DNA of 64,000 bases, taken from the NCBI RefSeq assembly GCF_000214375.1, contig NC_015578.1, forward strand, positions 1,550,001-1,614,000, read 5' to 3'. The translations under genes and the position numbers were made by a program. Under the pieces are notes generated by a model. That model saw nothing but the letters and a program-made list of their open reading frames with translations. It was not told where the DNA came from and ran no database searches. Positions 1 through 64,000 of the stretch are shown one piece after another (position 1 is the stretch's first letter; each line of letters begins with the position of its first letter). The DNA is from Treponema primitia ZAS-2. GTDB lineage: Bacteria > Spirochaetota > Spirochaetia > Treponematales > Breznakiellaceae.

Positions 1-1
1 T

Positions 2-2071
2 ATGGATGAGACTGCGGTGCTTACTAAATACCTGGAAAAGGGGTACCCGGATATAAAGGTCGGATCACAAACTACCCCGGGTAAAGACGGAACGGTCCAG
101 GTAAGCTTTTTTATCACCGAAGGGGATAAGCTTACCATTGACGAAATACTCTTCGAGGGGAACAATATCTTTTCCACCCGGACCCTCCGGGGGCAGGTCA
201 GCTTGAAACCCAAGGGGCTCATCACCCTTTTCAATGATGGGGCCTTTCAGGAGACAAAGCTGACTGCGGATATAGCGGCGATTACCCAGTATTACCGCGA
301 CCGGGGCTATATTGATGCCGAGGTAAGCGATGTGGTACGGACACCCAAGCGGGACGCGAAGGGTAATAATATCCTGAGTATTACCTTCAGAATTTATGAG
401 GGGAGAATCTACACCTTCGGAGGGGTTACCTTTGAGGGGAATGAAATCTTTACGGATGAACAATTAGCCGCCGTGATATACTCAAAAACCGGGGATACAG
501 TCAATGCCCGGCGGGTAGAAGCGGATATCCAAAGGGTAATAGGGCTTTATGCTGAAAATGGGTATATTTTCAATTCCATAGTCCCCAATGAAACCCGGGA
601 TGCCCTTGATGGGGTACTGCGTTTCCGGATTTCCATTGTTGAACGGGGACGCGCCCATATTGAACATATTATTGTCCGGGGAAATGAAAAAACCAAGGAA
701 CCGGTAATACTCCGGGAAGTACCCCTGGAAGCGGGGGACGTGTTTTCAAGAACAAAACTGATGGATGCCCAGCGTAACCTTATGAACCTCCAGTACTTTT
801 CCAGCGTCATCCCCGACATGACCCCCGGAAGCAGCGAAAGCCTGATGGATCTGGTATTTACTGTGGAAGAGGCGCCGACAACGGATATACAGTTCGGGCT
901 GACCTTTTCAGGTTCCGCGGATCCCGATGCCTTTCCCATTTCCGGACTTATCAAGTGGAACGATAGAAACTTCCTGGGCTACGGTAATATTGTAGGGGCC
1001 GGGGTAAACGCATCTCCTGATACCCAGAGTTTGTCCCTGGAATATACCCAGCGCTGGCTCTTTGGGCTGCCCCTGTCCGGGGGCTTTGACTTTACCCTGC
1101 GTCACCAGGATCGCCAAGCTGCCATGAGCGGCCCGGCTCCCTATTTCAACGGCGATGAGGATGAGGCCTATCCTGCGGGGTTTCATTCCTATGAGGAGTA
1201 TGTAGATAACAGCAAATACCCCTCCAACGCCTATCTTATGGACTATGAACAGTGGGGCATTTCCGTCGGGTTCTCCACAGGTTACCGCTGGCTTACCGCC
1301 CTGGGAAACCTGGGGGTAGGTGGGGGTGTACGTACCGGTATGACCATGAATACCTATGACGCCGATTTTTACCGGCCCTTTGATCCTACCCTGCGGGACA
1401 AGAATAACCAATGGAGCTGGACAAATTCCCTTTGGACCAGTGTTTCCCTGGATCAGCGGGATATCTACTACGACCCTTCCAAGGGCTACTACCTTTTTGA
1501 GCGTATGGGGTATTACGGGCTCTTTGACTTTGAGCGGGAGCACTACGTAAAATCCGACACCAAGGCGGAGTATTTTCTTACCCTCTTTAATCTGCCCATA
1601 ACGGATACCTACAGCTTTAAGGGGGTCTTCATGCTTCATACCGGGGTGTCCTTTATTCTGCCCCAGCCAAGCTACAATCCTCCGGTTATTGAGGAGGCAA
1701 ATAAGCTGGTAGTGGACGGGATGTTTATAGGCCGGGGCTGGACAGGTGAACGGTCAAACCGGGGGACGGCTCTCTGGGAAAACACGGCGGAAATCCGTTT
1801 CCCCATTGTGCCTGGGATACTTGCCCTGGACGGATTTTTTGACGCTGCGGCGGTTAAGGCGACCCCGGAAGCTTTCTTCAATGATTTTCACATGATAGAT
1901 ATGCGGTTCAGTCTGGGCGGGGGGCTCCGTTTTGCAATTCCTCAGTTCCCCTTCCGGTTCATCCTTGCCAAACGCTTCGTGGTTGAAGATGGTCAAGTTG
2001 TATGGCAAAAGGGTAATATGGGGGATTCGGGGCTTGATTTTGTGATATCCTTTGCGTTGTCAAGTTACTAA
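2..2071 (+). CDS. bamA: BamA outer-membrane assembly factor (5' end outside window)
   Basis: Central pore of the outer-membrane protein insertion machinery, the homologue of T. pallidum TP0326/Tp92. The visible 689 residues hold several POTRA repeats over about the first 285 residues, recognisable by phrases such as LTIDEILFEGNNIFSTRTL, YTFGGVTFEGNEIFTDEQL and HIEHIIVRGNEKTKEPVIL. A beta-barrel rich in aromatic residues follows from about residue 290 to the end, with the usual alternating-strand ending in FVISFALSSY. The reading frame is open to the window edge, so the first ATG at base 2 is probably internal and one or more POTRA repeats plus the signal peptide lie outside. The skp gene follows 15 bases downstream and mutS after that, the same order as in T. 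pallidum. Function is inferred from family. Confidence 0.93.
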   Translation: MDETAVLTKYLEKGYPDIKVGSQTTPGKDGTVQVSFFITEGDKLTIDEILFEGNNIFSTRTLRGQVSLKPKGLITLFNDGAFQETKLTADIAAITQYYRDRGYIDAEVSDVVRTPKRDAKGNNILSITFRIYEGRIYTFGGVTFEGNEIFTDEQLAAVIYSKTGDTVNARRVEADIQRVIGLYAENGYIFNSIVPNETRDALDGVLRFRISIVERGRAHIEHIIVRGNEKTKEPVILREVPLEAGDVFSRTKLMDAQRNLMNLQYFSSVIPDMTPGSSESLMDLVFTVEEAPTTDIQFGLTFSGSADPDAFPISGLIKWNDRNFLGYGNIVGAGVNASPDTQSLSLEYTQRWLFGLPLSGGFDFTLRHQDRQAAMSGPAPYFNGDEDEAYPAGFHSYEEYVDNSKYPSNAYLMDYEQWGISVGFSTGYRWLTALGNLGVGGGVRTGMTMNTYDADFYRPFDPTLRDKNNQWSWTNSLWTSVSLDQRDIYYDPSKGYYLFERMGYYGLFDFEREHYVKSDTKAEYFLTLFNLPITDTYSFKGVFMLHTGVSFILPQPSYNPPVIEEANKLVVDGMFIGRGWTGERSNRGTALWENTAEIRFPIVPGILALDGFFDAAAVKATPEAFFNDFHMIDMRFSLGGGLRFAIPQFPFRFILAKRFVVEDGQVVWQKGNMGDSGLDFVISFALSSY

Positions 2072-2086
2072 TTCAAGGTAGGGAAG

Positions 2087-2617
2087 ATGAGAAAACGCGG
2101 AGTAATAGTATTACTGTTTATAATAGGTTTGGCGGGTTCCTTGCATGCTCAGCAGCTCACCCGTTTTGCGGTGGTGGATCTTCTCAGGGTTTATACGGCT
2201 TTTTTCCGGGAATCCCGGGCGGCCCGGGAACTGGAGGAGCGCAGCGCCCGGGTCCAGAACGAAATCGACCGGATGACTGCGGAAATTCAGAATCTGTACA
2301 ATTCCATGGTTGATGCCCAGACCCGGGGGGATGAGGAGCGGTCCCTGCGGCTCCAGAGCGAGATTTACCGGAAACAGGATTTCCTCCGGGAGTACCACCA
2401 GGTTAAGACTGCGGAACTGGAAGATCAGAAAAGAAAGCTGGCCCAGTCAAACAGTTTTATGGAGCAGATCAGCGATGAGATCCGTTTTATCGCAGAAAGC
2501 GAGGGGTACAGCATGGTACTCAACCAGAAGGAGAATACGGGCATACTCTGGTTCAGCCCGTCGGTGGATATAACGGATAAGCTCATTACTAATCTAAGGA
2601 ACAAAGCCGGACGCTGA
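2087..2617 (+). CDS. skp: OmpH/Skp-family periplasmic chaperone
   Basis: A 176-residue protein with an N-terminal signal peptide (residues 1-21, ending LHAQ) and a VVDLLRVY start to the mature chain typical of Skp, whose family begins with a K/R-[IV]-x-[FV]-VD strand. Residues about 45-125 form a charged coiled coil (ELEERSARVQNEIDRM and following), the tentacle region that holds unfolded outer-membrane proteins. The last 50 residues return to the small beta body (GYSMVLNQKENTGILWFS). It lies 15 bases behind bamA, the usual partnership of chaperone and assembly pore. The ATG is preceded by GGGAAG. Confidence 0.9.
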   Translation: MRKRGVIVLLFIIGLAGSLHAQQLTRFAVVDLLRVYTAFFRESRAARELEERSARVQNEIDRMTAEIQNLYNSMVDAQTRGDEERSLRLQSEIYRKQDFLREYHQVKTAELEDQKRKLAQSNSFMEQISDEIRFIAESEGYSMVLNQKENTGILWFSPSVDITDKLITNLRNKAGR

Positions 2618-2634
2618 GGGGGAAAGGAGGTTTT

Positions 2635-5424
2635 ATTAAGTCTGCCGATTCAAGCCCTATACAAGATCAATACAAAAGAATTAAACGGGACCACCAGGGG
2701 GATGTGCTTTTTTTCCGCCTAGGCGATTTTTATGAGATGTTTTCAGATGATGCCCTGGAAGTTTCCGCTTTGCTTAACCTCACCCTTACTAACCGCAACG
2801 GGGTTCCCATGTGCGGGATTCCCTACCATGCGGCCCGTTCCTACATTGCCCGGCTGTTGAAATTCGGGAAAAAAATCGCCATCTGCGAACAGCTTACAGA
2901 AGCCGGCAAGGGCCGGGGCATTATCGAACGGAAGGTGGTAGAGGTGATCACCCCGGGGACCACGGTGGACGAGGACTTCCTTGAAAAGGGGAACTCCAAC
3001 TACCTGGGCGCCCTTGCGGGAACCGGGAAGCTGCTTTCCTTTGCCTATATCGACCTTTCCACCGGAGAATTCCACGCCACATCTTTTCCTTACGAGGAAG
3101 GGGCGGAACGGCTGCGCCAGGATTTGGAACGACTTCAGCTTCGGGAACTGGTAGCCCAGGAATCCTTGTTGGAGGAATCCCCGTCCATTGCCGCCGCCGT
3201 GATGGACCGGCCTGGCCTGGTGGTAAACCGCTGGGCGGACTGGCTCTTCGACCTGGGCCGTGGCCGTGAGCGGCTGGAACGGCAGTTTGGTACCGCAAGC
3301 CTGAAAGGCTTCGGCTTAGAGGATAATTCCCCGGAAATACTTTCTGCCGGCGCCGTGCTGGATTATCTGGATGACACTGCCAAGAGCCTCATTCCCCATG
3401 TCCGTTCCGTAACCGTTTACGGGGACAGCGAATACTTAGGTATAGACGAATCCACCCAACGGAACTTAGAATTAGTCAGAAACCTCCGGGATGGGGACCT
3501 GCGCTTTTCCCTGCTGGAGGTAATGGACGAGACCAAGACCGCCATGGGCCGCCGGCTCCTGAAGCGGCGCATACTCCACCCCCTGCGGGATTTGGGCCGG
3601 ATCAAAGCGCGGCTTGATATGGTGGAGGCCCTCTACCGCGATCAGGGGCGGCTCACAGAATTACGGGAACTCCTGGGGAAAACTCCGGATCTGGAGCGGC
3701 TCTGCTCCCGGCTTGCCATGGAAAAAGCCCATGCCAAGGATTTGCTTTCCATCAGGAACGCCCTCACCGCATATAAAGCCATCAACGAACTGGGCCGCGC
3801 CCTGAACTGTGGGGGCACCTTTGTTTCCTTTGAGTCCGCCTCTACCCTTGCCGCCAATGATCTGGCCCGTCTCATGGGGCTCCGGGACCTTCTGGAAAAG
3901 GGTATTCTGGATGATCCCTCTATTCTGCTCACCGAGGGCAAGCTTATCCGGGATGGCTATAATACGGAACTGGATGAACTCCACAAACTCCGGGACAATG
4001 GCCGCTTTCTTCTGGAAAAATATCTGGAAGAGGAACGGCTTGCCACGGGTATAAGCAGCCTCAAGATACGGTACAATCGGCTCATCGGTTATTTCTTTGA
4101 GGTTACCAAGGCGCATCTTTCCAAGGTTCCCCCTTATTTTATACGCCGCCAGGGTATAGTCCAGGGCGAGCGCTTTAGTACTGACCGCCTGGCCGGCCTG
4201 GAATCGGATATCAACGGCGCTTCCGACCGGGTTGTTGAGCTGGAAAAAAAGCTTTTCCTGGAAATCCGGGACCAGGCTAAGGCCCTTATTGCGGAGCTCG
4301 CCGCCGCCGCCGCCCAGATCGCCGAACTGGATGCCGCCCAGTCCCTGGCCCGGGCCGCTACGGTCCGGGGCTGGGTACGGCCTCTGGTGGATGCCGAAAA
4401 CCGCCTGGAAATTCGGGAAGGTCGCCACCCGGTGGTGGAGGCCCACCTGCCCGGGGGGGAATTCATCCCCAACGACGTGATCCTGGAAGAGGGCGGGGTG
4501 GTCTTCGCCCTTATCACGGGCCCGAATATGGCGGGCAAGTCCACTTACCTCCGCCAGGCCGCGCTGATCGCTATCATGGCCCAGTCGGGCAGTTTTGTTC
4601 CCGCTCGGGAAGCGAAGATCGGGGTCACAGACCGTATCTACTGCCGGGTGGGCGCCTCGGACAACCTTGCCCGGGGAGAGTCCACCTTCCTGGTGGAGAT
4701 GAACGAGACCGCCCATATACTTAACACCGCTACTGAACGGAGCATGGTCATCATGGATGAGGTGGGCCGGGGCACGGGCACCTACGATGGCCTCTCCATC
4801 GCCTGGGCGGTATGCGAGGAACTCCTGGACCGGATCAAATGCCGCACCCTTTTTGCCACCCACTACCATGAGCTTGCCCTGTTATCCCATCCCCATCTTG
4901 CCAACCGTTCCATGGAAGTCCTCAACCAGGGTGGGGAAATAGTTTTTCTGCGGAAACTTAAGGAAGGCCCTGCGGCAGAATCTTACGGCCTCCATGTGGC
5001 CCGGCTTGCGGGTTTAAGCGAAGAGGTTCTGCGCCGGGCCGCTGAGATCATGGACCGGCTTAAAGAAGGGGAACGGGTTCTGCACAGCGCATTGCCCCAG
5101 GCAGCGATACAGTCGGCTAGACAGCCGGAGGCTCTGTCAGTGGTGCAGCCGGGTTCCACAGGACAGCCTGCGCGGGGAACTTCGTTGCAAGTCGCGCCTG
5201 AAGAGCCGGCCCGGGATGCCGCCCTTACTCCGGAGGCGCCTAAGCCTTCCACTCTGATACGCCGTATTGCAGAGGACATCGCCGCCATTGATCTGAACCG
5301 CATGACTCCCTTGGAAGCCCTGAACCGTATTCACACATGGAAGGCCCTCTTTGATGGAAAGGATACCTCCCGGCACAGTAAGGCAGCCAGGGACAATTCA
5401 GCGCCTTCATTGTTTGATGAGTGA
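2635..5424 (+). CDS. mutS: DNA mismatch repair protein MutS, probable ATT start
   Basis: Mismatch-recognition ATPase. The N-terminal mismatch-binding domain shows the FFRLGDFYEMF motif that carries the Phe-x-Glu mismatch probe. Domains II-IV run to about residue 590. The ATPase has a Walker A of GPNMAGKST, then DEVGRGTGTYDG and ATHYHEL, and a proline-rich linker leads to a C-terminal tail. The first ATG/GTG/TTG in frame is a GTG at 2704, which would remove the conserved lead-in. Codons from 2635 read I-K-S-A-D-S-S-P-I-Q-D-Q-Y-K and match the usual P-x-x-x-Q-Y start of MutS. An AAAGGAGG site at 2623-2630 sits 4 bases before an ATT at 2635, so ATT is the likely start codon. It is the third gene after bamA-skp. 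Confidence 0.92.
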   Translation: MKSADSSPIQDQYKRIKRDHQGDVLFFRLGDFYEMFSDDALEVSALLNLTLTNRNGVPMCGIPYHAARSYIARLLKFGKKIAICEQLTEAGKGRGIIERKVVEVITPGTTVDEDFLEKGNSNYLGALAGTGKLLSFAYIDLSTGEFHATSFPYEEGAERLRQDLERLQLRELVAQESLLEESPSIAAAVMDRPGLVVNRWADWLFDLGRGRERLERQFGTASLKGFGLEDNSPEILSAGAVLDYLDDTAKSLIPHVRSVTVYGDSEYLGIDESTQRNLELVRNLRDGDLRFSLLEVMDETKTAMGRRLLKRRILHPLRDLGRIKARLDMVEALYRDQGRLTELRELLGKTPDLERLCSRLAMEKAHAKDLLSIRNALTAYKAINELGRALNCGGTFVSFESASTLAANDLARLMGLRDLLEKGILDDPSILLTEGKLIRDGYNTELDELHKLRDNGRFLLEKYLEEERLATGISSLKIRYNRLIGYFFEVTKAHLSKVPPYFIRRQGIVQGERFSTDRLAGLESDINGASDRVVELEKKLFLEIRDQAKALIAELAAAAAQIAELDAAQSLARAATVRGWVRPLVDAENRLEIREGRHPVVEAHLPGGEFIPNDVILEEGGVVFALITGPNMAGKSTYLRQAALIAIMAQSGSFVPAREAKIGVTDRIYCRVGASDNLARGESTFLVEMNETAHILNTATERSMVIMDEVGRGTGTYDGLSIAWAVCEELLDRIKCRTLFATHYHELALLSHPHLANRSMEVLNQGGEIVFLRKLKEGPAAESYGLHVARLAGLSEEVLRRAAEIMDRLKEGERVLHSALPQAAIQSARQPEALSVVQPGSTGQPARGTSLQVAPEEPARDAALTPEAPKPSTLIRRIAEDIAAIDLNRMTPLEALNRIHTWKALFDGKDTSRHSKAARDNSAPSLFDE

Positions 5425-5493
5425 ATCTTCCCTCTTCTCTGTGTTATATATTTTTTAACCAGTTGCTAAAGCAAAATTTCCCATAAACCCATA

Positions 5494-5523
5494 TCTCCTT
5501 TAGGGGGAAAATCCCAAAGGAGA
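5494..5523 (+). promoter_or_regulatory. Hairpin that masks the ribosome site of the KilA-N gene
   Basis: TCTCCTTT (5494-5501) is the exact reverse complement of AAAGGAGA (5516-5523), and an inner GGG/CCC extends the stem past one bulged A. The 3' arm is the Shine-Dalgarno sequence itself, 4 bases before the ATG at 5528. In RNA this would hide the ribosome site. A regulatory effect is inferred. Confidence 0.6.
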
Positions 5524-5527
5524 GTTT

Positions 5528-6385
5528 ATGGCGAATAAAAAAGAACTGAAATCAGGCGTTCAGAGAGCTACTATTTCAGTACAGGGTGCGGTGGTTGCGG
5601 TTATAACGGTTCGGGATGAGGATTATATTTCCTTAACCGATATTGCCCGGTACCGGGATTCAGAGCGGACTGACTATGTCCTGCAAAACTGGATGCGAAA
5701 CCGAAGCACCATTGAGTTTATGGGACTATGGGAGTCGTTCAACAATCCGGATTTTAAACCCATCGAATTCGATGGGTTTAAAACAGAGGCTGGTTCCAAT
5801 GCATTTTCTCTTACTCCCAAGCGATGGATTGAGTCGACTCATGCGATTGGCATAATAACAAAGCCAGGCCGATACAATGGAGGTACCTTTGCCCATAAAG
5901 ATATAGCCTTTGAATTCGCCTCATGGCTTTCGGCGGAATTCAAGTTTTATCTTATCCGTGAATTCCAGCGTCTTAAAGAGGAAGAACATCAGCAGCTTTC
6001 CATTGAATGGAATTTTCAACGAATGCTAGCAAAAATAAATTACCATATACATACCGATGCAATCAAAGATCATATTATCCCAACGGTTGTAACGAAAGCC
6101 CAGGCGGGCATGGTATATGCCTCGGAAGCAGACTTACTTAATGTAGCCTTGTTTGGAAAAACGTCCCGGGAATGGCAGAATGAGAATCCGGATGCACAAG
6201 GTAATATTCGGGATGCAGCAGATTTGGAACATCTGGTTGTGTTGAGCAACCTTGAAAGTATTAATGCCCTGCTTATTCGGCAAGGGTTGTCCCAGAGGGA
6301 ACGTCTTGTGCAGCTGAATAAGGTTGCTATAACGCAGATAAAATCCCTGGTTGGCAACCGGCAGATACAAAAACTGACAAAGTAG
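5528..6385 (+). CDS. KilA-N domain protein
   Basis: A 285-residue protein. Residues about 20-145 match the KilA-N DNA-binding domain: YISLTDIARYRD at the start, an LQNWMRNRSTIEFMGLWE segment, then GGTFAHKDIAFEFASWLS and the FKFYLIREFQRLKEEE end helix. KilA-N domains are common in phage and other mobile-element proteins. The C-terminal part (HIHTDAIKDHIIP, YASEADLLNVALFGKT) matches the region often found after KilA-N in bacterial proteins and has no function known to me. The gene sits alone between mutS and comF, 103 bases after mutS and 13 before comF, and looks like an insertion into a housekeeping stretch. Its ribosome site lies in a hairpin. It could act as a repressor, but that is inference. 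Confidence 0.85.
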   Translation: MANKKELKSGVQRATISVQGAVVAVITVRDEDYISLTDIARYRDSERTDYVLQNWMRNRSTIEFMGLWESFNNPDFKPIEFDGFKTEAGSNAFSLTPKRWIESTHAIGIITKPGRYNGGTFAHKDIAFEFASWLSAEFKFYLIREFQRLKEEEHQQLSIEWNFQRMLAKINYHIHTDAIKDHIIPTVVTKAQAGMVYASEADLLNVALFGKTSREWQNENPDAQGNIRDAADLEHLVVLSNLESINALLIRQGLSQRERLVQLNKVAITQIKSLVGNRQIQKLTK

Positions 6386-6398
6386 AAAGGGGATATAT

Positions 6399-7154
6399 AT
6401 GACTAACTCCTTCACCAATCATGCTGCCCAGGCCGCTGCCTATGTACGGGAATACCTTTTTCCGGCCGGATGCCCCATTTGCGGGACCGAGCTTTTGGAC
6501 CCAAAGGAAGCCTGGTACGGTATCTGCGGCCCCTGTATGGAGACCCTGGTTATGGATAATGGAAGCCGCTGCTCCTCCTGCGGCCGGCCCCTGATCTCAG
6601 AACAGGAACAGTGTCTGCAATGCCGGGAAGGGGAGGGCGGGGGACCTGGGTCCCGGGCCTTTGACGGGGCGGTCAGTATCTTTCCCTATACGGGAAGATA
6701 CCTGAAACTCCTGGGGGCCTACAAATTTGGGAAGAACCTTGCCCTGGCTAATTTTCTGGCGGAGAAAATCCCGGAAGCCCTGGCCCGGCTTAACCGGAAC
6801 GCCGGTGAAACAGTGTTGGTGCCCGTACCGCCCCGGCCGGGCAAAATACGGAAAGCAGGCTGGGATCAGGTGGCGTATCTGGGAAAGATTCTGGAAAGAA
6901 ACGCCAGTAAAACTAATGCCTATACAGTCTACCCCTGCCTCAAGCGGCTTCCTTCAAAAACCCAAAAGAAGCTGGACAAGGCAGACCGCAAACTAAACCT
7001 TCGGGGGAAGATACTCTGTACCCGCCCGGCACCCAGGGAGGCTGTCCTCTTTGACGATGTGTTTACCACCGGCGCAACCCTGGAGGCCTGCGCTTCAGCT
7101 TTGAAGGAGGCGGGGACGGAGAAGGTATGGGCCATAAGTTTGTTCTACGGTTAA
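6399..7154 (+). CDS. comF: ComF-family phosphoribosyltransferase
   Basis: A 251-residue protein. The N-terminal half carries a double zinc ribbon with Cys pairs CPICG, CGPC, CSSCG and CLQC (residues about 24-75). The C-terminal half is a type I phosphoribosyltransferase fold: PVPPRPGKIRKAGWDQ is the flexible loop and VLFDDVFTTGATLEAC is the PRPP-binding motif, whose two acidic residues grip ribose. ComF proteins take part in DNA uptake in competent species, but many occur in species not known to be competent, and the substrate is unsettled. The gene starts 13 bases after the KilA-N gene with an AAAGGGG site and converges on pdxY. Confidence 0.88.
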   Translation: MTNSFTNHAAQAAAYVREYLFPAGCPICGTELLDPKEAWYGICGPCMETLVMDNGSRCSSCGRPLISEQEQCLQCREGEGGGPGSRAFDGAVSIFPYTGRYLKLLGAYKFGKNLALANFLAEKIPEALARLNRNAGETVLVPVPPRPGKIRKAGWDQVAYLGKILERNASKTNAYTVYPCLKRLPSKTQKKLDKADRKLNLRGKILCTRPAPREAVLFDDVFTTGATLEACASALKEAGTEKVWAISLFYG

Positions 7155-7167
7155 GGGTGTCTCAGGC

Positions 7168-8025
7168 TTACAGACACTCCGCAGTAAAACTGTTGGTGGG
7201 CTTTACCAGTTCTTCCTGGGCCTGTATGGTGAGCAGTTCCCGGCTTCCCGCCTTATAGGTAGCCTCTATGATGCCGAAGACCGACCCTGCGGTAAGTTCC
7301 AGGGTGCGGCATATATCGCTTGATTCCAGGTAGCGGGAGAGGAAGATGGCGGTGGTCAGGTCCCCGGAACCGGCCATGCCCGGACCCAGGGGGAGTTCCG
7401 GGGTGCGGACCCGGTAGAGGGATTTGCCATCCGAGGCCAGCATTTCGATGTGGTCCCCGGCCAGGGCTTCTTTTCCCCGATAACTGGTAACCAGCACCAC
7501 CCGGGGGCCCTTGGCGTGGAGCAAATCAATGGCCTTGCGGGCCTCGGCAAGGGTTGCGGTATCAAGGCCCGTCAGGGCTTCAAGCTCAAACTGGTTAGGG
7601 GTTACTATATCCGCCAGGGGTATCACTTCATTTTTGAAAATTTCAGGGATATCCGGGTGCACGTAGAAACCCCGGCCTATATCCCCCATCACGGGGTCGC
7701 AGCAGTAGAGCGCCCCGGGAGAAACGGCTTTCACCTTTCGGACCGCTTCCAGTATGCCCCGTCCTACCCCGCCGTCCCCCATATAGCCTGAAAGAACCGC
7801 CTCGCAGTTCCCCAGCACCCCCCGGTCCTCAAGGCCGCTCAGCAGATCACTGGTTAACCCCGCATCCAGGATGATGCCCTTCCAGGCGCCGTATCCGGTA
7901 TGGTTGGAAAATTCCACGGTGTTTATTGCCCAGACCTCCCGGCCCAGGCGCTGGAGGGGGAAAACTGCGGCGGTATTCCCCGCATAACCGTATACTACGT
8001 GGGATTGAATCGACAGAATAGCCAT
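7168..8025 (-). CDS. pdxY: Pyridoxal kinase
   Basis: An ATP-dependent kinase of the ribokinase fold that phosphorylates pyridoxal or pyridoxine in vitamin B6 salvage. The 285-residue chain opens with ILSIQSHVVYGYAGNTAAVFPLQ and VEFSNHTGYGAWKG, the substrate-binding start of PdxY/PdxK. It has YCCDPVMGDIGRGFYV, VTPNQFELEALTG and, near the C-terminus, the GPGMAGSGDLTTAIFLSR anion-hole segment with its catalytic Asp. Length is normal. It ends 13 bases from the end of comF on the other strand, and it is the last gene of a three-gene minus-strand run with the two genes upstream. Confidence 0.93.
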   Translation of the reverse strand: MAILSIQSHVVYGYAGNTAAVFPLQRLGREVWAINTVEFSNHTGYGAWKGIILDAGLTSDLLSGLEDRGVLGNCEAVLSGYMGDGGVGRGILEAVRKVKAVSPGALYCCDPVMGDIGRGFYVHPDIPEIFKNEVIPLADIVTPNQFELEALTGLDTATLAEARKAIDLLHAKGPRVVLVTSYRGKEALAGDHIEMLASDGKSLYRVRTPELPLGPGMAGSGDLTTAIFLSRYLESSDICRTLELTAGSVFGIIEATYKAGSRELLTIQAQEELVKPTNSFTAECL

Positions 8026-8037
8026 GAACTACCTTTC

Positions 8038-8985
8038 CTATTTAAACTGGTTTTTTTGTTTGTCCGATGGAGAGCGTTTAAATATACGATCAATGCTATT
8101 GGCAATCAAGCCCGAAAGCCCCTTCCTGGGGGCCCCGTACTTCTGGGAGAAATCCAGGGCCGCCTCTGAGACCGGAAAATGCACCCCGTATTTTTGCTTG
8201 AGGAAATCCCAGTGTTTCACGATCCACACATAGAGATCGCTGGGGGTCCTGCCGGGAAAATTCAGGTAAAGCCGCTCATCCTGGATTATTTCAATGATCG
8301 GTTCATATACCTTGTTATACCAGGAGACCAGGGCCTCCCCAAAGGGAATTTCCCCGCTCACATGCTGGTTCAGGAAGTACTTATGGACCAGGATATGGTT
8401 GTATATCACGTCATAACGGCCCGGGGCGCTGAAATCCAGATCCTTGTTGCCGGTCAGCCTGCCGAAACCGGTTTTCTCATAGAAGAGATTCTTTTCATAG
8501 CTAATCAGGGAAACCCGGAGATCATCGGTAGTCATGTCGGGGGAGATGCGTATCTCGCTGGAAAGGCTGGTAATCTCGGCGTCGATCTGTTCCACCCCCT
8601 GGGACCGGGCTACAGAAACCCGGTGGTTACCGTCCCGGACAAAGTAGACTCCCCCGATTTCGTAAAGCTGAATAGGGGGCAGGGGGATATCCTTGATCCG
8701 GGCCAGATCGACCCGCTCCCAACGCTGCCTGAGGTATTCCGATCGGGGGAGGAAAAATTTGTTAAAATCCCGGTACCTGCCTTCGCTCCCCACAATAAGA
8801 TCGATTGCAATGGTCTGCATGCCCCGGTAGGTTTCATGCTTGGGTTTCAGGATTTCCTTAACATCGTTAAACGAAAGGAGTTTATCCTTATCAACATTCA
8901 TAAAATGATGAATTTGAGAAAGAATGGCCCTTCCCCGGGCTTTGGAAAAATCATCGGAAGCCTGGAGCTTATCAGTGTTGCTCAT
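8038..8985 (-). CDS. ParB/sulfiredoxin-fold protein of unknown role
   Basis: A 315-residue protein from the chosen start. Around residues 90-150 it reads IPLPPIQLYEIGGVYFVRDGNHRVSVARSQG, the DGxHR signature of the ParB N-terminal/sulfiredoxin-like fold. The rest is unrecognised, mixed helical sequence with no helix-turn-helix and no membrane segment that I can see. The frame is open 14 codons further up, but ATG at 8985 (MSNTDKLQ) has an AGAGGA site 8 bases before it and makes a 14-base overlap with the phosphoesterase gene upstream. That coupling suggests that the two proteins work together. It is not likely to be a partition protein, because the ParB helix-turn-helix is missing and parA is not nearby. 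Confidence 0.72.
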   Translation of the reverse strand: MSNTDKLQASDDFSKARGRAILSQIHHFMNVDKDKLLSFNDVKEILKPKHETYRGMQTIAIDLIVGSEGRYRDFNKFFLPRSEYLRQRWERVDLARIKDIPLPPIQLYEIGGVYFVRDGNHRVSVARSQGVEQIDAEITSLSSEIRISPDMTTDDLRVSLISYEKNLFYEKTGFGRLTGNKDLDFSAPGRYDVIYNHILVHKYFLNQHVSGEIPFGEALVSWYNKVYEPIIEIIQDERLYLNFPGRTPSDLYVWIVKHWDFLKQKYGVHFPVSEAALDFSQKYGAPRKGLSGLIANSIDRIFKRSPSDKQKNQFK

Positions 8986-9640
8986 GGTTATGTTCCTCTG
9001 TATCAATGATGTAGTGGCTATAGGCATTGATCACCAGGGTTTGTTCATACCAGGTGGTCCGCACTTCGGATAAATCGTAGAGATGGATATGGCCGTGGAT
9101 CAGGTATTTGGGCTTAAAGACCCGCATAAACCAGAGGAAGGCCCTGAAGCCCCGGTGACAGGGGTCATCCCGATCATGGATATGCTCCGGAGAGGCGTGG
9201 GTCAGCAGTATGTCCAGGTACCGTCCCCGGAAGAGACGGTTAATAAGCATGCCCGGGATAAGCTTGAGTATTTCCAGGTACATCTGGAAATTAGTGTACT
9301 GGTTATCCCCCCGGTTGTACTGCATGGATCCCCCCAGGCCGGCGACGATGAGCCCCTCCTCAGTCTTGATCTTGGAACCCACATGGGTGGCCCCGGTAAA
9401 CACCCTGTTTTCCCACTGGAGAGGCGCAGACCTATCCTTCCGGTAATAATAAAAATCACTCAGATCATGGTTGCCAAATACAAAAAGGAGGGGCTTGTTC
9501 AGGCTGGAAACCACAAAGTCCAGGTATTCCATGGGCAAATCCCCGGCACAGAGTACCAGATCGACGCCGCCGAAACGTTCCTTAATGGACGGGGAATATA
9601 CCAGAGGATCGATCTGATCGGAAATACAGAGGATTTTCAT
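8972..9640 (-). CDS. Calcineurin-like metallophosphoesterase
   Basis: A 222-residue two-metal phosphoesterase. Metal-ligand motifs appear in order: LCISDQID near the N-terminus (an Asp-based version of the first D-x-H motif, with Gln in place of His), LVLCAGDLP, FGNHDLSD (the GNHD signature), LTHASPEH, and HGHIHLYD near residue 195. Such proteins hydrolyse phosphomono- or diesters, and the substrate cannot be told from the sequence. It is the first gene of the minus-strand run that includes the ParB-fold gene and pdxY, and its stop lies inside the ParB-fold gene. An AAGGGGGATC stretch precedes the ATG. Confidence 0.85.
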   Translation of the reverse strand: MKILCISDQIDPLVYSPSIKERFGGVDLVLCAGDLPMEYLDFVVSSLNKPLLFVFGNHDLSDFYYYRKDRSAPLQWENRVFTGATHVGSKIKTEEGLIVAGLGGSMQYNRGDNQYTNFQMYLEILKLIPGMLINRLFRGRYLDILLTHASPEHIHDRDDPCHRGFRAFLWFMRVFKPKYLIHGHIHLYDLSEVRTTWYEQTLVINAYSHYIIDTEEHNHEQH

Positions 9641-9756
9641 GATCCCCCTTTGGAAATGCCGATAATTAGTATGGTTATTAGGTTTCCCATTTTAGTTTTA
9701 TTATAGTATATCATAGAGAAAAACCCAATAATTGGCGAGTAGGGGAGGGGGAGGAA

Positions 9757-10470
9757 TTGAGGGTGTTATTTGCAAAAAAAGGGGTATTTACCCTTATTTG
9801 CGTAATTTTTTTTGCCGGGACAGCCTTTGGGCAGAGTTCCTTTTCCCAGGGGGAGGATCTGTTCCTGCATAATAAACCCCAGGAAGCCCTGAGCTTCCTG
9901 GAGGCGGCCCTTGCGGAAGACCCCGGAAATGTTAAGGCCTGCATCTATTTGGGGGTTTCTTATCAGCAACTTAAGCGCCCCGATGAGGCTGTGGTGGTAT
10001 ACAACCGGGCCCTTCCTGTGGCCGGGGAAGATGCAGCCCTGATCGCCTTTAACCTGGGGAACGCCTATTATGCCATGGGGAACCTTTCCCTGGCCGAGGA
10101 GTCCTATACCCAGGCGGTGGCGGCAAACCCGGACTACGCTTCCGCCTACCTGAACCGTGCCAACGCCAAGCTGACCCGGCAGGCCCTCCAGGATGCTATC
10201 TCTGACTATGAATTGTACCTTTCCCTGGAGCCCCTTTCGGCCAAGCGGAATACGATAGAAAAGCTCATATCTTTCATCCATTCAGAGTTCGCTGCGGCGG
10301 AACGGGAGCGCATCCTGGCGGAAGCCCGGGCAGCGGCGGAAGCGGAGCGGAAAAAACGAATCCTGGAAGAAGTGGCCGCGTCCCTCCAGTCTGCGGCGGA
10401 GGATACCACCGGGCTTTCCTCAGGCAGCGAGGAAGTATTGGGCTATGACGGCGAATTTGAGCTGGAGTAA
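9757..10470 (+). CDS. Exported TPR protein
   Basis: A 237-residue protein with a signal peptide (residues about 8-25, ending GTAFGQ) and three to four tetratricopeptide repeats over residues 30-165 (for example ALSFLEAALAEDPGNVKACIYLG and LAEESYTQAVAANPDYASAYLN). A charged helix rich in Ala, Arg and Glu lies at 175-210. It probably acts as a periplasmic protein scaffold. The start is either TTG at 9757 or GTG at 9763. The purine-rich GGGAGGGGGAGGA run just before them fits both, and no ATG exists. The second TPR gene follows 17 bases later, so the two are probably co-transcribed. Confidence 0.8.
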   Translation: MRVLFAKKGVFTLICVIFFAGTAFGQSSFSQGEDLFLHNKPQEALSFLEAALAEDPGNVKACIYLGVSYQQLKRPDEAVVVYNRALPVAGEDAALIAFNLGNAYYAMGNLSLAEESYTQAVAANPDYASAYLNRANAKLTRQALQDAISDYELYLSLEPLSAKRNTIEKLISFIHSEFAAAERERILAEARAAAEAERKKRILEEVAASLQSAAEDTTGLSSGSEEVLGYDGEFELE

Positions 10471-10487
10471 TTGAGGAGTAATCATTT

Positions 10488-12473
10488 ATGGCAACGAAGA
10501 AAAAAGCAGTTATAATCGGCATATCGGCCTTCGCCGTTTTGCTTCTCATAGCAGGGCTAGTATTTCTGGTTCTCCCCCGACTCTCCGGGGAGAAGCCCAT
10601 GAGCCGGGAAAATGTCCTTGCCCTGGCCCGGGACTATCAGAGCCGGGGAGAATACAGCCGCGCCCTGGACCTCCTGGACAGGATCCTGCTCGTTGATGCC
10701 GAAGACGCCGATGCCCGGGCCCTGCGGGAGGAGATACTCCAGGCCCAGGCTCAAGTTGCCGCCGCAGAGCGGGAACGGGAAGCCCTGGCTGCCGCCCGGG
10801 AACGGGAACTAGCCGCCGCTGCAGCAGCCCGGGAAACCCCCCTGACCCCCGAGGAAATCGCCGTCCAGGCAGCCCAGGAAGAGGCGCGCAGGGCCGCAGC
10901 TGCGGAGGAACTGGCCAAGCTGGAAGAAGCCGCCGCCGCCAAAGCCGCCGAAGCAGCGGAACGGGCTGCGGTTGCCGCCGCCGAGGAAGCCCGGCGCAAG
11001 GCCCAGGAAGAGGAGATGGCCCGGAAATCCGCGGAACTCCAGGCCCAGATGCGGGAAGTGCAGTCCCTGGTTACCCGGGGCAAGGAAGCTCTGGCCAATG
11101 GTGATTTTGCCGCGGCCCGGGAAGCCTTCAATGAAGCACTGGCAAAGATGCCCCCGGGGGAAAATCGCTTTGAAGCCCAGGAAATGGCGGAGATAGCCGA
11201 AGCCTACTACGAGGGCTTCTCCCGGAACCCCAACACCCCTGAGGGCCGGGAAATGGCCCAGGAAGCCGCAGCCATGGCCCGCTCCGCCATTCAGAAAGAC
11301 CCCACCCAGGCCCTGCCCCACTATACCCTGGGCAAGGTAAACCGGGACCTCAGGCAGACCGACAGCGCTATTGCCGAATTAAAGGAAGCGGTACGGCTGG
11401 ATCCCAATAACTATGTCTATACCTATGATCTGGGCCGGGCCTTTTTTACCAATAAAAACTACCCCGAAGCCCGTGACTTCTTTGAAAAGACCACCACTCT
11501 GAACCGCAATTTTGAGTCAGCCTGGTACAACCTGGGGGGCAGCTACCGCGCCCTGGGAAAACCCGATGACGCCCTGGGCGCCTACCGCCGAGCCGTGGGG
11601 GTTAAGCCGGATTACGCTACCGCCCACCGGGAAATAGGCCGCATCCTCTCCGCCAAGGGGGACGCCCAGGGCGCTGCGGACGCCTTTACCAAAGCCCTGG
11701 AATTTGCCCCCAATGACCTGGCCTCGCTCCGGGAACTGGGGGTAGCCCAGCAGGCAGCCGGAGATTTTGCGGCGGCGGAAGCTTCCTTTGCAAGGTCCCT
11801 CCAGGCTTCCCCCGCAGATGATCAGACCAATTACAATATGGCGGTGGTTAAACTGAGTCTGAACAAGGGCGCCGATGCTCTGCTCTACGCCCAAAAAGCC
11901 TCGGAAGCTGCCCCATCCAACCCTGTCTACGCCTACACCCTGGGGCTTGCCTATGACGCCCAGGGGGACTTTGACGGGGCTGTGGCCGCCTACGGCAGGG
12001 CCGTAGCCATGGACCCCAACTATATACGCCCCCGGATCAACCTGGGAAGCCTCTACCTGGCAAATGGCTTTCCCCAGGAAGCCCTGGACCTCCTTAACGC
12101 AGCCTATAGCAAGGAGCCGAAATCCTTTGAAGTGAACAACAACATGGGTTCCGCCTATGCCCGGCTGGAAAAGTGGCCGGAAAGCGTGGAACATTATGAA
12201 AAAGCCCTTGTATCGGAACCGAAAAACCCTGCGGTCAGGCTGAATTTGGCCCGGTCCCTGGTCAGCGCCGGGGATCTTGCCAAGGCAAAGGATGCGTATC
12301 TGGAATTGCTAAGTATCGATACAAGCAACTGGGACGCCCGGATGGAGCTGGGAAAGACCTACATCAGCCTGGGGGACAGCGCTTCTGCAAAGCGTTCTCT
12401 CCAGGAACTTATACGGGGCAACCCCAACTACTCAGGCAAAACCGAGGTCGAGCGGATACTCTCAGGGCTCTAA
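10488..12473 (+). CDS. Membrane-anchored coiled-coil/TPR protein
   Basis: A 661-residue protein. A positively charged start and one membrane helix (residues about 5-27, KAVIIGISAFAVLLLIAGL) anchor it in the inner membrane. Residues about 85-200 are an Ala/Glu/Arg coiled coil. From about 205 to the end there are eleven or so TPR units with the W/Y-x-x-L-G spacing (for example ALPHYTLGKVNRDLRQTDSA and FESAWYNLGGSYRALGKPDD). Such proteins organise envelope complexes; no partner can be named. It follows the smaller TPR protein by 17 bases, with a GAGGAG site before the ATG. The GC-rich, Ala-coding stretches produce long false ORFs on the other strand. Confidence 0.82.
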   Translation: MATKKKAVIIGISAFAVLLLIAGLVFLVLPRLSGEKPMSRENVLALARDYQSRGEYSRALDLLDRILLVDAEDADARALREEILQAQAQVAAAEREREALAAARERELAAAAAARETPLTPEEIAVQAAQEEARRAAAAEELAKLEEAAAAKAAEAAERAAVAAAEEARRKAQEEEMARKSAELQAQMREVQSLVTRGKEALANGDFAAAREAFNEALAKMPPGENRFEAQEMAEIAEAYYEGFSRNPNTPEGREMAQEAAAMARSAIQKDPTQALPHYTLGKVNRDLRQTDSAIAELKEAVRLDPNNYVYTYDLGRAFFTNKNYPEARDFFEKTTTLNRNFESAWYNLGGSYRALGKPDDALGAYRRAVGVKPDYATAHREIGRILSAKGDAQGAADAFTKALEFAPNDLASLRELGVAQQAAGDFAAAEASFARSLQASPADDQTNYNMAVVKLSLNKGADALLYAQKASEAAPSNPVYAYTLGLAYDAQGDFDGAVAAYGRAVAMDPNYIRPRINLGSLYLANGFPQEALDLLNAAYSKEPKSFEVNNNMGSAYARLEKWPESVEHYEKALVSEPKNPAVRLNLARSLVSAGDLAKAKDAYLELLSIDTSNWDARMELGKTYISLGDSASAKRSLQELIRGNPNYSGKTEVERILSGL

Positions 12474-12545
12474 ACCTGCGTTTTTTGCAGCCCTCCCTTG
12501 TTGCAAATCATCGGTGATGGTACTGTTAAGCAGTGGAGGAAACCC

Positions 12546-12815
12546 ATGAACGCGATTATCACCGTGGTAGGTACCGACCATGTCGGTATCATTGCCAAGG
12601 TCAGCGCCTTTTTGGCGGAACGTAATATCAATATTGAAGAAATCAATCAAACCATCCTTTCGGGCAATTTTGTGATGCTCATGATGGTGGACCTCGCCCA
12701 ATGCAGCAAGCCCCTGGAGGCTGTTAAGGATGAACTCCCCAAGCTGGGGGAAGCTTTGAAGGTTTCCATCAGCATCATGCACGAAGGGGTCTTTAGCGCG
12801 ATGCATAGGATTTGA
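12546..12815 (+). CDS. ACT-domain protein (UPF0237)
   Basis: An 89-residue single ACT domain. It opens with IITVVGTDHVGIIAKVSAFLAERNINIEEINQ, the beta-alpha-beta ligand-binding pattern of ACT domains with the Gly that lines the amino-acid site. Small ACT proteins of this family are usually found beside a UPF0210 (DUF711) gene, and that gene follows here. The pair is probably a regulator and its enzyme-like partner, although the role of UPF0210 is not settled. The ATG at 12546 has a GGAGGA site; an upstream in-frame start would give an unconserved extension. The stop codon lies within the first of two perfect hairpins. Confidence 0.88.
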   Translation: MNAIITVVGTDHVGIIAKVSAFLAERNINIEEINQTILSGNFVMLMMVDLAQCSKPLEAVKDELPKLGEALKVSISIMHEGVFSAMHRI

Positions 12816-12859
12816 AACTTCGTTTCAAATCCTTGAGGAGAAAAGCGAAGCTTTTCTCC
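12808..12859 (+). promoter_or_regulatory. Two back-to-back perfect triloop hairpins
   Basis: GGATTTGAAAC-TTC-GTTTCAAATCC (12808-12832) is followed after TTGA by GGAGAAAAGC-GAA-GCTTTTCTCC (12837-12859). The stems of 11 and 10 bp are perfect, with three-base loops that are complementary to each other (TTC and GAA). No T-run follows, so these are not classical terminators. They lie between the ACT gene and its partner. Confidence 0.6.
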
Positions 12860-12947
12860 ATACCAATAACCAAAAGCCAAGAACTAAAGGCCGAAAAATC
12901 AGCGGTTCAATAAGCAAAAGGACCAACATTGAATAAGGATAGTAATT

Positions 12948-14309
12948 ATGTTATTTACGCCCTTTGAAATAAAAGAAACCCTGGATATGTTTCTGCGGTA
13001 TAAGCTGGATATACGGGCCATCACCCTGGGGGTTTCCCTCCTGGACTGCGCCTCTGCCACGGGCACTGATACCCGGCGGCGGATCCGGGAAAAACTCCTC
13101 CGGGTGGCAGGCCCCCTGGTGAAGGTGGGCCGGGAAATCGAGGTGGAATACGGGATCCCCATCATCAACAAGCGGGTCTCGGTCACCCCGATAGCCCTGG
13201 TAGCCGCCTCATCGGATGACGAAAACTACACCCCCTATGCCCAGGTGCTGGACAGCGTCGCCAGTGAACTGGGCATCGACTTTGTCGGCGGATTTTCCGC
13301 CCTGGTGCAGAAAGGCTTTTCCTCCGGGGACAAGCGGCTCCTGGATTCCATCCCCGAGGCGCTCTCAGTGACCGAGCGGGTCTGCGCCTCAGTGAATGTA
13401 GCCAGCACCAAAAGCGGCATCAACATGGACGCGGTGCGCCGCATGGGGGAAATAGTAAAACTAACTGCCGAAAAAACTGCGGACCGTGACGGCCTGGGCT
13501 GCGCCAAACTCGTAGTATTCTGCAACGCCCCTGAGGACAACCCCTTCATGGCCGGCGCCTTCCACGGCACCGGAGAAGGGGAGAGCTGCCTGAACGTAGG
13601 GGTCTCAGGCCCCGGGGTAGTAAAAGCCGCCCTGGAATCCCACCGGGGCGCCAGCTTTGACGAACTGGCGGACACGATTAAAAAAACCGCCTTCAAGATA
13701 ACCCGCATGGGCCAGCTGGTAGGCATGGAAGCCGCCAAACGCCTGGGCGTCCCCTTCGGCATCTTGGACCTGTCCCTGGCCCCCACCCCGGAAGTAGGGG
13801 ACTCGGTAGCTCGGATCCTGGAAGAAATGGGCCTGGAATCCGCGGGCACCCACGGCACCACCGCCGCCCTGGCCATGCTCACAGACATGGTGAAAAAAGG
13901 CGGCGTCATGGCCTCCACCCACGTGGGCGGCTTTTCCGGCGCCTTTATTCCCGTCTCGGAAGACGAAGGCATGGTAGCCGCAGTCCGCGCCGGCACCATC
14001 ACCCTGGACAAACTGGAAGCCATGACCTCGGTCTGCTCTGTAGGCCTGGACATGATAGCCCTTCCCGGTGACACCCCGGCCAGCACCATTGCTGCGATCA
14101 TCGCCGACGAAATGGCCATAGGCATGGTGAACAATAAAACTACCGCCGTCCGGGTCATCCCGGTGCCTGGAAAAAAAGCCGGCGACTGGGCTCAGTTCGG
14201 CGGCCTCCTGGGCGGGGCGCCCATCATGGCGGTCAACGCCGCAGGCAGCGAAGCGTTTATTCAGCGGGGAGGGCGCATACCGGCGCCTATACACAGTTTT
14301 AGGAATTGA
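12948..14309 (+). CDS. UPF0210 (DUF711) family protein
   Basis: A 453-residue protein, the full length of the UPF0210 family. Recognisable stretches are [11 protein letters not shown] near the N-terminus, [36 protein letters not shown], the Gly-rich [14 protein letters not shown], and the C-terminal [14 protein letters not shown]. The fold is related to pyruvate formate-lyase-like barrels, but no reaction is known to me. It lies 132 bases behind the ACT gene, with an AAGGATAG site before the ATG, and the ACT-UPF0210 pairing is conserved across many bacteria. The intervening space holds the two hairpins, so the pair may be regulated unequally. Confidence 0.88.
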
Positions 14310-14328
14310 GAGGGGGGGAAGAAAGGCA

Positions 14329-14358
14329 TTGCGGACAGTGATGGCAATGTGCTATTAT
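14329..14358 (+). promoter_or_regulatory. Probable promoter of the yefM-yoeB module
   Basis: TTGCGG (14329-14334), an 18-base spacer and TATTAT (14353-14358) lie 20 bases before the antitoxin ATG at 14379. It was found by eye and matches the sigma-70 pattern. Confidence 0.45.
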
Positions 14359-14378
14359 ATGGGTAAGGGGAACATGAA

Positions 14379-14618
14379 ATGTATGCAGCCTATCATGTAA
14401 AGGCAAAAGAAATAAACCAGGAGCTTATTAATATCCTGGAAAAAACCTACCATGACCAGGAACTGGTCATAGTAAGCCGGGATGAATATAACCAAATGGA
14501 AAAGGCCCGGCACAATATTGAATACCTTGCCAAAATAGACAAAGCGGCACGTGACATAGAAGACGGGAAGGGCATCAGTGTAACCATGGAACAATTGGAA
14601 GCCATGGAAAATGGATGA
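14379..14618 (+). CDS. yefM: YefM/Phd-type antitoxin
   Basis: A 79-residue antitoxin. The N-terminal part (MYAAYHVKAKEINQELINIL and ELVIVSRDEYNQMEK) is the Phd/YefM DNA-binding fold that represses its own operon. The acidic C-terminal tail (ARDIEDGKGISVTMEQLEAM) is the part that binds and blocks the toxin. It is followed by yoeB with an 8-base overlap, the normal order for this type II module. The ATG chosen lies 6 bases after another ATG that reads into an early stop. Confidence 0.85.
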   Translation: MYAAYHVKAKEINQELINILEKTYHDQELVIVSRDEYNQMEKARHNIEYLAKIDKAARDIEDGKGISVTMEQLEAMENG

Positions 14619-14874
14619 TCTGATATTTGCACCCGATGCGTTTAAACAGTATACCGAATGGCAGACCGAAGACAAAAAAATCCTTAAACGCATTAATGAA
14701 CTTATACGGGATATCCGGCGGAATGGCTTACTGAAAGGAATTGGCAAGCCAGAAGCATTAAAACATCGGAAAGCCTATAGTCGCCGCATTGACGATGCCA
14801 ATCGGCTTATCTATACGGGAGATGAAAACCGGAATCTGAAAATACTTTCGTGTAAAGGCCATTACGAGGATTAA
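14611..14874 (+). CDS. yoeB: YoeB-type mRNA interferase toxin
   Basis: An 87-residue ribosome-dependent mRNase of the RelE fold. It reads FAPDAFKQYTEWQTEDKKILKRINELIRDI at the start, typical of YoeB. The residues known to matter in E. coli YoeB can be matched: the Glu in GKPEALKH (E46), the Arg in ANRLIY (R65), and the closing His-Tyr in KGHYED (H83, Y84). All are kept, so the toxin looks active. The Gly-Tyr/Trp-Ser turn before RRI is slightly shortened. It overlaps yefM by 8 bases and is the only plain, intact toxin in the first part of the accessory region. Confidence 0.88.
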   Translation: MDDLIFAPDAFKQYTEWQTEDKKILKRINELIRDIRRNGLLKGIGKPEALKHRKAYSRRIDDANRLIYTGDENRNLKILSCKGHYED

Positions 14875-14933
14875 GTTTCCTCCAAAATTATTTTTCATAC
14901 CTTCTGCCCAGCCACCTTTTTATGAAGTATGTA

Positions 14934-14962
14934 TTGATCCTATAAAGAAAGCGGACTATTAT
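14934..14962 (+). promoter_or_regulatory. Probable promoter of the lipoprotein operon
   Basis: TTGATC (14934-14939), 17 bases, TATTAT (14957-14962). Transcription would begin about 25-30 bases before the upstream ORF at 14995. Confidence 0.45.
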
Positions 14963-14994
14963 TACTTACTAAACATATAAAAAAGGGGGCAATA

Positions 14995-15156
14995 ATGTCT
15001 GTAAATACTCGTAATTACTTATATTATAATGAATTATCACCCCCCCCCCCCGACAAATTTACTAGGATATACCGAACCAATAGTTTCCGGACCCTCTGTC
15101 CTACCTTGTCTCTACTTTTTTCCGCAAATCTATTTTTTCCTCGGAGAGCAAAATGA
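14995..15156 (+). CDS. Short upstream ORF with poly-C tract, coupled to lipoprotein
   Basis: A 53-codon ORF with an AAAAGGGGGC ribosome site. Its stop codon overlaps the start of the following lipoprotein gene as ATGA (15153-15156), the usual form of translational coupling. Codons 16-19 are four prolines encoded by an unbroken run of 12 C (15040-15051). The rest (DKFTRIYRTNSF, LCPTLSLLFSANLFF) resembles no family I know. Loss of one C moves the stop to about 15163; gain of one C stops the frame at a TAG a few codons on. The ORF may therefore be a slip-prone switch rather than a functional peptide. It is not certain that it is translated. Confidence 0.5.
   Translation: MSVNTRNYLYYNELSPPPPDKFTRIYRTNSFRTLCPTLSLLFSANLFFPRRAK
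15040..15051 (+). repeat. Homopolymeric tract of 12 C
   Basis: An uninterrupted run of 12 C inside the upstream ORF of the lipoprotein operon. Tracts of this length are prone to slipped-strand mispairing; in T. pallidum, poly-G tracts vary the expression of tpr genes. Confidence 0.9.
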
Positions 15157-16250
15157 TATATAAACATTCCCGGTTTTACAGTTCTGGCGTTTATGCCCTG
15201 CTTCTCTCTGTGGCTATAAGCGCAGTGTTGGCCATTAGCTGCGAATCGCCGACAGATCCGGCCCCCACTGCTCCTGTGAATACCTACATGGTCATATTCA
15301 GCAGGAATGGCGGGGACACGGATGCCGACCCCCAAGCCAAGACGGTGACCAGCCCGGCGACGACTGTAGGCAGCCTGCCGTCACAGCCTGTCAAGGCTGG
15401 AAGCACCTTTGTTGAATGGAACACCGAAGCGGATGGGAGCGGGTCAACTTTTTTCGCCAATACAGGGGTTACGGGAAATATTACGGTATACGCAAAATGG
15501 TCGCTTAATCCCCCCGGAACCTACACGGTAAGTTTCAATAAAAACAGCGGGGACACTGAGGCCAACCCTCAAACCAAGACGGTAATCAGCCCGGCAACAG
15601 TAGACGCACTGCCCTCACAACCCACCAAGGCCGGCTATACCTTTGTCGGATGGAACACCCGGAAAAATGGGAGCGGGTCAGCTTTTACCGCTACAACGCC
15701 GGTTACTGGAGATATTACGGTATATGCCAAGTGGCAAGTGATTACTTACACAGTAAGTTTCAATAATAATAACGGAGACACAGAAGCCGACCTTCAAACC
15801 AAGATAGTGACCTATCCTGCTACTACCATAGACAGCTTACCCTCAGAGCCTACCAGGGCGGAGTTCACTTTTATCGAATGGAACACCCAGGAAGATGGGA
15901 GCGGGACAGCTTTTACCGCCGCAACGCCGGTTACAGATGATATTACGGTTTATGCAAAGTGGAACAGCCTTTCTGCAATTATCCTGAGTTTTGCCGATTC
16001 GGGATCCGGGGTCTTTAGCCAGGAAAGCTTTACGGTTATAAAGAGCGGAACCCCGGCGAGCCAGGCCATTGTGCTGGCCGGAAGCTGGACCAAGAGGGAA
16101 TGGTATATAGACGGGGGGCTTCGGGGAAACGGGGTCAGCCTGACGGTGAACGCTTCGGATTATACCCTTGGGGGGCATATCCTGACAGTTACGGTATACC
16201 AGGGAACGATTCCCTGGACTAAGAGAATAAACTTTACGGTAAAGAATTAG
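15153..16250 (+). CDS. Lipoprotein with three InlB B-type repeats
   Basis: A 365-residue surface or periplasmic lipoprotein. The signal peptide ends in a lipobox (residues about 24-32, LAISC), so it should be lipid-anchored at that Cys. Three Listeria-Bacteroides/InlB B-repeats of about 70 residues follow, each opening YxVxFxxNxGDTxA, with a middle F-[VI]-x-W-N-T and an end of ITVYAKW (ends near residues 114, 192 and 270). These are small ubiquitin-like beta folds common in cell-surface proteins. A C-terminal domain of about 90 residues carries no name. The start overlaps the stop of the poly-C upstream ORF. The next lipoprotein follows 14 bases later. Confidence 0.85.
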   Translation: MIYKHSRFYSSGVYALLLSVAISAVLAISCESPTDPAPTAPVNTYMVIFSRNGGDTDADPQAKTVTSPATTVGSLPSQPVKAGSTFVEWNTEADGSGSTFFANTGVTGNITVYAKWSLNPPGTYTVSFNKNSGDTEANPQTKTVISPATVDALPSQPTKAGYTFVGWNTRKNGSGSAFTATTPVTGDITVYAKWQVITYTVSFNNNNGDTEADLQTKIVTYPATTIDSLPSEPTRAEFTFIEWNTQEDGSGTAFTAATPVTDDITVYAKWNSLSAIILSFADSGSGVFSQESFTVIKSGTPASQAIVLAGSWTKREWYIDGGLRGNGVSLTVNASDYTLGGHILTVTVYQGTIPWTKRINFTVKN

Positions 16251-16264
16251 AAAAGGGGACCCTC

Positions 16265-18820
16265 ATGAGGACTATGAAAAAGAGTGTACTATTTCCGGCT
16301 TTTTGGACCGCTCTGATCTTGTGCGGCGTCTTATCCATGGGATGTTCAAACATTCTTGAAGGAAATTCCGATGCGCCGGAATACACCGGAGAAACGGCGA
16401 TTCCGGAAGGCCAGGGCGCAGTATTGCTGAATATCCAATCCCTTTCGGCCCGTACCCTGCTGCCCTCTGCGGAACAGCTTTACTGTATCGCCACTTTTAC
16501 CAGCGGGACAAATACGGTAACGGAAAGCTTCGGCGGCATCAGCAAAAAAACAGTAGTCCTGTCTGAAGGAACCTGGAGCCTGGTGGTACAGGGGTACCGG
16601 AACCCGTCGGATGCCCTTGCGGATACGCCGCTTACACCAACTGCAAGCGGCAGTGTCTCCGAAATTATCGTAAGTTCGGGGGAGATGACCCCGGCGCCGG
16701 TGGTGCTGACTGCCCCTCAAACAGGCATAGGAAAACTGGCCCTGTCCGTAAGCTATCCCAGTGAACCCCAGATAATCGATGGCTGGATCAAGGTGGAACA
16801 GATAGGCGGCGCCTATACCAATAAGATTGACATAAACCCCGGCCCGGGTACTGGGTTTACCCGGCGATTTACCCTTGAAGCAGGGTATTACCATGTTTCA
16901 GTATATCTGTTTAATGGAAAAAACATCCTGACCAGGGATGTGGCCCATATACATGATGACTTGGAAACCCCGGCAGCCTTTAGCTTTACTGCCGCGGACC
17001 TCGCTGAAAATGCGGATATGACCGCCCTGAACTACGCCATAAGCCTTGCCAACATCAAAAAGGATGGGGTAAAGATCAGCCCCAACGGAACGTGGATCCC
17101 CTCAGGCTTCTTTTGGGCTACCCAGGAAAACATGGGTACCCTGAACGCCGCCATAACGGAAGCCCAGGCCATTGTCGCCCTGCGTGGAACGGGCTATACC
17201 CTGAGCGCAATCAGCGCCGCAACAACAACCCTGAACAATGCGGTAAATGCCTTTACCCGGACATCCGGCACCTATATTCCCGGTTCGGATGCGGATATCG
17301 GCCTTTATATTGATGATGATTCCTCCCCGGAGGATGCCGCCGGGAAGACCCTGGCATCGGCCCTGGCTTGGCTGCAGATCCACGGACTTGATGATACTGC
17401 ATACACCATATTGCTGGGCAATGATGAAACTCTGACCCCCTGGACCCTGGGGGGCTCTTCAGGCGGGACCGCTATTGCATTCGACGGCAAGACCGGCGTT
17501 ACCCTTACCCTGAAGGGAAAAAGCGCCGAACGGATCGTGCAGCTTAGCGGACAGGGGAGCCTGTTTACCGTTTATGGGGGAGTAACTCTTGTTTTGGATG
17601 AAAATATCACCCTCAAGGGTATCTCCGCTAACAACACTTCGTTGGTATTTATCTCTGGTAATAATGCAAAACTTGAGATGAAGGCGGGGTCTAAAATCAC
17701 AGACAATACCAATACCTCCTCCTCCTCCTACGGCGGTGGCGGTGTGTATGTCTCTTCCGGGACTTTTACCATGAGCGGCGGGACCATATCTGGTAATACC
17801 TCCTCCTCCTCCTACGGCGGTGGCGGTGTGTATGTCTCTTCCGGAACTTTTACCATGAGCGGTGGGACTATATCCGGTAATACCACCACCACCACCTCCT
17901 CCTACTACTCCGGCGGCGGCGGTGTGTATGTCTCTTCCGGGACTTTTACCATGAGCGGCGGGACCATATCCGATAATACCTCCTCCTCCTCCTACTACTC
18001 CTACGGCGGCGGTGTGTATGTCTCTTCCGGAACTTTTACCATGAGCGGTGGGGCTATATCCGGTAATACCTCCACCGGCTACTACTACGGTGGCGGCGGT
18101 GTGTATGTCTCTTCCGGGACCTTTACCATGAGCGGCGGGGCTATATCCGGTAATACTACCACTACCACCACCACCATCTCCTCCTCGTCCGGCGGCGGCG
18201 GCGGCGTGTATGTCGGCTCCTCCGGAACTTTTACCATGAGCAGTGGGACCATATCTGGTAATACCTCCCCCTCCTCCTATGGTGGCGGCGTGTATTCCGA
18301 GGGGGCATTTACCATGAGCGGTGCATCCAGGGTTGCCTTAAATAACCCGGTGTTTATTTCTCTTGGTAAGGAACTACTCATCGGCGGCGCCTTGAGCGGC
18401 TCCGATCCGGTTGCAGCCCTGGAATTGGAAACCAATATTGGGTGGATAGGGAAGGCCCTTATCAAATGGGCACCCAGCCAGAGCGGCACACTGCCGGTTA
18501 GCCGCTTTAGCTACCCCAACAGCAATATGGTGAATAGTTCGGGTGTGGTTAGCATTGTCAATCCAGCGCCCCTTTCTTTGGGGGCCACCAGCGGCGCATG
18601 GCTTGCCCCGGGGGATGCCCATTACTACAAGATTGCCGCAACTATCAACCGGACTTACCGCATTACCACTACTGGCATGGGCATGGGCCCTTCCGTGTCT
18701 AAGGCCTACCCCGATGGTACGGGAATCGCTGCAGGCAGTTTTATTGCCAACAGAACCGGGGATGTTATTGTCATGGTTACCGGGGATGGTGCGTATACCC
18801 TGACATATACGGAAGAGTAG
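16265..18820 (+). CDS. Large repeat-bearing lipoprotein, probable beta-helix
   Basis: An 851-residue protein with a lipobox (LSMGC at about residue 21-25). Residues about 30-280 form an unrecognised beta-rich domain, and 280-340 a helical FIVAR-like segment (TLNAAITEAQ, LNNAVNAF). From about 340 the chain resembles right-handed parallel beta-helix surface proteins: VTLVLDENITLKG, then seven near-identical turns of GGGVYVSSGTFTMSGGTISGNT separated by variable Ser/Thr/Tyr runs (residues about 480-690). The C-terminal 100 residues form a beta-sandwich-like end (MVNSSGVVSIVNPAPLSLGA). It is the last gene of the operon, followed by a hairpin terminator. The repeat number is likely to vary among strains. 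It may act as an adhesin, but that is inferred. Confidence 0.8.
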   Translation: MRTMKKSVLFPAFWTALILCGVLSMGCSNILEGNSDAPEYTGETAIPEGQGAVLLNIQSLSARTLLPSAEQLYCIATFTSGTNTVTESFGGISKKTVVLSEGTWSLVVQGYRNPSDALADTPLTPTASGSVSEIIVSSGEMTPAPVVLTAPQTGIGKLALSVSYPSEPQIIDGWIKVEQIGGAYTNKIDINPGPGTGFTRRFTLEAGYYHVSVYLFNGKNILTRDVAHIHDDLETPAAFSFTAADLAENADMTALNYAISLANIKKDGVKISPNGTWIPSGFFWATQENMGTLNAAITEAQAIVALRGTGYTLSAISAATTTLNNAVNAFTRTSGTYIPGSDADIGLYIDDDSSPEDAAGKTLASALAWLQIHGLDDTAYTILLGNDETLTPWTLGGSSGGTAIAFDGKTGVTLTLKGKSAERIVQLSGQGSLFTVYGGVTLVLDENITLKGISANNTSLVFISGNNAKLEMKAGSKITDNTNTSSSSYGGGGVYVSSGTFTMSGGTISGNTSSSSYGGGGVYVSSGTFTMSGGTISGNTTTTTSSYYSGGGGVYVSSGTFTMSGGTISDNTSSSSYYSYGGGVYVSSGTFTMSGGAISGNTSTGYYYGGGGVYVSSGTFTMSGGAISGNTTTTTTTISSSSGGGGGVYVGSSGTFTMSSGTISGNTSPSSYGGGVYSEGAFTMSGASRVALNNPVFISLGKELLIGGALSGSDPVAALELETNIGWIGKALIKWAPSQSGTLPVSRFSYPNSNMVNSSGVVSIVNPAPLSLGATSGAWLAPGDAHYYKIAATINRTYRITTTGMGMGPSVSKAYPDGTGIAAGSFIANRTGDVIVMVTGDGAYTLTYTEE
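17714..18330 (+). repeat. Seven in-frame tandem repeats with trinucleotide runs
   Basis: Units anchored on the codons for G-V-Y-V begin at 17741, 17825, 17921, 18011, 18098, 18203 and 18287. Their spacings of 84, 96, 90, 87, 105 and 84 bases are all multiples of three. Length differences come from runs of TCC and ACC codons (poly-Ser, poly-Thr) and Gly codons between conserved cores. Confidence 0.92.
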
Positions 18821-18838
18821 TCCGGAAAGATAGAAAAA

Positions 18839-18883
18839 GTGCCTGTCACCGGTTTTGGAAAAAGGTGACAGTCACCTCTTTTT
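18839..18883 (+). terminator. REP-like palindrome acting as bidirectional terminator
   Basis: GTGCCTGTCACC (18839-18850) faces GGTGACAGTCACC (18864-18876), which is itself palindromic, flanked by AAAAA before and TCTTTTTT after. It follows the lipoprotein stop by 19 bases and would stop transcripts from both sides. The same core occurs at 23362, 30738 and 30789. Confidence 0.65.
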
Positions 18884-18927
18884 TATCTTGTCCTGACATT
18901 CCCTTATGTCCGTGTTTGAACAGTTCT

Positions 18928-19215
18928 TCACCCTGCCAAAACCTTGGAAACCACATCCGGAACTTGCTCAATAACTTTAAGATACGCCCTGGCCGCCGGG
19001 TCCGGCTGCCGCTTCCCCTGTTCCCAATTCCGCAACGTATAAAGCGACAATCCAAAGCGCTTGGCAAATGCAGGTTGTGAAAGTCCCATTTGCTGCCGTA
19101 TGGCCTTAACATTAATCTGCTCCGGTATATGAATTCGGTAGGTATCCTGGGCCAGTTCATCCCGGGAAATGGCAAGCGCCTCTTTCATACTCTCAACAAT
19201 CCGGCTTCCGCTCAT
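18928..19215 (-). CDS. XRE-family HTH antitoxin (HigA-like)
   Basis: A 95-residue protein. Residues about 35-90 form an XRE helix-turn-helix: VKAIRQQMGLSQPAFAKRFGLSLYTLRNWEQGKRQPD. The pattern with an N-terminal extension of about 30 residues is that of HigA2/RelB-type antitoxins encoded after a RelE-fold toxin. Here the gene in front is a shortened toxin whose TAA overlaps this ATG (TAATG, 19213-19217). The protein may still act as a repressor of its own promoter. It ends about 50 bases from the terminator that closes the lipoprotein operon. An AGGGAG site precedes it. Confidence 0.8.
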   Translation of the reverse strand: MSGSRIVESMKEALAISRDELAQDTYRIHIPEQINVKAIRQQMGLSQPAFAKRFGLSLYTLRNWEQGKRQPDPAARAYLKVIEQVPDVVSKVLAG

Positions 19216-19355
19216 TATTTTAATCTCCCTGCTCTATAATTTTCTAACAAGACCCGTTCATCACCCTCAAGAAGCTTCTTTCTATCCCGTAGAAACGATG
19301 GTGTTTCAATAACGGTGACAGGCCCTGATGTGATCATATGGTAAGTGTAAGCCAT
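19215..19355 (-). pseudogene. Truncated RelE/HigB-type toxin
   Basis: A 46-codon ORF reading MAYTYHMITSGPVTVIETPS and ending RAGRLK. The segment VIETPSFLRDRKKLLEGDERVLLENY matches the start of HigB2-type toxins, which normally continue for about 60 more residues (including the G-x-G-G-L-R-K core). Here the chain goes straight to a short tail whose stop overlaps the antitoxin start. An in-frame internal deletion best explains this. The product lacks the catalytic part and cannot be an active RNase. Confidence 0.6.
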
Positions 19356-19448
19356 TGGATTACCCCTGTCAAGTTTTTTTTAACTTGCCTTTTTGACCAA
19401 GCGCCCAGAAAGGAGGTGTCTTACGCTTTACGTAATGCCCGTGATGCC

Positions 19449-19478
19449 TTGACAAACACACCTTATATGGTGTATATT
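19449..19478 (+). promoter_or_regulatory. hicAB promoter with overlapping operator
   Basis: TTGACA (19449-19454), 18 bases, TATATT (19473-19478), ending 5 bases before the hicA ATG. The spacer contains the inverted repeat ACACC-TTATAT-GGTGT (19457-19472), a good site for repression by the HicB helix-turn-helix. With so short a leader, translation must start close to the transcript end. Confidence 0.6.
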
Positions 19479-19483
19479 TAATC

Positions 19484-19663
19484 ATGAGCGGCAAGGAATT
19501 TGTCAAGAAATTGATGAAAGATGGCTGGATTTTAGATCGGGTAAATGGTTCCCATCATATTATGCGAAAAAACAGCATCAATTTATCCGTGCCGGTACAT
19601 GGGAATGGGGACTTGAAACCGGGTATTCTCAATACATTAATGAAAAAGGCGGGTTATAAATGA
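19484..19663 (+). CDS. hicA: HicA mRNA interferase toxin
   Basis: A 59-residue toxin of the double-stranded-RNA-binding-like fold: MSGKEFVKKLMKDGWILDRV, then GSHHIMRK with the catalytic His, and VPVHGNGDLKPGILNTLMKK. All landmarks of HicA are present and the length is normal. HicA cuts mRNA independently of the ribosome until bound by HicB. Its stop overlaps the hicB start as ATGA at 19660-19663. There is no clear Shine-Dalgarno between the promoter and the ATG, which would allow leaderless or weak initiation. Confidence 0.9.
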   Translation: MSGKEFVKKLMKDGWILDRVNGSHHIMRKNSINLSVPVHGNGDLKPGILNTLMKKAGYK

Positions 19664-20088
19664 AAACGATGATTCCCTGTAAAATAAGCTATTCAAAAAA
19701 AGATGATTGCTGGTATGTTGAATCTCCCGGGTTCTACGATGGCATCATGACTTACGGCAGTACTCTGGAGGAGGCCAAACGTATGGCCGGAGAAGCCGCG
19801 TCGGGACTTCTTGAGTCATACCTTGAACATGGGGACAAATTTATCATCCCCAAGGGAAGAACTTCTTCAGGCTGGTATGGTATAGAAATAGCGCCGGCCC
19901 TGTCTTTTGCGCTTTGGCTCCGGAATGCCCGGTTATCGCGTAATATGACCCTTGCAGAGACGGCGGAAAAATTGAAGGTAAAATACCAGGTTTACCAAAA
20001 ACTGGAAAATCCCCGCACTGCCAATCCTACACTGAAAACATTAAAAAAACTTGAGGAACTATTTCACGAAGAAATTGTCAGGGTTTAA
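19660..20088 (+). CDS. hicB: HicB antitoxin with C-terminal HTH
   Basis: A 142-residue antitoxin. The N-terminal partial RNase-H-like HicB domain reads CKISYSKKDDCWYVESPGFYDGIMTYGSTLEEAKRMAGEAASGLLESYLE, the part that covers HicA. Residues about 80-140 form a helix-turn-helix (LRNARLSRNMTLAETAEKLKVKYQVYQKLE) that should bind the inverted repeat upstream of hicA. It overlaps hicA by 4 bases. The order toxin-antitoxin with an overlap is standard for HicAB. Confidence 0.9.
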   Translation: MKTMIPCKISYSKKDDCWYVESPGFYDGIMTYGSTLEEAKRMAGEAASGLLESYLEHGDKFIIPKGRTSSGWYGIEIAPALSFALWLRNARLSRNMTLAETAEKLKVKYQVYQKLENPRTANPTLKTLKKLEELFHEEIVRV

Positions 20089-20109
20089 AACAGAGGTAGG
20101 CTGGCAAAC

Positions 20110-20604
20110 ATGTCATCACCACCACACAAATTCAAAGCCCCCATTGACCTAATCGGAATAAACCCCTTTGTATTTCTCCCCGAAAATATTTTGACTGATC
20201 TGTTTAAACAAGCGGGTAAAGAAAAAGGCCCTATCCCTGTTAAAGGAACTGTGAACAATAATCTGTATAAACAGACCCTGGTAAAATACAGGGGCTATTG
20301 GCGATTGTATATTAATACAACAATGCTAAAAGATTCGCCGAACAGAATTGGCGAAATAATAGAAGTAACCATAAGTTTTGACCCGGTTGAACGGACAATA
20401 ACTCCGAACCCGAAATTTATAAAAGCCCTGGAAGAAAATAGTGAAGCAAAAACAGTCTTTGACGGATTATCCCCCTCTAAAAAACATGAAATTATCCGGT
20501 ACATTTCATTCCTAAAAACAGAAAAGAGCATTGACAAAAATATAGATAAGGCAATAGATTTTTTATTGGGCAATGGAAATTTTGTTGGCAGAGACAAGCC
20601 GTAG
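20110..20604 (+). CDS. DUF1905/YdeI-like protein
   Basis: A 164-residue protein. The N-terminal half (PVKGTVNNNLYKQTLVKYRGYWRLYINTTMLKDS and GEIIEVTISFDP) matches DUF1905, a small beta-barrel domain. The C-terminal half (FDGLSPSKKHEIIRYISFLKTEKSIDKNIDKAIDFL) matches the helical YdeI/OmpD-associated region, with the usual S-x-x-K-x-E-x-[IV]-x-[FW]-[IL] pattern. No biochemical role is established. It lies 21 bases after hicB and may be co-transcribed, but it is not a known part of HicAB. Codon use is more AT-rich than in the neighbouring housekeeping genes, which fits a transferred region. Confidence 0.72.
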   Translation: MSSPPHKFKAPIDLIGINPFVFLPENILTDLFKQAGKEKGPIPVKGTVNNNLYKQTLVKYRGYWRLYINTTMLKDSPNRIGEIIEVTISFDPVERTITPNPKFIKALEENSEAKTVFDGLSPSKKHEIIRYISFLKTEKSIDKNIDKAIDFLLGNGNFVGRDKP

Positions 20605-20619
20605 GAAAAAAGGAAGATT

Positions 20620-21309
20620 ATGCCGATGTCTGATTCATCTGAAAAAGAAAAAGTGATAGAAAAGATACGCAAACTCTTTGCCATGTCCGAATCCACCTCG
20701 ATTAACGAAGCTGCCATAGCGGCGGAAAAAGCGCAGCTCCTGATGAGCGAATACAGCATATCCGCCGGTGATTTTATGGCATCCTTCAATATCCCCACTA
20801 AAAGAAATATTCCCCTGTGGCAGCAAAGCCTTGGGTTAACCATTGCAGATTTATACGGCGTAGTCATGAGGCGGGATCAAAACTTAATTTATGAAGATGA
20901 TGCCTCCGGTTATTATACGTATTCCCTTCAATTCATCGGCGACGAAGTGTATGCAACGGTTGCAAAAGAAATGTTTGTGTATCTCAAAGAAGCAATACAG
21001 CGGCTGTCCATGGCGGTAGGGGGACGAAGCAGCCGGGACGCTTTCTGTAAAGGCGCTTCTCGGACGGTGATTGAGAAGCTCAATAATATGGGTACCGATG
21101 AATCATGGATCAGCCAAAGAAAACGTCGATATCTGCAAGCCTGTGATTATGTGGAAAACACCCTGGCCCTTGTAGTTCCCGCCAGAAGAAATGTTAAGTT
21201 CTCTATTGATCAGTCAAATTATGATAAAGGGCGGGATGCGGGAAACCGTATCTCCCTGCACAGGCAGGCCGGCGGAATTGCGCCCCAAGGAAAAATAACC
21301 GGTCGGTAA
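20620..21309 (+). CDS. DUF2786 domain protein
   Basis: A 229-residue protein. Residues about 5-45 (KEKVIEKIRKLFAMSESTSINEAAIAAEKAQLLMSEYSI) match the DUF2786 domain, a short helical segment often seen in phage and plasmid proteins. The middle (WQQSLGLTIADLYGVVMRR, EVYATVAKEMFVYL) matches the DUF7168-like region usually joined to it. No enzyme motif is obvious. It follows the DUF1905 gene by 15 bases with an AGGAAG site. It closes the accessory stretch and converges on the PQQ/HEAT gene. Confidence 0.72.
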   Translation: MPMSDSSEKEKVIEKIRKLFAMSESTSINEAAIAAEKAQLLMSEYSISAGDFMASFNIPTKRNIPLWQQSLGLTIADLYGVVMRRDQNLIYEDDASGYYTYSLQFIGDEVYATVAKEMFVYLKEAIQRLSMAVGGRSSRDAFCKGASRTVIEKLNNMGTDESWISQRKRRYLQACDYVENTLALVVPARRNVKFSIDQSNYDKGRDAGNRISLHRQAGGIAPQGKITGR

Positions 21310-21355
21310 GCTTGTATTAGGCCCGGTTACTTACCGATACCACAGACATGTGCCA

Positions 21356-23320
21356 TCAGCGCAATGATTGTAATTCCTTCCGTGCCACAGCCTGTGCAAA
21401 GGCGGGGCCGATGTCCGCCACTGCGGAGAGGAGCCGTATGCCTGCTTCACTCAAGGGGGGGCCTGAGAAGCGGCAGAGTGAGCCGGTTGCGGCGGCTACT
21501 GCGGCCAGGACCCGTTCATCTCGGTTCGGGATCAGGGGGAAGATCATGGATCTGAATGCGGCCAAGGCTATGCCGTCGGGATCAACCCCAATGTAGCCTA
21601 TGGCCTCTGCGGCGGCGGCCTTGACCAGGGGGTCCGGATCGCTGCGGCAGAGGCCGGCCAGGAAGGGTATGGTTTCCCGGGAACCCATGTAGGCCAGGAG
21701 CCGGGCTGCTTCGACCCGGTAATTCACATGGATCAGGGGGTGCAGGGGGGACTGGTTCATCGGCGCGTCCGCAATGCTTCCGGCGATTTCCATGAGGTAG
21801 GCTGCGTAGCTCCGCTCGTTTTCCCCCAGCCTGCCTTCCCGGGCGGCGGTGGAGATTCGTTCCAGCCGGTCCCTGATTTCCCTCTCCTCATAGCGGTTGA
21901 AGTCCTCCGCCCAGGGCGAAGGCCGGGGGTTCCCGGTACCGTAGCTGCCCTCAGGGGCGGGCCCGTAGATGGACTGCCGTTGGGTTTTAATGGTGTCTTC
22001 CAGGTGGTAGGCGTAGAGTACCCAGTCATTGCCCCCGGAGTAGAGTATGCCCTCGTCGGAAAAGGCCGGGGGGGACTTTGCGTCCTGGATACGCTGGAGC
22101 CAGTGCTGTTTGCCATCCTCGAAATACCCGGTGGCCCCGGATTTGCTCAGGGCATAGAGGCCCCGTTCATCGTAGATCAGGGAGGACTCTGCCGGGGTAT
22201 CCGAGTTGGCGATATGGCTGTCCCCGGACCAGAGGCTGCGTTTTTCTCCCACCGAATAGAGGGAGACCTTCCCGTTTGCCAGGGCCATGCCCAGTTTGTC
22301 CCCCCGACTGGCTACTGCCAGGGGCGCCGCAGCCAGGGCGGGGAAGGCTAGGGCGAAGCTTTGCTCGGACCTGGTCCAGCGTATGGTTTCGGCTTTTCCG
22401 GTTTTGTAAACCACCAGCAGGGTTGTCTCGGCGCCGGTGAAGACCGGGGGGAATTTTGAGGCGATATCAGCGGCAGCAGTGGCCTTTTCCCCCGCAAGCC
22501 GGGCTGCGGCTTCCGCGGCTCCCCGTGCCTGGGCTGCGGTGTTTTGGGCGGCCTGGTTATCCGGGGCGGCCTTTGCGGCAGCAGCGGCTTTTTCGGCGGC
22601 TTCCCGGGCCACGGCGGCGGCTTTGGCAGCCTCCTCCGCAGTTTTTGCGGCCTCAGCCACCGCAGCCTTGAAGGCTTCCGCTGCAGCTTCCGTGGCTTCA
22701 GGGGCCAGTGATTCCGCCGCCGGGGTATCCAGGGCAATGAAAAGCGCCGGGGTTTCCGAAAGCCGCCGGGACAGGGCCTTTCCAAAGGCGTTCAGGACCA
22801 GGAGTTCCCCGTCGTTTTGGATAGCCAACAATCCCCCCTGTTTGTCCAACTGGAGGGGGAGGCCCAGGGGCTGGGTCAGGGGCTTCGACCAGAGGGGGAA
22901 CCCCGAGGCGGTATAGCAGGCGATACGTGAGGCAGTAGGGACAAAAATCCGGCCGTCAAAGCCCACCTGTACCGGGCTGGTGATGGGCGCCCCCAGATTG
23001 ACCCGCCATAGTTCCTGGCCAACCCGATTCAGGGCAATTAAAAGCCCATTGGTCCGGCAAATATAACTGGTCCCTTCTCGGGAGCGGGTGATAAAGGGGG
23101 TCAGCCGGCCCTGGGCGTTGAAGTTCCACAGTTCCCGGCCTTCCCGGGAATATGCCTGGACATTCCCCCCGTCACAGACCGCCGCCACGGATTCCACCTG
23201 GGCAGCCGGGGCGCCGATCACCGCCCCGCCCAGAGCATGGCGCCAGTAGGGTGCCTGTTGGGCATGGAGGGTTGTGATACAGAAAACACAGAACAGAAAC
23301 GCCGGGATTTTTGTTTTCAT
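21356..23320 (-). CDS. Exported PQQ-propeller and HEAT-repeat protein
   Basis: A 654-residue protein from ATG at 23320, which begins the signal peptide MKTKIPAFLFCVFCITTLHA. The open frame extends 28 codons further up through a palindromic repeat, but that would bury the signal. Residues about 25-190 and 280-430 contain beta-propeller strands (AYSREGRELWNFNAQGRLTP, GFPLWSKPLTQPLGLPLQLD) resembling PQQ/WD-like repeats. Residues about 190-280 are an Ala-rich coiled coil. The C-terminal 130 residues hold HEAT-like repeats (VEAARLLAYMGSRETIPFLA, PLVKAAAAEAIGYIG). A periplasmic scaffold role is plausible. It is divergent from the helicase gene. Confidence 0.78.
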   Translation of the reverse strand: MKTKIPAFLFCVFCITTLHAQQAPYWRHALGGAVIGAPAAQVESVAAVCDGGNVQAYSREGRELWNFNAQGRLTPFITRSREGTSYICRTNGLLIALNRVGQELWRVNLGAPITSPVQVGFDGRIFVPTASRIACYTASGFPLWSKPLTQPLGLPLQLDKQGGLLAIQNDGELLVLNAFGKALSRRLSETPALFIALDTPAAESLAPEATEAAAEAFKAAVAEAAKTAEEAAKAAAVAREAAEKAAAAAKAAPDNQAAQNTAAQARGAAEAAARLAGEKATAAADIASKFPPVFTGAETTLLVVYKTGKAETIRWTRSEQSFALAFPALAAAPLAVASRGDKLGMALANGKVSLYSVGEKRSLWSGDSHIANSDTPAESSLIYDERGLYALSKSGATGYFEDGKQHWLQRIQDAKSPPAFSDEGILYSGGNDWVLYAYHLEDTIKTQRQSIYGPAPEGSYGTGNPRPSPWAEDFNRYEEREIRDRLERISTAAREGRLGENERSYAAYLMEIAGSIADAPMNQSPLHPLIHVNYRVEAARLLAYMGSRETIPFLAGLCRSDPDPLVKAAAAEAIGYIGVDPDGIALAAFRSMIFPLIPNRDERVLAAVAAATGSLCRFSGPPLSEAGIRLLSAVADIGPAFAQAVARKELQSLR

Positions 23321-23361
23321 ATATACAGTATCGGAAAAAAGCGATGGTGCCGGGTGAAAAA

Positions 23362-23374
23362 GGTGACTGTCACC
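23362..23374. repeat. REP-like palindrome GGTGACTGTCACC
   Basis: A perfect palindrome around a central T, flanked by AAAAA on the left and TTT on the right. It lies between the divergent PQQ/HEAT and DinG-like genes. It is the same core as at 18864, 30738 and 30789. Confidence 0.7.
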
Positions 23375-23432
23375 TTTCCAGCACCCTATTCTCCCCCTTG
23401 CCATTTTCAGGTGGCTTACAGATACTGGGATA

Positions 23433-25946
23433 GTGCAGGCGTCAAAACGGTTTTCCGCTCAATGTATTGAACAGCTACGTTCCGAAATAGAGGACTCCCG
23501 GGGTAATGAGGTTTTTGCCCTGGGCTACCTGGACGATCAGGGCCTGGTGACCCGGCTTGATATCCGGGCCCGGGGCAATGAGGGCTCGGTCCTGGCCTTG
23601 CAGGACTGGTCCGAGGTAGATACTCCGGAGCTGCCGGATGCTGAGGACCTGTCTCACCCTGCGGATGTGCTGATCCACAACCACCCCAACGGTTTACTGA
23701 CCCCCAGCGACGAGGACATGACCATAGCAGGCCGGGCGGCAGAGGCGGGGACCGGCTGCTATATCGTGGACAACCGGGTGTCCAAGGTCTATGTGGTGGC
23801 GGAGCCTACCCGGCGGCGCAAGCGGGTGCTCCTGGACGGGGATGCCATCTGCGCTTCCCTAGAACCCGGTGGCGCCATTGCCCGGCGGCTGGAATCCTAC
23901 GAAAGCCGGCCATCCCAGCTTGGCCTGATGCGGCTCATCACCCGGGGTTTTAACGAGGATGCCATCATAGCCGCCGAAGCAGGGACCGGGGTGGGGAAGT
24001 CCTTTGCCTACCTGCTCCCGGCCATGGACTACGCCCTGGCTAACGAAGAACGGATCGTTATCTCTACTGCCACCATCAACCTCCAGCAGCAGCTCTACGA
24101 AAAGGACATACCCCTGGTTTCTGGGGCAATGAACAAAAAGATCAAGGCGGTGCTGATCAAGGGCCGGGGGAATTACCTCTGCCGCCGCCGCCTGGATGAT
24201 GCTCTCAGGGAAATGGAACTTTTTGATGATGAAAAGGAAAACCTTGAAGCCATCGCCGCCTGGGGGGAAACCACTGCCTCAGGGAGCCGCTCGGACCTTT
24301 CCTTCCTGCCCCTGGATACACTCTGGTCCCGGGTCTGCTCCGAGGCGGATCTCTGCATGGGCCTGCGCTGCCCCGAGCGGGAACGCTGCTTTGTCCTCGC
24401 CCTCCGCAAGGAAGCCGCAGACGCCCGCATACTGGTGGTGAACCACCATCTCCTCTTTGCGGACCTGGCAGCCCGGTCCGAAGGGGCGGGTTACGATTCC
24501 ACCGTGGTGCTCCCCCCCTATACCCGGGTGATCATGGACGAGGCCCATACCATGGAAGGGGCCGCCACTTCTTTCTTTTCCGAGGACTTCAGCCGCCTGG
24601 GGGTGTACCGGCAGCTCAACCGGCTTTACCGCCGCCGCAGGGCCCGGACCTTGGGGCTCCTGCTGCGCCTGGCGGTCCTGTCCCGCCAGGAGGACAAGCT
24701 CGACGATGGCGCAGAAATGGTGCAGTTTGTCCGGGATGCCGCAGATGCCCTGGATGAAGCCGCCCTGGGGCTCTGTTCTAAAGAAGGCAGCTTCCGGCTT
24801 ACCCCCGCGGACGGGAAGATCATCGCCTCCGCCCTGTTCCCCCCCTTGCAGGATCTGCGGAAAAAGCTTTCCTCCCTGGCCCTGCTCATCCGGGATATGC
24901 TGGAAACCGTGCCCGAAGACAGCGCCGATGATCCTGCGGTCTGGGAAATAAAGTCCATCGCCCGGCGGCTTGAGTCCATCGCTTCTGTTTGCACATCCTT
25001 TATTGAATACCGGGAGCGGCCCACAGAAGTACTGTGGATAGAACGGCACTGGGGCCGGGGAGGATTTGGCCGCGCCGGGGCTGAAGCCCAGAACTGGGCG
25101 GTATTAACGGTCACCCCCATCGATGTGGCCCCATCTTTGCAGGAAGCGCTTTTTGCACCCAATAAAACTGTGGTCTGCGTTTCCGCCACCCTCACCATCA
25201 CTGACTCTTTCAACTACTGGATGAACCGTTCAGGCCTCAACCTGACTGACAAGGAAGTCCTTACCGGGCAGTTTCCCAGCCCCTTCCCCTATGCCCGGGC
25301 GGTGCTTCTGGGCACCCCCTCGGATGCGCCCCTGCCCAACGACCCCAGTTACCGCTCCTTCGTGGACATGGCCGCAGCAAAACTGGCGGAAGCCGCAGGG
25401 GGATCCGCACTGATACTGTTCACCTCCTACGAATCCCTGAAAAGCGCCTTTGCCGCTGCGGCCCCCAGGCTGGAAGAGCTGGGCATACGCTGCCTCAAAC
25501 AGGGAGATGATGACCGGGGCCGGCTCCTGCGGACTTTCCTGGATGACAGATCCAGCGTGCTCTTTGCCACCGACTCCTTCTGGGAAGGGGTGGACGCCCC
25601 GGGGGACACCCTCCGGCTGGTGATACTCTGCCGGCTCCCCTTCCGCACCCCCAACGAGCCGGTTTTTCAGGCCCGCTGTGAAGCCCTGGAACGGAAGGGC
25701 GGCAGCTCCTTCATGGAACTGTCCCTCCCGGAGGCGGTGATGAAATTCAAGCAGGGCTTCGGCCGGCTGATGCGCCGTTCCAGCGACCACGGGGTAGTGG
25801 CAGTCCTGGACGGGCGGCTCCTTCACAAACGCTACGGTGAGCACTTTCTCCGCTCCCTGCCTGAAACCAGGCGGAGCTTCGGGGAGTTTAACAGTTTATT
25901 GCAGGAGATGGAGCGGTTTTTATTTTCCGGGCATTATAATCAATAG
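23433..25946 (+). CDS. dinG: DinG/XPD-type helicase fused to a RadC-like JAMM domain
   Basis: An 837-residue protein starting at GTG; no ATG fits. Residues about 1-130 look like the RadC/JAMM fold: DVLIHNHPNGLLTPSDEDM carries the HxH...SxxD zinc motif, followed by AEAGTGCYIVDNRVSKVYVV. From about 160 it is a DinG-like superfamily 2 helicase with an iron-sulphur cluster. Walker A is EAGTGVGKSFAYLLPA. Cys residues near YLCRRR, ADLCMG, LRCPER and RCFVL fit the cluster. DEAH is VIMDEAHTMEG, and motif VI is KFKQGFGRLMRRS. DinG unwinds R-loops and stalled forks. RadC-like domains are not part of classical DinG, so this fusion is notable. It is divergent from the PQQ/HEAT gene. Confidence 0.85.
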   Translation: MQASKRFSAQCIEQLRSEIEDSRGNEVFALGYLDDQGLVTRLDIRARGNEGSVLALQDWSEVDTPELPDAEDLSHPADVLIHNHPNGLLTPSDEDMTIAGRAAEAGTGCYIVDNRVSKVYVVAEPTRRRKRVLLDGDAICASLEPGGAIARRLESYESRPSQLGLMRLITRGFNEDAIIAAEAGTGVGKSFAYLLPAMDYALANEERIVISTATINLQQQLYEKDIPLVSGAMNKKIKAVLIKGRGNYLCRRRLDDALREMELFDDEKENLEAIAAWGETTASGSRSDLSFLPLDTLWSRVCSEADLCMGLRCPERERCFVLALRKEAADARILVVNHHLLFADLAARSEGAGYDSTVVLPPYTRVIMDEAHTMEGAATSFFSEDFSRLGVYRQLNRLYRRRRARTLGLLLRLAVLSRQEDKLDDGAEMVQFVRDAADALDEAALGLCSKEGSFRLTPADGKIIASALFPPLQDLRKKLSSLALLIRDMLETVPEDSADDPAVWEIKSIARRLESIASVCTSFIEYRERPTEVLWIERHWGRGGFGRAGAEAQNWAVLTVTPIDVAPSLQEALFAPNKTVVCVSATLTITDSFNYWMNRSGLNLTDKEVLTGQFPSPFPYARAVLLGTPSDAPLPNDPSYRSFVDMAAAKLAEAAGGSALILFTSYESLKSAFAAAAPRLEELGIRCLKQGDDDRGRLLRTFLDDRSSVLFATDSFWEGVDAPGDTLRLVILCRLPFRTPNEPVFQARCEALERKGGSSFMELSLPEAVMKFKQGFGRLMRRSSDHGVVAVLDGRLLHKRYGEHFLRSLPETRRSFGEFNSLLQEMERFLFSGHYNQ

Positions 25947-25962
25947 TTACTTATACTACTTT

Positions 25963-27465
25963 TTACCCCTCGCTGTCAAACACAACCTTCCCCAGCCCTG
26001 AAGCATTGGGATCGATCCCCCTGCGGTATTTCTCCAGTGCGGCCTTTTCCCGTTCCAGTTCATTAAAGGAATAAACCGCTTCCCCGGACGCATCCAGGGC
26101 GACCTCGGGCACCGAGTAGGCGCCGATTTCTTTGATCACCCGGTCCCGGGCGGCGGCCATGTTTTTGGGGCGGCATTCCGCCGGCTTGGGATCGATTTCA
26201 GCGGGCTTAACCGAAAGCGGGGCCTCCCAGATCCGGTGAAAGCCGTCCTTCCGCAGATTTTCCAGTTTGACCGTTTCGTTGGCCTTCTTCAGATTTACGT
26301 TTCTGAGCAGGGGGATGAGCCAGAAGAGGAGGGAGAATACCAGGGGCACCACCCCGAGGCCGATGGTGATAAAGGGCAGGATATCGCCGCTGCTTATTGA
26401 TGAGAAGAGGAGGTAACTTACTTTATAGAGGTAGGAAGCGGCATCAAACTGGGCCTGGGTGGTGATGGCCCCGGTGGTGAAGGCGTTAAAAAGGAAGTAG
26501 CTGCCGAAAGCCAGGTTAGCCCCGTTGATCACACTGAACCAGCCGTTCATTTTTTGCTTGTTTGAGGAAAAGCTTAAGAGCCGCTTCAAGGGGGCGCTAA
26601 AACCCGCAAAGGAACGGCTTTTTTTATCCGCCCGGAGCAGCAGTTCGTCAAAGCGATACACCACAGTCCCATCATCGGTCGCCTCAGGGAGGCCGCCGAA
26701 TTCCGCGCAGTAGCCGGTGATCCCTTCCTCGGCCTCAGTGCTTTCCTTCCCCGTGAGGGCCATAAATTCCGGCAGGGAGATGACCCCCGCATTGGCCTGT
26801 ATATAGGCGATCACCCCCTGCTTTTCACGGGAGATCCAGTCGGCGTTGGGGTCCCCGTCGCCGAATACAAAAGAAAAGATCGCCTTGTACAGGGGGCGGC
26901 CCTTGGGACGCGGCTGCGAGCTTCCCCGGCCGTAGCCATAGCTGCGGTCTATGGATTTGGTTAATTCCGAATAGAACCAGATGCGGATGATCATGTTAAA
27001 AATACCCGAGGCAAAGAAGAGGCCCCCGCCCCCCCGGCTGGAAGAACGGTTATCGGACCGGGAAGAGGAGGAAGCGGCCACGGAAAGCATCAGGGAAGCC
27101 AGGGCGATGAGCATGAACAGGGCAAAATAGCCCACCAGCATCACCATGATCCATACCTTAAAGGCCCCAACGCTGAAAATTTTCAAGGCTTTGCCGAATT
27201 TTTCCAGGAACCTGTTCAGGGAAGCCTTAAAACCCCGGTATTTACTAATAAATCCCCGGGGAAACGAGTAGAGTATCTCCCCGGATTCGGTCACTTCCAG
27301 GCGCCCTGAGTATTCATCCGCCGCCTGGGGAACCAGTTCCCGCACCGTATTCAGGGGAAGCGCCGTTTTTGCCACAATATCGGCAACCGTAGCGCCCTTT
27401 TGCTGACGCATAAAGGCCGTTACTACCTTTTGATACGCTTCCTTGTCCTTAATTTTCTGCCCCAT
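25963..27465 (-). CDS. Membrane protein with three winged-helix-like modules
   Basis: A 500-residue protein that I do not recognise. Two hydrophobic clusters cross the membrane (residues about 95-130, VWIMVMLVGYFALFMLIALASLML, and about 310-385 with several helices). Three soluble stretches look alike: residues 8-70 (AFMRQQKGATVADIVAKTAL, ending GEILYSF), 215-275 (AYIQANAGVISLPEFMALTG, ending GTVVYRF) and about 430-480 (ending GEAVYSF). Each resembles a small winged helix that ends in a G-x-x-[LV]-Y-x-F strand. A Ser/Gly-rich loop lies near 130-150. It lies between dinG (convergent) and an Rrf2 regulator gene. It could be a membrane-bound regulator, by inference only. Confidence 0.6.
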   Translation of the reverse strand: MGQKIKDKEAYQKVVTAFMRQQKGATVADIVAKTALPLNTVRELVPQAADEYSGRLEVTESGEILYSFPRGFISKYRGFKASLNRFLEKFGKALKIFSVGAFKVWIMVMLVGYFALFMLIALASLMLSVAASSSSRSDNRSSSRGGGGLFFASGIFNMIIRIWFYSELTKSIDRSYGYGRGSSQPRPKGRPLYKAIFSFVFGDGDPNADWISREKQGVIAYIQANAGVISLPEFMALTGKESTEAEEGITGYCAEFGGLPEATDDGTVVYRFDELLLRADKKSRSFAGFSAPLKRLLSFSSNKQKMNGWFSVINGANLAFGSYFLFNAFTTGAITTQAQFDAASYLYKVSYLLFSSISSGDILPFITIGLGVVPLVFSLLFWLIPLLRNVNLKKANETVKLENLRKDGFHRIWEAPLSVKPAEIDPKPAECRPKNMAAARDRVIKEIGAYSVPEVALDASGEAVYSFNELEREKAALEKYRRGIDPNASGLGKVVFDSEG

Positions 27466-27528
27466 ATTGATCCACCTATCTGGATACTACAGAAAAAGGG
27501 CTATCTTAACAAGGAGAAACAGGTACAG

Positions 27529-27948
27529 CTATTTCTCAAGGGTTTCCTTTTCCAGGATAGAGGCCAAGGTTATACTATTGAAGAAATTGTTGATCAGCTC
27601 GGTTACATCCGCCCATACCGAGTGGGTCAGACAGGCGCCCAGCCGGGCACAGTCCTCGGAATGTTTATCGCAGGCGGTAAGGTTTAGCTCCTCCCCTGCG
27701 GCGTCCAGAATTTTTTTGATGGTGAGCTGATCCAGGGGCTGGGCAAAGCAAAATCCGCCACCGGGGCCTCGGACCGAAGAGACTATCCCCGCTTTCCTGA
27801 GCTTAAAAAAAATCTGCTCCAGAAAGACCGATGAGATATTTTCCTCTTCCGACAGGCTATTAATGGATACAGGGACTCCCTCTTTTCCGATTTTTGCTAA
27901 TGCCAAGGATGCCCTGAGTGCGTAACGACCTCTTGTGGTAATTCTCAT
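27529..27948 (-). CDS. Rrf2/IscR-family transcriptional regulator
   Basis: A 139-residue regulator. The winged helix covers residues 1-80: MRITTRGRYALRASLALAKI, the recognition helix NISSVFLEQIFFKLRKAGIV, and the wing SVRGPGGGFCFAQP. A three-Cys cluster, C-x6-C-x5-C (CDKHSEDCARLGAC, residues about 93-106), matches the iron-sulphur ligands of IscR-type members, so it probably senses cluster state or oxidants. No isc or suf genes are nearby, so its targets are unknown. Its own promoter region of about 190 bases lies upstream, and the membrane-protein gene follows 63 bases downstream on the same strand. Confidence 0.87.
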   Translation of the reverse strand: MRITTRGRYALRASLALAKIGKEGVPVSINSLSEEENISSVFLEQIFFKLRKAGIVSSVRGPGGGFCFAQPLDQLTIKKILDAAGEELNLTACDKHSEDCARLGACLTHSVWADVTELINNFFNSITLASILEKETLEK

Positions 27949-28037
27949 AGGAATCAGCCCCCCTTTCGAAATTTGAACGCTCTAAAACCTTAAAGCATCG
28001 ATAATGTATCTATTAAACATGACTGTATCTGACTATC

Positions 28038-28066
28038 ATAATAATGAATATTTGTATAAATGTAAA
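28038..28066 (-). promoter_or_regulatory. Probable promoter of the Rrf2 gene
   Basis: Read on the minus strand: TTTACA (28066-28061), 17 bases, TATTAT (28043-28038). The AT-rich leader to the ATG is about 80 bases and could hold an autoregulatory site. Confidence 0.5.
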
Positions 28067-28137
28067 ACAAATTTTTCCAAAAAACCTTAAAAATAGATAA
28101 AAAACGAGGTAAATTTTTGTAAAATGAAGAACCGGTG

Positions 28138-30123
28138 TTACAGGAGGCTCACGGGATCCACATCCACCTCAAGGTAAGCCTTGGCATCCCGGCCCTTGTC
28201 ATAGCGGTCCAGGATGGCCCGGGCTGCGGTATGGAGGGTGCCCATGGTCTTTCCCCGGAGTATAAGCTGCCGCCGGTGGTTTCCGCTCATGATGCCTATG
28301 GGGCATTCTGCGGGGCCCAGTACATCCGCGTCCCTGGGGATCAGGGGCGTGGCAATTGAGGCAAGCCGGGCAATGGCCCCGTCCGCCCGTTCCGCTTCCT
28401 TGGACCGGAGGGTAAAGCGTATGAGCCGGGTATAGGGGGGGAAGCCCAGCATTTCCCGCTGGGCCAGCTCGGCGGTGAAAAAGCCCTCCACATCCAGGGC
28501 GCAGGCCCGGGTGATGGCGGGATCATGGGGGCGCAGGGTTTGGACTATCACCTTGCCGTCCGGAAAGTAGCGGCCTGCCCGGCCTGCCACTTGGACGATC
28601 AGGGAGAAGGTCCGTTCCGCCGCCCGGAAATCCGGCATGTGGAGCCCCGTATCCGCCAGAACCACCCCCACCAGGCGCACCCCCGGGAAGTTGAGCCCCT
28701 TGGCAACCATTTGGGTTCCCAGGAGTATGTCCATGCCCCCAGCTTTGAAAATGTCCAGGGTTTCCGCCAGGCTGCCCTTGCGCCCCGTGGTATCCGCATC
28801 CGCCCGGCGCAGCCTCAATTCCGGGAAAGTCCGGGCCACCTCCTCCTCGATCATCTCGGTGCCGAACCCAGCAAAACCCGCCTCCAGGGAGCCACATTCC
28901 GGGCAAGCCTTGGGGGGAACCACCGAATAGCCGCAATAGTGGCATACTGCCCGGCCCTTGCTCTTGTGGTAGGTCAGGGATACCGAGCAGTGTTTGCAGC
29001 TCAGTTCAAAGCCGCACTGTTTGCAATGGTAAAAATAGGCGAATCCCCGGCGGTTGAGAAAGAGTATGCTTTGTCTGCCCAGTTGGGCGGTTTTGCGAAT
29101 TTCGTCTTTTAATTCCCCGGTGAGGCAGCCTTCGGTATGTTCCAGGCTTACGGGGATGATCTCCGGGGGGCTGCCACCGGAAAGCCGCCGGGTCAGGTCC
29201 AGCCGCTTGATGCCCCCGTCCTTCATGAGCTTCCAGGCCTCCGCCGAGGGTGTGGCTGACCCCATGACCAGCCGGGCCCCGCTGGTCGCAACCCTGCGCA
29301 TGGCCACCTGCCGGGCATGGTAGCGGGGGGTGTTTCCGGACTTGTAGGAGCCGTCGTGTTCCTCATCAATGATGATCAGCCCCAGGTTCTTCACCGGCGC
29401 AAAAACCGCGCTCCGGGGGCCCACCACGATATGTACTTCCCCGGCTCGTATACGCACCCACTCGGTAAGCCGCTTGCTGGGGCTCATCCCGGAATGGATG
29501 GTGGCTGCCACCGGGCCGAATCGTTTTCCGATAGCCTCGGCGGTTTGGTGGGTCAGGGAAATTTCAGGGACCAGGTAAATTACCGATTTCCCCTCCCGGA
29601 TCGCCGACTCTGCGGCGCGGAGGAACACCTCGGTTTTTCCTGACCCAGTGATGCCGTACAGGTAGAAGGGCGGGGGCTTTTCGGCGGGGGCGGTAATCGC
29701 TGCCAAGGCCTTTTCCTGTTCCTCCGACAGTGATAGTGCAGCCTGGGCAATATCTTCATCATCATCAAAGGACGAATAGCCCCCCACCCGCCGGCCCGAG
29801 GGGATCATGGCTGCCAGGGCTTCCCCCAGGCCGCAGAGGTAATAGCCGGCCATCCATTTGGCAAGCTCTACGTCGCCGCTGTCAAAAACAGGCTCCCCAT
29901 CCACCACCCGGCGTACCGCCTTTATACTGCCGGCGCTAAGGGCGGCGGGGGCCTCGTCCCGCTGGCCGATTATGTACCCCGTCATTTCCCGGCGCCCAAA
30001 GGGGGCCATGACCCGTTTTCCCAGGGCCGCTTCGCCTTTGGGGTCCATACGGTAGGTAAAAACAGGATTGTCCCGGATGGGCACATCAAAGACGATATCC
30101 AGGTACTGGGCAGAATCGGCCAT
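28138..30123 (-). CDS. priA: Primosomal helicase PriA
   Basis: A 661-residue replication-restart helicase. The N-terminal 3'-end-binding domain (YLDIVFDVPIRDNPVFTYR, KRVMAPFGRREMTGYI) is followed by the helicase core with Walker A GITGSGKTEVFLRAAE, DEEHDGSYKSG and a GTQMVAKGLNFPGV segment. Eight Cys in four pairs (CKQC, CKHC, CHYC, CPEC, residues about 355-405) bind two zinc ions. The motif VI region reads VQVAGRAGR. The chain is somewhat shorter than E. coli PriA (732). It lies 2 bases after the glycosylase gene, so the two are one operon. Confidence 0.94.
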   Translation of the reverse strand: MADSAQYLDIVFDVPIRDNPVFTYRMDPKGEAALGKRVMAPFGRREMTGYIIGQRDEAPAALSAGSIKAVRRVVDGEPVFDSGDVELAKWMAGYYLCGLGEALAAMIPSGRRVGGYSSFDDDEDIAQAALSLSEEQEKALAAITAPAEKPPPFYLYGITGSGKTEVFLRAAESAIREGKSVIYLVPEISLTHQTAEAIGKRFGPVAATIHSGMSPSKRLTEWVRIRAGEVHIVVGPRSAVFAPVKNLGLIIIDEEHDGSYKSGNTPRYHARQVAMRRVATSGARLVMGSATPSAEAWKLMKDGGIKRLDLTRRLSGGSPPEIIPVSLEHTEGCLTGELKDEIRKTAQLGRQSILFLNRRGFAYFYHCKQCGFELSCKHCSVSLTYHKSKGRAVCHYCGYSVVPPKACPECGSLEAGFAGFGTEMIEEEVARTFPELRLRRADADTTGRKGSLAETLDIFKAGGMDILLGTQMVAKGLNFPGVRLVGVVLADTGLHMPDFRAAERTFSLIVQVAGRAGRYFPDGKVIVQTLRPHDPAITRACALDVEGFFTAELAQREMLGFPPYTRLIRFTLRSKEAERADGAIARLASIATPLIPRDADVLGPAECPIGIMSGNHRRQLILRGKTMGTLHTAARAILDRYDKGRDAKAYLEVDVDPVSLL

Positions 30124-30125
30124 GG

Positions 30126-30998
30126 CTAAACGCCGCCTTCCCCGGCCTCCCGGGCGTAGCTTTCATCAATTTCTATGAGACGCTGCCTGAGCAGTTTCAG
30201 GTCCTCCCAGGCGGGGCGTTTGTAGGTATCATCCCGGAGCAGGGCACTGGGATGGTAGGTGGCTAAAACGGGGATACTCAGGGTTTCATGTACATGGTAA
30301 GGGGTGAACTGCCCCCGGAGGCTTCCGATGGGAGACCCGGTTTTAAGCAGGGTCTGGGCGGCGACTCGTCCCGCACAGAGAATAATCCGGGGTTCCAGGA
30401 GGCGTATCTGCCGGGCAAGGAAGGGGGCGCATGATTCGGTTTCCTCAACCAGGGGGTCCCGGTTATCCGGAGGCCGGCATTTTACCACATTGGCGATAAA
30501 GCAGTTTTTCTCCCGGGAAAGCCCCACCGAACCAAGCATCTTGTCCAGGAGCTGTCCCGCCTTACCCACAAAAGGCCGCCCCGAGGCATCTTCATCCGCC
30601 CCGGGGCCTTCCCCAATAACCATGACCAAGGGCCGCTCCACCCCCTCGCCGGGGACCGCCTGGCTCCGCCCGCCGTGCAAGGGGCAAGCAACACAGCGGA
30701 CAATATCCGCCGCCACCGCTTCCAGGGTGTCTGAAACGGTGACAGTCACCTTTTCGACGCCCAGCGCCTCCGGTGAGGGCCTCGTAACGGTGTCAGTCAC
30801 CTTTTCGGCGGCTGATGCCTTTTCCGGGTCATCGGTGAAGGCACTGGGTTCCCGGGGCTTATGGTAGCCATCCCGGAAAAAATCCCCCGCAGTGTCAAGG
30901 AACAGGGCAAGGCTCAATTTTTCTTCGGCGGTCATGTCCCTATTGAACCCTAAGAGCCGGGAGAGTTCAAGGGGCGGATTAAGAACAAGCGCTGCCAA
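30126..30998 (-). CDS. Uracil-DNA glycosylase, family 4
   Basis: A 290-residue glycosylase that removes uracil from DNA. The catalytic domain begins near residue 97: VACPLHGGRSQAVPGEG, then VIGEGPGADEDASGRPFVG, KAGQLLDKML, NCFIANVVKCRPPDNRDP and LATYHPSALLRD. These are the family 4 motifs with the Cys ligands of the iron-sulphur cluster. The N-terminal 95 residues are not conserved in the family. Part of them (residues about 65-88) is encoded by two copies of the genome's palindromic repeat, giving the odd KVTDTV and KVTVTVS phrases. The gene is followed at 2 bases by priA. There is no ATG closer to the catalytic domain with a good ribosome site. Confidence 0.9.
   Translation of the reverse strand: MAALVLNPPLELSRLLGFNRDMTAEEKLSLALFLDTAGDFFRDGYHKPREPSAFTDDPEKASAAEKVTDTVTRPSPEALGVEKVTVTVSDTLEAVAADIVRCVACPLHGGRSQAVPGEGVERPLVMVIGEGPGADEDASGRPFVGKAGQLLDKMLGSVGLSREKNCFIANVVKCRPPDNRDPLVEETESCAPFLARQIRLLEPRIILCAGRVAAQTLLKTGSPIGSLRGQFTPYHVHETLSIPVLATYHPSALLRDDTYKRPAWEDLKLLRQRLIEIDESYAREAGEGGV
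30738..30801. repeat. Two REP-like palindromes inside the glycosylase gene
   Basis: GGTGACAGTCACC (30738-30750) and GGTGTCAGTCACC (30789-30801), both preceded by AAC and followed by TTTTCG, lie 51 bases apart in frame within the N-terminal part of the coding region. Confidence 0.75.
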
Positions 30999-31041
30999 CG
31001 TCCCCCCGCCGGCAGCAAGAAGTTCTCCGTGTTATAGTACC

Positions 31042-31509
31042 TCAAGGTTTAGGGACATCTCCCAGTTTTTGGATTTCCCTTACAAATTCTTCAACATTTT
31101 CAAAATGCCGGTACACCGAGGCGAACCTGACACAGGCAACCTTGTCCAGGCTGCCCAGTTTTTCCAGAGTCAGTTCCCCGATGGCGGAGGCGGCGATTTC
31201 GTGGTTCACCTTCCCCAGAATGGCCGAGGCGTCCTCGATCTCGTTGATCAGGTTCTCTATGCTCATCTGGGAAACCGGCCGTTTTTCCAGGGCCCGCTGA
31301 ACCCCCCGCTCTATCTTTGACCGGTCAAAGGGCTCCCTGCGGCCGTCCCGCTTTATCACCATGAACTGCTTGTCTTCGATCCGCTCATAGCTGGTAAACC
31401 GGTACCCGCAGCCATTACACTCCCGCCGCCGCCGTATGGCGTCGCCGTTGGCCAGAGTTCGGGATTCTATTACCTTGTCATCAAAATTCCCGCAATGGGG
31501 ACAGCGCAC
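31042..31509 (-). CDS. nrdR: Transcriptional repressor NrdR
   Basis: A 155-residue repressor of ribonucleotide reductase genes. The N-terminal zinc ribbon has CPHC and CNGC pairs (residues 3-6 and 31-34) and the RRRRECNGCGYRFTSYER signature. An ATP-cone follows (VIKRDGRREPFDRSKIERGVQRALEKRPV), through which dATP/ATP levels set DNA binding. The length is exactly that of the family. It precedes the glycosylase gene on the same strand by about 40 bases and is divergent from the glycosyltransferase. An NrdR-box-like sequence lies 14 bases before its start, so it may control itself. Confidence 0.95.
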   Translation of the reverse strand: MRCPHCGNFDDKVIESRTLANGDAIRRRRECNGCGYRFTSYERIEDKQFMVIKRDGRREPFDRSKIERGVQRALEKRPVSQMSIENLINEIEDASAILGKVNHEIAASAIGELTLEKLGSLDKVACVRFASVYRHFENVEEFVREIQKLGDVPKP

Positions 31510-31522
31510 CCTTTACCTCAAT

Positions 31523-31538
31523 ACACAATATATAGCGT
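31523..31538. promoter_or_regulatory. NrdR-box-like site upstream of nrdR
   Basis: ACACAATATATAGCGT closely follows the known NrdR box (ACACWATATNTNGTGT pattern), with one mismatch in the right arm. A weaker half-matching copy, ACGCTATAGCTTGTGT, is at 31578-31593. The position next to the nrdR start suggests autoregulation. Confidence 0.5.
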
Positions 31539-31689
31539 TACACCTGTAGCGTCAATTTTCTTTGTTCCAAGGATATCACGCTATAGCTTGTGTCGCAAGG
31601 GGGATGGGCGGGAAAAAGGGGAATATCTTAAAATTCTCTTTTCCTTTATAGTAATGACCGCTATGCTATAGATAAGCGAGGTATATATA

Positions 31690-32823
31690 ATGAAGGTTGG
31701 TATCGATACCTTTGCCTGCAATGTTGGGGCATCCGGTGTCGGTGTATATATTTCCCAATTGTTGAAACGAATCCCCCCATCGGGGGACCGGTATGAACTT
31801 TTTGGATGGGATTTTGACCGTTTTGCCTACAACGAAACTGCCCCGAACCTGGAATTTATCTCCAGATGCCGTTATAGCGGCGATAGCGCCAGCGCCCTTT
31901 GGCATATTTACAGGTACCCCCAATTCGCGGAACACCGCAAATTTGACGCCTGTTTTTTCCCTGCAGCCCACAAACAGCTGCCCCAAAGTTCCCCCTGCCC
32001 ATCCGTGGGGGTGGTGCATGATATGGCAGCCTACTGGGGCAAACGGGGGGTTCGGGAACATTTGGGAGTGGTAATCCGCATGGGCCTCCCCCGGGCGCTG
32101 CGCCAGTTGGACCGTATTATCGCGGTGAGCCAGTGGGTCAAGCAGGAACTGGTGGAGCGTATGGGTATCAGGGAATCCCAGATCGATGTGGTGCCCAACG
32201 GCATTGACAGCTCGGTTTTCTACCCACGGCCCCAGAACGAGGAAAGTGTCATTTTGATACAGCCCTTCAGCTTCCGCCGCCCCTATATACTCAACGTGTC
32301 CCGGCTGGACCATCCGGTTAAAAACCATGTCCGGCTCATCCAGGCCTTTGGTATCTTTAAGGAACGGACCCGGTTCCCCCACCGCCTTGTCCTGGCCGGC
32401 TCGGATAGCCACCGTGCGGATGTGATCAAAAACGCCGCTTCTATCAGTAAATTCCGGAACGACATCTTCTTTACCGGCCATTTTCCGGCAAAAAATCTCC
32501 CGGAACTCTACGCCGGCGCAGATATGGTGGTAGTTCCCTCGCTGTACGAAGGGGGCGGTATGGGGGTTCTGGAAGCCATGGCTTCTGGGGTTCCCGTTGC
32601 CTGTTCCCGCTCCGCCGCCCTTCCCGAAATAGCGGAACACGCGGCCCTGTACTTTGACCCCCTCAGGCCCGAAGACATGGCGGATCGCATGGTTACCATG
32701 TCCACCAACCGGGAAACCTATCTGGAATGCCGTAGAGAGGGCCTTAAACGGGTAGAGTCCTTTTCCTGGGATCGCTGCACAGAGCAGACCCTGCGGATTA
32801 TTCGGGAGACTTCAGGGCTTTAA
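31690..32823 (+). CDS. Glycosyltransferase, GT4 type
   Basis: A 377-residue GT-B-fold transferase. The N-terminal acceptor domain opens MKVGIDTFACNVGASGVGVY (Gly loop). The C-terminal nucleotide-sugar domain has NVSRLDHPVKNHVRLIQAF, RLVLAGSDS and the GT4 signature VVVPSLYEGGGMGVLEAMASG with the E-x7-E pair, then PEIAEHAALYFDP. The sugar donor and acceptor cannot be read from the sequence. It stands alone, divergent from nrdR and convergent with lon, with GAGGTATATATA before the ATG. Confidence 0.87.
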   Translation: MKVGIDTFACNVGASGVGVYISQLLKRIPPSGDRYELFGWDFDRFAYNETAPNLEFISRCRYSGDSASALWHIYRYPQFAEHRKFDACFFPAAHKQLPQSSPCPSVGVVHDMAAYWGKRGVREHLGVVIRMGLPRALRQLDRIIAVSQWVKQELVERMGIRESQIDVVPNGIDSSVFYPRPQNEESVILIQPFSFRRPYILNVSRLDHPVKNHVRLIQAFGIFKERTRFPHRLVLAGSDSHRADVIKNAASISKFRNDIFFTGHFPAKNLPELYAGADMVVVPSLYEGGGMGVLEAMASGVPVACSRSAALPEIAEHAALYFDPLRPEDMADRMVTMSTNRETYLECRREGLKRVESFSWDRCTEQTLRIIRETSGL

Positions 32824-32826
32824 GGA

Positions 32827-35316
32827 TCAGGGGAGTTTTTTAATATCAGTAAACAGAATGGCAAAAGCCTCATCCGCAGTTTCCACAAAGTCTACTTTCA
32901 GGGAGTCCCGGACTTCCTTATCCAGCTCCTCCCAGTTGTCACGGTTTTCTGTGGGCAGCAGAACCCGCTCCATGCCGTTACGGATAGCGGCCAGCAGTTT
33001 TTCTTTGAGCCCCCCGATGGGGAGTATGCGGCCTGTGAGGGTGAGTTCACCGGTCATGGCAACTGCGCTCTTCGGGGGGACTGCGCAGAGGGTTGACAGT
33101 AATGATGCTGCCAGGGTGATACCCGCCGAGGGGCCGTCCTTGGGGATGGCCCCTTCCGGGACATGGACGTGGAAATCCGCTTTTCCTATATCGACCTTGA
33201 AATTGTAGCGGCCCTGGGCGCTGCGCAGATAGGACAGGGCGATCCGGGCGCTTTCTTTCATCACGTCCCCCAGGTTGCCTGTGATGATCAGGTCACCCTT
33301 GCCCTCATAGCTGATGGTTTCCACGGGCAGCATGGCGCCCCCGGTTTCGGTCCAGGCCAGGCCGTAGGAAACACCGATTCTGGCTTCTTTAAAAACTACA
33401 TCGTTTTTATACTTCCGCCGGCCCAGGAGTTTTTCTAAATCCGCGGGGCGCACAGTTTTTCTAAAGGATGTAATGGGCTTTCCATCGGTCTTTCCGTATC
33501 CCTTTTCCACCGCATACCGGGCGATACGGCGTATACAATGGGCTATCTCCCGTTCAAGGCTCCGCACCCCGGACTCCATGGTCCAGTGCCGTATGAGTTC
33601 CAGTATGGCCTCATCCTTAAACTGTATTTTAGCCTCAGCAAGACTGTTCTCTGTCAGTTCCTTGGGTACCAGAAACTGTTTTGCGATGGCCAGCTTTTCC
33701 ATTTCCCCGTAACCGGGCACTTCGATGATCTCCATTCGGTCCAGAAGCGCATAGGGGATGGTGTGCAGGGAATTGGCGGTGGCAATAAACAGGACCCTGG
33801 AAAGATCGTAGGGCACTTCCATGTAGTGATCCGTAAAGCTGGAATTCTGTTCCGGATCAAGCACCTCAAGCAAGGCCGATGCGGGGTCCCCCCGGAAGTC
33901 GCTGGAGAGTTTGTCGATTTCGTCAAGCAGGAACACTGGGTTTACGGTGCCCGCTTTCCGCATGGACTGGATGATCTTCCCCGGCAGGGCCCCCACATAG
34001 GTTTTCCGGTGCCCCCGGATCTCCGCCTCATCCCGGACGCCCCCCAGGGAAATCCGCACAAAGCTGCGGCCCAGGGCCCGGGCTACGGATTTGCCCAGGC
34101 TGGTTTTTCCCGTTCCCGGGGGCCCCACAAAGCAGAGTATGGGCCCCTTAATCCGCTCATTAACCCCGCTGAGCAGTTCCGGTGTTTCCGCTGCCCGTTT
34201 TTCCCCCAGTAAAACTAACTGGCGGACCGCGATAAATTCCAGGATCCGTTCCTTGGCCTTCTTCATGTCGAAGTGATCTTCGTTGAGGATACGCTCCGCT
34301 TCTCCCAGGTCCCCGGAATCAATGGTGGCGTCGCTCCAGGGGAGGTCCCCTATCCATTCCAGGTAGCCTCGCAGAACCCCTGCTTCGGGGGAAAGGGCCT
34401 GTAGTTTTTTGAGCCGCGCAATTTCTTTGCGGGCCTTTAACAGTACTTCGTCCCCGGGGTTTTTTTCCAGAATCACCCGTTCCAGTTCGGCAAATTCATC
34501 CTCCCCGCCGTCCTTTCCCAGTTCCTTGTTAATTTCCTTAAGCTGCTCGTAGAGAATATATTCCCGCTGGTTTTTCTCCATACGGTTTTTAACTTTTCCG
34601 CTGATATTTTTCTGGATACCGTAAATTTCATTCTCTGTTTCAAGGGTTTCCAGAATAGCCTCCAGGCGTTCCGTGATTCCCTCAATCCGCAGTAATTCTA
34701 CCTTTCTATCCGGTTTGATAGCCAGGGCATTGGCGATAAGGTTGCCCATACGTTCCGGGCTTTCGGACTTTTCAACGGAAGTAATGGTTTCGGTGCTTAT
34801 TTTTTTGGAAAATTCCGCATATTGGGCAAAGGACCGCTGTACCGCCCGGGTCAAAGCCTGGATCCCGCTCTCACCCAAATCGGAAGGGTCCCCTCCGCCC
34901 ACGGGCTCCACCATAGCCATGGCATGACCGCCTTTTTTCCGTGTGCCTGTGATGATTCCCCGGTATTCCCCCTGAAGGACCACACGAAAAGTGTGGTCCG
35001 GAAGCTTGATATGCTGTAATACCCGGACCACCGTGCCGGCAGAATAGGTTTCCCCGTCGAATCCCCTGGGGTAGGCGGCCTTGGCTTCCCCTTCGCTCTG
35101 GCCGGAATTTTCCTGCTTCTCAGGCTGGCTTTCTTTGAGGCAGGCGGCAAAGAGGCGGCTGTCCAGTTTTAGCGCCTCTTCCAGGGCAGTAATGCCGGAT
35201 TTGTAAGTTATATAAACAGGCACAATGGTGTGGGGAAATAAAACCAGCTCCCGCATGGGGAGCAGGGGGAATTCTTCGGCAGTGTTTTTTCCTTTCGGTG
35301 GTGAAAGGAATTTCAT
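32827..35316 (-). CDS. lon: ATP-dependent protease Lon
   Basis: An 829-residue quality-control protease. The N-terminal substrate domain (LPMRELVLFPHTIVPVYI) is followed by a coiled coil, an AAA+ module with Walker A GPPGTGKTSLGKS and Walker B FLLDEIDKLS, and the C-terminal Ser-Lys protease: HVHVPEGAIPKDGPSAGITL with the catalytic Ser, and GGLKEKLLAAIRNG with the catalytic Lys. A loop near residues 88-105 (QPEKQENSGQSEGEAK) is an unusual insertion in the N-domain. It lies 7 bases after clpX and closes the tig-clpP-clpX-lon run. It converges on the glycosyltransferase with 3 bases between. Confidence 0.96.
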   Translation of the reverse strand: MKFLSPPKGKNTAEEFPLLPMRELVLFPHTIVPVYITYKSGITALEEALKLDSRLFAACLKESQPEKQENSGQSEGEAKAAYPRGFDGETYSAGTVVRVLQHIKLPDHTFRVVLQGEYRGIITGTRKKGGHAMAMVEPVGGGDPSDLGESGIQALTRAVQRSFAQYAEFSKKISTETITSVEKSESPERMGNLIANALAIKPDRKVELLRIEGITERLEAILETLETENEIYGIQKNISGKVKNRMEKNQREYILYEQLKEINKELGKDGGEDEFAELERVILEKNPGDEVLLKARKEIARLKKLQALSPEAGVLRGYLEWIGDLPWSDATIDSGDLGEAERILNEDHFDMKKAKERILEFIAVRQLVLLGEKRAAETPELLSGVNERIKGPILCFVGPPGTGKTSLGKSVARALGRSFVRISLGGVRDEAEIRGHRKTYVGALPGKIIQSMRKAGTVNPVFLLDEIDKLSSDFRGDPASALLEVLDPEQNSSFTDHYMEVPYDLSRVLFIATANSLHTIPYALLDRMEIIEVPGYGEMEKLAIAKQFLVPKELTENSLAEAKIQFKDEAILELIRHWTMESGVRSLEREIAHCIRRIARYAVEKGYGKTDGKPITSFRKTVRPADLEKLLGRRKYKNDVVFKEARIGVSYGLAWTETGGAMLPVETISYEGKGDLIITGNLGDVMKESARIALSYLRSAQGRYNFKVDIGKADFHVHVPEGAIPKDGPSAGITLAASLLSTLCAVPPKSAVAMTGELTLTGRILPIGGLKEKLLAAIRNGMERVLLPTENRDNWEELDKEVRDSLKVDFVETADEAFAILFTDIKKLP

Positions 35317-35323
35317 GGGATCC

Positions 35324-36577
35324 TCATGCGGATTTCTGAATTATGTGAACTTCAGGGGGTTCGGATTTTTCAACCACATCCTGGGTGATCTCCACCCGTT
35401 TGCTCCCCTCCATTGAAGGAAGTTCAAACATAATATCGGTCATCATTTTTTCTACGATGGCCCGTAATCCCCGGGCGCCGGTTTTCTGTTTGATCGCCGT
35501 ATCCGCAATGGCGTCGATGGCCCCTTCGGTAAATTCCAGCTTAACGTCATCGATAGCCATGGAAGCCTGGTACTGTTTAACAATGGCGTTCCGGGGCTCG
35601 GTGATGATGCGCCTGAGATCCTCCCGTTTCAGTTCTTCCAGGCTCACCGTGATGGGGAGCCGCCCGATAAATTCGGGGATCATGCCGAAGTGGATCAGGT
35701 CATCCGGATGGAGGGCGTCGTACAGTTCCTTGAGGTTCCGGCCGGTCCGTTCTTTCACATCTGCGCCAAAGCCCATGGGATGCTGGACCACCCGCTGCTC
35801 AATGTATTTGTCCAGCCCTACAAAGGCGCCGCCGCAGATGAACAGTATATTTGTGGTATCAATGCGGATCATTTCCTGGTTGGGATGCTTCCTGCCGCCC
35901 TGGGGGGGCACGGATGCTATGGTTCCTTCGATAATTTTGAGCAGCGCCTGCTGCACCCCTTCCCCGGACACATCCCGGGTGATAGAAACGTTCTCGCCCT
36001 TCCGGGCTATCTTGTCGATCTCGTCGATATAGACGATGCCCCGTTCTGCGGAGGCGATATTTCCCCCGGCGCTCTGGATCAGTTTGAGGAGTATGTTCTC
36101 CACATCCTCGCCCACATAGCCCGCCTCGGTAAGGGTGGTGGCGTCCACAATGGCAAAGGGAACCTTGAGTTTCTTCGCCAGGGTTTTTGCCAGCAGGGTT
36201 TTTCCTGTTCCCGTGGGGCCGATCAGGAGGACATTGGATTTTTCAATCTCCACTTCCTCAGGCTCCTTTGACGGGTTGGCTATGCGTTTGTAGTGGTTGT
36301 ACACCGCCACAGACAGGGCCTTTTTGGCAGGCTCCTGGCCTATGATAAAGAGATCCAGGTAGCTCTTGATCTCCTTGGGGGTGGGTATTTCACCGTTAAA
36401 CTGGGTGGAAAGTTCGTGGTCCTCGTCGGTAAGGATCTTTCGGCAAACCTCCACGCACTCGTCGCAGATAAACACATCGTTAGGACCCGCAATCAGGCGC
36501 CGGGCCATATCGGCGCTCTTCCCGCAAAATGAGCAGGATCGCTCATAACTCCCTGAACCGTTACGAAGCCGCGCCAT
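35324..36577 (-). CDS. clpX: ClpX unfoldase
   Basis: A 417-residue AAA+ unfoldase that feeds ClpP. The N-terminal zinc domain has CSFC and CDEC (residues about 16-40). Walker A is [13 protein letters not shown], Walker B is [13 protein letters not shown], and the substrate-loop region and the IGF-type ClpP contact are represented by FIIGQEP and PMGFGAD. The sensor 2 region reads [10 protein letters not shown]. The start overlaps clpP by 17 bases, so the two are translated in tandem and made together. Confidence 0.96.
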
Positions 36578-37175
36578 TTTTTTCCCTTGTTAAGACCCGG
36601 TCCACAACGCCGTAGCTTACGGCGTCCAGGGCAGGCATGTAAAAATCCCGTTCCATATCAAGGGCAATCTGCCCCTGATCCTTGCCAGTGTGCTTTGCAA
36701 AATACTCTATGGTTAGTTTTTTTAACCGGATAATTTCCTGGGCCTGGATACCGATATCCCGGGCCTGCCCCTGGGCGCCCCCCCAGGGCTGGTGCATCAA
36801 CACCCGTGAAGAGGGAAGCACAAAGCGTTTCCCCGCGGCCCCTGCGGTGAGGATAAGTGCGGCCATGCTGGCGGCCTGGCCCAGGCAGATGGTTTGCACA
36901 TCCGCCTTCACATACTGCATAGTATCGTAGATCGCCAACCCTGCGGTTACCGAACCACCGGGGGAGTTGATATACAGGTTGATGTCCTTGGCAGTATCCT
37001 GGCCGTCCAGGAAGAGGAGCTGGGCTACCACCAGGTCCGCGGTAAGATCGTTGATCTCCCCGTCCAGAAATACTATCCGGTCCTTGAGCAGCCGGGAATA
37101 GATATCGTAGGAACGTTCACCCATGCCGGTCTGTTCGACCACTACGGGGACCAGGTTATTCATATATTCATTCAT
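36561..37175 (-). CDS. clpP: ClpP protease subunit
   Basis: A 204-residue serine protease that forms the tetradecameric ClpP chamber. The catalytic Ser lies in [13 protein letters not shown] and the His in [15 protein letters not shown]; the Asp is in the LDMERDFYM region. Near the N-terminus [15 protein letters not shown] is the usual hydrophobic-pocket strand. The length is normal. The start lies 12 bases after tig and the end overlaps clpX, the common tig-clpP-clpX order. Confidence 0.96.
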
Positions 37176-37187
37176 TGTTTGGTACGC

Positions 37188-38549
37188 CTATTGCTGGACT
37201 ATGTCCGTGTATTTTTCCTGCTTGCCCTTTTTAATGGTATTTTCCGCAAGCATGATATCAAAGAGTTTACGTTCTTTGATCTCTTCTTTCAGGTATTCCT
37301 TCATATTCTCCTGTTCATAGTATTTTTTTATATCCTCCACGCTCGATCCGGTCTCCGCAGACAGATTTACTATTTCTTTTTCAAACTCATCGTCGGAAGC
37401 TTCAAGTTTTTGCTCCTCCATCAATTTTTCTACGATGATCCTTGAGTGGAGGGCCTTGATAACATCGGGCCGCCATTCCTCGATAATTTGTTCATACCCC
37501 TTACCGGATGTTCCCATAATTTTCAGGAGCTCCTCCGCTGAGGTGTTGAAACGCCGGGCCAGGTTCCGCCAACGGGAGTCCAGTTCTATGCGAATCATGG
37601 ATTCGGGGATTTCAACCGGAGTCTCGGCGCTTATTTTTTCCAAAAGATTATTCAGGCTGATATCCCGCAGCCGTTTGTCCAGATTTTTGGTAAGCCGCCC
37701 CCTGATATCCGCCTTAAGGTCATCCAGGGTTTTGAATTTTTCATCCACATCCTGGGCAAGATCGTCATCCAGGGCCGGGAGTATCTTTTTCTTCAGGGCC
37801 GACAGGGTAATTCTGAGCTTGATGGTTTTCCCCGCCAGGTCCTTATCGGTAAAGTCCTCGGCATAGGTTTTGGTGATATCCTTGGATTCTCCCTTCTTCA
37901 TCCCCACCACTTCATCATCGAATTTATAGAGGTTATACCCCGAACCCAGGGTAAAGACAAAATCCTCCCGTTTGGTATCATCCAGGGGCTCCCCAGCTTC
38001 GGAAAGTTCCAGGTAATCCACGGTAACCACGTCGTCCTTGAGCGCCTCTTCGCCATCTTCCTTGTCCTGGACTATGGCGTTCCGGTCTCGGACGGTTTCC
38101 AGTTCCCGGCTGATGTCCTCTTCGCTTACAGAAACATCCGGGGCCTCCACCTCAAGCCCCTTCCAGGTTGCCACGTTTACCGCGGGCATCACGTCGTAGA
38201 CCACAGAAAAACTCAGGTCCGAATCCAGGGCCAGGACAGGCTCTTCCTCGACCTGGGGGGTGGAATAGGGGAGGGGCCTATCCCCCTTGGGGAAGCCTTC
38301 GTCCTCGAAAATGTCGGTGATAGACTTTTCGATAATGCGGCCCAGGGCTTCTTCTTTAAGCCCGGAACCGAATTTCCGTTCCAGTACATCCTTTGGGGCC
38401 TTTCCCTTGCGAAATCCCGGGATTTGCAGGTTTTTACTGTAGCCGGAGAGCAATTCATCGTACTGGGTGCGGACATCCTCTTTTCCGACTGTTACAGTCA
38501 GCTTTACGTTGGAATGTTCAAGCCGGGTAATTTCTTTAGTTATAGCCAC
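37188..38549 (-). CDS. tig: Trigger factor chaperone
   Basis: A 453-residue ribosome-bound chaperone and prolyl isomerase. The N-terminal ribosome-binding domain has the signature GFRKGKAPKDVLERKFG (residues about 44-60; the G-F-R-x-G-K-x-P motif). The FKBP domain is at about 160-250 (VVTVDYLELSEAGEPLDD, FTLGSGYNLYKFDDEVVGMKKGE). The helical arms run to the C-terminus, which ends in charged, low-complexity sequence. It is the first gene of the tig-clpP-clpX-lon run. The first array of tRNA-Gly repeats begins about 70 bases upstream. Confidence 0.94.
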   Translation of the reverse strand: MAITKEITRLEHSNVKLTVTVGKEDVRTQYDELLSGYSKNLQIPGFRKGKAPKDVLERKFGSGLKEEALGRIIEKSITDIFEDEGFPKGDRPLPYSTPQVEEEPVLALDSDLSFSVVYDVMPAVNVATWKGLEVEAPDVSVSEEDISRELETVRDRNAIVQDKEDGEEALKDDVVTVDYLELSEAGEPLDDTKREDFVFTLGSGYNLYKFDDEVVGMKKGESKDITKTYAEDFTDKDLAGKTIKLRITLSALKKKILPALDDDLAQDVDEKFKTLDDLKADIRGRLTKNLDKRLRDISLNNLLEKISAETPVEIPESMIRIELDSRWRNLARRFNTSAEELLKIMGTSGKGYEQIIEEWRPDVIKALHSRIIVEKLMEEQKLEASDDEFEKEIVNLSAETGSSVEDIKKYYEQENMKEYLKEEIKERKLFDIMLAENTIKKGKQEKYTDIVQQ

Positions 38550-38616
38550 TTTAATCCTCTTCCTCTTATTAATATACCATTATTCGGTGAAAAAAAGCAT
38601 TATTTTTTTGTTCTAC

Positions 38617-39042
38617 AGCGGGAAACGGGAGTCGGACCCGCGCCATGCGTCGCTAACGCTCCGCGTGTCGATAGGAATGGATTGAAGGTCCGACTCCCGC
38701 CTCTAAACCGCTCTAAAGCCTTCTAGCGGGAAACGGGAGTCGGACCCGCGCCATGCGTCGCTACGCTCCGCGTGTCGATAGGAATGGATTGAAGGTCCGA
38801 CTCCCGCCTATACCGCTTAAGAACACTTTGAGCGGGAAACGGGAGTCGGACCCGCGCCATGCGTCGCTACGCTCCGCGTGTCGATAGGAATGGATTGAAA
38901 GTCCGACTCCCGCCTCTAAACCGCTTAAAACACTTTGAGCGGGAAACGGGAGTCGGACCCGCGCCATGCGTCGCTACGCTCCGCGTGTCGATAGGAATGG
39001 ATTAAAGGTCCGACTCCCGCCTATACCGCCCTAAAGCTTTCT
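38617..39042. repeat. Four ~107-bp repeats carrying the 3' end of tRNA-Gly
   Basis: Units begin at 38617, 38725, 38831 and 38938, with the intact tRNA-Gly at 39043 in the same register (spacings 108, 106, 107, 105). Read on the minus strand, each unit has GCGGGAGTCGGACC, about 44 bases with ACGCGGAGCG...CGACGCATGG, then the tRNA-Gly T-arm and acceptor 3' strand including the last base. The first segment is the reverse complement of the T-arm. The short protein-like ORFs here (MARVRLPFPA) are repeat artefacts. Confidence 0.9.
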
Positions 39043-39114
39043 AGCGGGAAACGGGAGTCGGACCCGCGACATCGACCTTGGCAAGGTCGCGCTCTACCAC
39101 TGAGCTATTCCCGC
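39043..39114 (-). tRNA. tRNA-Gly (anticodon GCC)
   Basis: 72 bases. Acceptor GCGGGAA pairs with TTCCCGC, with T as discriminator. The D-arm is GCTCAGTGGTAGAGC, the anticodon arm CGACC-TTGCCAA-GGTCG, and the T-arm GCGGG-TCCGACT-CCCGT. CCA is not encoded. An identical gene lies at 47005. Confidence 0.97.
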
Positions 39115-39181
39115 ACAAACTAGGATATAGTTTAATATATTAGGCAAATCAGCGTCAAGTGTGGTTTATAAAGGCGGGCTT

Positions 39182-39201
39182 TACGAGAGAAGGGACTTGA
39201 A
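39182..39201. other. Left attachment site (attL)
   Basis: A 20-bp copy of the tRNA-Leu 3' end, identical to 46318-46337. The bases on either side differ from the right copy. Confidence 0.85.
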
Positions 39202-39572
39202 GGTTTCTCGTATAATTTAAGTCTTTATATTATAAAGAATTAAAGCCACTGAAATTACCTATGTATAAAATAATGTATTTTTTTCCCCCTTTCTCTCAAA
39301 TATTATCTTCTATATTATTGTACTTTCTAAAGGCAAGGACAAGAGGGGGCAGGGGTGGTTATTATGAATAATTTTATATTATTAGTATTCTTAGAGGAAT
39401 AAAATATAATACTAAAAGCCCCTTTTCAGGAGCTCTTAATATAGAAAGTATTATTATTATGAAAAAATTATTTTCTTTCTTTTATATATAGTCCAGTTAG
39501 TCATAAATAAAGTTTATAATTCTTTCTATATCATTGATTATGACAGACTATATCAATAGAGGTATTAAAATT
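39202..39572. other. Gene-free left end of the element
   Basis: About 370 AT-rich bases with no convincing gene. A loose inverted repeat (TATTAGTATT near 39385 facing AATACTAAAAG near 39410) and a GAGAA...TTCTC dyad beside attL are the only structures seen. It probably holds integrase sites and the promoter of the HNH-like gene. Confidence 0.5.
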
Positions 39573-40019
39573 ATGAAAACTATTTATTTCAAAAAGTATA
39601 CAGAAGGGCATCCAGATCAGCTTTCAATCTGGAAAGTTAGACAATCCAGTTATTACAAACAACTTAGAAAGAATATTTTGAGAGAACACCACTATCAATG
39701 TGATATTTGTAGCGATCCTGAATTACTAACAATAAGTCATCAATATCATTCAAAGAATGAAGATGAATACTTAGAAGACTTAGAGGAAAGGAATGTTTCT
39801 GTACTCTGTAGCTTTCATCATCTAAAAATTGACAAGCTCATTCATAGGTATTCAATTCTGTATTCTCTTTCCCCGGCAGAGGAAAGGGAGCTCTATTCAA
39901 TGGTGGTCAATGAATATAGGGCCCTTCTAAGTAAATATGATGATGATTATATAATTGGAGAGCTGAGAGAGCTCATAGTTGAGACATTGGAGTATAACCG
40001 GAGCTTCAAAGTAGCTTAA
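39573..40019 (+). CDS. HNH-like endonuclease protein
   Basis: A 148-residue protein from ATG at 39573, which has an AGAGG site 10 bases upstream; the frame is open to 39534 but without a ribosome site. Residues about 20-85 look like an HNH finger: HHYQCDICSDPELLTISHQYH, then LEDLEERNVSVLCSFHHLKID, with two Cys, a His-bearing middle strand and the closing C-x-x-H-H. HNH proteins nick or cut DNA; in phages they often act with the packaging terminase. The C-terminal half is a helical tail. It is the first gene of the element on the plus strand. It may serve host interference or packaging, but that is inferred. Confidence 0.65.
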   Translation: MKTIYFKKYTEGHPDQLSIWKVRQSSYYKQLRKNILREHHYQCDICSDPELLTISHQYHSKNEDEYLEDLEERNVSVLCSFHHLKIDKLIHRYSILYSLSPAEERELYSMVVNEYRALLSKYDDDYIIGELRELIVETLEYNRSFKVA

Positions 40020-40247
40020 AATCTTCTCGGGGTCATCTTGAGCCCCAGCACTTAATTTAAAGATATGTATCATTTTGACCCACCTAAAATAAAATATATT
40101 TTAAAGCGTTAATATGTATAGGAAAGAAAGTTAGCGTCTTCCAATGACTAACTAAGTATATAGAAACCTTAAAACTAAACTGAAAATGAAGCTTCTTTTA
40201 GTTTTTGGTTTAGTGAAAGGTTTATTTTAATCTAGCCCTATAATTTT

Positions 40248-40311
40248 AGAGTGAGAATTAAATGGTCTTTCCAATAAAGAGAGATTATTAATTCTCACTC
40301 TTTTTTATTGG
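40248..40311 (+). promoter_or_regulatory. Terminator-like hairpin with possible pseudoknot before the helicase-primase gene
   Basis: AGAGTGAGAATTAA (40248-40261) pairs perfectly with TTAATTCTCACTCT (40288-40301), followed by a T-run. CCAATAAA in the loop (40271-40278) is the exact reverse complement of TTTATTGG just after the stem (40304-40311), which gives an H-type pseudoknot. The gene starts 33 bases later. It may control the level of the replication protein. Confidence 0.55.
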
Positions 40312-40343
40312 ACATAAGAGAATTAAAAATTATAGGAGTAACA

Positions 40344-42476
40344 ATGAACATTTTAATAACTGGGGCAGCCGGGACAGGGAAAACATTTTTAATAAAAAGA
40401 CTTCAAACAATTCATAAGAATTGGTGTTTCACCGGAATGACTAATCAATCAGCGTCACTAATCAATGGAAAAACTATTCATAGTCATTTTGGTTTCACTA
40501 CAAATTGGTTTGATGAATTAACTATACCACATAATAAAAAAGCCACTATTGTTATTGACGAAGCATCAATGTTAAGTCAGGAACAACTGGAAATGATGAA
40601 TAGAGCTAGACCCTTTCAAAATATAGTATTAATAGGAGACTTCAATCAATTATTACCAGTGAAAGGCACTCCAATAAAACCAGAAAGTATTGATGAAATG
40701 TATATACTCACTAAACAGTATAGAAGCAAGGATATTATTCTTGACCGTTTTCTGAATGGTTTATTAAATAATAAAATTGATTGGGATCTGATTGAAGACA
40801 GAAAATCTAATCATACCGATGAAAAAACATTATTTATTACTTATGAAAATAGCTCTAGGGAAGAGTACAACAAATTATTTTCACTAAAAAGAAATAGTCC
40901 AGTAAAAGCAAGAACACATAGGATTATTGACGGTCTCCCCGTTTCCTATAGAGACAGTAGGGAGACAAGGTTTAAACACCCTTTTTGGTTTAATAATGAA
41001 TTATTCACTATTTATGAATTAACAAACTTAGATATTGTATTATTTAATGAGAGACTAGGAATTAAAACCCTAGCAAGAGATATCTTTGATGATTATTTTC
41101 AAGTCAATTTTTCATCTACCTTTCATAGTGTACAGGGGCAAACAAGGGAAGGGCGAACAATCATTCATCTTGACAGTTTAACTAAAAAATACCAGGACCC
41201 GGACAAAAGAATGAGGGCCCTCTATGTAGCGTCAAGCAGAGTTAAGAATATAAATGACTTATATTTCTCTTATGATGACTTAGAGAATATAAGGAAAGAG
41301 GAGTTAAAATATATGTATAGTTTTTCAGGGGGGCCACTTAGTGGGGGATCAATGATCAAAGAATTAAAAGCACTAGAAGTTAGTCAGGATGATATTCTTA
41401 AAATCCCGGAATGGGGGTATGTCCGTAAGAGCTTACTCTGTAGTATAGACAGGGGAAGTGGGGACCCCCTGAAGGTTATAAAAGACATAAAACCAAAAAC
41501 CGAGAAGGAAATAATTGAAAGGAAAGCTCTATGTTTAGAATATTTAAAAAATTATAAAGATCCTTATACAACAAGGGAAATGTCTTCACTCTTAGAAGTA
41601 TCTCCAAAAACAATCAGAAAATATTTAAAAGAGATTGAAACAATTACTAAAGCCCCTTATTCATATCTCTATGGTGTAGACAAGTTTGCAAACTATGACA
41701 ATGGGACAATTAAGAATAAACCAGATGAAACCACCCAATTTGTTTCAATAAATCCTATATACTTGACAGATATTAGTGAAGGGAAAAAGACAAATTGGGA
41801 TGATGATCACGCAGCTTCATATAGTAATTTTGTATTTGAAAGTGACAACATATCAATAGAAAAACAAATTGAAATGGCCTACAAGCTAGGATCAAAAGGA
41901 ATAGTCAACAGATCTGTACATTCCGGGGGAAAGTCTATACATTGTAGAATAACTGTAAAAGATGAGCCAAAAAATAAAGATGAATATCACTATGTATGGG
42001 ATATTCTGAATATAAAGTATTTTGAAGGGCAAGCAGACAGAGCCTGTAAAAACCCCTCAAGGAAAACAAGGTGTCCCGGAGCTATGAGAGACAATGGGAA
42101 TATACAAGAATTACTCTTTGAGAATAACAGTATATTAGATATTGAATGGAGGGGAGACTATGAGAGAGAGAAAAGGGGTATTGAGCTAGACAGAGCCTGT
42201 CTTTCATACATTAAGAAAGGAAAAAAGATTGTTGCTTCCAGTGGTGTAGTATCTTTAAATGAATTGTCTAGGAAAAGTATAAGTAATAAAGCCAAAAAAC
42301 TAATAGACAATTCTTTTATTGATGGTGAAAAACATATTGAAATCCCGGGAGGTGTAGCCAGTCTCAAAAGGTTAGGAGTAGACAAAGAGACAGTCTTTAA
42401 TCTTGTAAAGGCCACTAAGATCAAAGAACCAAACATTAAAGCTTATTTTGAAAAGCTTTGGAATTATTTTGAATAG
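40344..42476 (+). CDS. Superfamily 1 helicase fused to an AEP-type primase
   Basis: A 710-residue replication protein. The ATG at 40344 has an AGGAG site; an earlier in-frame start at 40308 lies inside the upstream hairpin. The N-terminal helicase is of the Pif1/RecD type: Walker A GAAGTGKTFLIK (residues 7-18), IVIDEASMLS (about 70), LIGDFNQLLPVKG (about 97), STFHSVQGQTREG (about 260) and RALYVASSRV (about 295). Residues about 385-430 form a helix-turn-helix (YTTREMSSLLEVSPKTIRKYL). Residues about 450-620 show primase motifs of phage and plasmid AEPs: NFVFESDNISIEKQ, HSGGKSIHCRI and NPSRKTRCPGAMR. Usually the primase comes first. It probably replicates the excised element. Confidence 0.75.
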   Translation: MNILITGAAGTGKTFLIKRLQTIHKNWCFTGMTNQSASLINGKTIHSHFGFTTNWFDELTIPHNKKATIVIDEASMLSQEQLEMMNRARPFQNIVLIGDFNQLLPVKGTPIKPESIDEMYILTKQYRSKDIILDRFLNGLLNNKIDWDLIEDRKSNHTDEKTLFITYENSSREEYNKLFSLKRNSPVKARTHRIIDGLPVSYRDSRETRFKHPFWFNNELFTIYELTNLDIVLFNERLGIKTLARDIFDDYFQVNFSSTFHSVQGQTREGRTIIHLDSLTKKYQDPDKRMRALYVASSRVKNINDLYFSYDDLENIRKEELKYMYSFSGGPLSGGSMIKELKALEVSQDDILKIPEWGYVRKSLLCSIDRGSGDPLKVIKDIKPKTEKEIIERKALCLEYLKNYKDPYTTREMSSLLEVSPKTIRKYLKEIETITKAPYSYLYGVDKFANYDNGTIKNKPDETTQFVSINPIYLTDISEGKKTNWDDDHAASYSNFVFESDNISIEKQIEMAYKLGSKGIVNRSVHSGGKSIHCRITVKDEPKNKDEYHYVWDILNIKYFEGQADRACKNPSRKTRCPGAMRDNGNIQELLFENNSILDIEWRGDYEREKRGIELDRACLSYIKKGKKIVASSGVVSLNELSRKSISNKAKKLIDNSFIDGEKHIEIPGGVASLKRLGVDKETVFNLVKATKIKEPNIKAYFEKLWNYFE

Positions 42477-42493
42477 GAGAGAGTTACAAATCC

Positions 42494-42570
42494 CCCCCTG
42501 AATTATGAAAGAGTTGTAAACCTTCCCCCGCACGGGGGGCAAGATGAAAGACAGGAATTATTTCAGGGGG
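42494..42570. other. GC-rich dyads in an AT-rich element (possible origin or packaging site)
   Basis: CCCCCTGAA (42494-42502) faces TTCAGGGGG (42562-42570), and between them is the perfect hairpin CCCCCG-CA-CGGGGG (42525-42538). GAGTTRYAAA occurs twice (42481, 42511). The region lies between the helicase-primase and the small genes. Confidence 0.5.
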
Positions 42571-42673
42571 AATAATATATAACTAATAAAGATATATGAA
42601 TTGGAGTAGAAACAAAATAAAAAAATATCTGTTAGAGAATATCTTTTTATAATAACAATGAGAGAGTACAGGA

Positions 42674-42817
42674 ATGAATAAAAAGCAAGATGATGATCCC
42701 TTCAAAATAATTGAAGATGAATTGAAAGAACAAAAGAGAATTAGTAAAGCTCTCTTCAAAGAAATTAAAAGTCTAAAAGATGATATAGAGAAGTTGAAAG
42801 AGTATGTTTATGATTAG
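42674..42817 (+). CDS. Small coiled-coil protein of the element
   Basis: A 47-residue ORF reading MNKKQDDDPFKIIEDELKEQ and continuing as a heptad-like charged helix (KALFKEIKSLKDDIEKLKEY). No family is recognised. It follows the GC-rich dyads and precedes three more small plus-strand ORFs, two of which overlap the next gene by a few bases, so a transcribed run is likely. The ribosome site (ACAGGA) is weak. It could be a small regulator or oligomeric partner, but nothing in the sequence says which. Confidence 0.5.
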   Translation: MNKKQDDDPFKIIEDELKEQKRISKALFKEIKSLKDDIEKLKEYVYD

Positions 42818-42839
42818 ACCTATAGGGGGGTATTTTAAA

Positions 42840-42935
42840 ATGAGTAACTTAGAGTATTTCACACTACACAGTATATTTCCAGATATAGGTGTCAAAAAGG
42901 CAGACTATATAAGTAATAGGAGATATAAAAAATGA
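42840..42935 (+). CDS. Very small ORF coupled to the next gene
   Basis: A 31-residue ORF, MSNLEYFTLHSIFPDIGVKK and a basic end, with a GGGGGG purine run 9 bases upstream. Its stop overlaps the next start as ATGA (42932-42935). It may be a peptide or simply a coupling leader. Confidence 0.4.
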   Translation: MSNLEYFTLHSIFPDIGVKKADYISNRRYKK

Positions 42936-43168
42936 AAGATGAATTGAAAGAAAAGATTAAAAGATTAGACAAAATATATTTTGGATATGAAGAGCCAATA
43001 TATATAATTGAAAAAAAAATAGAATTGGAAGATGAAATATTATTTCAGTTTGAAAGAATTAAATTGGCCCTGAATGAGTTAGAACCAAGAGACAGAGGAT
43101 ATATAGAATTATTAGAATTATTATTATATATTGAAAAACAATTAAGAGAGGATGATCAAAATGCCTAG
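42932..43168 (+). CDS. Small acidic helical protein of the element
   Basis: A 78-residue protein, mostly charged helix (ELKEKIKRLDKIYFGYEEPI, LELLLYIEKQLREDDQNA). No family is recognised. An AGGAG site lies within the preceding ORF. The start overlaps the previous ORF by 4 bases and its end overlaps the terminase-like gene by 8 bases, so it belongs to the same tightly packed run. Its position just before a small-terminase-like gene suggests a packaging or regulatory partner, which is inference only. Confidence 0.55.
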   Translation: MKDELKEKIKRLDKIYFGYEEPIYIIEKKIELEDEILFQFERIKLALNELEPRDRGYIELLELLLYIEKQLREDDQNA

Positions 43169-43586
43169 AGGTGGACATAACAAAAAGAGTATTGAGGAAC
43201 ATATTAAAAATGGGACATATAGAGCAGACAGACAGGGAATAAAAATAGGTGAAGATCAAAATAAAACCTTAAAAGATATTGAAACTGATCTAAATAATAA
43301 AATTAGTAAAATTAAGACAGAATTAGAAACAATTGATATGATTAAAGATATTGACACTTATAAAGGACTTATGAGTACATATCTTTCAGTAATTAAGAGT
43401 TATAATATGTTGGTCAAAGAAAATGGAGTAACATTCATTGAAAAGAATGAAGATGATGAAAGATTAAAAGCTATATCTGAGGGGAATGTAGTAGCTAAGA
43501 TATTGTTAGAAAATGAATTAAAGAATAGAGAGCCAACGGAAAATGAAAAACAAGCTCTAAAGGATTATAAAAAGACTAGAAAATAA
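43161..43586 (+). CDS. Protein resembling P27-type terminase small subunit
   Basis: A 141-residue protein from ATG at 43161, which has GAGAGGA 8 bases upstream. The first residues, MPRGGHNKKSIEEHIKNGTY followed by RADRQG, closely resemble the start of P27-family phage terminase small subunits (R-G-G-[RH]-x-x-K-x-x-x-x-x-x-x-x-G-T-[YF]-R-x-[DS]-R). The middle (YKGLMSTYLSVIKSYNMLVKENG) fits the helical core that precedes the G-x-x-x family pattern, but the C-terminal part is lysine-rich and unconserved. In phage satellites such a subunit redirects packaging of a helper phage. No large subunit is present in the element. It ends the plus-strand run, before the hairpin terminator. Confidence 0.5.
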   Translation: MPRGGHNKKSIEEHIKNGTYRADRQGIKIGEDQNKTLKDIETDLNNKISKIKTELETIDMIKDIDTYKGLMSTYLSVIKSYNMLVKENGVTFIEKNEDDERLKAISEGNVVAKILLENELKNREPTENEKQALKDYKKTRK

Positions 43587-43671
43587 TTTTTATTCAAACC
43601 GAAAAAGTTATATATTTCTAACATATTAGAGTCTAAGAGTTATACTTGTATAACATTAAAACGCAAACAAA

Positions 43672-43697
43672 AAGCTCTAGGAATTAACCTAGAGCTT
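43672..43697. terminator. Hairpin between the convergent gene runs of the element
   Basis: AAGCTCTAGG-AATTAA-CCTAGAGCTT, a perfect 10-bp stem followed by an AT-rich stretch on both sides. It is placed to stop both the plus and minus transcripts. Confidence 0.7.
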
Positions 43698-43718
43698 AAT
43701 TATTCTAATTATTTATAC

Positions 43719-43829
43719 CTATTTTTTAATTGCTTCAATTAGTCTTATTACAACTAAAGTTAAATTAAAAACACCTAAAAGAACATTAGCTATTAAAAGC
43801 TTTTCTAACTTACTAAAAGGTTTTTTCAT
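43719..43829 (-). CDS. Small membrane protein of the element
   Basis: A 36-residue protein: MKKPFSKLEKLLIANVLLGV, then FNLTLVVIRLIEAIKK. It has one hydrophobic helix (residues about 11-31) with basic ends, which suggests an inner-membrane peptide. An AGGAGGGGGGAAAGAATT leader before the ATG is a strong ribosome site and resembles the leaders of the duplicated gene upstream. It is the last gene of the minus-strand run int - duplicated protein - this gene. Its role is unknown; a holin-like or toxin-like peptide is possible. Confidence 0.5.
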   Translation of the reverse strand: MKKPFSKLEKLLIANVLLGVFNLTLVVIRLIEAIKK

Positions 43830-43848
43830 AATTCTTTCCCCCCTCCTT

Positions 43849-44610
43849 TTATTTTAACACATATTCATCATTATTTTTTAAGTCTTTCTTAAAAGCTTTT
43901 TTTTCTTTAATTTTTTTAATAGCTTCATTAATTGTTTCAAGTAATTTGTTTAATCTTTTAAGTCTTCTATTGTATTTTTTATCATCAACAATATTTAAAT
44001 TATTGATATCTCTTTCTAAGTCTTTTATAAAATCATTTAATTCCTTTTTATTATTCTTTTTTAATAATTCAACTATTCTTTCCTCTTCATAATATTTTAA
44101 TTGGAAAAGACTTATAATATATTTTGCTTCTATTAAATGTTCTAACTTTTCCTTGTCCCATTCTTTTATTTTTTTTAAATAACTTTTGGAATTAATTGAA
44201 CCATTAATCTTTTCCAGTTTTAAAAATAACTCCCAGGTCTTTTCATCTATCATAATTCTTTCCTCTCCTTTTCTTATTATTTTTAATTCGTTTTTATAAT
44301 TTTCAACTAGAGTATTTAATCTGTTTAATCTAATACTATATTTTTTATTATCAATAAGACTTAAACTTTCTGCCCAAATTTCTAGAAAACTTAATATTTT
44401 TTTTAATCTCCGTTTATCAATTCCTTTTTCTGTTATATATCTTTCATAATCTTTTAATAGTGAAAGTTTTATAACATACAATTTTTCTATCAATTTTTCT
44501 AGCTTTTCTTTATCATATTCTTTATATTCTTTTAATTGAACACTTGAAAAAGATGAACCATTTATATATTTTAGTTTTAAAAATAACTTCCAAGTCTTTT
44601 CATCTATCAT
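43849..44610 (-). CDS. Internally duplicated helical protein
   Basis: A 253-residue protein made of two similar halves, each starting MIDEKTW-[KE]-LFLKL (residues 1 and 120) and running through a lysine-rich helical bundle (DKEKLEKLIEKLYVIKLSLL against DKEKLEHLIEAKYIISLFQL). The second half begins with its own ATG preceded by GGAGAGGAAAGAATT, almost the same leader as the whole gene has. The sequence thus looks like a tandem gene duplication whose first stop was lost, and the second half may also be made separately. No family is recognised. It lies 13 bases after the integrase gene. Confidence 0.6.
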   Translation of the reverse strand: MIDEKTWKLFLKLKYINGSSFSSVQLKEYKEYDKEKLEKLIEKLYVIKLSLLKDYERYITEKGIDKRRLKKILSFLEIWAESLSLIDNKKYSIRLNRLNTLVENYKNELKIIRKGEERIMIDEKTWELFLKLEKINGSINSKSYLKKIKEWDKEKLEHLIEAKYIISLFQLKYYEEERIVELLKKNNKKELNDFIKDLERDINNLNIVDDKKYNRRLKRLNKLLETINEAIKKIKEKKAFKKDLKNNDEYVLK

Positions 44611-44623
44611 AATTCTTTCCCCT

Positions 44624-46225
44624 TTAAAGTTGTATTAGATCATCTCTAAAATAATCATCATCATCTAAAATGTCAATAACAGTTTCGGTATTCTTTAAAC
44701 AATAAATGAGATATTTTTTCTCTATAGTACTGGAAACATCTTTATACATAATCTCATTTTTAACATATTCTTTTTTTGGTATAATCTCTTTATTACTTAG
44801 AATGTCTTTTATTGATGAATAATCCCAATTCAAAATATTCTCTTTTTCTATATCTTTCCTATAATCATCAATAACCTTGATGATCATTTGACCATTCTTT
44901 TCTAATAATTCATTACCTATTTTTTCTAAGTGTAGGTAATTTTTTGACATATCCCCTTTTTTGTTTTTTCCGTGTCCCATAATCATTTCAATATAATCTT
45001 TATATTCAGGTATTTTATTTTGTAACATTGTTTTAAAAAAATGTCTAAAAGAATTGAACACTATATTATGTTTTTTAATAGTATTTATATCATACCCACT
45101 CAAAAAAGAAAATATCTTTGATGATCTGTCAAACTGAGAGTATGAAATACCTTTTCCCCCATTCCAAAATAAATAATCTGTCCTATCATTATCTTTAATG
45201 TATTTTATTAAATGTTTGTACACTATAGGATGAATTGGGACTAATCTTTTCCCGGCAGGTGTCTTAGTCCCGGATTGATTAATTCTACTATTCACTATGT
45301 CAAAAAAATATGTATCACCTATTTTTTTAATATAGGATTTTCTTAACATATATATTTCAGCTACTCTAAGGCCGCACAAATTACCTATGAGACAGAGAAG
45401 TCTAAAAGTTTCAATATGTCTAGTTTTATTTATTAAGAAAGGAATAGTAGTTTTTTCATTATTCTTTGACCATAAATGATCATCAAACAAGACATTTAAT
45501 GTTGTTGAAATAGGAATAATACCTATTTCCTTTCTTTCCCCCGGTTTTTCTCTCACTCTGTAGTCTAATAAAAATACAGAATTGGTTACTAATACTTGAT
45601 TAAATATTTTAGCTATTGAAGTAAGATTGTTGTTTAGTGTTTTTCCAGTAATTGAATGTTGTAAGTCATTCTGTTTATCATCTTGACAGTATTCTTGAAA
45701 CCTTTCAACAACTTCCAAAGTATTAGCTTTTTCAAGAGTAGTAATATTATTTTTTTTAAGGAAAGGAATATAATAATTATCAATAAAAGCTTTATACTGT
45801 CTAATCTGTTGATCCCCTATATCTCTTTTTTTCATAGCTTTAATAAGCAGGGGACTATTTTCAGTGTAGTAATTTGTTAGAAGATTGTAAAAGCTCTCTT
45901 TATCTTTTTTCTTGTAATAATTTTCTAAAAAAGTTTTTCTGTTTTCAGTAGCGTATAGTTTAGCTTTTTCTTTATCTGTAGTCCTACAAGACATTCTAGC
46001 GTCTGTCTGTCTTCCATCATCATCATAAAGGTGGGCATAGTATATAGGTGTTTTAGTGTAGTCATTGATATATAATCTAAAGAGCTCTTTTCCACTCAAG
46101 ATCATCAATTCCTTTCTAATAATATCTAGGCTATGTTCTAAGTCCTTTTCTTGGCTAGAAAGTATTCCAGACAGTTTGACTAGTCTTTCATCATCTAAGT
46201 GTAACATTATTACACAAAAATACAT
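44624..46225 (-). CDS. int: Tyrosine integrase of the element
   Basis: A 533-residue site-specific recombinase, longer than the usual 350-400. The N-terminal arm-binding part and core-binding SAM-like domain (about residues 100-220) are followed by the catalytic domain: LCGLRVAEIYMLRKSYIK has the first Arg, SFRHFFKTML has the H-x-x-R-like box in the form SFRH, and MGHGKNKKGDMSKNYLHL has the G-H and the nucleophilic Tyr. It lies beside tRNA-Leu, whose 3' end is the attachment site. An alternative ATG is at 46207; neither start has a clear ribosome site. Confidence 0.88.
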   Translation of the reverse strand: MYFCVIMLHLDDERLVKLSGILSSQEKDLEHSLDIIRKELMILSGKELFRLYINDYTKTPIYYAHLYDDDGRQTDARMSCRTTDKEKAKLYATENRKTFLENYYKKKDKESFYNLLTNYYTENSPLLIKAMKKRDIGDQQIRQYKAFIDNYYIPFLKKNNITTLEKANTLEVVERFQEYCQDDKQNDLQHSITGKTLNNNLTSIAKIFNQVLVTNSVFLLDYRVREKPGERKEIGIIPISTTLNVLFDDHLWSKNNEKTTIPFLINKTRHIETFRLLCLIGNLCGLRVAEIYMLRKSYIKKIGDTYFFDIVNSRINQSGTKTPAGKRLVPIHPIVYKHLIKYIKDNDRTDYLFWNGGKGISYSQFDRSSKIFSFLSGYDINTIKKHNIVFNSFRHFFKTMLQNKIPEYKDYIEMIMGHGKNKKGDMSKNYLHLEKIGNELLEKNGQMIIKVIDDYRKDIEKENILNWDYSSIKDILSNKEIIPKKEYVKNEIMYKDVSSTIEKKYLIYCLKNTETVIDILDDDDYFRDDLIQL

Positions 46226-46259
46226 AGATCAATACATAGTTTGTTTTTTCCCTTTCATA

Positions 46260-46316
46260 TACACTATATATGGTGTAGGTAACTCTCTATTTCAGTAAAA
46301 CTACACTATATATGGT
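46260..46316. repeat. Paired 15-bp repeats between int and attR
   Basis: TACACTATATATGGT occurs at 46260-46274 and 46302-46316, 42 bases apart, about four helical turns. The first extends to a near-palindrome (TACACTATATATGGTGTA). They are probably integrase arm sites or operators of the int promoter. Confidence 0.6.
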
Positions 46317-46317
46317 A

Positions 46318-46337
46318 TACGAGAGAAGGGACTTGAA
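46318..46337. other. Right attachment site (attR) in tRNA-Leu
   Basis: A 20-bp repeat identical to 39182-39201, made of the acceptor end and part of the T-arm of tRNA-Leu, so integration leaves the tRNA whole. Confidence 0.85.
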
Positions 46338-46398
46338 CCCTTAAGCCAAAGGCACCAGATCCTAAGTCTGGCGTGTCTACCAATTTCACCACTCTCGC
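46318..46398 (-). tRNA. tRNA-Leu (anticodon TAG)
   Basis: 81 bases. Acceptor GCGAGAG pairs with CTCTCGT (one G-T pair), with A as discriminator. The anticodon arm is CCAGA-CTTAGGA-TCTGG, and the variable arm is the short leucine type. The T-arm is AAGGG-TTCAAGT-CCCTT. The 3' end is the attachment site of the element. Confidence 0.95.
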
Positions 46399-46444
46399 AT
46401 TGTTTTGTGAATTTTACCGGAAACAGGGGAGGGTGTCAATTAAA

Positions 46445-47004
46445 CACGTCGCTGTGCTCCGCGTGTCGATAGGAATGGATTGAATGGTCCGACTCCCGCC
46501 ATTGACGGCGGTATAAAAAACTAGCCCGGAAATGTCGAATTTCCAGGCTTTTCATACACTTATGAGCGGGAAACGGGAGTTGGACCCGCGCCATGCGTCG
46601 CTGCGCTCCGCGTGTCGATAGGAATGGATTGTATGTCCGACTCCCGCTATTAATGGCGGTATGAAAAATAAGCCTGGAAATTTAACATTTCCAGGCTTAT
46701 TTTTCATAAAAGCGGGAAACGGGAGTCGGACCCGCGCCATGCGTCGCTGCGCTCCGCGTGTCGATAGGAATGGATTGTATGTCCGACTCCCGCTATTGAT
46801 GGTGGTATAAAAAAACAGCCCGGAAATTTAACATTTCCAGGCTTTTCATACACCTATGAGCGGGAAACGGGAGTCGGACCCGCGCCATGCGTCGCTGTGC
46901 TCCGCGTGTCGATAGGAATGGATTGAAGGTCCGACTCCCGCCATTGACGGCGGTATGAAAAATAAGCCTGGAAATTTAACATTTCCAGGCTTTTTATTTA
47001 TAAA
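46445..47004. repeat. ~147-bp repeats with tRNA-Gly 3' ends and terminators
   Basis: Full units begin at 46565, 46711 and 46859, with the intact tRNA-Gly at 47005 in register (146, 148, 146 bases); a fourth unit starting near 46445 lacks the tRNA-derived arm. Each unit has the same anti-T-arm plus tRNA 3' end as the array at 38617. It also carries a hairpin of the type AGCCTGGAAAT-TTAAC-ATTTCCAGGCT beside A/T runs, which looks like an intrinsic terminator. Confidence 0.9.
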
Positions 47005-47076
47005 AGCGGGAAACGGGAGTCGGACCCGCGACATCGACCTTGGCAAGGTCGCGCTCTACCACTGAGCTATTCCCGC
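47005..47076 (-). tRNA. tRNA-Gly (anticodon GCC), second copy
   Basis: 72 bases, identical to the gene at 39043-39114. Its 3' side runs straight into the 147-bp repeat array. Confidence 0.97.
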
Positions 47077-47083
47077 ATATAGA

Positions 47084-47110
47084 TAGCGAAAAATCGGAGA
47101 TTTTTCGCTA
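47084..47110. other. Perfect triloop hairpin between tRNA-Lys and tRNA-Gly
   Basis: TAGCGAAAAATC-GGA-GATTTTTCGCTA, a 12-bp perfect stem with a 3-base loop, in the 35-base gap between two tRNA genes on the same strand. It may be a processing signal or terminator. Confidence 0.65.
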
Positions 47111-47111
47111 A

Positions 47112-47184
47112 TGAGCCGCCCGAGGATCGAACTCAGGACCCGCAGATTAAGAGTCTGCTGCTCTACCAGCTGAGCTAGCGGCCC
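47112..47184 (-). tRNA. tRNA-Lys (anticodon CTT)
   Basis: 73 bases. Acceptor GGGCCGC pairs with GCGGCTC, with A as discriminator. The D-arm is GCTCAGCTGGTAGAGC, the anticodon arm GCAGA-CTCTTAA-TCTGC, and the T-arm CTGAG-TTCGATC-CTCGG. It is followed in transcription by tRNA-Gly after 35 bases. Confidence 0.96.
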
Positions 47185-47322
47185 AAAAATACAAAAACAC
47201 CCACAAGGAGCCTGTTATGCCGCCTGAAAGATGTTTTTCTAATTTATAGGAAAGGGCGAAAGTCGTCAAGCCCCCTTTTCAAATGATAGGGCTATATTAA
47301 AACAAGTTCTATTTCCCTATTC

Positions 47323-47600
47323 TGCGTCCGGCAGGACTCGCCCTCCGGCCTTCGACGTCCTGTCTCAGGCCTCCGGGCCGGGGTTGAACCCTGACGGCGC
47401 CATCCATGGCGCCTTTTCCTCCCTTTGGTCGGCGGGTTCAACCCTTCGAGTCCTGCCCTAATGCGTCCGGCAGGACTCGCCCTCCGGCCTTCGACATCCT
47501 GTCTCAGGCCTCCGGGCCGGGGTTGAACCCTGACGGCGCCATCCATGGCGCCTTTTCCTCCCTTTGGTCGGCGGGTTCAACCCTTCGAGTCCTGCCCTAA
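47323..47600. repeat. Two 139-bp repeats carrying the 3' end of tRNA-Arg
   Basis: Units begin at 47323 and 47462, with tRNA-Arg at 47601 in register (139 and 139 bases). Read on the minus strand, each has GGGCAGGACTCG, an inner pair GGGTTGAACCC and GGGTTCAACCC, the palindrome GGCGCCAT-CC-ATGGCGCC, and then CGAGTCCTGCCGGACGCA, which is the tRNA's 3' end. The ORFs seen here on both strands are artefacts of the repeat. Confidence 0.9.
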
Positions 47601-47674
47601 TGCGTCCGGCAGGACTCGAACCTGCTACCTACGGATTCGAAGTCCGTCGCTCTATCCACGTGAGCTACGAACGC
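47601..47674 (-). tRNA. tRNA-Arg (anticodon TCG)
   Basis: 74 bases. Acceptor GCGTTCG pairs with CGGACGC (one T-G pair), with A as discriminator. The anticodon arm is ACGGA-CTTCGAA-TCCGT and the T-arm GCAGG-TTCGAGT-CCTGC. Its 3' side opens into the 139-bp repeats. Confidence 0.95.
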
Positions 47675-47813
47675 ATAACTGGCTGTGACAGCGTATCAGC
47701 AGCCAGAATCCAGCATATAATACTGTTAATAAGATGATTATATCAGGTTATACGATTTTATCAAGGCTTATGGTGTCGCATATCATCAAAGGGTGAATAG
47801 CGCCATCAAGCCT

Positions 47814-48227
47814 TTAACAGAGAAGGGCTACTACTTCGTCGCCGTGGGCGCCGACCAATTCTTGTTTTGCGGGATTCACGATTAAATCCATGTCTTCAAG
47901 GGGGATAGCGCCCAGCAGGACAGGGCCGGCGCCTGAAATCATCAGAGATGTACAGGCTGTTTCCCGGTTCTTCCAGTGAATTTCTACCGGCTCGGTAACT
48001 TTGCATATCTCCTTTACCTCATTGGCGAGGCTGGCGCTACGCAAGCCCTGGATAGCTAGCCCCAATTTTTGCCGGATCTCTTCGTTGATAATGAGGGTCC
48101 CCGCACCGGTATCAACTAGCGCCCGTACCGTCGTTTCCCGGACTTCCTCTTCCTTGATATACCCGCGTCGAACATTAATTACATCGCCGGCGTTTTTCAG
48201 GGTGATTTCTGCGTATACTGTTCCCAT
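47814..48227 (-). CDS. Retropepsin-like (clan AA) aspartic protease
   Basis: A 137-residue protein from ATG at 48227 (MGTVYAEITLKNAGDV); the frame is open 13 codons further up without family support. The catalytic motif VRALVDTGAGTLIINEEI holds the D-T-G of retropepsins, and LLGAIPLEDMDLIVNP is the I-x-G...L-x-x-x-x-x-x-[VI]-D pattern near the C-terminus of the bacterial clan AA family. The protein would work as a dimer. Its target is unknown; such genes are often near toxin-like small proteins, but none is obvious here. It is flanked by the tRNA-Arg repeats and a foldback element. Confidence 0.78.
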   Translation of the reverse strand: MGTVYAEITLKNAGDVINVRRGYIKEEEVRETTVRALVDTGAGTLIINEEIRQKLGLAIQGLRSASLANEVKEICKVTEPVEIHWKNRETACTSLMISGAGPVLLGAIPLEDMDLIVNPAKQELVGAHGDEVVALLC

Positions 48228-48370
48228 GCCAAGCCCCCGGTATATAATATCGCATAAAAAGGGCAAAAAGAGAAGCTGGATCGTAGCTGATCGTGATTCC
48301 AGTCACTATTTTTCGCAAAAAATAGCCCGGTGTTAGCCGGGGCCAGTCATAGGCATCCCCTCCAAAAGGC

Positions 48371-48499
48371 CTAAACTTGACCCGGCACAAGCAGTAAGAA
48401 GAATTTTACCACGAAGGGACACAAAGGTGAATAGGAAAAGATCATAGCCCCCCCTCTTCTTCGTGTCCTTTGTGGTGATTAAATTGGGGTCAAGTTTAG
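48371..48499. mobile_element. MITE-like foldback element
   Basis: Perfect 13-bp terminal inverted repeats, CTAAACTTGACCC (48371-48383) and GGGTCAAGTTTAG (48487-48499), enclose 103 bases. The inside is itself a near inverted repeat (ACCACGAAGGGACACAAAGG facing CTTCGTGTCCTTTGTGGT). No ORF is present. The rest of the 48228-48550 gap contains a CTATTTTT-CGC-AAAAATAG-type hairpin near 48307 and nothing else clear. Confidence 0.6.
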
Positions 48500-48550
48500 T
48501 CAAAAGTCGCACTTGATAATCCCCCCCCACCCGGAGTATCCTTCTATAAC

Positions 48551-51478
48551 ATGGACAAGCTCATCATAAAAGGAGCCCGGGAGCACAATTTAAAAAACAT
48601 CGACCTGGAGCTTCCCCGGGACAAGTTAATCGTTATTTCAGGCCTTTCCGGATCCGGGAAGAGCTCCCTGGCCTTTGACACCATCTTCGCCGAGGGGCAG
48701 CGGCGTTATGTGGAGAGCCTTTCCGCCTATGCCCGGCAGTTTCTGGGCCGCATGGACAAGCCCGATCTGGACTATATCGAGGGCCTTTCCCCGGCTATTT
48801 CTATAGAACAAAAAACTACCCACCGGAATCCCCGGTCTACCGTGGGCACGGTTACGGAAATCTACGACTATTACCGGCTCCTCTTTGCCCGGATAGGGCT
48901 GCCCCATTGCCCCCAGTGCGGCAGGGAAATCCGGGAACAGCCGGTGGACCAGATCATTGATACGATCATGCAGATGGGGGAGGGGACCCGGGTCCAACTT
49001 CTGGCCCCGGTGATCCGGGGCAAAAAGGGGGAACACCAGAAGGTACTGGAGGACGCCCGGAAAGCGGGGTTTGCCCGGGCCCGGGTAGACGGGATTTTGG
49101 TGAACCTGGATGAAGAAAGTACTATTAAACTGGACAAACAGAAGAAACACTCCATCGAAATCGTGGTGGACCGGCTGGTCATAGGCCCGGAGATCAGGTC
49201 CCGGCTTGCGGAGTCTGTGGAAGCCGCCCTCAATGCGGCGGACGGGATCATGCTGGTGCTCCAGCAGGGGGCCGGTAAAACGGGAAGCTCCCCCGATCAA
49301 ACGGGTGGCAGAACCGGAGGTTCTGCAAGAGATTCCGCCGCCGGCGGAATCTCCGAACTTTTTTTCAGCCAGAAAAACGCCTGCCCGGACTGCGGGATTT
49401 CCATACCGGAGCTTCAGCCCCGGCTTTTTTCCTTTAACAACCCCTACGGCGCCTGCCCCTCCTGTTCCGGCCTGGGGGCAAAGCTGGAATTCGACCCTGC
49501 CTTGGTGATCCCCGACAGGCGCCTGTCCTTTAACGAAGGAGGGGTAGTCCCCTATAACCCGGACAGTGCCTGGCACCGCAGCCGCTTTGAAAGCCTGGCC
49601 AAGCATTACAAGTTCAAGCTGGATACCCCCCTGAAGGAACTGCCCAAGAAGGTGCTGGATGCCATACTCTACGGCAGCAAGGACGAGATAAAGGTCCGCT
49701 ACGAAAACCGGGACCGGACCGGCCACTTTGAGTACCAGTCGAAATTTCCCGGGGTGCTGGAAGACCTGAAACGGCGCTACCTGGAAACCCAGTCGGAGAA
49801 CATGAAGGAGTGGTTTGAAAAATTCATGAGCCAGAAGCCCTGCGAGGACTGCGGGGGCAAGCGGCTCAAGCCTGAAGCCCTGGGGGTTACCGTGGGTGGG
49901 CGGAATATCTGGGACCTTACCAATCTTTCGGTCACCGATACTCTGAAATTTTTCGATACCCTGAAATTTACCAAAAACGAAAAGAAGATTGCCTCCCAGA
50001 TACTCAAGGAAATTAATGCCCGGCTGGGGTTTATGAAAAACGTGGGCTTGGAATACCTGACCCTGGAACGGAAGTCCGCCACCCTTTCCGGGGGGGAGGC
50101 CCAGCGCATACGCCTGGCCACACAGATTGGGTCAAGCCTTGTCGGGGTGCTTTACATCCTGGACGAGCCCTCCATCGGGCTCCATCAGCGGGACAACCAG
50201 CGGCTCATCGATACCCTGCTCTATCTCCGCAATTTGGGGAACACCCTGATCGTGGTGGAACACGACGAGCAGACCCTGCGTACTGCGGACCATATCGTGG
50301 ACCTGGGGCCTGGGGCAGGGGTTCACGGGGGCAAGGTGGTGGCCCAGGGTACCCCTGCGGAGGTGATGAAAGTGGGGGAGAGCCTTACCGGCCAATACCT
50401 GGCAGGGACCCTCACCATGGAAATCCCCAAAAAGCGGCGCCAGGGGAACGGGAACTTCCTGCGCCTCACGGGGGTTACGGAGCATAACCTTAAAAACATC
50501 GATGTGGAGATACCCCTGGGGCTGTTTACCTGTATCACCGGGGTTTCCGGGTCAGGAAAATCCACCCTCCTTTCGGATGTGCTCTACCCGGCCCTATCCA
50601 ACCAGGTCTACGGCTCCAACCACCCCGAAGGGGCCTATAAAAAACTTACCGGGGCGGAGTTCATCGACAAGGTGATCGATATCGATCAGAGCCCCATAGG
50701 CCGGACCCCCCGGTCCAACCCCGCCACATACGTTGGGGTCTTTTCAGGGATCCGGGACCTTTTCGCCAGCCTGCCTGAGGCCAAGATGCGGGGTTATAAG
50801 CCCGGGCGCTTTTCCTTCAATGTCCGGGGGGGGCGCTGCGAAAACTGTTCAGGGGACGGAACAATCAAGATCGAGATGAACTTTCTGCCGGATGTGTATA
50901 TCACCTGCGATGTGTGCCACGGACAGCGCTTTAACAAGGAAACCCTGGAAATACGGTACAAGGGCAAAAATATCGCCGATGTGCTGGACATGACCATAGA
51001 GGAAGCGGCGAAATTTTTTGAATATATACCCCACATAGCCCGGAAGATGGATACCCTCCTTTCGGTTGGCCTGGGCTATGTCAAGCTGGGCCAGTCCGCC
51101 CTGACCCTGTCCGGGGGGGAGGCCCAGCGGGTGAAGCTTGCCCTGGAACTGTCCAAGCGCTCCACCGGCAGGACCCTCTATATCCTGGACGAACCCACCA
51201 CAGGGCTCCACTTTGCGGATGTGAAGCAGCTCATGGAGGTGATCCAGCGCCTGGTGGATCAGGGAAATACGGTGGTGATGATCGAACATAACCTGGATGT
51301 GCTGCTCCAGGCGGATCAGCTCATCGATTTGGGGCCCGAGGGGGGCGACAGGGGAGGGGAACTGGTGGTTACTGGTACCCCCGAAGAGGTTGCAGCCTAT
51401 CCCCGTTCCTATACGGGGGTGTATATCAAGGAAATCCTGGACCGGCGTTCACATCGCCGTTCCTCCCGGCGTACATGA
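48551..51478 (+). CDS. uvrA: Excision nuclease subunit UvrA
   Basis: A 975-residue damage-sensing ATPase of nucleotide excision repair. ABC module one has Walker [21 protein letters not shown] and signature [16 protein letters not shown]. Module two has [19 protein letters not shown] and [17 protein letters not shown]. Three zinc sites show as CPQC, CPDC...CPSC and CENC...CDVC. A Gly/Ser/Thr-rich insert (residues about 240-265) lies before the second zinc site and is longer than usual. The last 4 bases overlap the lptD-like start. The upstream gap holds the MITE-like element, which may affect its promoter. Confidence 0.96.
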
Positions 51479-54400
51479 ATATACCCTTTCTCCGTATTTC
51501 TCGCCGGATTTTTCTAATTTCAGCGTTTTTCTTCCTCGCACTATCGTTTATAAATTCCCAGGAAGCTCCGGTAGAACCTTCCTTGGAATCCCCCCTGGAG
51601 GAGCTGACTGAAGAGGCGTCTACCGGGGAGCCAGGGGCGGAGGCTGAAGCAGCGACAGAACCGGCGGCTGAGCCGGTAAAGCCTTCCAGGGATGCGGAGA
51701 TTCTGGAACTGGATATCAAAACATCCACCCTGTCGGAACTGGCCGCTTGGTGCCGTATCCTGGGCTTGAGCGAGGGGGGGACCCGGGAGGTTTTGGCTGC
51801 CCGGCTTCGGGAGCACTTCCTTCTTGCGGCGCTGGTAGAAACCCCCGGTGAGGGGCCCGAAGGGGGGCCAAAACCTCCCAAGGTTATAACCATTGAAGCA
51901 GCCAGGAGTACCGAGTATTTTACCCTGGAAGTGGTGGACGAAGAATACGCCCGGCTGCGGGGAAATGTGGTGATCAGCCTCAAGGATGGGGACGCGGTTC
52001 ACCGGATTAAAGCCTGGGAACTTCTCTACAACCGGAGCCGGAACCTGCTCTCTGCCACTGGCGGTGTGGAGTATGTGAAAGAGTCCGGGGATACCATCGA
52101 AACCTTCCGGGGGGAATCCATCACGGTGGATCTGGACAACTGGTCCAGTATCTTCATGGACGGCGTTTCGGAACGATCCCTTTCTGATGAAGAAACTACC
52201 TATCGTTTTGAAGGGAATGTTATTTCCCGAAGCGCCGAGGAAGCAACGGTGCTGAGCCGTGCGGAAATATCCAATGCCGGTAAAGAGGAAGCCTACTGGT
52301 CTATTTCCGCTTCAAAACTCTGGCTGCTCCCGGGCTCCGACTGGGCAATCCTCAACGGGTTTCTCAAGGTAGGTGAAATACCCGTGTTGTACATCCCCTT
52401 TTTCTTTTTTCCCGCAGATGAAGTTATTTTCCATCCGGTCCTGGGCTACCGGACCCGGGAAGGGACCTTTCTCCAAACCACCACCTACATACTGGGCCGG
52501 CCCCAGGCTTCCTCCTCCTCGGAAAGTAGCTCTATCAGTAAAATTCTTGGCAATTCTTCGGACATGGAAAAGACCCAGCACGGAATCTTTCTGCGGAGTA
52601 CGGGGAAAAAATCCCGGGACCCCAATACCACCAGACTTTCAGTTCTCATGGACTTCTATACGAACCTGGGGATGTACATGGGAACCAACCTTGCGCTCCC
52701 CAAAAAGGGAGTTTTCGGTGAATACAATTTCTCCCTGGGGGTGGGCCGTACCCGGGATATTTATAAAATAGGAGATAACGATATCTATACCCCCTTTCCC
52801 CGGTATGACGGAACCAGTGACTGGAATAGCTCCCATATCGGCGATTGGGAGGCGCCCTTCCGGTTCAGGATGATTAACAATGGTTCTCTGTCGGGGAAAT
52901 ACGGTTCCTTTAACTGGAATCTGCCCCATTATTCCGACCCTTTTGTGGACCGGGATTTCTTAAACCGCAGTGAAGAGATGGACTATATCAATATGTTAAA
53001 AGAAGGCAACTCAACGGAACAGAATGTCGAAGAGGAGCTTACCAAAAATGTATTGGGTTCCTATGAATGGCGCTTGAGCGGTTCCTCCTCGCTTTCCCTG
53101 CCGATACTGTCCCCTTATGTCTCCAATATCTCGATCTCCAGCCTTTCCAGTTTTGTTTCCTTTAATTACCGGAATTCTACGAAGTACCAGGAAAGCGTTT
53201 CTCCGAACCGAACCTTTTTCTTCCCCGATAAATTTACTATCTATTCCCTAAGCGCCTCAATACAGGGAACCCCCCTGACCCTCACCAGCGGCCAGGGTCG
53301 GCAAACCGCCTCGCAGGGAACTCCCGCCCTTGAAGGAGTGCTGCCTGCTGAGGCGCCGGATCCCTTCATGGGTCTGGGCATCCCCGTTTCGCCTTGGGGC
53401 TCCGGGGCCGAGGAAGCCAAGGCGGAAACGCGGGCTACAACTTTAACTCCCCCGGTCTTAAATCAGCGTTTTGATCTTCCATCAGCTTCGGGGCTGCGTT
53501 TTTCCATCGCCTATCAGCTTACCCCCACCAGTGCAACGGAGCTTAAGTTTAACTCCGATTCGAGTAACTGGGTCGAGCCTGAGGATATAGAGTGGGACGA
53601 TATTGCTTCTATTCTGACCAGTTCCAGAATGGACAGCAGTACCACCTTTACCCTGGCGGATCTGAACAATATCGTTACCACCACCATCCGGATTTCCGGA
53701 AGCGGCTCCTGGCAGGAATATGGGTATATTAATGAAGAAGCGGGGGAGTACACCAAAGTTGTAGGGGGAATCCGGGAGCCTGACCAGAGCAGGATCAATT
53801 CCGCCAAAATACGGGCCATGGGCCAGAGCTCGTTTACCACCAGCTCGGAATTTACCGAAACTATACGGCCTTTCTACCAGAGTACTGTTTGGGGTAATAC
53901 AAATTTTCAATATACCCTAAAGGGGCTTATTGCCAAATCTGTCCTTGAGGGTACCGAAAAAAATGACCCCAAGGAAGCCTCTTGGGATGTTGTCTACGGT
54001 GACTGGTATAATAAGGACGATCTGGAAACCCACCGGGCTGCGGCTAATATTCAGGCTTCGGTGATGAACAAGGTGCAGACCCTTACGGTAACTGCGGATC
54101 TGCCCCCGGAGGACGGCCTCATGACCGGAGACGCCACCGCCCGGATTTGGGTCAGCGAAACCAATTTTAACGGGAAGGTTAAGGAGCCTTTTGATGATCC
54201 GGTCTTTGATCCCCTGCGGTTCACCGAAACCCTGCGGTTTAACACTTCCTTTTATGTTTCTCAGAATGTGGTCTACGATCCGGAAAAGGATGAATTTGAC
54301 AGTATGACCTCGAATTTAAGCTTCTACGGCCTGACTGCCTCCTATACAATGACCAATTCAAACACCTATACCCTTGAGCCCAGGTCAGGCTCGACCAGCG

Positions 54401-54993
54401 GATACCAGTGGGTTGCCTCAAAAGACCCGTCTTTTAATCCCCGAGAATTCAGGTTGGGGTATAACCAAACTTTTAAAAAGGAAAATCTCTGGCGCCAGCG
54501 GCTTGCTTTTTCGCTTAACCTTAATTCTGCCTTAAATTTCAATTTACAGCAGTATACCAACTCCAGTTTCAATTTTGGCCTGAATTTTACCCTGGGAATC
54601 GGCAAATTTATCGATATCACCCTGGGAACCACATCGGCTAATTCGGTGATATTCCGGTATTTCCGGGATTGGCCTATTTTTGATGTCCCGGAGGATCTTC
54701 CCAGGAACGGGGAGGCAAATATATTTACGGATCTCATAAATTCCTTCAGATTTGACGATGAGGAACTGCGGCGCAGCTCTGGATTTAAGCTAAAATCCTT
54801 TCATTTAGCCCTTCTGCACTATCTGGGAGACTGGAATGCTAAGCTGGATGTCACCCTGTCCCCCTATTTGCCTCCCGGGGATAAGCAGAATTACAAATTC
54901 AATACCGAACTCTCCTTTGTGGTTCAGTGGCTGCCTATTAGTGAAATAAAAACCGAAATTCTCTATAACAAGGACGATTTTGAATTTAAATAA
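51475..54993 (+). CDS. lptD: LptD/OstA-like outer-membrane protein
   Basis: A 1172-residue protein, homologue of the LPS-transport barrel LptD (T. pallidum TP0515 family). The signal peptide covers residues 1-28. A SAP-like helical motif (residues about 85-120, [20 protein letters not shown]) follows, then OstA jelly-roll repeats (about 135-300: [40 protein letters not shown]), the LptD barrel start [17 protein letters not shown], and a long beta-barrel to a C-terminal Phe-x-Phe end. Treponemes are thought to lack LPS, so its cargo is uncertain. It overlaps uvrA by 4 bases (ATGA), an odd pairing of repair and envelope genes. Confidence 0.85.
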
Positions 54994-55011
54994 GATTAGG
55001 GCTTGAAACGC

Positions 55012-55040
55012 TTGACATAAATGAGGCCAGGGGGTAGACT
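55012..55040 (+). promoter_or_regulatory. Probable rho promoter
   Basis: TTGACA (55012-55017), 17 bases, TAGACT (55035-55040). A leader of about 175 bases follows to the rho ATG, long enough to hold the attenuation that rho genes often use. Confidence 0.55.
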
Positions 55041-55224
55041 ATTATTAATAATTAGGTATTGAAACTTTTCTATGGTGTATTCCTTTCAAAGAAAAAATCT
55101 AACAGGAAACGAGCACGTTTGAAAGCGCGTAAGAATAAATTATCCACCTGCGGTTACCGCATTTATCACATCAATTCTTGTTCCGTTCAGTTATGAACGT
55201 GAAGCGGAGAGACGGAGTTTTTCC

Positions 55225-57132
55225 ATGGCAATTATACGAAAGAGTCGAAATTCCAAAACAGCGAATCACGATGAACTACCGGGTTTTGATAAGGACGAAT
55301 CAGCCCAGGGGGATTTTTCCGCCGATCAGTCCTATGACTCCCAAGGTGATCTTCATTCCTTTGAAGGTTCAGAGCCGGATAGGGTGCTGCAAAATCCCGG
55401 TGAGGGGGATACAGAGTCCGGATATGCCCAGTCAACCCAATTAGGCCAGGATGATTATGGATCTGAACGGGGAAATGGCAAGACCATTGTGGTCCGTACC
55501 AAGCCCCGTCGGACCCCCTCTTCCCGGGAAAACCCGGGAAGGTTTTCTGAAAATGGCAATGCCTGGAATGAGAGCGCCTATGCCTCACCGGGCCAGGGCA
55601 GACCCCGGGGACGGCGGCCCTATGGGGGGGCTAATCAGGGGAATTTTAACTCCTCCGGGGCCCAACCCATGCAGAGCATGGGGTCCCGGGAGAACGGTAC
55701 TGAAGACCAGGTTTCTGCGTCCCAGGATGCTTCGCCCCAGGGCGCCCCTCAAGGTACGGCGCCTGGGCTTCCCCTGCCGGCCATACCCAAGCTGCCCTCC
55801 ATGCCGGATATCTACGGCAAACCGGAACCCCGGCTGGATCAGGATAACGGCAAGCCCCGGCTTTCCATCAACGAGCTTATCCGGCTCAACATGATAGACC
55901 TGCGGGAGCTGGCAGCCTGCTACAATATCTCCCACGAGGACATGGTGGCCCTGAAAAAGCAGGAAGTCATCTTTATCATTCTCAAGGCCCACACCGAGCG
56001 GGGGGGCATCATCTACGCCTACGGCTCCCTGGAAATACTCCCCGACGGTTACGGCTTCCTCCGCAGCCCCCAGAACTCTTACCTTCCCGGGCCGGACGAC
56101 ATCTACATCAGCCCCAGTCAGATACGGCTCTTTGCCCTGAAAACCGGGGACACGGTCTACGGTCAGATCCGCAGCCCCAAGGAAAGCGAACGCTTCTTTG
56201 CCATGCTCAGGGTGGAGACCGTGAACTACGACGACCCCACGGTGGCCCAGAACCGCATCCCCTTTGACAACCTGACCCCCCTGTACCCCAATAAGATACT
56301 GGACCTGGAGACCACCACCGAAGGCATCAGCGAGCGGGTGATCAACCTCTTCTGCCCCATTGGGAAAGGCCAGCGGGCCCTGATCGTGGCCCCTCCCCGG
56401 ACCGGGAAGACCATCATGATGCAGAAGATCGCCAATGCCATCACTAAAAACCACCCCGAGGTCTACCTCATCGTGCTCCTCATTGACGAGCGTCCCGAGG
56501 AAGTGACCGACATGGAACGTACGGTCCGGGCTGAGGTTATCTCCTCCACCTTTGACGAACAGGCCAGCCGCCATGTCCAGGTAACCGAAATGGTCCTGGA
56601 AAAGGCCAAGCGCCTGGTGGAGCATAAAAAGGACGTGGTCATACTTCTGGACTCAATTACCCGGCTGGCACGGGCCTATAACCAGACCGTGCCCATGTCG
56701 GGAAAGATACTCTCAGGGGGCGTGGACTCCAACGCCCTCCACAAGCCCAAGCGCTTTTTCGGGGCCGCCCGGAACATTGAGGAAGGGGGCAGTCTGACCA
56801 TCATCTCCACCGCCCTGATAGAGACCGGCAGCCGCATGGACGAAGTTATCTTTGAAGAATTCAAGGGCACCGGCAATCTGGAAATCAACCTGGACCGGCG
56901 CATTTCCGACCGTAGGCTCTTCCCGGCGATCAATATCAAGAAATCCGGCACCCGGAAGGAGGAACTGCTCCTGGCAGAGGAACAGCTCCAGAAAATATGG
57001 ATACTCAGGAAGGTTATTAACCCCATGGACGATATCGAGATCATGGAACTCCTGGTTGACAGAATGAAGAAAAGCAAGAATAATGAAGCATTCCTTAGGT
57101 CAATGAACACCGGCTCAGCCGGCATGGATTAA
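55225..57132 (+). CDS. rho: Transcription termination factor Rho
   Basis: A 635-residue hexameric RNA translocase. The N-terminal 210 residues are a low-complexity extension rich in Gly, Pro, Gln and Ser that the 419-residue E. coli protein lacks. The Rho-N helical domain starts near 218 ([20 protein letters not shown]), followed by the OB fold ([20 protein letters not shown]) and the RecA-like core: Walker [45 protein letters not shown] and the R-loop segment [20 protein letters not shown]. All catalytic parts are intact. rpmE follows 56 bases later. Confidence 0.95.
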
Positions 57133-57135
57133 GGG

Positions 57136-57154
57136 TCAGAATGTATCATTCTGA
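57136..57154 (+). other. Perfect triloop hairpin between rho and rpmE
   Basis: TCAGAATG-TAT-CATTCTGA, an 8-bp perfect stem right after the rho stop and 34 bases before the rpmE start. No T-run follows it. Confidence 0.55.
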
Positions 57155-57188
57155 ACAAAGAAAAGATCGCACTGGAGGATTGATATAG

Positions 57189-57392
57189 ATGAAAGAGAAG
57201 ATACATCCCAAGTATGAGCTGACAAAAATCACCTGCGCCTGCGGGAACGTGATTGAAACCCGTTCTACCGCCAAGGACCTTAAGGTTGAAATCTGCTCTT
57301 CCTGCCACCCCTTCTTTACGGGCAAGCAGAAGCTGGTGGACACTGCAGGCCGTATCGAGCGGTTCCGCAAGAAGTACAACATCAAAGAGTAG
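57189..57392 (+). CDS. rpmE: Ribosomal protein L31
   Basis: A 67-residue protein of the large subunit. It reads [20 protein letters not shown] and [20 protein letters not shown], with C-x-C near the start and C-x-x-C in the second strand, so it is the zinc-binding (C+) form. The end [10 protein letters not shown] is typical. A GGAGG site precedes it. rho and rpmE are neighbours in many bacteria. Confidence 0.95.
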
Positions 57393-57408
57393 GGCGGCTC
57401 ATTCGCCT

Positions 57409-57424
57409 TAGGGCGAAGTTGCTC
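57409..57424. terminator. Hairpin between convergent rpmE and the next gene
   Basis: TTCGCC-TTAG-GGCGAA followed by GTTGCTCATTTTTTT on the plus strand. It fits an intrinsic terminator for rho-rpmE. Confidence 0.5.
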
Positions 57425-58103
57425 ATTTTTTTCGGTATACCCAGGCATTGCCCTCTTTTCCGACCCGCTCTGTAATATTGAGCTTGGTTAGGACATAGAG
57501 GGTTTTTCCTGCTATTTCCGGTGTTATACTTGTCTTTTCTGCCAAACCACGGACCGTAAAGATTTCAGTTTTCTTAAAAGGTACAAACTGGCGGTATTCT
57601 TTTAATCCTGAAAGCACAATGGACTCATGGTATTCGGCTATGCTCTTATCGGTAATGCTCGCCCCCTTGCGCCGCCAGGAACCCTTTCCGTCTAAAATAC
57701 GCTTTTCCAGCACATCCACCGGGGCAATTTCCAAAGTGAGCCCCTTCAGGCGGGGCAGTTCCGGGGCATAGACCAGGGCCTTGAAAAGGTCCCAGGCTGT
57801 GCCCTTGCGGGGGCTTTTCCGACGGCGGATGAGTTTTTTCCGGCTGTCCCTGGTTTCAATTATTTTGCTGATAATGACCGGGTGGATGAGCCGTACCGGC
57901 CCCAAGCGGAGCAGTTCGGGGATTTTTTCCTTTAAAGGGCCGAAACTTCCGGTCTGGACTTCGATCATTTCCCCATAGGAGCTTATTCCATCACAGACAT
58001 AGCCTCCCCGGGGGACCTCGGTTTCCCCTTCAATCCCGGTGTAGCGGAATTTCAAGGCCCGGTGAATATTTCCCTCCCGTTCAGTTCCAATTCCCATGGG
58101 CAA
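57423..58103 (-). CDS. PD-(D/E)XK-like protein with C-terminal winged helix
   Basis: A 226-residue protein. Residues 5-60 (GTEREGNIHRALKFRYTGIE, then YVCDGISSYGEMIEVQTGSF) show a helix with Glu, an Asp, and the E-x-Q strand that mark PD-(D/E)XK nuclease folds. The middle is basic (KKLIRRRKSPRKG). The C-terminal 60 residues (FTVRGLAEKTSITPEIAGKTLYVLTKLNITERV) resemble a winged helix. A DNA-binding nuclease or recombination factor is likely, but no family name comes to mind. It converges on rpmE and is divergent from mraZ, with a 180-base shared promoter region. Confidence 0.62.
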   Translation of the reverse strand: MPMGIGTEREGNIHRALKFRYTGIEGETEVPRGGYVCDGISSYGEMIEVQTGSFGPLKEKIPELLRLGPVRLIHPVIISKIIETRDSRKKLIRRRKSPRKGTAWDLFKALVYAPELPRLKGLTLEIAPVDVLEKRILDGKGSWRRKGASITDKSIAEYHESIVLSGLKEYRQFVPFKKTEIFTVRGLAEKTSITPEIAGKTLYVLTKLNITERVGKEGNAWVYRKK

Positions 58104-58249
58104 ATCATAGCAGGCGGCCGGATCCAGGGCAAGCTTTACCCTGTACCATACGTACGTTTAGTAGAAAGAATTTTATTTTACTATTTATAACGTTTTTTCC
58201 AAAAAACCTTATTGACCTTTTCATTTGAAGTATAAATAATGGCATATAG

Positions 58250-58284
58250 TGGGTAATCGTGGAAATTAATAGGAAAATGTGGTA
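58250..58284 (+). promoter_or_regulatory. Series of four MraZ-type boxes before mraZ
   Basis: TGGGT (58250), TGGAA (58260), TAGGA (58270) and TGGTA (58280) recur every 10 bases up to the mraZ ATG at 58284. MraZ is known to bind T-G-G-G-type repeats spaced by about 5 bases upstream of its own gene. A TTGACC (58213), 17 bases, AATAAT promoter lies just upstream. Confidence 0.6.
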
Positions 58285-58748
58285 TGGTAATAGAAACCGG
58301 GACATTTGAAAGCACTTTAGATGACAAAGGCCGGGTGAGCATTCCTGCGCAGATACGGGAGAAATATGCCCGGGGCCAGCTTGTCATTACCCAGGGTATG
58401 CAGCCCAGTGTCTATATCATGACCCCCACTGCCTGGGAGCTGTTTTCCGGGAAGTTGATGGATTCTGAAACCCTGAATGAGGAAGAGTACAACCTGATCC
58501 AGTATCAGTACATTCTTCCCGCCCAGGTGGGAGAAATAGATAAGTCCGGTCGTGTCGCCATACCGCCGGCCATCAGGAAGTATGCTGGTTTGACCAGGGA
58601 CTGTCTGGTGATGAATGCGGAGAACCATCTTGAAATATGGGACGCCGAATTCTTTTATGCATACTTGAAGGAGAATCGTGCGAGAACCCAGGAAGCTATG
58701 CGGCAGATGGGAGCCCTAAGGCTCTTTAAAACGGATGAAAAGGAATAA
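58284..58748 (+). CDS. mraZ: Transcriptional regulator MraZ
   Basis: A 154-residue DNA-binding repressor of the division and cell-wall cluster, with two AbrB-like swapped-hairpin repeats. GTFESTLDDKGRVSIPAQIR is the first, and VGEIDKSGRVAIPPAIRKYA the second, each with the D-x-x-G-R-[VI] signature. The C-terminal tail is longer than in E. coli. It is the first gene of the cluster and its upstream boxes imply self-control. The ATG overlaps the last box. Confidence 0.94.
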   Translation: MVIETGTFESTLDDKGRVSIPAQIREKYARGQLVITQGMQPSVYIMTPTAWELFSGKLMDSETLNEEEYNLIQYQYILPAQVGEIDKSGRVAIPPAIRKYAGLTRDCLVMNAENHLEIWDAEFFYAYLKENRARTQEAMRQMGALRLFKTDEKE

Positions 58749-58755
58749 CCTGAAA

Positions 58756-59706
58756 ATGACTGCGGTCCATGTTCCGGTTTTACTGGAAGAGACAATCTTA
58801 TACCTCGCCCCCCGTTCCGATGGGGAACTGATGGTGGATGCCACCCAGGGTGAAGGCGGGCATAGCTATGCCTTCCTGTCCCGGTTCCCCACCCTCAGGG
58901 TTGTGGGGATAGACGCGGATAAGGCTATTCAGGAAAAAGCCCGGGAGCGACTTCAGGAATTCGAGGATCGAATTACTTTCTATAACGGCTGGTCCCATGA
59001 TTATTTCGCCGCCCTGGGGGCTGTTGAAAAGCCCGATACCATCCTCATTGATCTTGGGGTGAGTATGTACCATTACGAGGAATCCGGCCGGGGCTTCAGT
59101 TTCAGGAAAGATGAACCCCTGGATATGCGTATCGATATCAGTAGCGGGGATACCGCTGCGGACCTGATTGCCCGGCTTCCTGAAAAGGAACTGGCGGACC
59201 TGATCTACAATAATGCGGAAGAACGGTATTCCCGGCGTATAGCCCGGGCAATCGTGGAAACCCGGTCCCAAGGAGCCATCACAGGTTCCGCGGCACTGGC
59301 GGAGATTGTAAGCCGGGCTGTCCCGGCGGAATACCGCCGGGGGAGGGCTCATCCGGCTACCAAGACCTTCCAGGCCCTGAGGATCGCGGTGAACGGGGAA
59401 TTGGGTCGGCTGCTGGAATTGCTGGAGTCCGCCCTGAATTCCCTGAAAGTAGGGGGGCGAATGGGAGTTATCAGTTTCCACTCCCTGGAGGACCGGAAGG
59501 TAAAAAATTTCTTCCGGGAAAAGAACAAGGAGTGTACCTGCCCTCCTGAAACGCCGATATGTAGATGTACGGGACACCGCTTTGTCAATCTTCTGACCCG
59601 GAAGGCTGTTGCCCCGGATCAGGAAGAAGCCCGAAAAAATCCAGCTTCCCGGAGCGCCAAGCTGCGGGTTGTGGAAAAAATATTTAATGAGGATGGACAG
59701 CCATGA
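58756..59706 (+). CDS. rsmH: 16S rRNA m4C1402 methyltransferase RsmH
   Basis: A 316-residue SAM-dependent methyltransferase of C1402 in 16S rRNA. It opens MTAVHVPVLLEETILYL, followed by DATQGEGGHSYAFL (SAM motif), VVGIDADK, LIDLGVSMYHYEESGRGFSF and the C-terminal VISFHSLEDRKVKNFF and CTCPPETPICRC. The ATG at 58756 fits the family start and has AAAAGGA upstream; an in-frame ATG at 58735 would overlap mraZ by 14 bases. Its stop overlaps ftsL by 4 bases. Confidence 0.94.
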   Translation: MTAVHVPVLLEETILYLAPRSDGELMVDATQGEGGHSYAFLSRFPTLRVVGIDADKAIQEKARERLQEFEDRITFYNGWSHDYFAALGAVEKPDTILIDLGVSMYHYEESGRGFSFRKDEPLDMRIDISSGDTAADLIARLPEKELADLIYNNAEERYSRRIARAIVETRSQGAITGSAALAEIVSRAVPAEYRRGRAHPATKTFQALRIAVNGELGRLLELLESALNSLKVGGRMGVISFHSLEDRKVKNFFREKNKECTCPPETPICRCTGHRFVNLLTRKAVAPDQEEARKNPASRSAKLRVVEKIFNEDGQP

Positions 59707-59996
59707 GGCGGTTTGTATCACTGTATGTATTTGTCCTGACCCTTCCCCTGTTCCTGGCAGGATCAGTTTGGCAAGCCCGCCGTTACACAGCTCTTCAGCG
59801 GGATGTGCGCCGGCTTGAGGTGGTACAGGAAGAATGGATTGAGAGCAATAAGCGGCTTATTGCAGGAATAGGATTGCTGTCCTCTGCGGAGCGGATAGAA
59901 CATATCGCCATTGAAGAACTGGGGCTTATGAAAAAGCAGCCCGAAGATGTATTACAGGTCCGGATTGAGGCCGGCCGCGGGAGGACCGATGGCTGA
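59703..59996 (+). CDS. ftsL: FtsL-like septum protein
   Basis: A 97-residue bitopic membrane protein. One hydrophobic helix (residues about 4-22, FVSLYVFVLTLPLFLAGSVW) is followed by a coiled coil (TALQRDVRRLEVVQEEWIE) and a conserved end AIEELGLMKKQPEDVLQV, as in FtsL/DivIC-type proteins that join FtsQ/B. The sequence is poorly conserved in the family, so position between rsmH and the wall genes is the main support. The start overlaps rsmH and its stop lies inside the next small ORF. Confidence 0.78.
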   Translation: MRRFVSLYVFVLTLPLFLAGSVWQARRYTALQRDVRRLEVVQEEWIESNKRLIAGIGLLSSAERIEHIAIEELGLMKKQPEDVLQVRIEAGRGRTDG

Positions 59997-60141
59997 GCGC
60001 TACTTACAACGCAGGGTTGTTGGTAAAGGGGCCGTCCGGTTTCACTCTGGGGCTTCGGTATATCAGGTATCCGGTTTTACCCATATCGTATCTATCGGCA
60101 GAAATGGTACGGAACTTGAGAGCATGAGGGGAGGAGCATAA
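59989..60141 (+). pseudogene. 50-codon remnant ORF between ftsL and mraY
   Basis: A short ORF, MAERYLQRRVVGKGAVRFHS and an end reading LESMRGGA, with an excellent GGGAGG site 5 bases before the ATG. Its stop is directly followed by the mraY ATG. It overlaps ftsL by 8 bases, as a true operon gene would. No wall-enzyme motif is present. This is where ftsI or murF/murE normally sit, so it is perhaps the ends of such a gene joined by an internal deletion. A real small protein cannot be excluded. Confidence 0.45.
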
Positions 60142-61221
60142 ATGTTTTTGGAATTTATCTATCCCTTGGTTAAATACTTTACCCCCCTTAACGTGTTTCA
60201 GTACCTCACCTTCCGGGGCGCCTATGCCGCCCTGACTACCCTGCTTCTGTCCTTTGTGTTCGGGCCTCATCTTATTCTGGCCCTGAAGAAACTTAAGATA
60301 GGCCAGCCCATACGGGATGATGGCCCGGCTACCCATTTGAAGAAGGACGGGACCCCCACCATGGGCGGGGTGATCATCATCTTTTCTACGCTCATTTCAG
60401 TTTTGCTGTGGATGGATCTGGATAACGGAAAGGTTTGGCTTACCCTGGGCGCCTTTATCGCCTTCGGGATAATCGGGTTTGCGGATGATATCATCAAGGT
60501 ACGGCGACATAACTCCGACGGGCTTCCTGTCTGGGCAAAGCTGGTAGGCCAGTTCGCGGTAGCCATAACGGTTACACTGATACTGTACAATTCAGGAGAA
60601 GAGGGTATCACGGATCTGTACGTGCCCTTCTTTAAAAACCCGGTGGTGGATATGGGAGTTTGGTGGATACCATTCGCAGTATTGCTGCTGGTAGGAGAAT
60701 CTAACGCAGTAAACCTATCTGACGGCCTAGATGGACTTGCTTCGGGGCTGTTAATTTTAGTGTGTATTGCTTTGGCTATCCTGACCTACATTTCCGGTCG
60801 GTCGGATTATTCCTCCTACCTGGGGATACCCTATATTCTCGGGGGCGGTGAGCTTACGGTGTTCTGCTTTGCCCTGGTAGGGTCCTGCATAGGTTTTCTG
60901 TGGCATAATGCCCACCCGGCGGAAGTTTTTATGGGCGATGTGGGAAGCCTCTCCATGGGAGGGGTTATTGCCACAATTTCCCTGATTATTAAAAAAGAGA
61001 TACTTGTTCTGATTATAGGCGGAGTATTTGTGCTGGAAGCGGCATCGGTGATTATCCAGGTGCTCATTTTTAAATTGCGGAAGAAGCGGGTCTTTAAAAT
61101 GGCGCCCCTTCATCACCATTTCGAGAAATCAGGATGGGCGGAGACCAAGGTGGTCATCCGGTTCTGGATCCTCGGGGGCCTGTTTATCATAATAGCCCTG
61201 TCAACACTGAAGATACAATGA
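60142..61221 (+). CDS. mraY: Phospho-MurNAc-pentapeptide transferase MraY
   Basis: A 359-residue, ten-helix membrane enzyme that makes lipid I from UDP-MurNAc-pentapeptide and undecaprenyl phosphate. Motifs appear in order: HLKKDGTPTMGG, IIGFADDIIKV with the paired Asp, SNAVNLSDGLDGLASGLL, FMGDVGSLSMGG and PLHHHFEKSGWAETKVVIRFW. The length is normal. GGGGAGGAGC precedes the ATG. The stop overlaps ftsW (ATGA). Confidence 0.96.
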   Translation: MFLEFIYPLVKYFTPLNVFQYLTFRGAYAALTTLLLSFVFGPHLILALKKLKIGQPIRDDGPATHLKKDGTPTMGGVIIIFSTLISVLLWMDLDNGKVWLTLGAFIAFGIIGFADDIIKVRRHNSDGLPVWAKLVGQFAVAITVTLILYNSGEEGITDLYVPFFKNPVVDMGVWWIPFAVLLLVGESNAVNLSDGLDGLASGLLILVCIALAILTYISGRSDYSSYLGIPYILGGGELTVFCFALVGSCIGFLWHNAHPAEVFMGDVGSLSMGGVIATISLIIKKEILVLIIGGVFVLEAASVIIQVLIFKLRKKRVFKMAPLHHHFEKSGWAETKVVIRFWILGGLFIIIALSTLKIQ

Positions 61222-62354
61222 TGCAAACCTTTAACGCCGAAAAGACGGGATTCCGGCCCCGTTCAGACCACATTTTAATCGCCACCATCTTTCTCTTGAC
61301 CGGGGTAGGCCTGGTGACTCTCTATTCTGCGTCCTATGCCTACGGGGAACGCTTCTTTAAGCAAGGTATGTACTTTGTCAACCGGCAGCTTTTGTACGCC
61401 CTTGTGGGTGTAGTGGCTTTCTTTGTCGCATCCTGGGTAAACCTGGATTCTGTGCGAAAACTGGTGGTTCCCATAGTGGCGATCACCGCCCTGCTCTGCC
61501 TCTTTGCGCTGCTGCCCGGAATCGGGGCAAAAAAGAACGGCGCCGCCCGGTGGATAAAAATTGGGGCTTCCGGTACCTTCCAGCCCTCTGAGCTGGTTAA
61601 ACTGACCCTGCCATTCTATCTGGCCCATATTTTCAGTAAGAAACAGGATCGCATAAATTCTCTGGTTTCAGGAATATTACCTCCTATTTTGATAACGGTA
61701 CTGTTTTTCATTTTAATTTATCTTCAGAATAATTTTTCAACTGCCTTATTTCTTGCTATTAATGCGCTGGTTATATTTTATCTTTCCGGGATATGGTATC
61801 GCTATTTTATTGCCGCCGCAGTAATTTTGACGCCCTTGTCAGCTTATCTGATACTTTCTAAGGCGCACCGGATCAGCCGGGTGATAAGTTATTTTATCCC
61901 CGACTGGGAACCCCAGGGCGCAGGGTACCAGGTTCACTCTTCCCTGCTTTCCATAGGCTCAGGAGGGGTTTTAGGCAAGGGCTTGGGGCAAGGCACCAGA
62001 AAAATTGCCAGTGTCCCTGAAATACAGTCGGATTTTATTTTCTCTTCATTTTCGGAAGAGGCGGGCTTGGTCGGGGTTATCCTGTTTTATGCCCTGTTTA
62101 TTGTATTTACCGTCCAGGGCTACCGGGCGGCTTTGAAGGCCGATGATATGTTCCGACGCCTTTTGGGCTGCGGCCTGGTTACCGTTATCAGTTCCCAGGC
62201 GCTGCTCAATATTGCTGTGGTTTCCGGGGCTGTGCCCGCCACAGGGGTTCCCCTGCCGTTCTTTTCAGCAGGCGGTTCTTCGCTGATAGTAACCTTGCTG
62301 ATTGCAGGGATCATTGTCAATATTTCCCGAAAAAGGGAGGCCAGCCATGTCTGA
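61218..62354 (+). CDS. ftsW: Septal glycosyltransferase FtsW (SEDS family)
   Basis: A 378-residue SEDS membrane protein that polymerises septal peptidoglycan with a partner penicillin-binding protein. Ten hydrophobic helices and the motifs GAARWIKIGASGTFQPSELVKL, VHSSLLSIGSGGVLGKGLGQG, PEIQSDFIFSSFSEEAGLVG and PLPFFSAGGSSLI are clear. The position in the division cluster makes FtsW more likely than RodA. The start is ATG-ATG at 61218 or 61221, overlapping the mraY stop. The end overlaps ftsQ by 8 bases. Confidence 0.93.
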   Translation: MMQTFNAEKTGFRPRSDHILIATIFLLTGVGLVTLYSASYAYGERFFKQGMYFVNRQLLYALVGVVAFFVASWVNLDSVRKLVVPIVAITALLCLFALLPGIGAKKNGAARWIKIGASGTFQPSELVKLTLPFYLAHIFSKKQDRINSLVSGILPPILITVLFFILIYLQNNFSTALFLAINALVIFYLSGIWYRYFIAAAVILTPLSAYLILSKAHRISRVISYFIPDWEPQGAGYQVHSSLLSIGSGGVLGKGLGQGTRKIASVPEIQSDFIFSSFSEEAGLVGVILFYALFIVFTVQGYRAALKADDMFRRLLGCGLVTVISSQALLNIAVVSGAVPATGVPLPFFSAGGSSLIVTLLIAGIIVNISRKREASHV

Positions 62355-63168
62355 TGGGTATATTTTTGACAGCGCCCTGCCGGAGGATCACCCTGTTCAT
62401 GCAAAGATGAACAAACGGCTCAAGGGGGCATTGGTAGTCCTTGCAATAATTCTGGCAGGTGAACTTATCTGGGTTTTAGGGATAACTCCCTGTATGCCCT
62501 TGGCGGTAATTGATATATCCGGAATTCCTGAACTGGATCGAGGGACGGTGCTGGCCCAGGCGGGAATCGGGATACACAGTTCCTACATGACCGTGGATAT
62601 CCGTGGCGCCGAGCTTTCCCTGGGCGCCCTATACCAAGTGGAGTCAGCCCGGGTAACCAGGCAGTTTCCCGATACGGTTAAAATAGCCCTGGAGCCCCGT
62701 AAGGCAGTGGCCATGGCGTTGGCGCCGGTAAATGGCTTGATAGAGCCGGTGTTTTTTGACAGGTTTGGTGTGGTTTTTAAAATCGGAATTGATGGAGATA
62801 AACCGTTAGAAAGACTGCCGATTATTTCAGGGCTGGTGTTTGAGAATCCCTCCCTGGGAATGAAGCTGCCTTCAGTGTTTCAGAAATTTCTTTCCGACCT
62901 GGCCCGGTTAAACAATTCCGATCCGGAACTTTTGGGAACCCTTTCAGAAATCCAGGTGAATCGAAGGCCCTATGACGGGTTTGATCTGGTCCTGTATCCG
63001 GTACATTATCCGGTAAAGATTCGGGTGGGTAATGAATTAACCCAGGAAACGCTTCGGTATATGCTTCTGCTTATCGATGTATTTATAAAACAGGGGGTGG
63101 CGGTGGATGAAATTGATTTCAGAACCGGTACCGCCTCGTATATCAGGAAGGAGGCATCCCTTGGCTAA
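62347..63168 (+). CDS. ftsQ: Cell division protein FtsQ/DivIB
   Basis: A 273-residue bitopic protein. One membrane helix (residues about 29-50, GALVVLAIILAGELIWVLGI) is followed by a POTRA domain (AVIDISGIPELDRGTVLAQ, YQVESARVTRQFPDTVKIALEPRKAVAMAL) and the FtsQ domain. The ATG at 62347 overlaps ftsW by 8 bases; an earlier in-frame start lies inside ftsW and lacks a site. ftsA follows with an 8-base overlap. Confidence 0.9.
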   Translation: MSDGYIFDSALPEDHPVHAKMNKRLKGALVVLAIILAGELIWVLGITPCMPLAVIDISGIPELDRGTVLAQAGIGIHSSYMTVDIRGAELSLGALYQVESARVTRQFPDTVKIALEPRKAVAMALAPVNGLIEPVFFDRFGVVFKIGIDGDKPLERLPIISGLVFENPSLGMKLPSVFQKFLSDLARLNNSDPELLGTLSEIQVNRRPYDGFDLVLYPVHYPVKIRVGNELTQETLRYMLLLIDVFIKQGVAVDEIDFRTGTASYIRKEASLG

Positions 63169-64000
63169 TGATGGATTAGTTGTGGGCCTTGATATAGGAA
63201 CCACCAGCACCCGCGCCGTGATAGGCGAGCGGACCGAAAAGGGAACTATTGAAATTACCGGTGTTGGGATCAGCCCTTCCACGGGATTGAAAAAAGGTGT
63301 GGTGGTAAATATTGAGGCAACCCTTCAGTCGGTGTCCGCAGCTATTGATGCGGCTGAGATGATGAGCGGCCGGGAAGTACATTCCTGCTGGGCCGGCATT
63401 GGGGGGAACCATATCGACGGGGTAAATTCCCGGGGTGTGGTGGCGGTGACAGGCAGGAGCCGGGACGAAAAGCAAAACCGGGAAATAGGGCCTGAGGATA
63501 TAAACCGGGTGCTTGAAGTTGCCCGGGCTATGGTTTTCCCCATGGATCGGCAAATACTGGAAGTGATACCCCAAACTTTTATTGTGGATAAGCAGCGGGG
63601 TATCAAGGATCCTATGAATTTTATCGGGGTAGGCCTGGAAGCAGAAGTGCATATCATTACCTGTTCCGCCAACAGCGCCCAGAACCTGATTAAGTGCGTT
63701 AACCGTGCAGGATTCCGGGTTAACGATCTGGTGCTGCAAACCCTGGCAGCGGGCCGGGCGGTTTTGACCGAAGAAGAAAAAGAATTGGGTGTAGCACTGG
63801 TTGATCTTGGGGGAGGCACCACGGACGTGATGGTTTACTGCCAGGGTGCTCCCTATTCAACCATTTCCATCCCCCTTGGGGGATCAGAAATTACCCGTGA
63901 TATTTCAGCAGTGAAGAATATTTCTTTTGAAAATGCCGAGAAGGCTAAGATCGACACCGGATGTTGTATTGCAGAAATGCTGGAAAGGGATGAGGATATT
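63161..64000 (+). CDS. ftsA: Cell division protein FtsA (3' end outside window)
   Basis: An actin-like protein that links FtsZ to the membrane. The 280 residues seen start at TTG (63161), with AAGGAGG 8 bases upstream, overlapping ftsQ by 8 bases. The nearby ATGs at 63168 and 63171 are in other frames. It reads GLVVGLDIGTTSTRAVIGE (phosphate 1 loop), then the 1C domain (EVIPQTFIVDKQRGIKDPMN) and LVDLGGGTTDVMVY (phosphate 2). The C-terminal half with the membrane helix lies beyond the window. ftsZ would be expected next. Confidence 0.94.
   Translation, partial: MANDGLVVGLDIGTTSTRAVIGERTEKGTIEITGVGISPSTGLKKGVVVNIEATLQSVSAAIDAAEMMSGREVHSCWAGIGGNHIDGVNSRGVVAVTGRSRDEKQNREIGPEDINRVLEVARAMVFPMDRQILEVIPQTFIVDKQRGIKDPMNFIGVGLEAEVHIITCSANSAQNLIKCVNRAGFRVNDLVLQTLAAGRAVLTEEEKELGVALVDLGGGTTDVMVYCQGAPYSTISIPLGGSEITRDISAVKNISFENAEKAKIDTGCCIAEMLERDEDI

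Follow-up and report, generated by a model that had tools for sequence, protein, structure and literature searches.

What kind of element lies directly behind a tRNA gene and ends in a copy of that gene's own 3' end? The closest described systems are the tRNA-linked repeats (TLRs) of Escherichia coli, which were first described in 1978 and for which, as of 2021, no function was known except in the case of RrA/B/F (PMC8144298). They sit just downstream of a tRNA or rRNA gene, share their last 18-19 bp with the 3' end of that gene and occur in 1-5 copies per locus (PMC8144298); among them are RtT (Rfam RF00391) behind tyrT/tyrV and RrA/RrB/RrF behind 5S rRNA. RrB, placed between two terminators in rrnB (T1-RrB-T2), has five GGA motifs, two of them in loops, and binds CsrA in vitro via its GGA motifs, with modest phenotypes (PMC8144298). 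The word 'inverted' does not occur in the text of PMC8144298; in the E. coli stretches analysed here, an inverted tail copy is present in the tyr, arg and lysV TLRs and closes a helix, as it does in the spirochaetal units. In E. coli K-12, the genes argV-argY-argZ-argQ (L201:1785-3147), with TLRs that possess the inverted tail copy, lie beside csrA with only serV between.

The units that follow tRNA genes in Treponema primitia ZAS-2 and its relatives resemble these TLRs in placement, with a same-strand tRNA directly upstream in 117 of 129 units (30 anticodons), in their tail, with a median of 18 nt, and in number, with 1 to 4 copies per locus in the T. primitia genome. Several of the remaining 12 units lie near contig ends or next to a tRNA fragment. 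Unlike the E. coli TLRs, the spirochaetal family has one conserved branched fold and is spread over at least 30 anticodons as well as tmRNA, with as many as about 20 copies in a genome. RF00391 matched the E. coli units only and none of the spirochaetal ones, while our models R1 and R2 gave no significant match on ten E. coli stretches, the best for R2 being RrB at 9.9 bits and E=1.0. By architecture the units are TLRs, and may either share descent with those of E. coli or have converged on the same design.

Other RNAs share single features with the units. The CsrA-sequestering CsrB/CsrC and RsmX/Y/Z sRNAs of Gammaproteobacteria present several GGA motifs in hairpin loops, as do the units, for which titration of CsrA is presumed; they are free-standing genes, whereas the units accompany tRNA genes at many separate loci. 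The CAGGANG loop of the units resembles that of CsrB. The Rfam models of CsrB/CsrC/RsmX/Y/Z gave no match at the units, the one weak CsrC match falling outside the unit of its stretch (L230), and a search of Rfam returned no family that matches the units. The clostridial TwoAYGGAY RNA (RF01731), described in PMC4333381 as a CsrA binder predicted from sequence, with two AYGGAY hairpin loops and tandem GA pairs, has the two-loop design in common with the units; its description there makes no mention of tRNA linkage or of a tRNA-derived stem, and the RF01731 model did not match the units at E up to 5, 0.5 or 1. A functional RNA cut from the 3' trailer of a tRNA transcript is known in 3'ETS-leuZ of E. 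coli (cited in PMC8144298) which, unlike the units, pairs with other sRNAs and has no repeat with a copied tRNA tail. Group I/II introns and the known self-cleaving ribozymes were dropped on general knowledge of these classes, as the units are too short and the known cores were not recognised in them.

The tRNA-Arg locus and its neighbours

The window, a stretch of 64,000 nt, contains on its minus strand a cluster in the order tRNA-Arg, two units, tRNA-Lys, tRNA-Gly, Gly units and tRNA-Leu, and a further tRNA-Gly copy with an array of its own:

47600-47675, minus: tRNA-Arg, anticodon TCG (ARAGORN and Rfam RF00005), source of the 18-nt tail
47462-47600, minus: Arg unit 1 (R1, 151.4 bits), with linker TTA, inverted T-arm copy 47586-47597, core and tail copy 47462-47479
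47540-47547, minus: P4 hairpin loop CATGGATG of Arg unit 1, CsrA-type CANGGANG; in unit 2 at 47401-47408
47495-47501, minus: P6 hairpin loop CAGGATG of Arg unit 1, CsrA-type CAGGANG; in unit 2 CAGGACG at 47356-47362
47323-47461, minus: Arg unit 2 (R1, 149.9 bits), with inverted copy 47447-47458, core and tail copy 47323-47340
47111-47185, minus: tRNA-Lys (CTT), downstream in the same cluster, without a unit
47005-47076, minus: tRNA-Gly (GCC) copy 2
46954-47002, minus: terminator-like hairpin (inverted repeats) between tRNA-Gly copy 2 and the first Gly unit; similar ones at 46806-46844, 46660-46708 and 46512-46550
46430-47004, minus: Gly-type array of four units, the last one decayed; exact tails 46859-46879 and 46711-46731, inverted copies at 46929, 46781, 46635 and 46487
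46317-46399, minus: tRNA-Leu (TAG), end of the cluster, without a unit
39043-39114, minus: tRNA-Gly (GCC) copy 1
38617-39042, minus: Gly-type array of four units; exact tails at 38938, 38831, 38725 and 38617, inverted copies at 39008, 38901, 38795 and 38688

On the minus strand, tRNA-Arg(TCG) is followed by TTA, unit 1 and unit 2. The preliminary description of two 139-bp units that end in the tail of the tRNA and begin with its complement was borne out, with one mismatch and exact copies of 18 nt: each unit starts with GGGCAGGACTCG, the complement of the T-arm of tRNA-Arg(TCG), and ends in CGAGTCCTGCCGGACGCA, the last 18 nt of that tRNA, and the two units, of 139 bp each, differ solely at 47357 (G/A). 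For an 18-mer tail, about 2e-6 chance matches are expected in the window. Also upheld was the dissimilarity of the Arg core from the Gly cores, since a genome search with the Arg region retrieved neither Gly array. It did retrieve diverged copies behind six other tRNAs: 12 of its 13 secondary matches fall at tRNA loci, three of them reflecting tRNA-to-tRNA similarity and nine lying behind those six tRNAs, while a single 33-nt match (2171258) has no tRNA near.

The Gly-type core is also found behind tRNA-Gly in two relatives from other genera (G050 and G022). The Gly(GCC) cores have one GGA triloop and lack the CsrA signature, which is likewise absent from the Pro(CGG) and Ala(GGC) cores. These three kinds of core show no sequence relationship but are built like the Arg type, so that at least four core types share one architecture. 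Both tRNA-Gly(GCC) genes (39043-39114 and 47005-47076, minus strand) and all copies of their tail have the T-loop T-C-C-G-A, with C at position 55, where U is nearly universal; G050 and G022 share this T-loop.

A branched fold with CsrA-type loops

In the fold of the Arg-type unit, the inverted copy and the tail pair as P1, which is followed by P2 with the internal P3 and the hairpin P4, and then by P5-P6. P3 has the form CC-GA-CC/GG-GA-GG, and the P5-P6 arm contains GA-rich internal loops. In alignment A1, which comprises twelve units of this genome and underlies covariance model R1, 32 of the 44 pairs changed on both sides, with a covariation score of 0.561 against 0.180 after shuffling. Alignment A2, with 129 units from this genome and its relatives, was fitted to the structure of R1, which favours that structure; here double-sided change was seen in 41 of 44 pairs, and the score was 0.629 against 0.160 when shuffled and no more than 0.10 when the structure was slid. 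When single units were folded without constraint, the result agreed with the R1 structure, and this agreement as well as the size of the effect is independent of the fitting of A2. Pairs of G-U outnumber A-C by about 2 to 1, and a hairpin acting as single-stranded DNA was set aside on these counts, which favour RNA only mildly. We conclude that the units are a real and widespread structured RNA attached to tRNA genes.

The loops carry the most conserved positions of the units. The sequence is CANGGANG in the P4 loop and CAGGANG in the P6 loop, and GGA is conserved in 98-100%; part of this conservation was selected by the search, because the models were built from the same sequences and carry the loop letters. 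Occurrences of CA(N)GGANG average 1.67 per core against 0.11 in shuffles, with at least one in 115 of 117 units and two or more in 79. The signature of CsrA/RsmE is (A/U)CANGGANG(U/A), and the loops resemble the E. coli CsrA SELEX motif RUACARGGAUGU (PMC6692469, PMC4894983). The genome encodes one CsrA, next to fliW, which is 48% identical to that of E. coli and retains L4, R6, V42 and R44.

Among 197 genomes of the order, 113 have both units and csrA, 11 units only, 51 csrA only and 22 neither (Fisher p=2.6e-4, for genomes that are not independent of each other). In one family (f4), units are present in 11 of 11 csrA-positive and in 0 of 9 csrA-negative genomes, a correlation that may reflect one or a few events. 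The 11 unit-bearing genomes in which no CsrA match was found are all multi-contig drafts, one of them (G259) 99% complete, and many CsrA-bearing relatives, among them G034, G037, G040, G045 and drafts of the same genus, have no units.

Since the same tail architecture occurs with cores that lack the CsrA signature, it is not bound to CsrA; that it carries more than one kind of core is the main reason why a TLR should not be equated with a CsrA sponge. For the Arg-type units, we consider it probable that they are spirochaetal TLRs acting as read-through trailer RNAs that titrate CsrA, with the binding of CsrA predicted from their sequence.

Spread of the units and how they may have arisen

Stretches around all 50 tRNA genes of the genome, a single contig of 4,059,867 bp, were scanned, and together with the model this placed units at 16 of the 50 genes and remnants at four more (Phe, Glu(TTC), Asn and Ser(CGA)). 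A tail copy with its inverted copy is found at Ser(GCT), Ser(GGA), Pro(CGG), Glu(CTC), Gln(CTG), Met and twice Gly(GCC), and further at Arg(TCG), Gln(TTG), Trp, Ala(GGC), Gly(CCC), Pro(TGG) and Thr(CGT); for Arg(TCT), the scan gave a tail copy and the model detected the unit. The Arg-type fold was recovered behind 12 other tRNAs of the genome. Within the wider group, R1 matched in 35 of 59 near relatives and in 27 of 247 genomes across the phylum, and R2 in 124 of 197 genomes of the order. Thus, the generality that the preliminary description had proposed from two tRNAs is strongly supported by the scan of all tRNAs, in this genome and across the order. Its claim of an independent origin at these two tRNAs holds in part: the Arg-type core proved to be one homologous family behind many tRNAs, whereas the Gly(GCC), Pro(CGG) and Ala(GGC) cores are indeed unrelated by sequence. 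That the pieces make up a single folded RNA with CsrA-type loops, and that the TLRs of E. coli are a known counterpart, goes beyond what was noted there.

When the exact pattern was run against GTDB species genomes, it was found on 29 contigs, named Treponema or Spirochaetaceae and in many cases from metagenome-assembled genomes; all carry spirochaetal names save two metagenome-assembled genomes named Betaproteobacteria and Deltaproteobacteria. The latter (G294; L220, L238-L249) has many units, several of them in the vicinity of tRNA-Ser, Glu, SeC, Val, Asn and Leu genes, and represents either an occurrence across phyla or a case of misnaming or misbinning. Units with the gene's own tail are not confined to tRNA genes: in Treponema sp. 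C6A8, one with the tail of tmRNA follows tmRNA after a terminator-like hairpin (L230:3928-4073), and another lies behind tmRNA in an uncultured Treponema genome (L218:1572-1707).

Some loci of the T. primitia genome deviate from the simple order. The intact tRNA-Leu(CAG) gene has no unit; 44 kb downstream of it, an intact unit follows a tRNA-Leu fragment that has the same tail (G000:C1:3414866-3459082; L054, L063), probably the result of an island inserted into the tRNA. At Pro(TGG) (L033), the P6 hairpin of the unit harbours a second, nested unit that lacks a tRNA tail, and cores can therefore insert away from a tRNA end. Three copies of tRNA-Leu(GAG), the middle one degenerate (31 bits), lie about 1.1 kb apart at G000:C1:1311409-1313698 (L051).

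In a tree of 94 cores, host genome required 64 changes against 75 when shuffled, host family 24 against 36.4, and anticodon 65 against 75.7, with none of 300 shuffles as low. It follows that units are retained at particular tRNAs and that they also spread, or become homogenised, within a genome. Among relatives, the unit at tRNA-Trp/secE ranges from intact (filled) to truncated and decayed; a clean empty site that would fix the insertion boundary was not found among them, and in one relative (G021) a direct repeat reaches about 13 nt beyond the end of the tRNA, which is what tandem duplication would produce.

Could the units be a selfish mobile element, in the form of a short hairpin that targets the T-loop/3' end of tRNA genes and relies on a recombinase supplied in trans, so that the tail is the duplicated attachment site and the folded P1 the recombination site? 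The copied block, from about t56 to t73 and with a median of 18 nt, would fit. Many tRNA integration sites span a similar block from T-loop to 3' end. Tandem copies, the nested copy at Pro(TGG), the repeat beyond the tRNA end in G021 and the clustering of cores by genome as well as by anticodon point the same way. However, no recombinase gene is present within units of about 140 bp, and simple site-specific insertion would not account for the joint change of both arms at every tRNA; the units hold the strand of the tRNA, the ratio of G-U to A-C is mildly in favour of RNA, and it is the loop letters that are most conserved, so that we regard a mobile element as unlikely.

The tie to the host tRNA allows a different view. 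Exact matches of the tail to its own tRNA have a median of 18 nt (117 units), against 2.9 nt to other tRNAs, and the sequence of P1 changes with the host tRNA. Over t56-t73, the tail is 0.87-1.00 identical to the tRNA in the 98 placeable units; at t66-t73 it stays identical although the inverted copy pairs there in only 31-67% of these units, which suggests that P1 is not the only reason why the tail is kept. Terminator-like hairpins, which recall the T1-RrB-T2 arrangement of E. coli rrnB, are present in 44 of 80 linkers of at least 20 nt and in 63 of 1000 control stretches (6.3%). In the minimum-energy fold of tRNA plus unit, the 5' acceptor strand of the tRNA is placed on the distal tail in 70 of 89 loci. 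This predicted fold is better by a median of 5.4 kcal/mol, a small margin for this method, which takes no account of co-transcriptional folding or tRNA modification.

These observations could mean that the units work in cis on the maturation of the tRNA, as a trailer device for processing, quality control or attenuation that switches between proximal and distal tail, with the GGA loops incidental or bound by another protein. The conservation of t66-t73 despite frequent lack of pairing, the preference for the distal tail and the architecture common to several core types would agree with this. But most tRNAs of the genome have no unit, close relatives lack units entirely, the energy difference is subject to the reservations given above, and the near-invariant GGA of the loops would go unexplained; we hold such a role to be quite improbable. 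A functionless by-product of replication, through tandem duplication, template switching at T-arms and gene conversion, could account for tandem arrays, truncated last copies and decayed remnants, but it is scarcely tenable, being contradicted by compensatory change in the inner helices P2 and P4-P6, which are independent of the tRNA, and by unpaired letters conserved in more than 100 genomes. Chance or a duplication confined to two loci is ruled out by the units at 16 of 50 tRNAs, the matches to the own tail and the compensatory changes.

A candidate link between tRNA synthesis and CsrA

How would CsrA-titrating trailer RNAs, the reading we favour, work? Transcription would run from a tRNA gene, or in some cases a tmRNA gene, into the unit as its 3' trailer, and read-through past the tRNA and the frequent terminator-like hairpin would lead to the release of the unit as a stable RNA. 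The two GGA loops of one unit could then hold a CsrA dimer, and with many units behind many tRNA genes, CsrA would be titrated in proportion to the synthesis of tRNA. Retention of the exact tRNA tail is probably due to its use both as a strand of P1 and as a 3' processing signal. The tail would also permit a second fold, of the 5' half of the tRNA with the distal tail, and this could either favour or impede release of the unit. Once established at a tRNA, units would be inherited vertically and duplicated in tandem. On reaching a new host tRNA, an element would have to acquire the tail of that tRNA on one arm and its complement on the other.

That the same architecture recurs in another phylum, with a conserved fold, re-matched stems and two CsrA loops, argues for TLRs as functional RNAs. 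Our literature search found no description of a CsrA-sequestering RNA in spirochaetes. A broader reading, which we put forward tentatively and hold to be possible but doubtful, is that of a class of CsrA-titrating RNAs residing on tRNA transcription units in more than one phylum, with the closing stem rebuilt from the tail of the host, the rate of tRNA synthesis converted into a CsrA signal, and a switch between proximal and distal folds controlling release of the trailer; the TLRs of E. coli would then be another branch of this class or a case of convergence. For the spirochaetes themselves, the loops and placement of the units suggest a link between tRNA transcription and CsrA activity, and thus provide a concrete candidate by which the transcription of stable RNA may be connected to CsrA.
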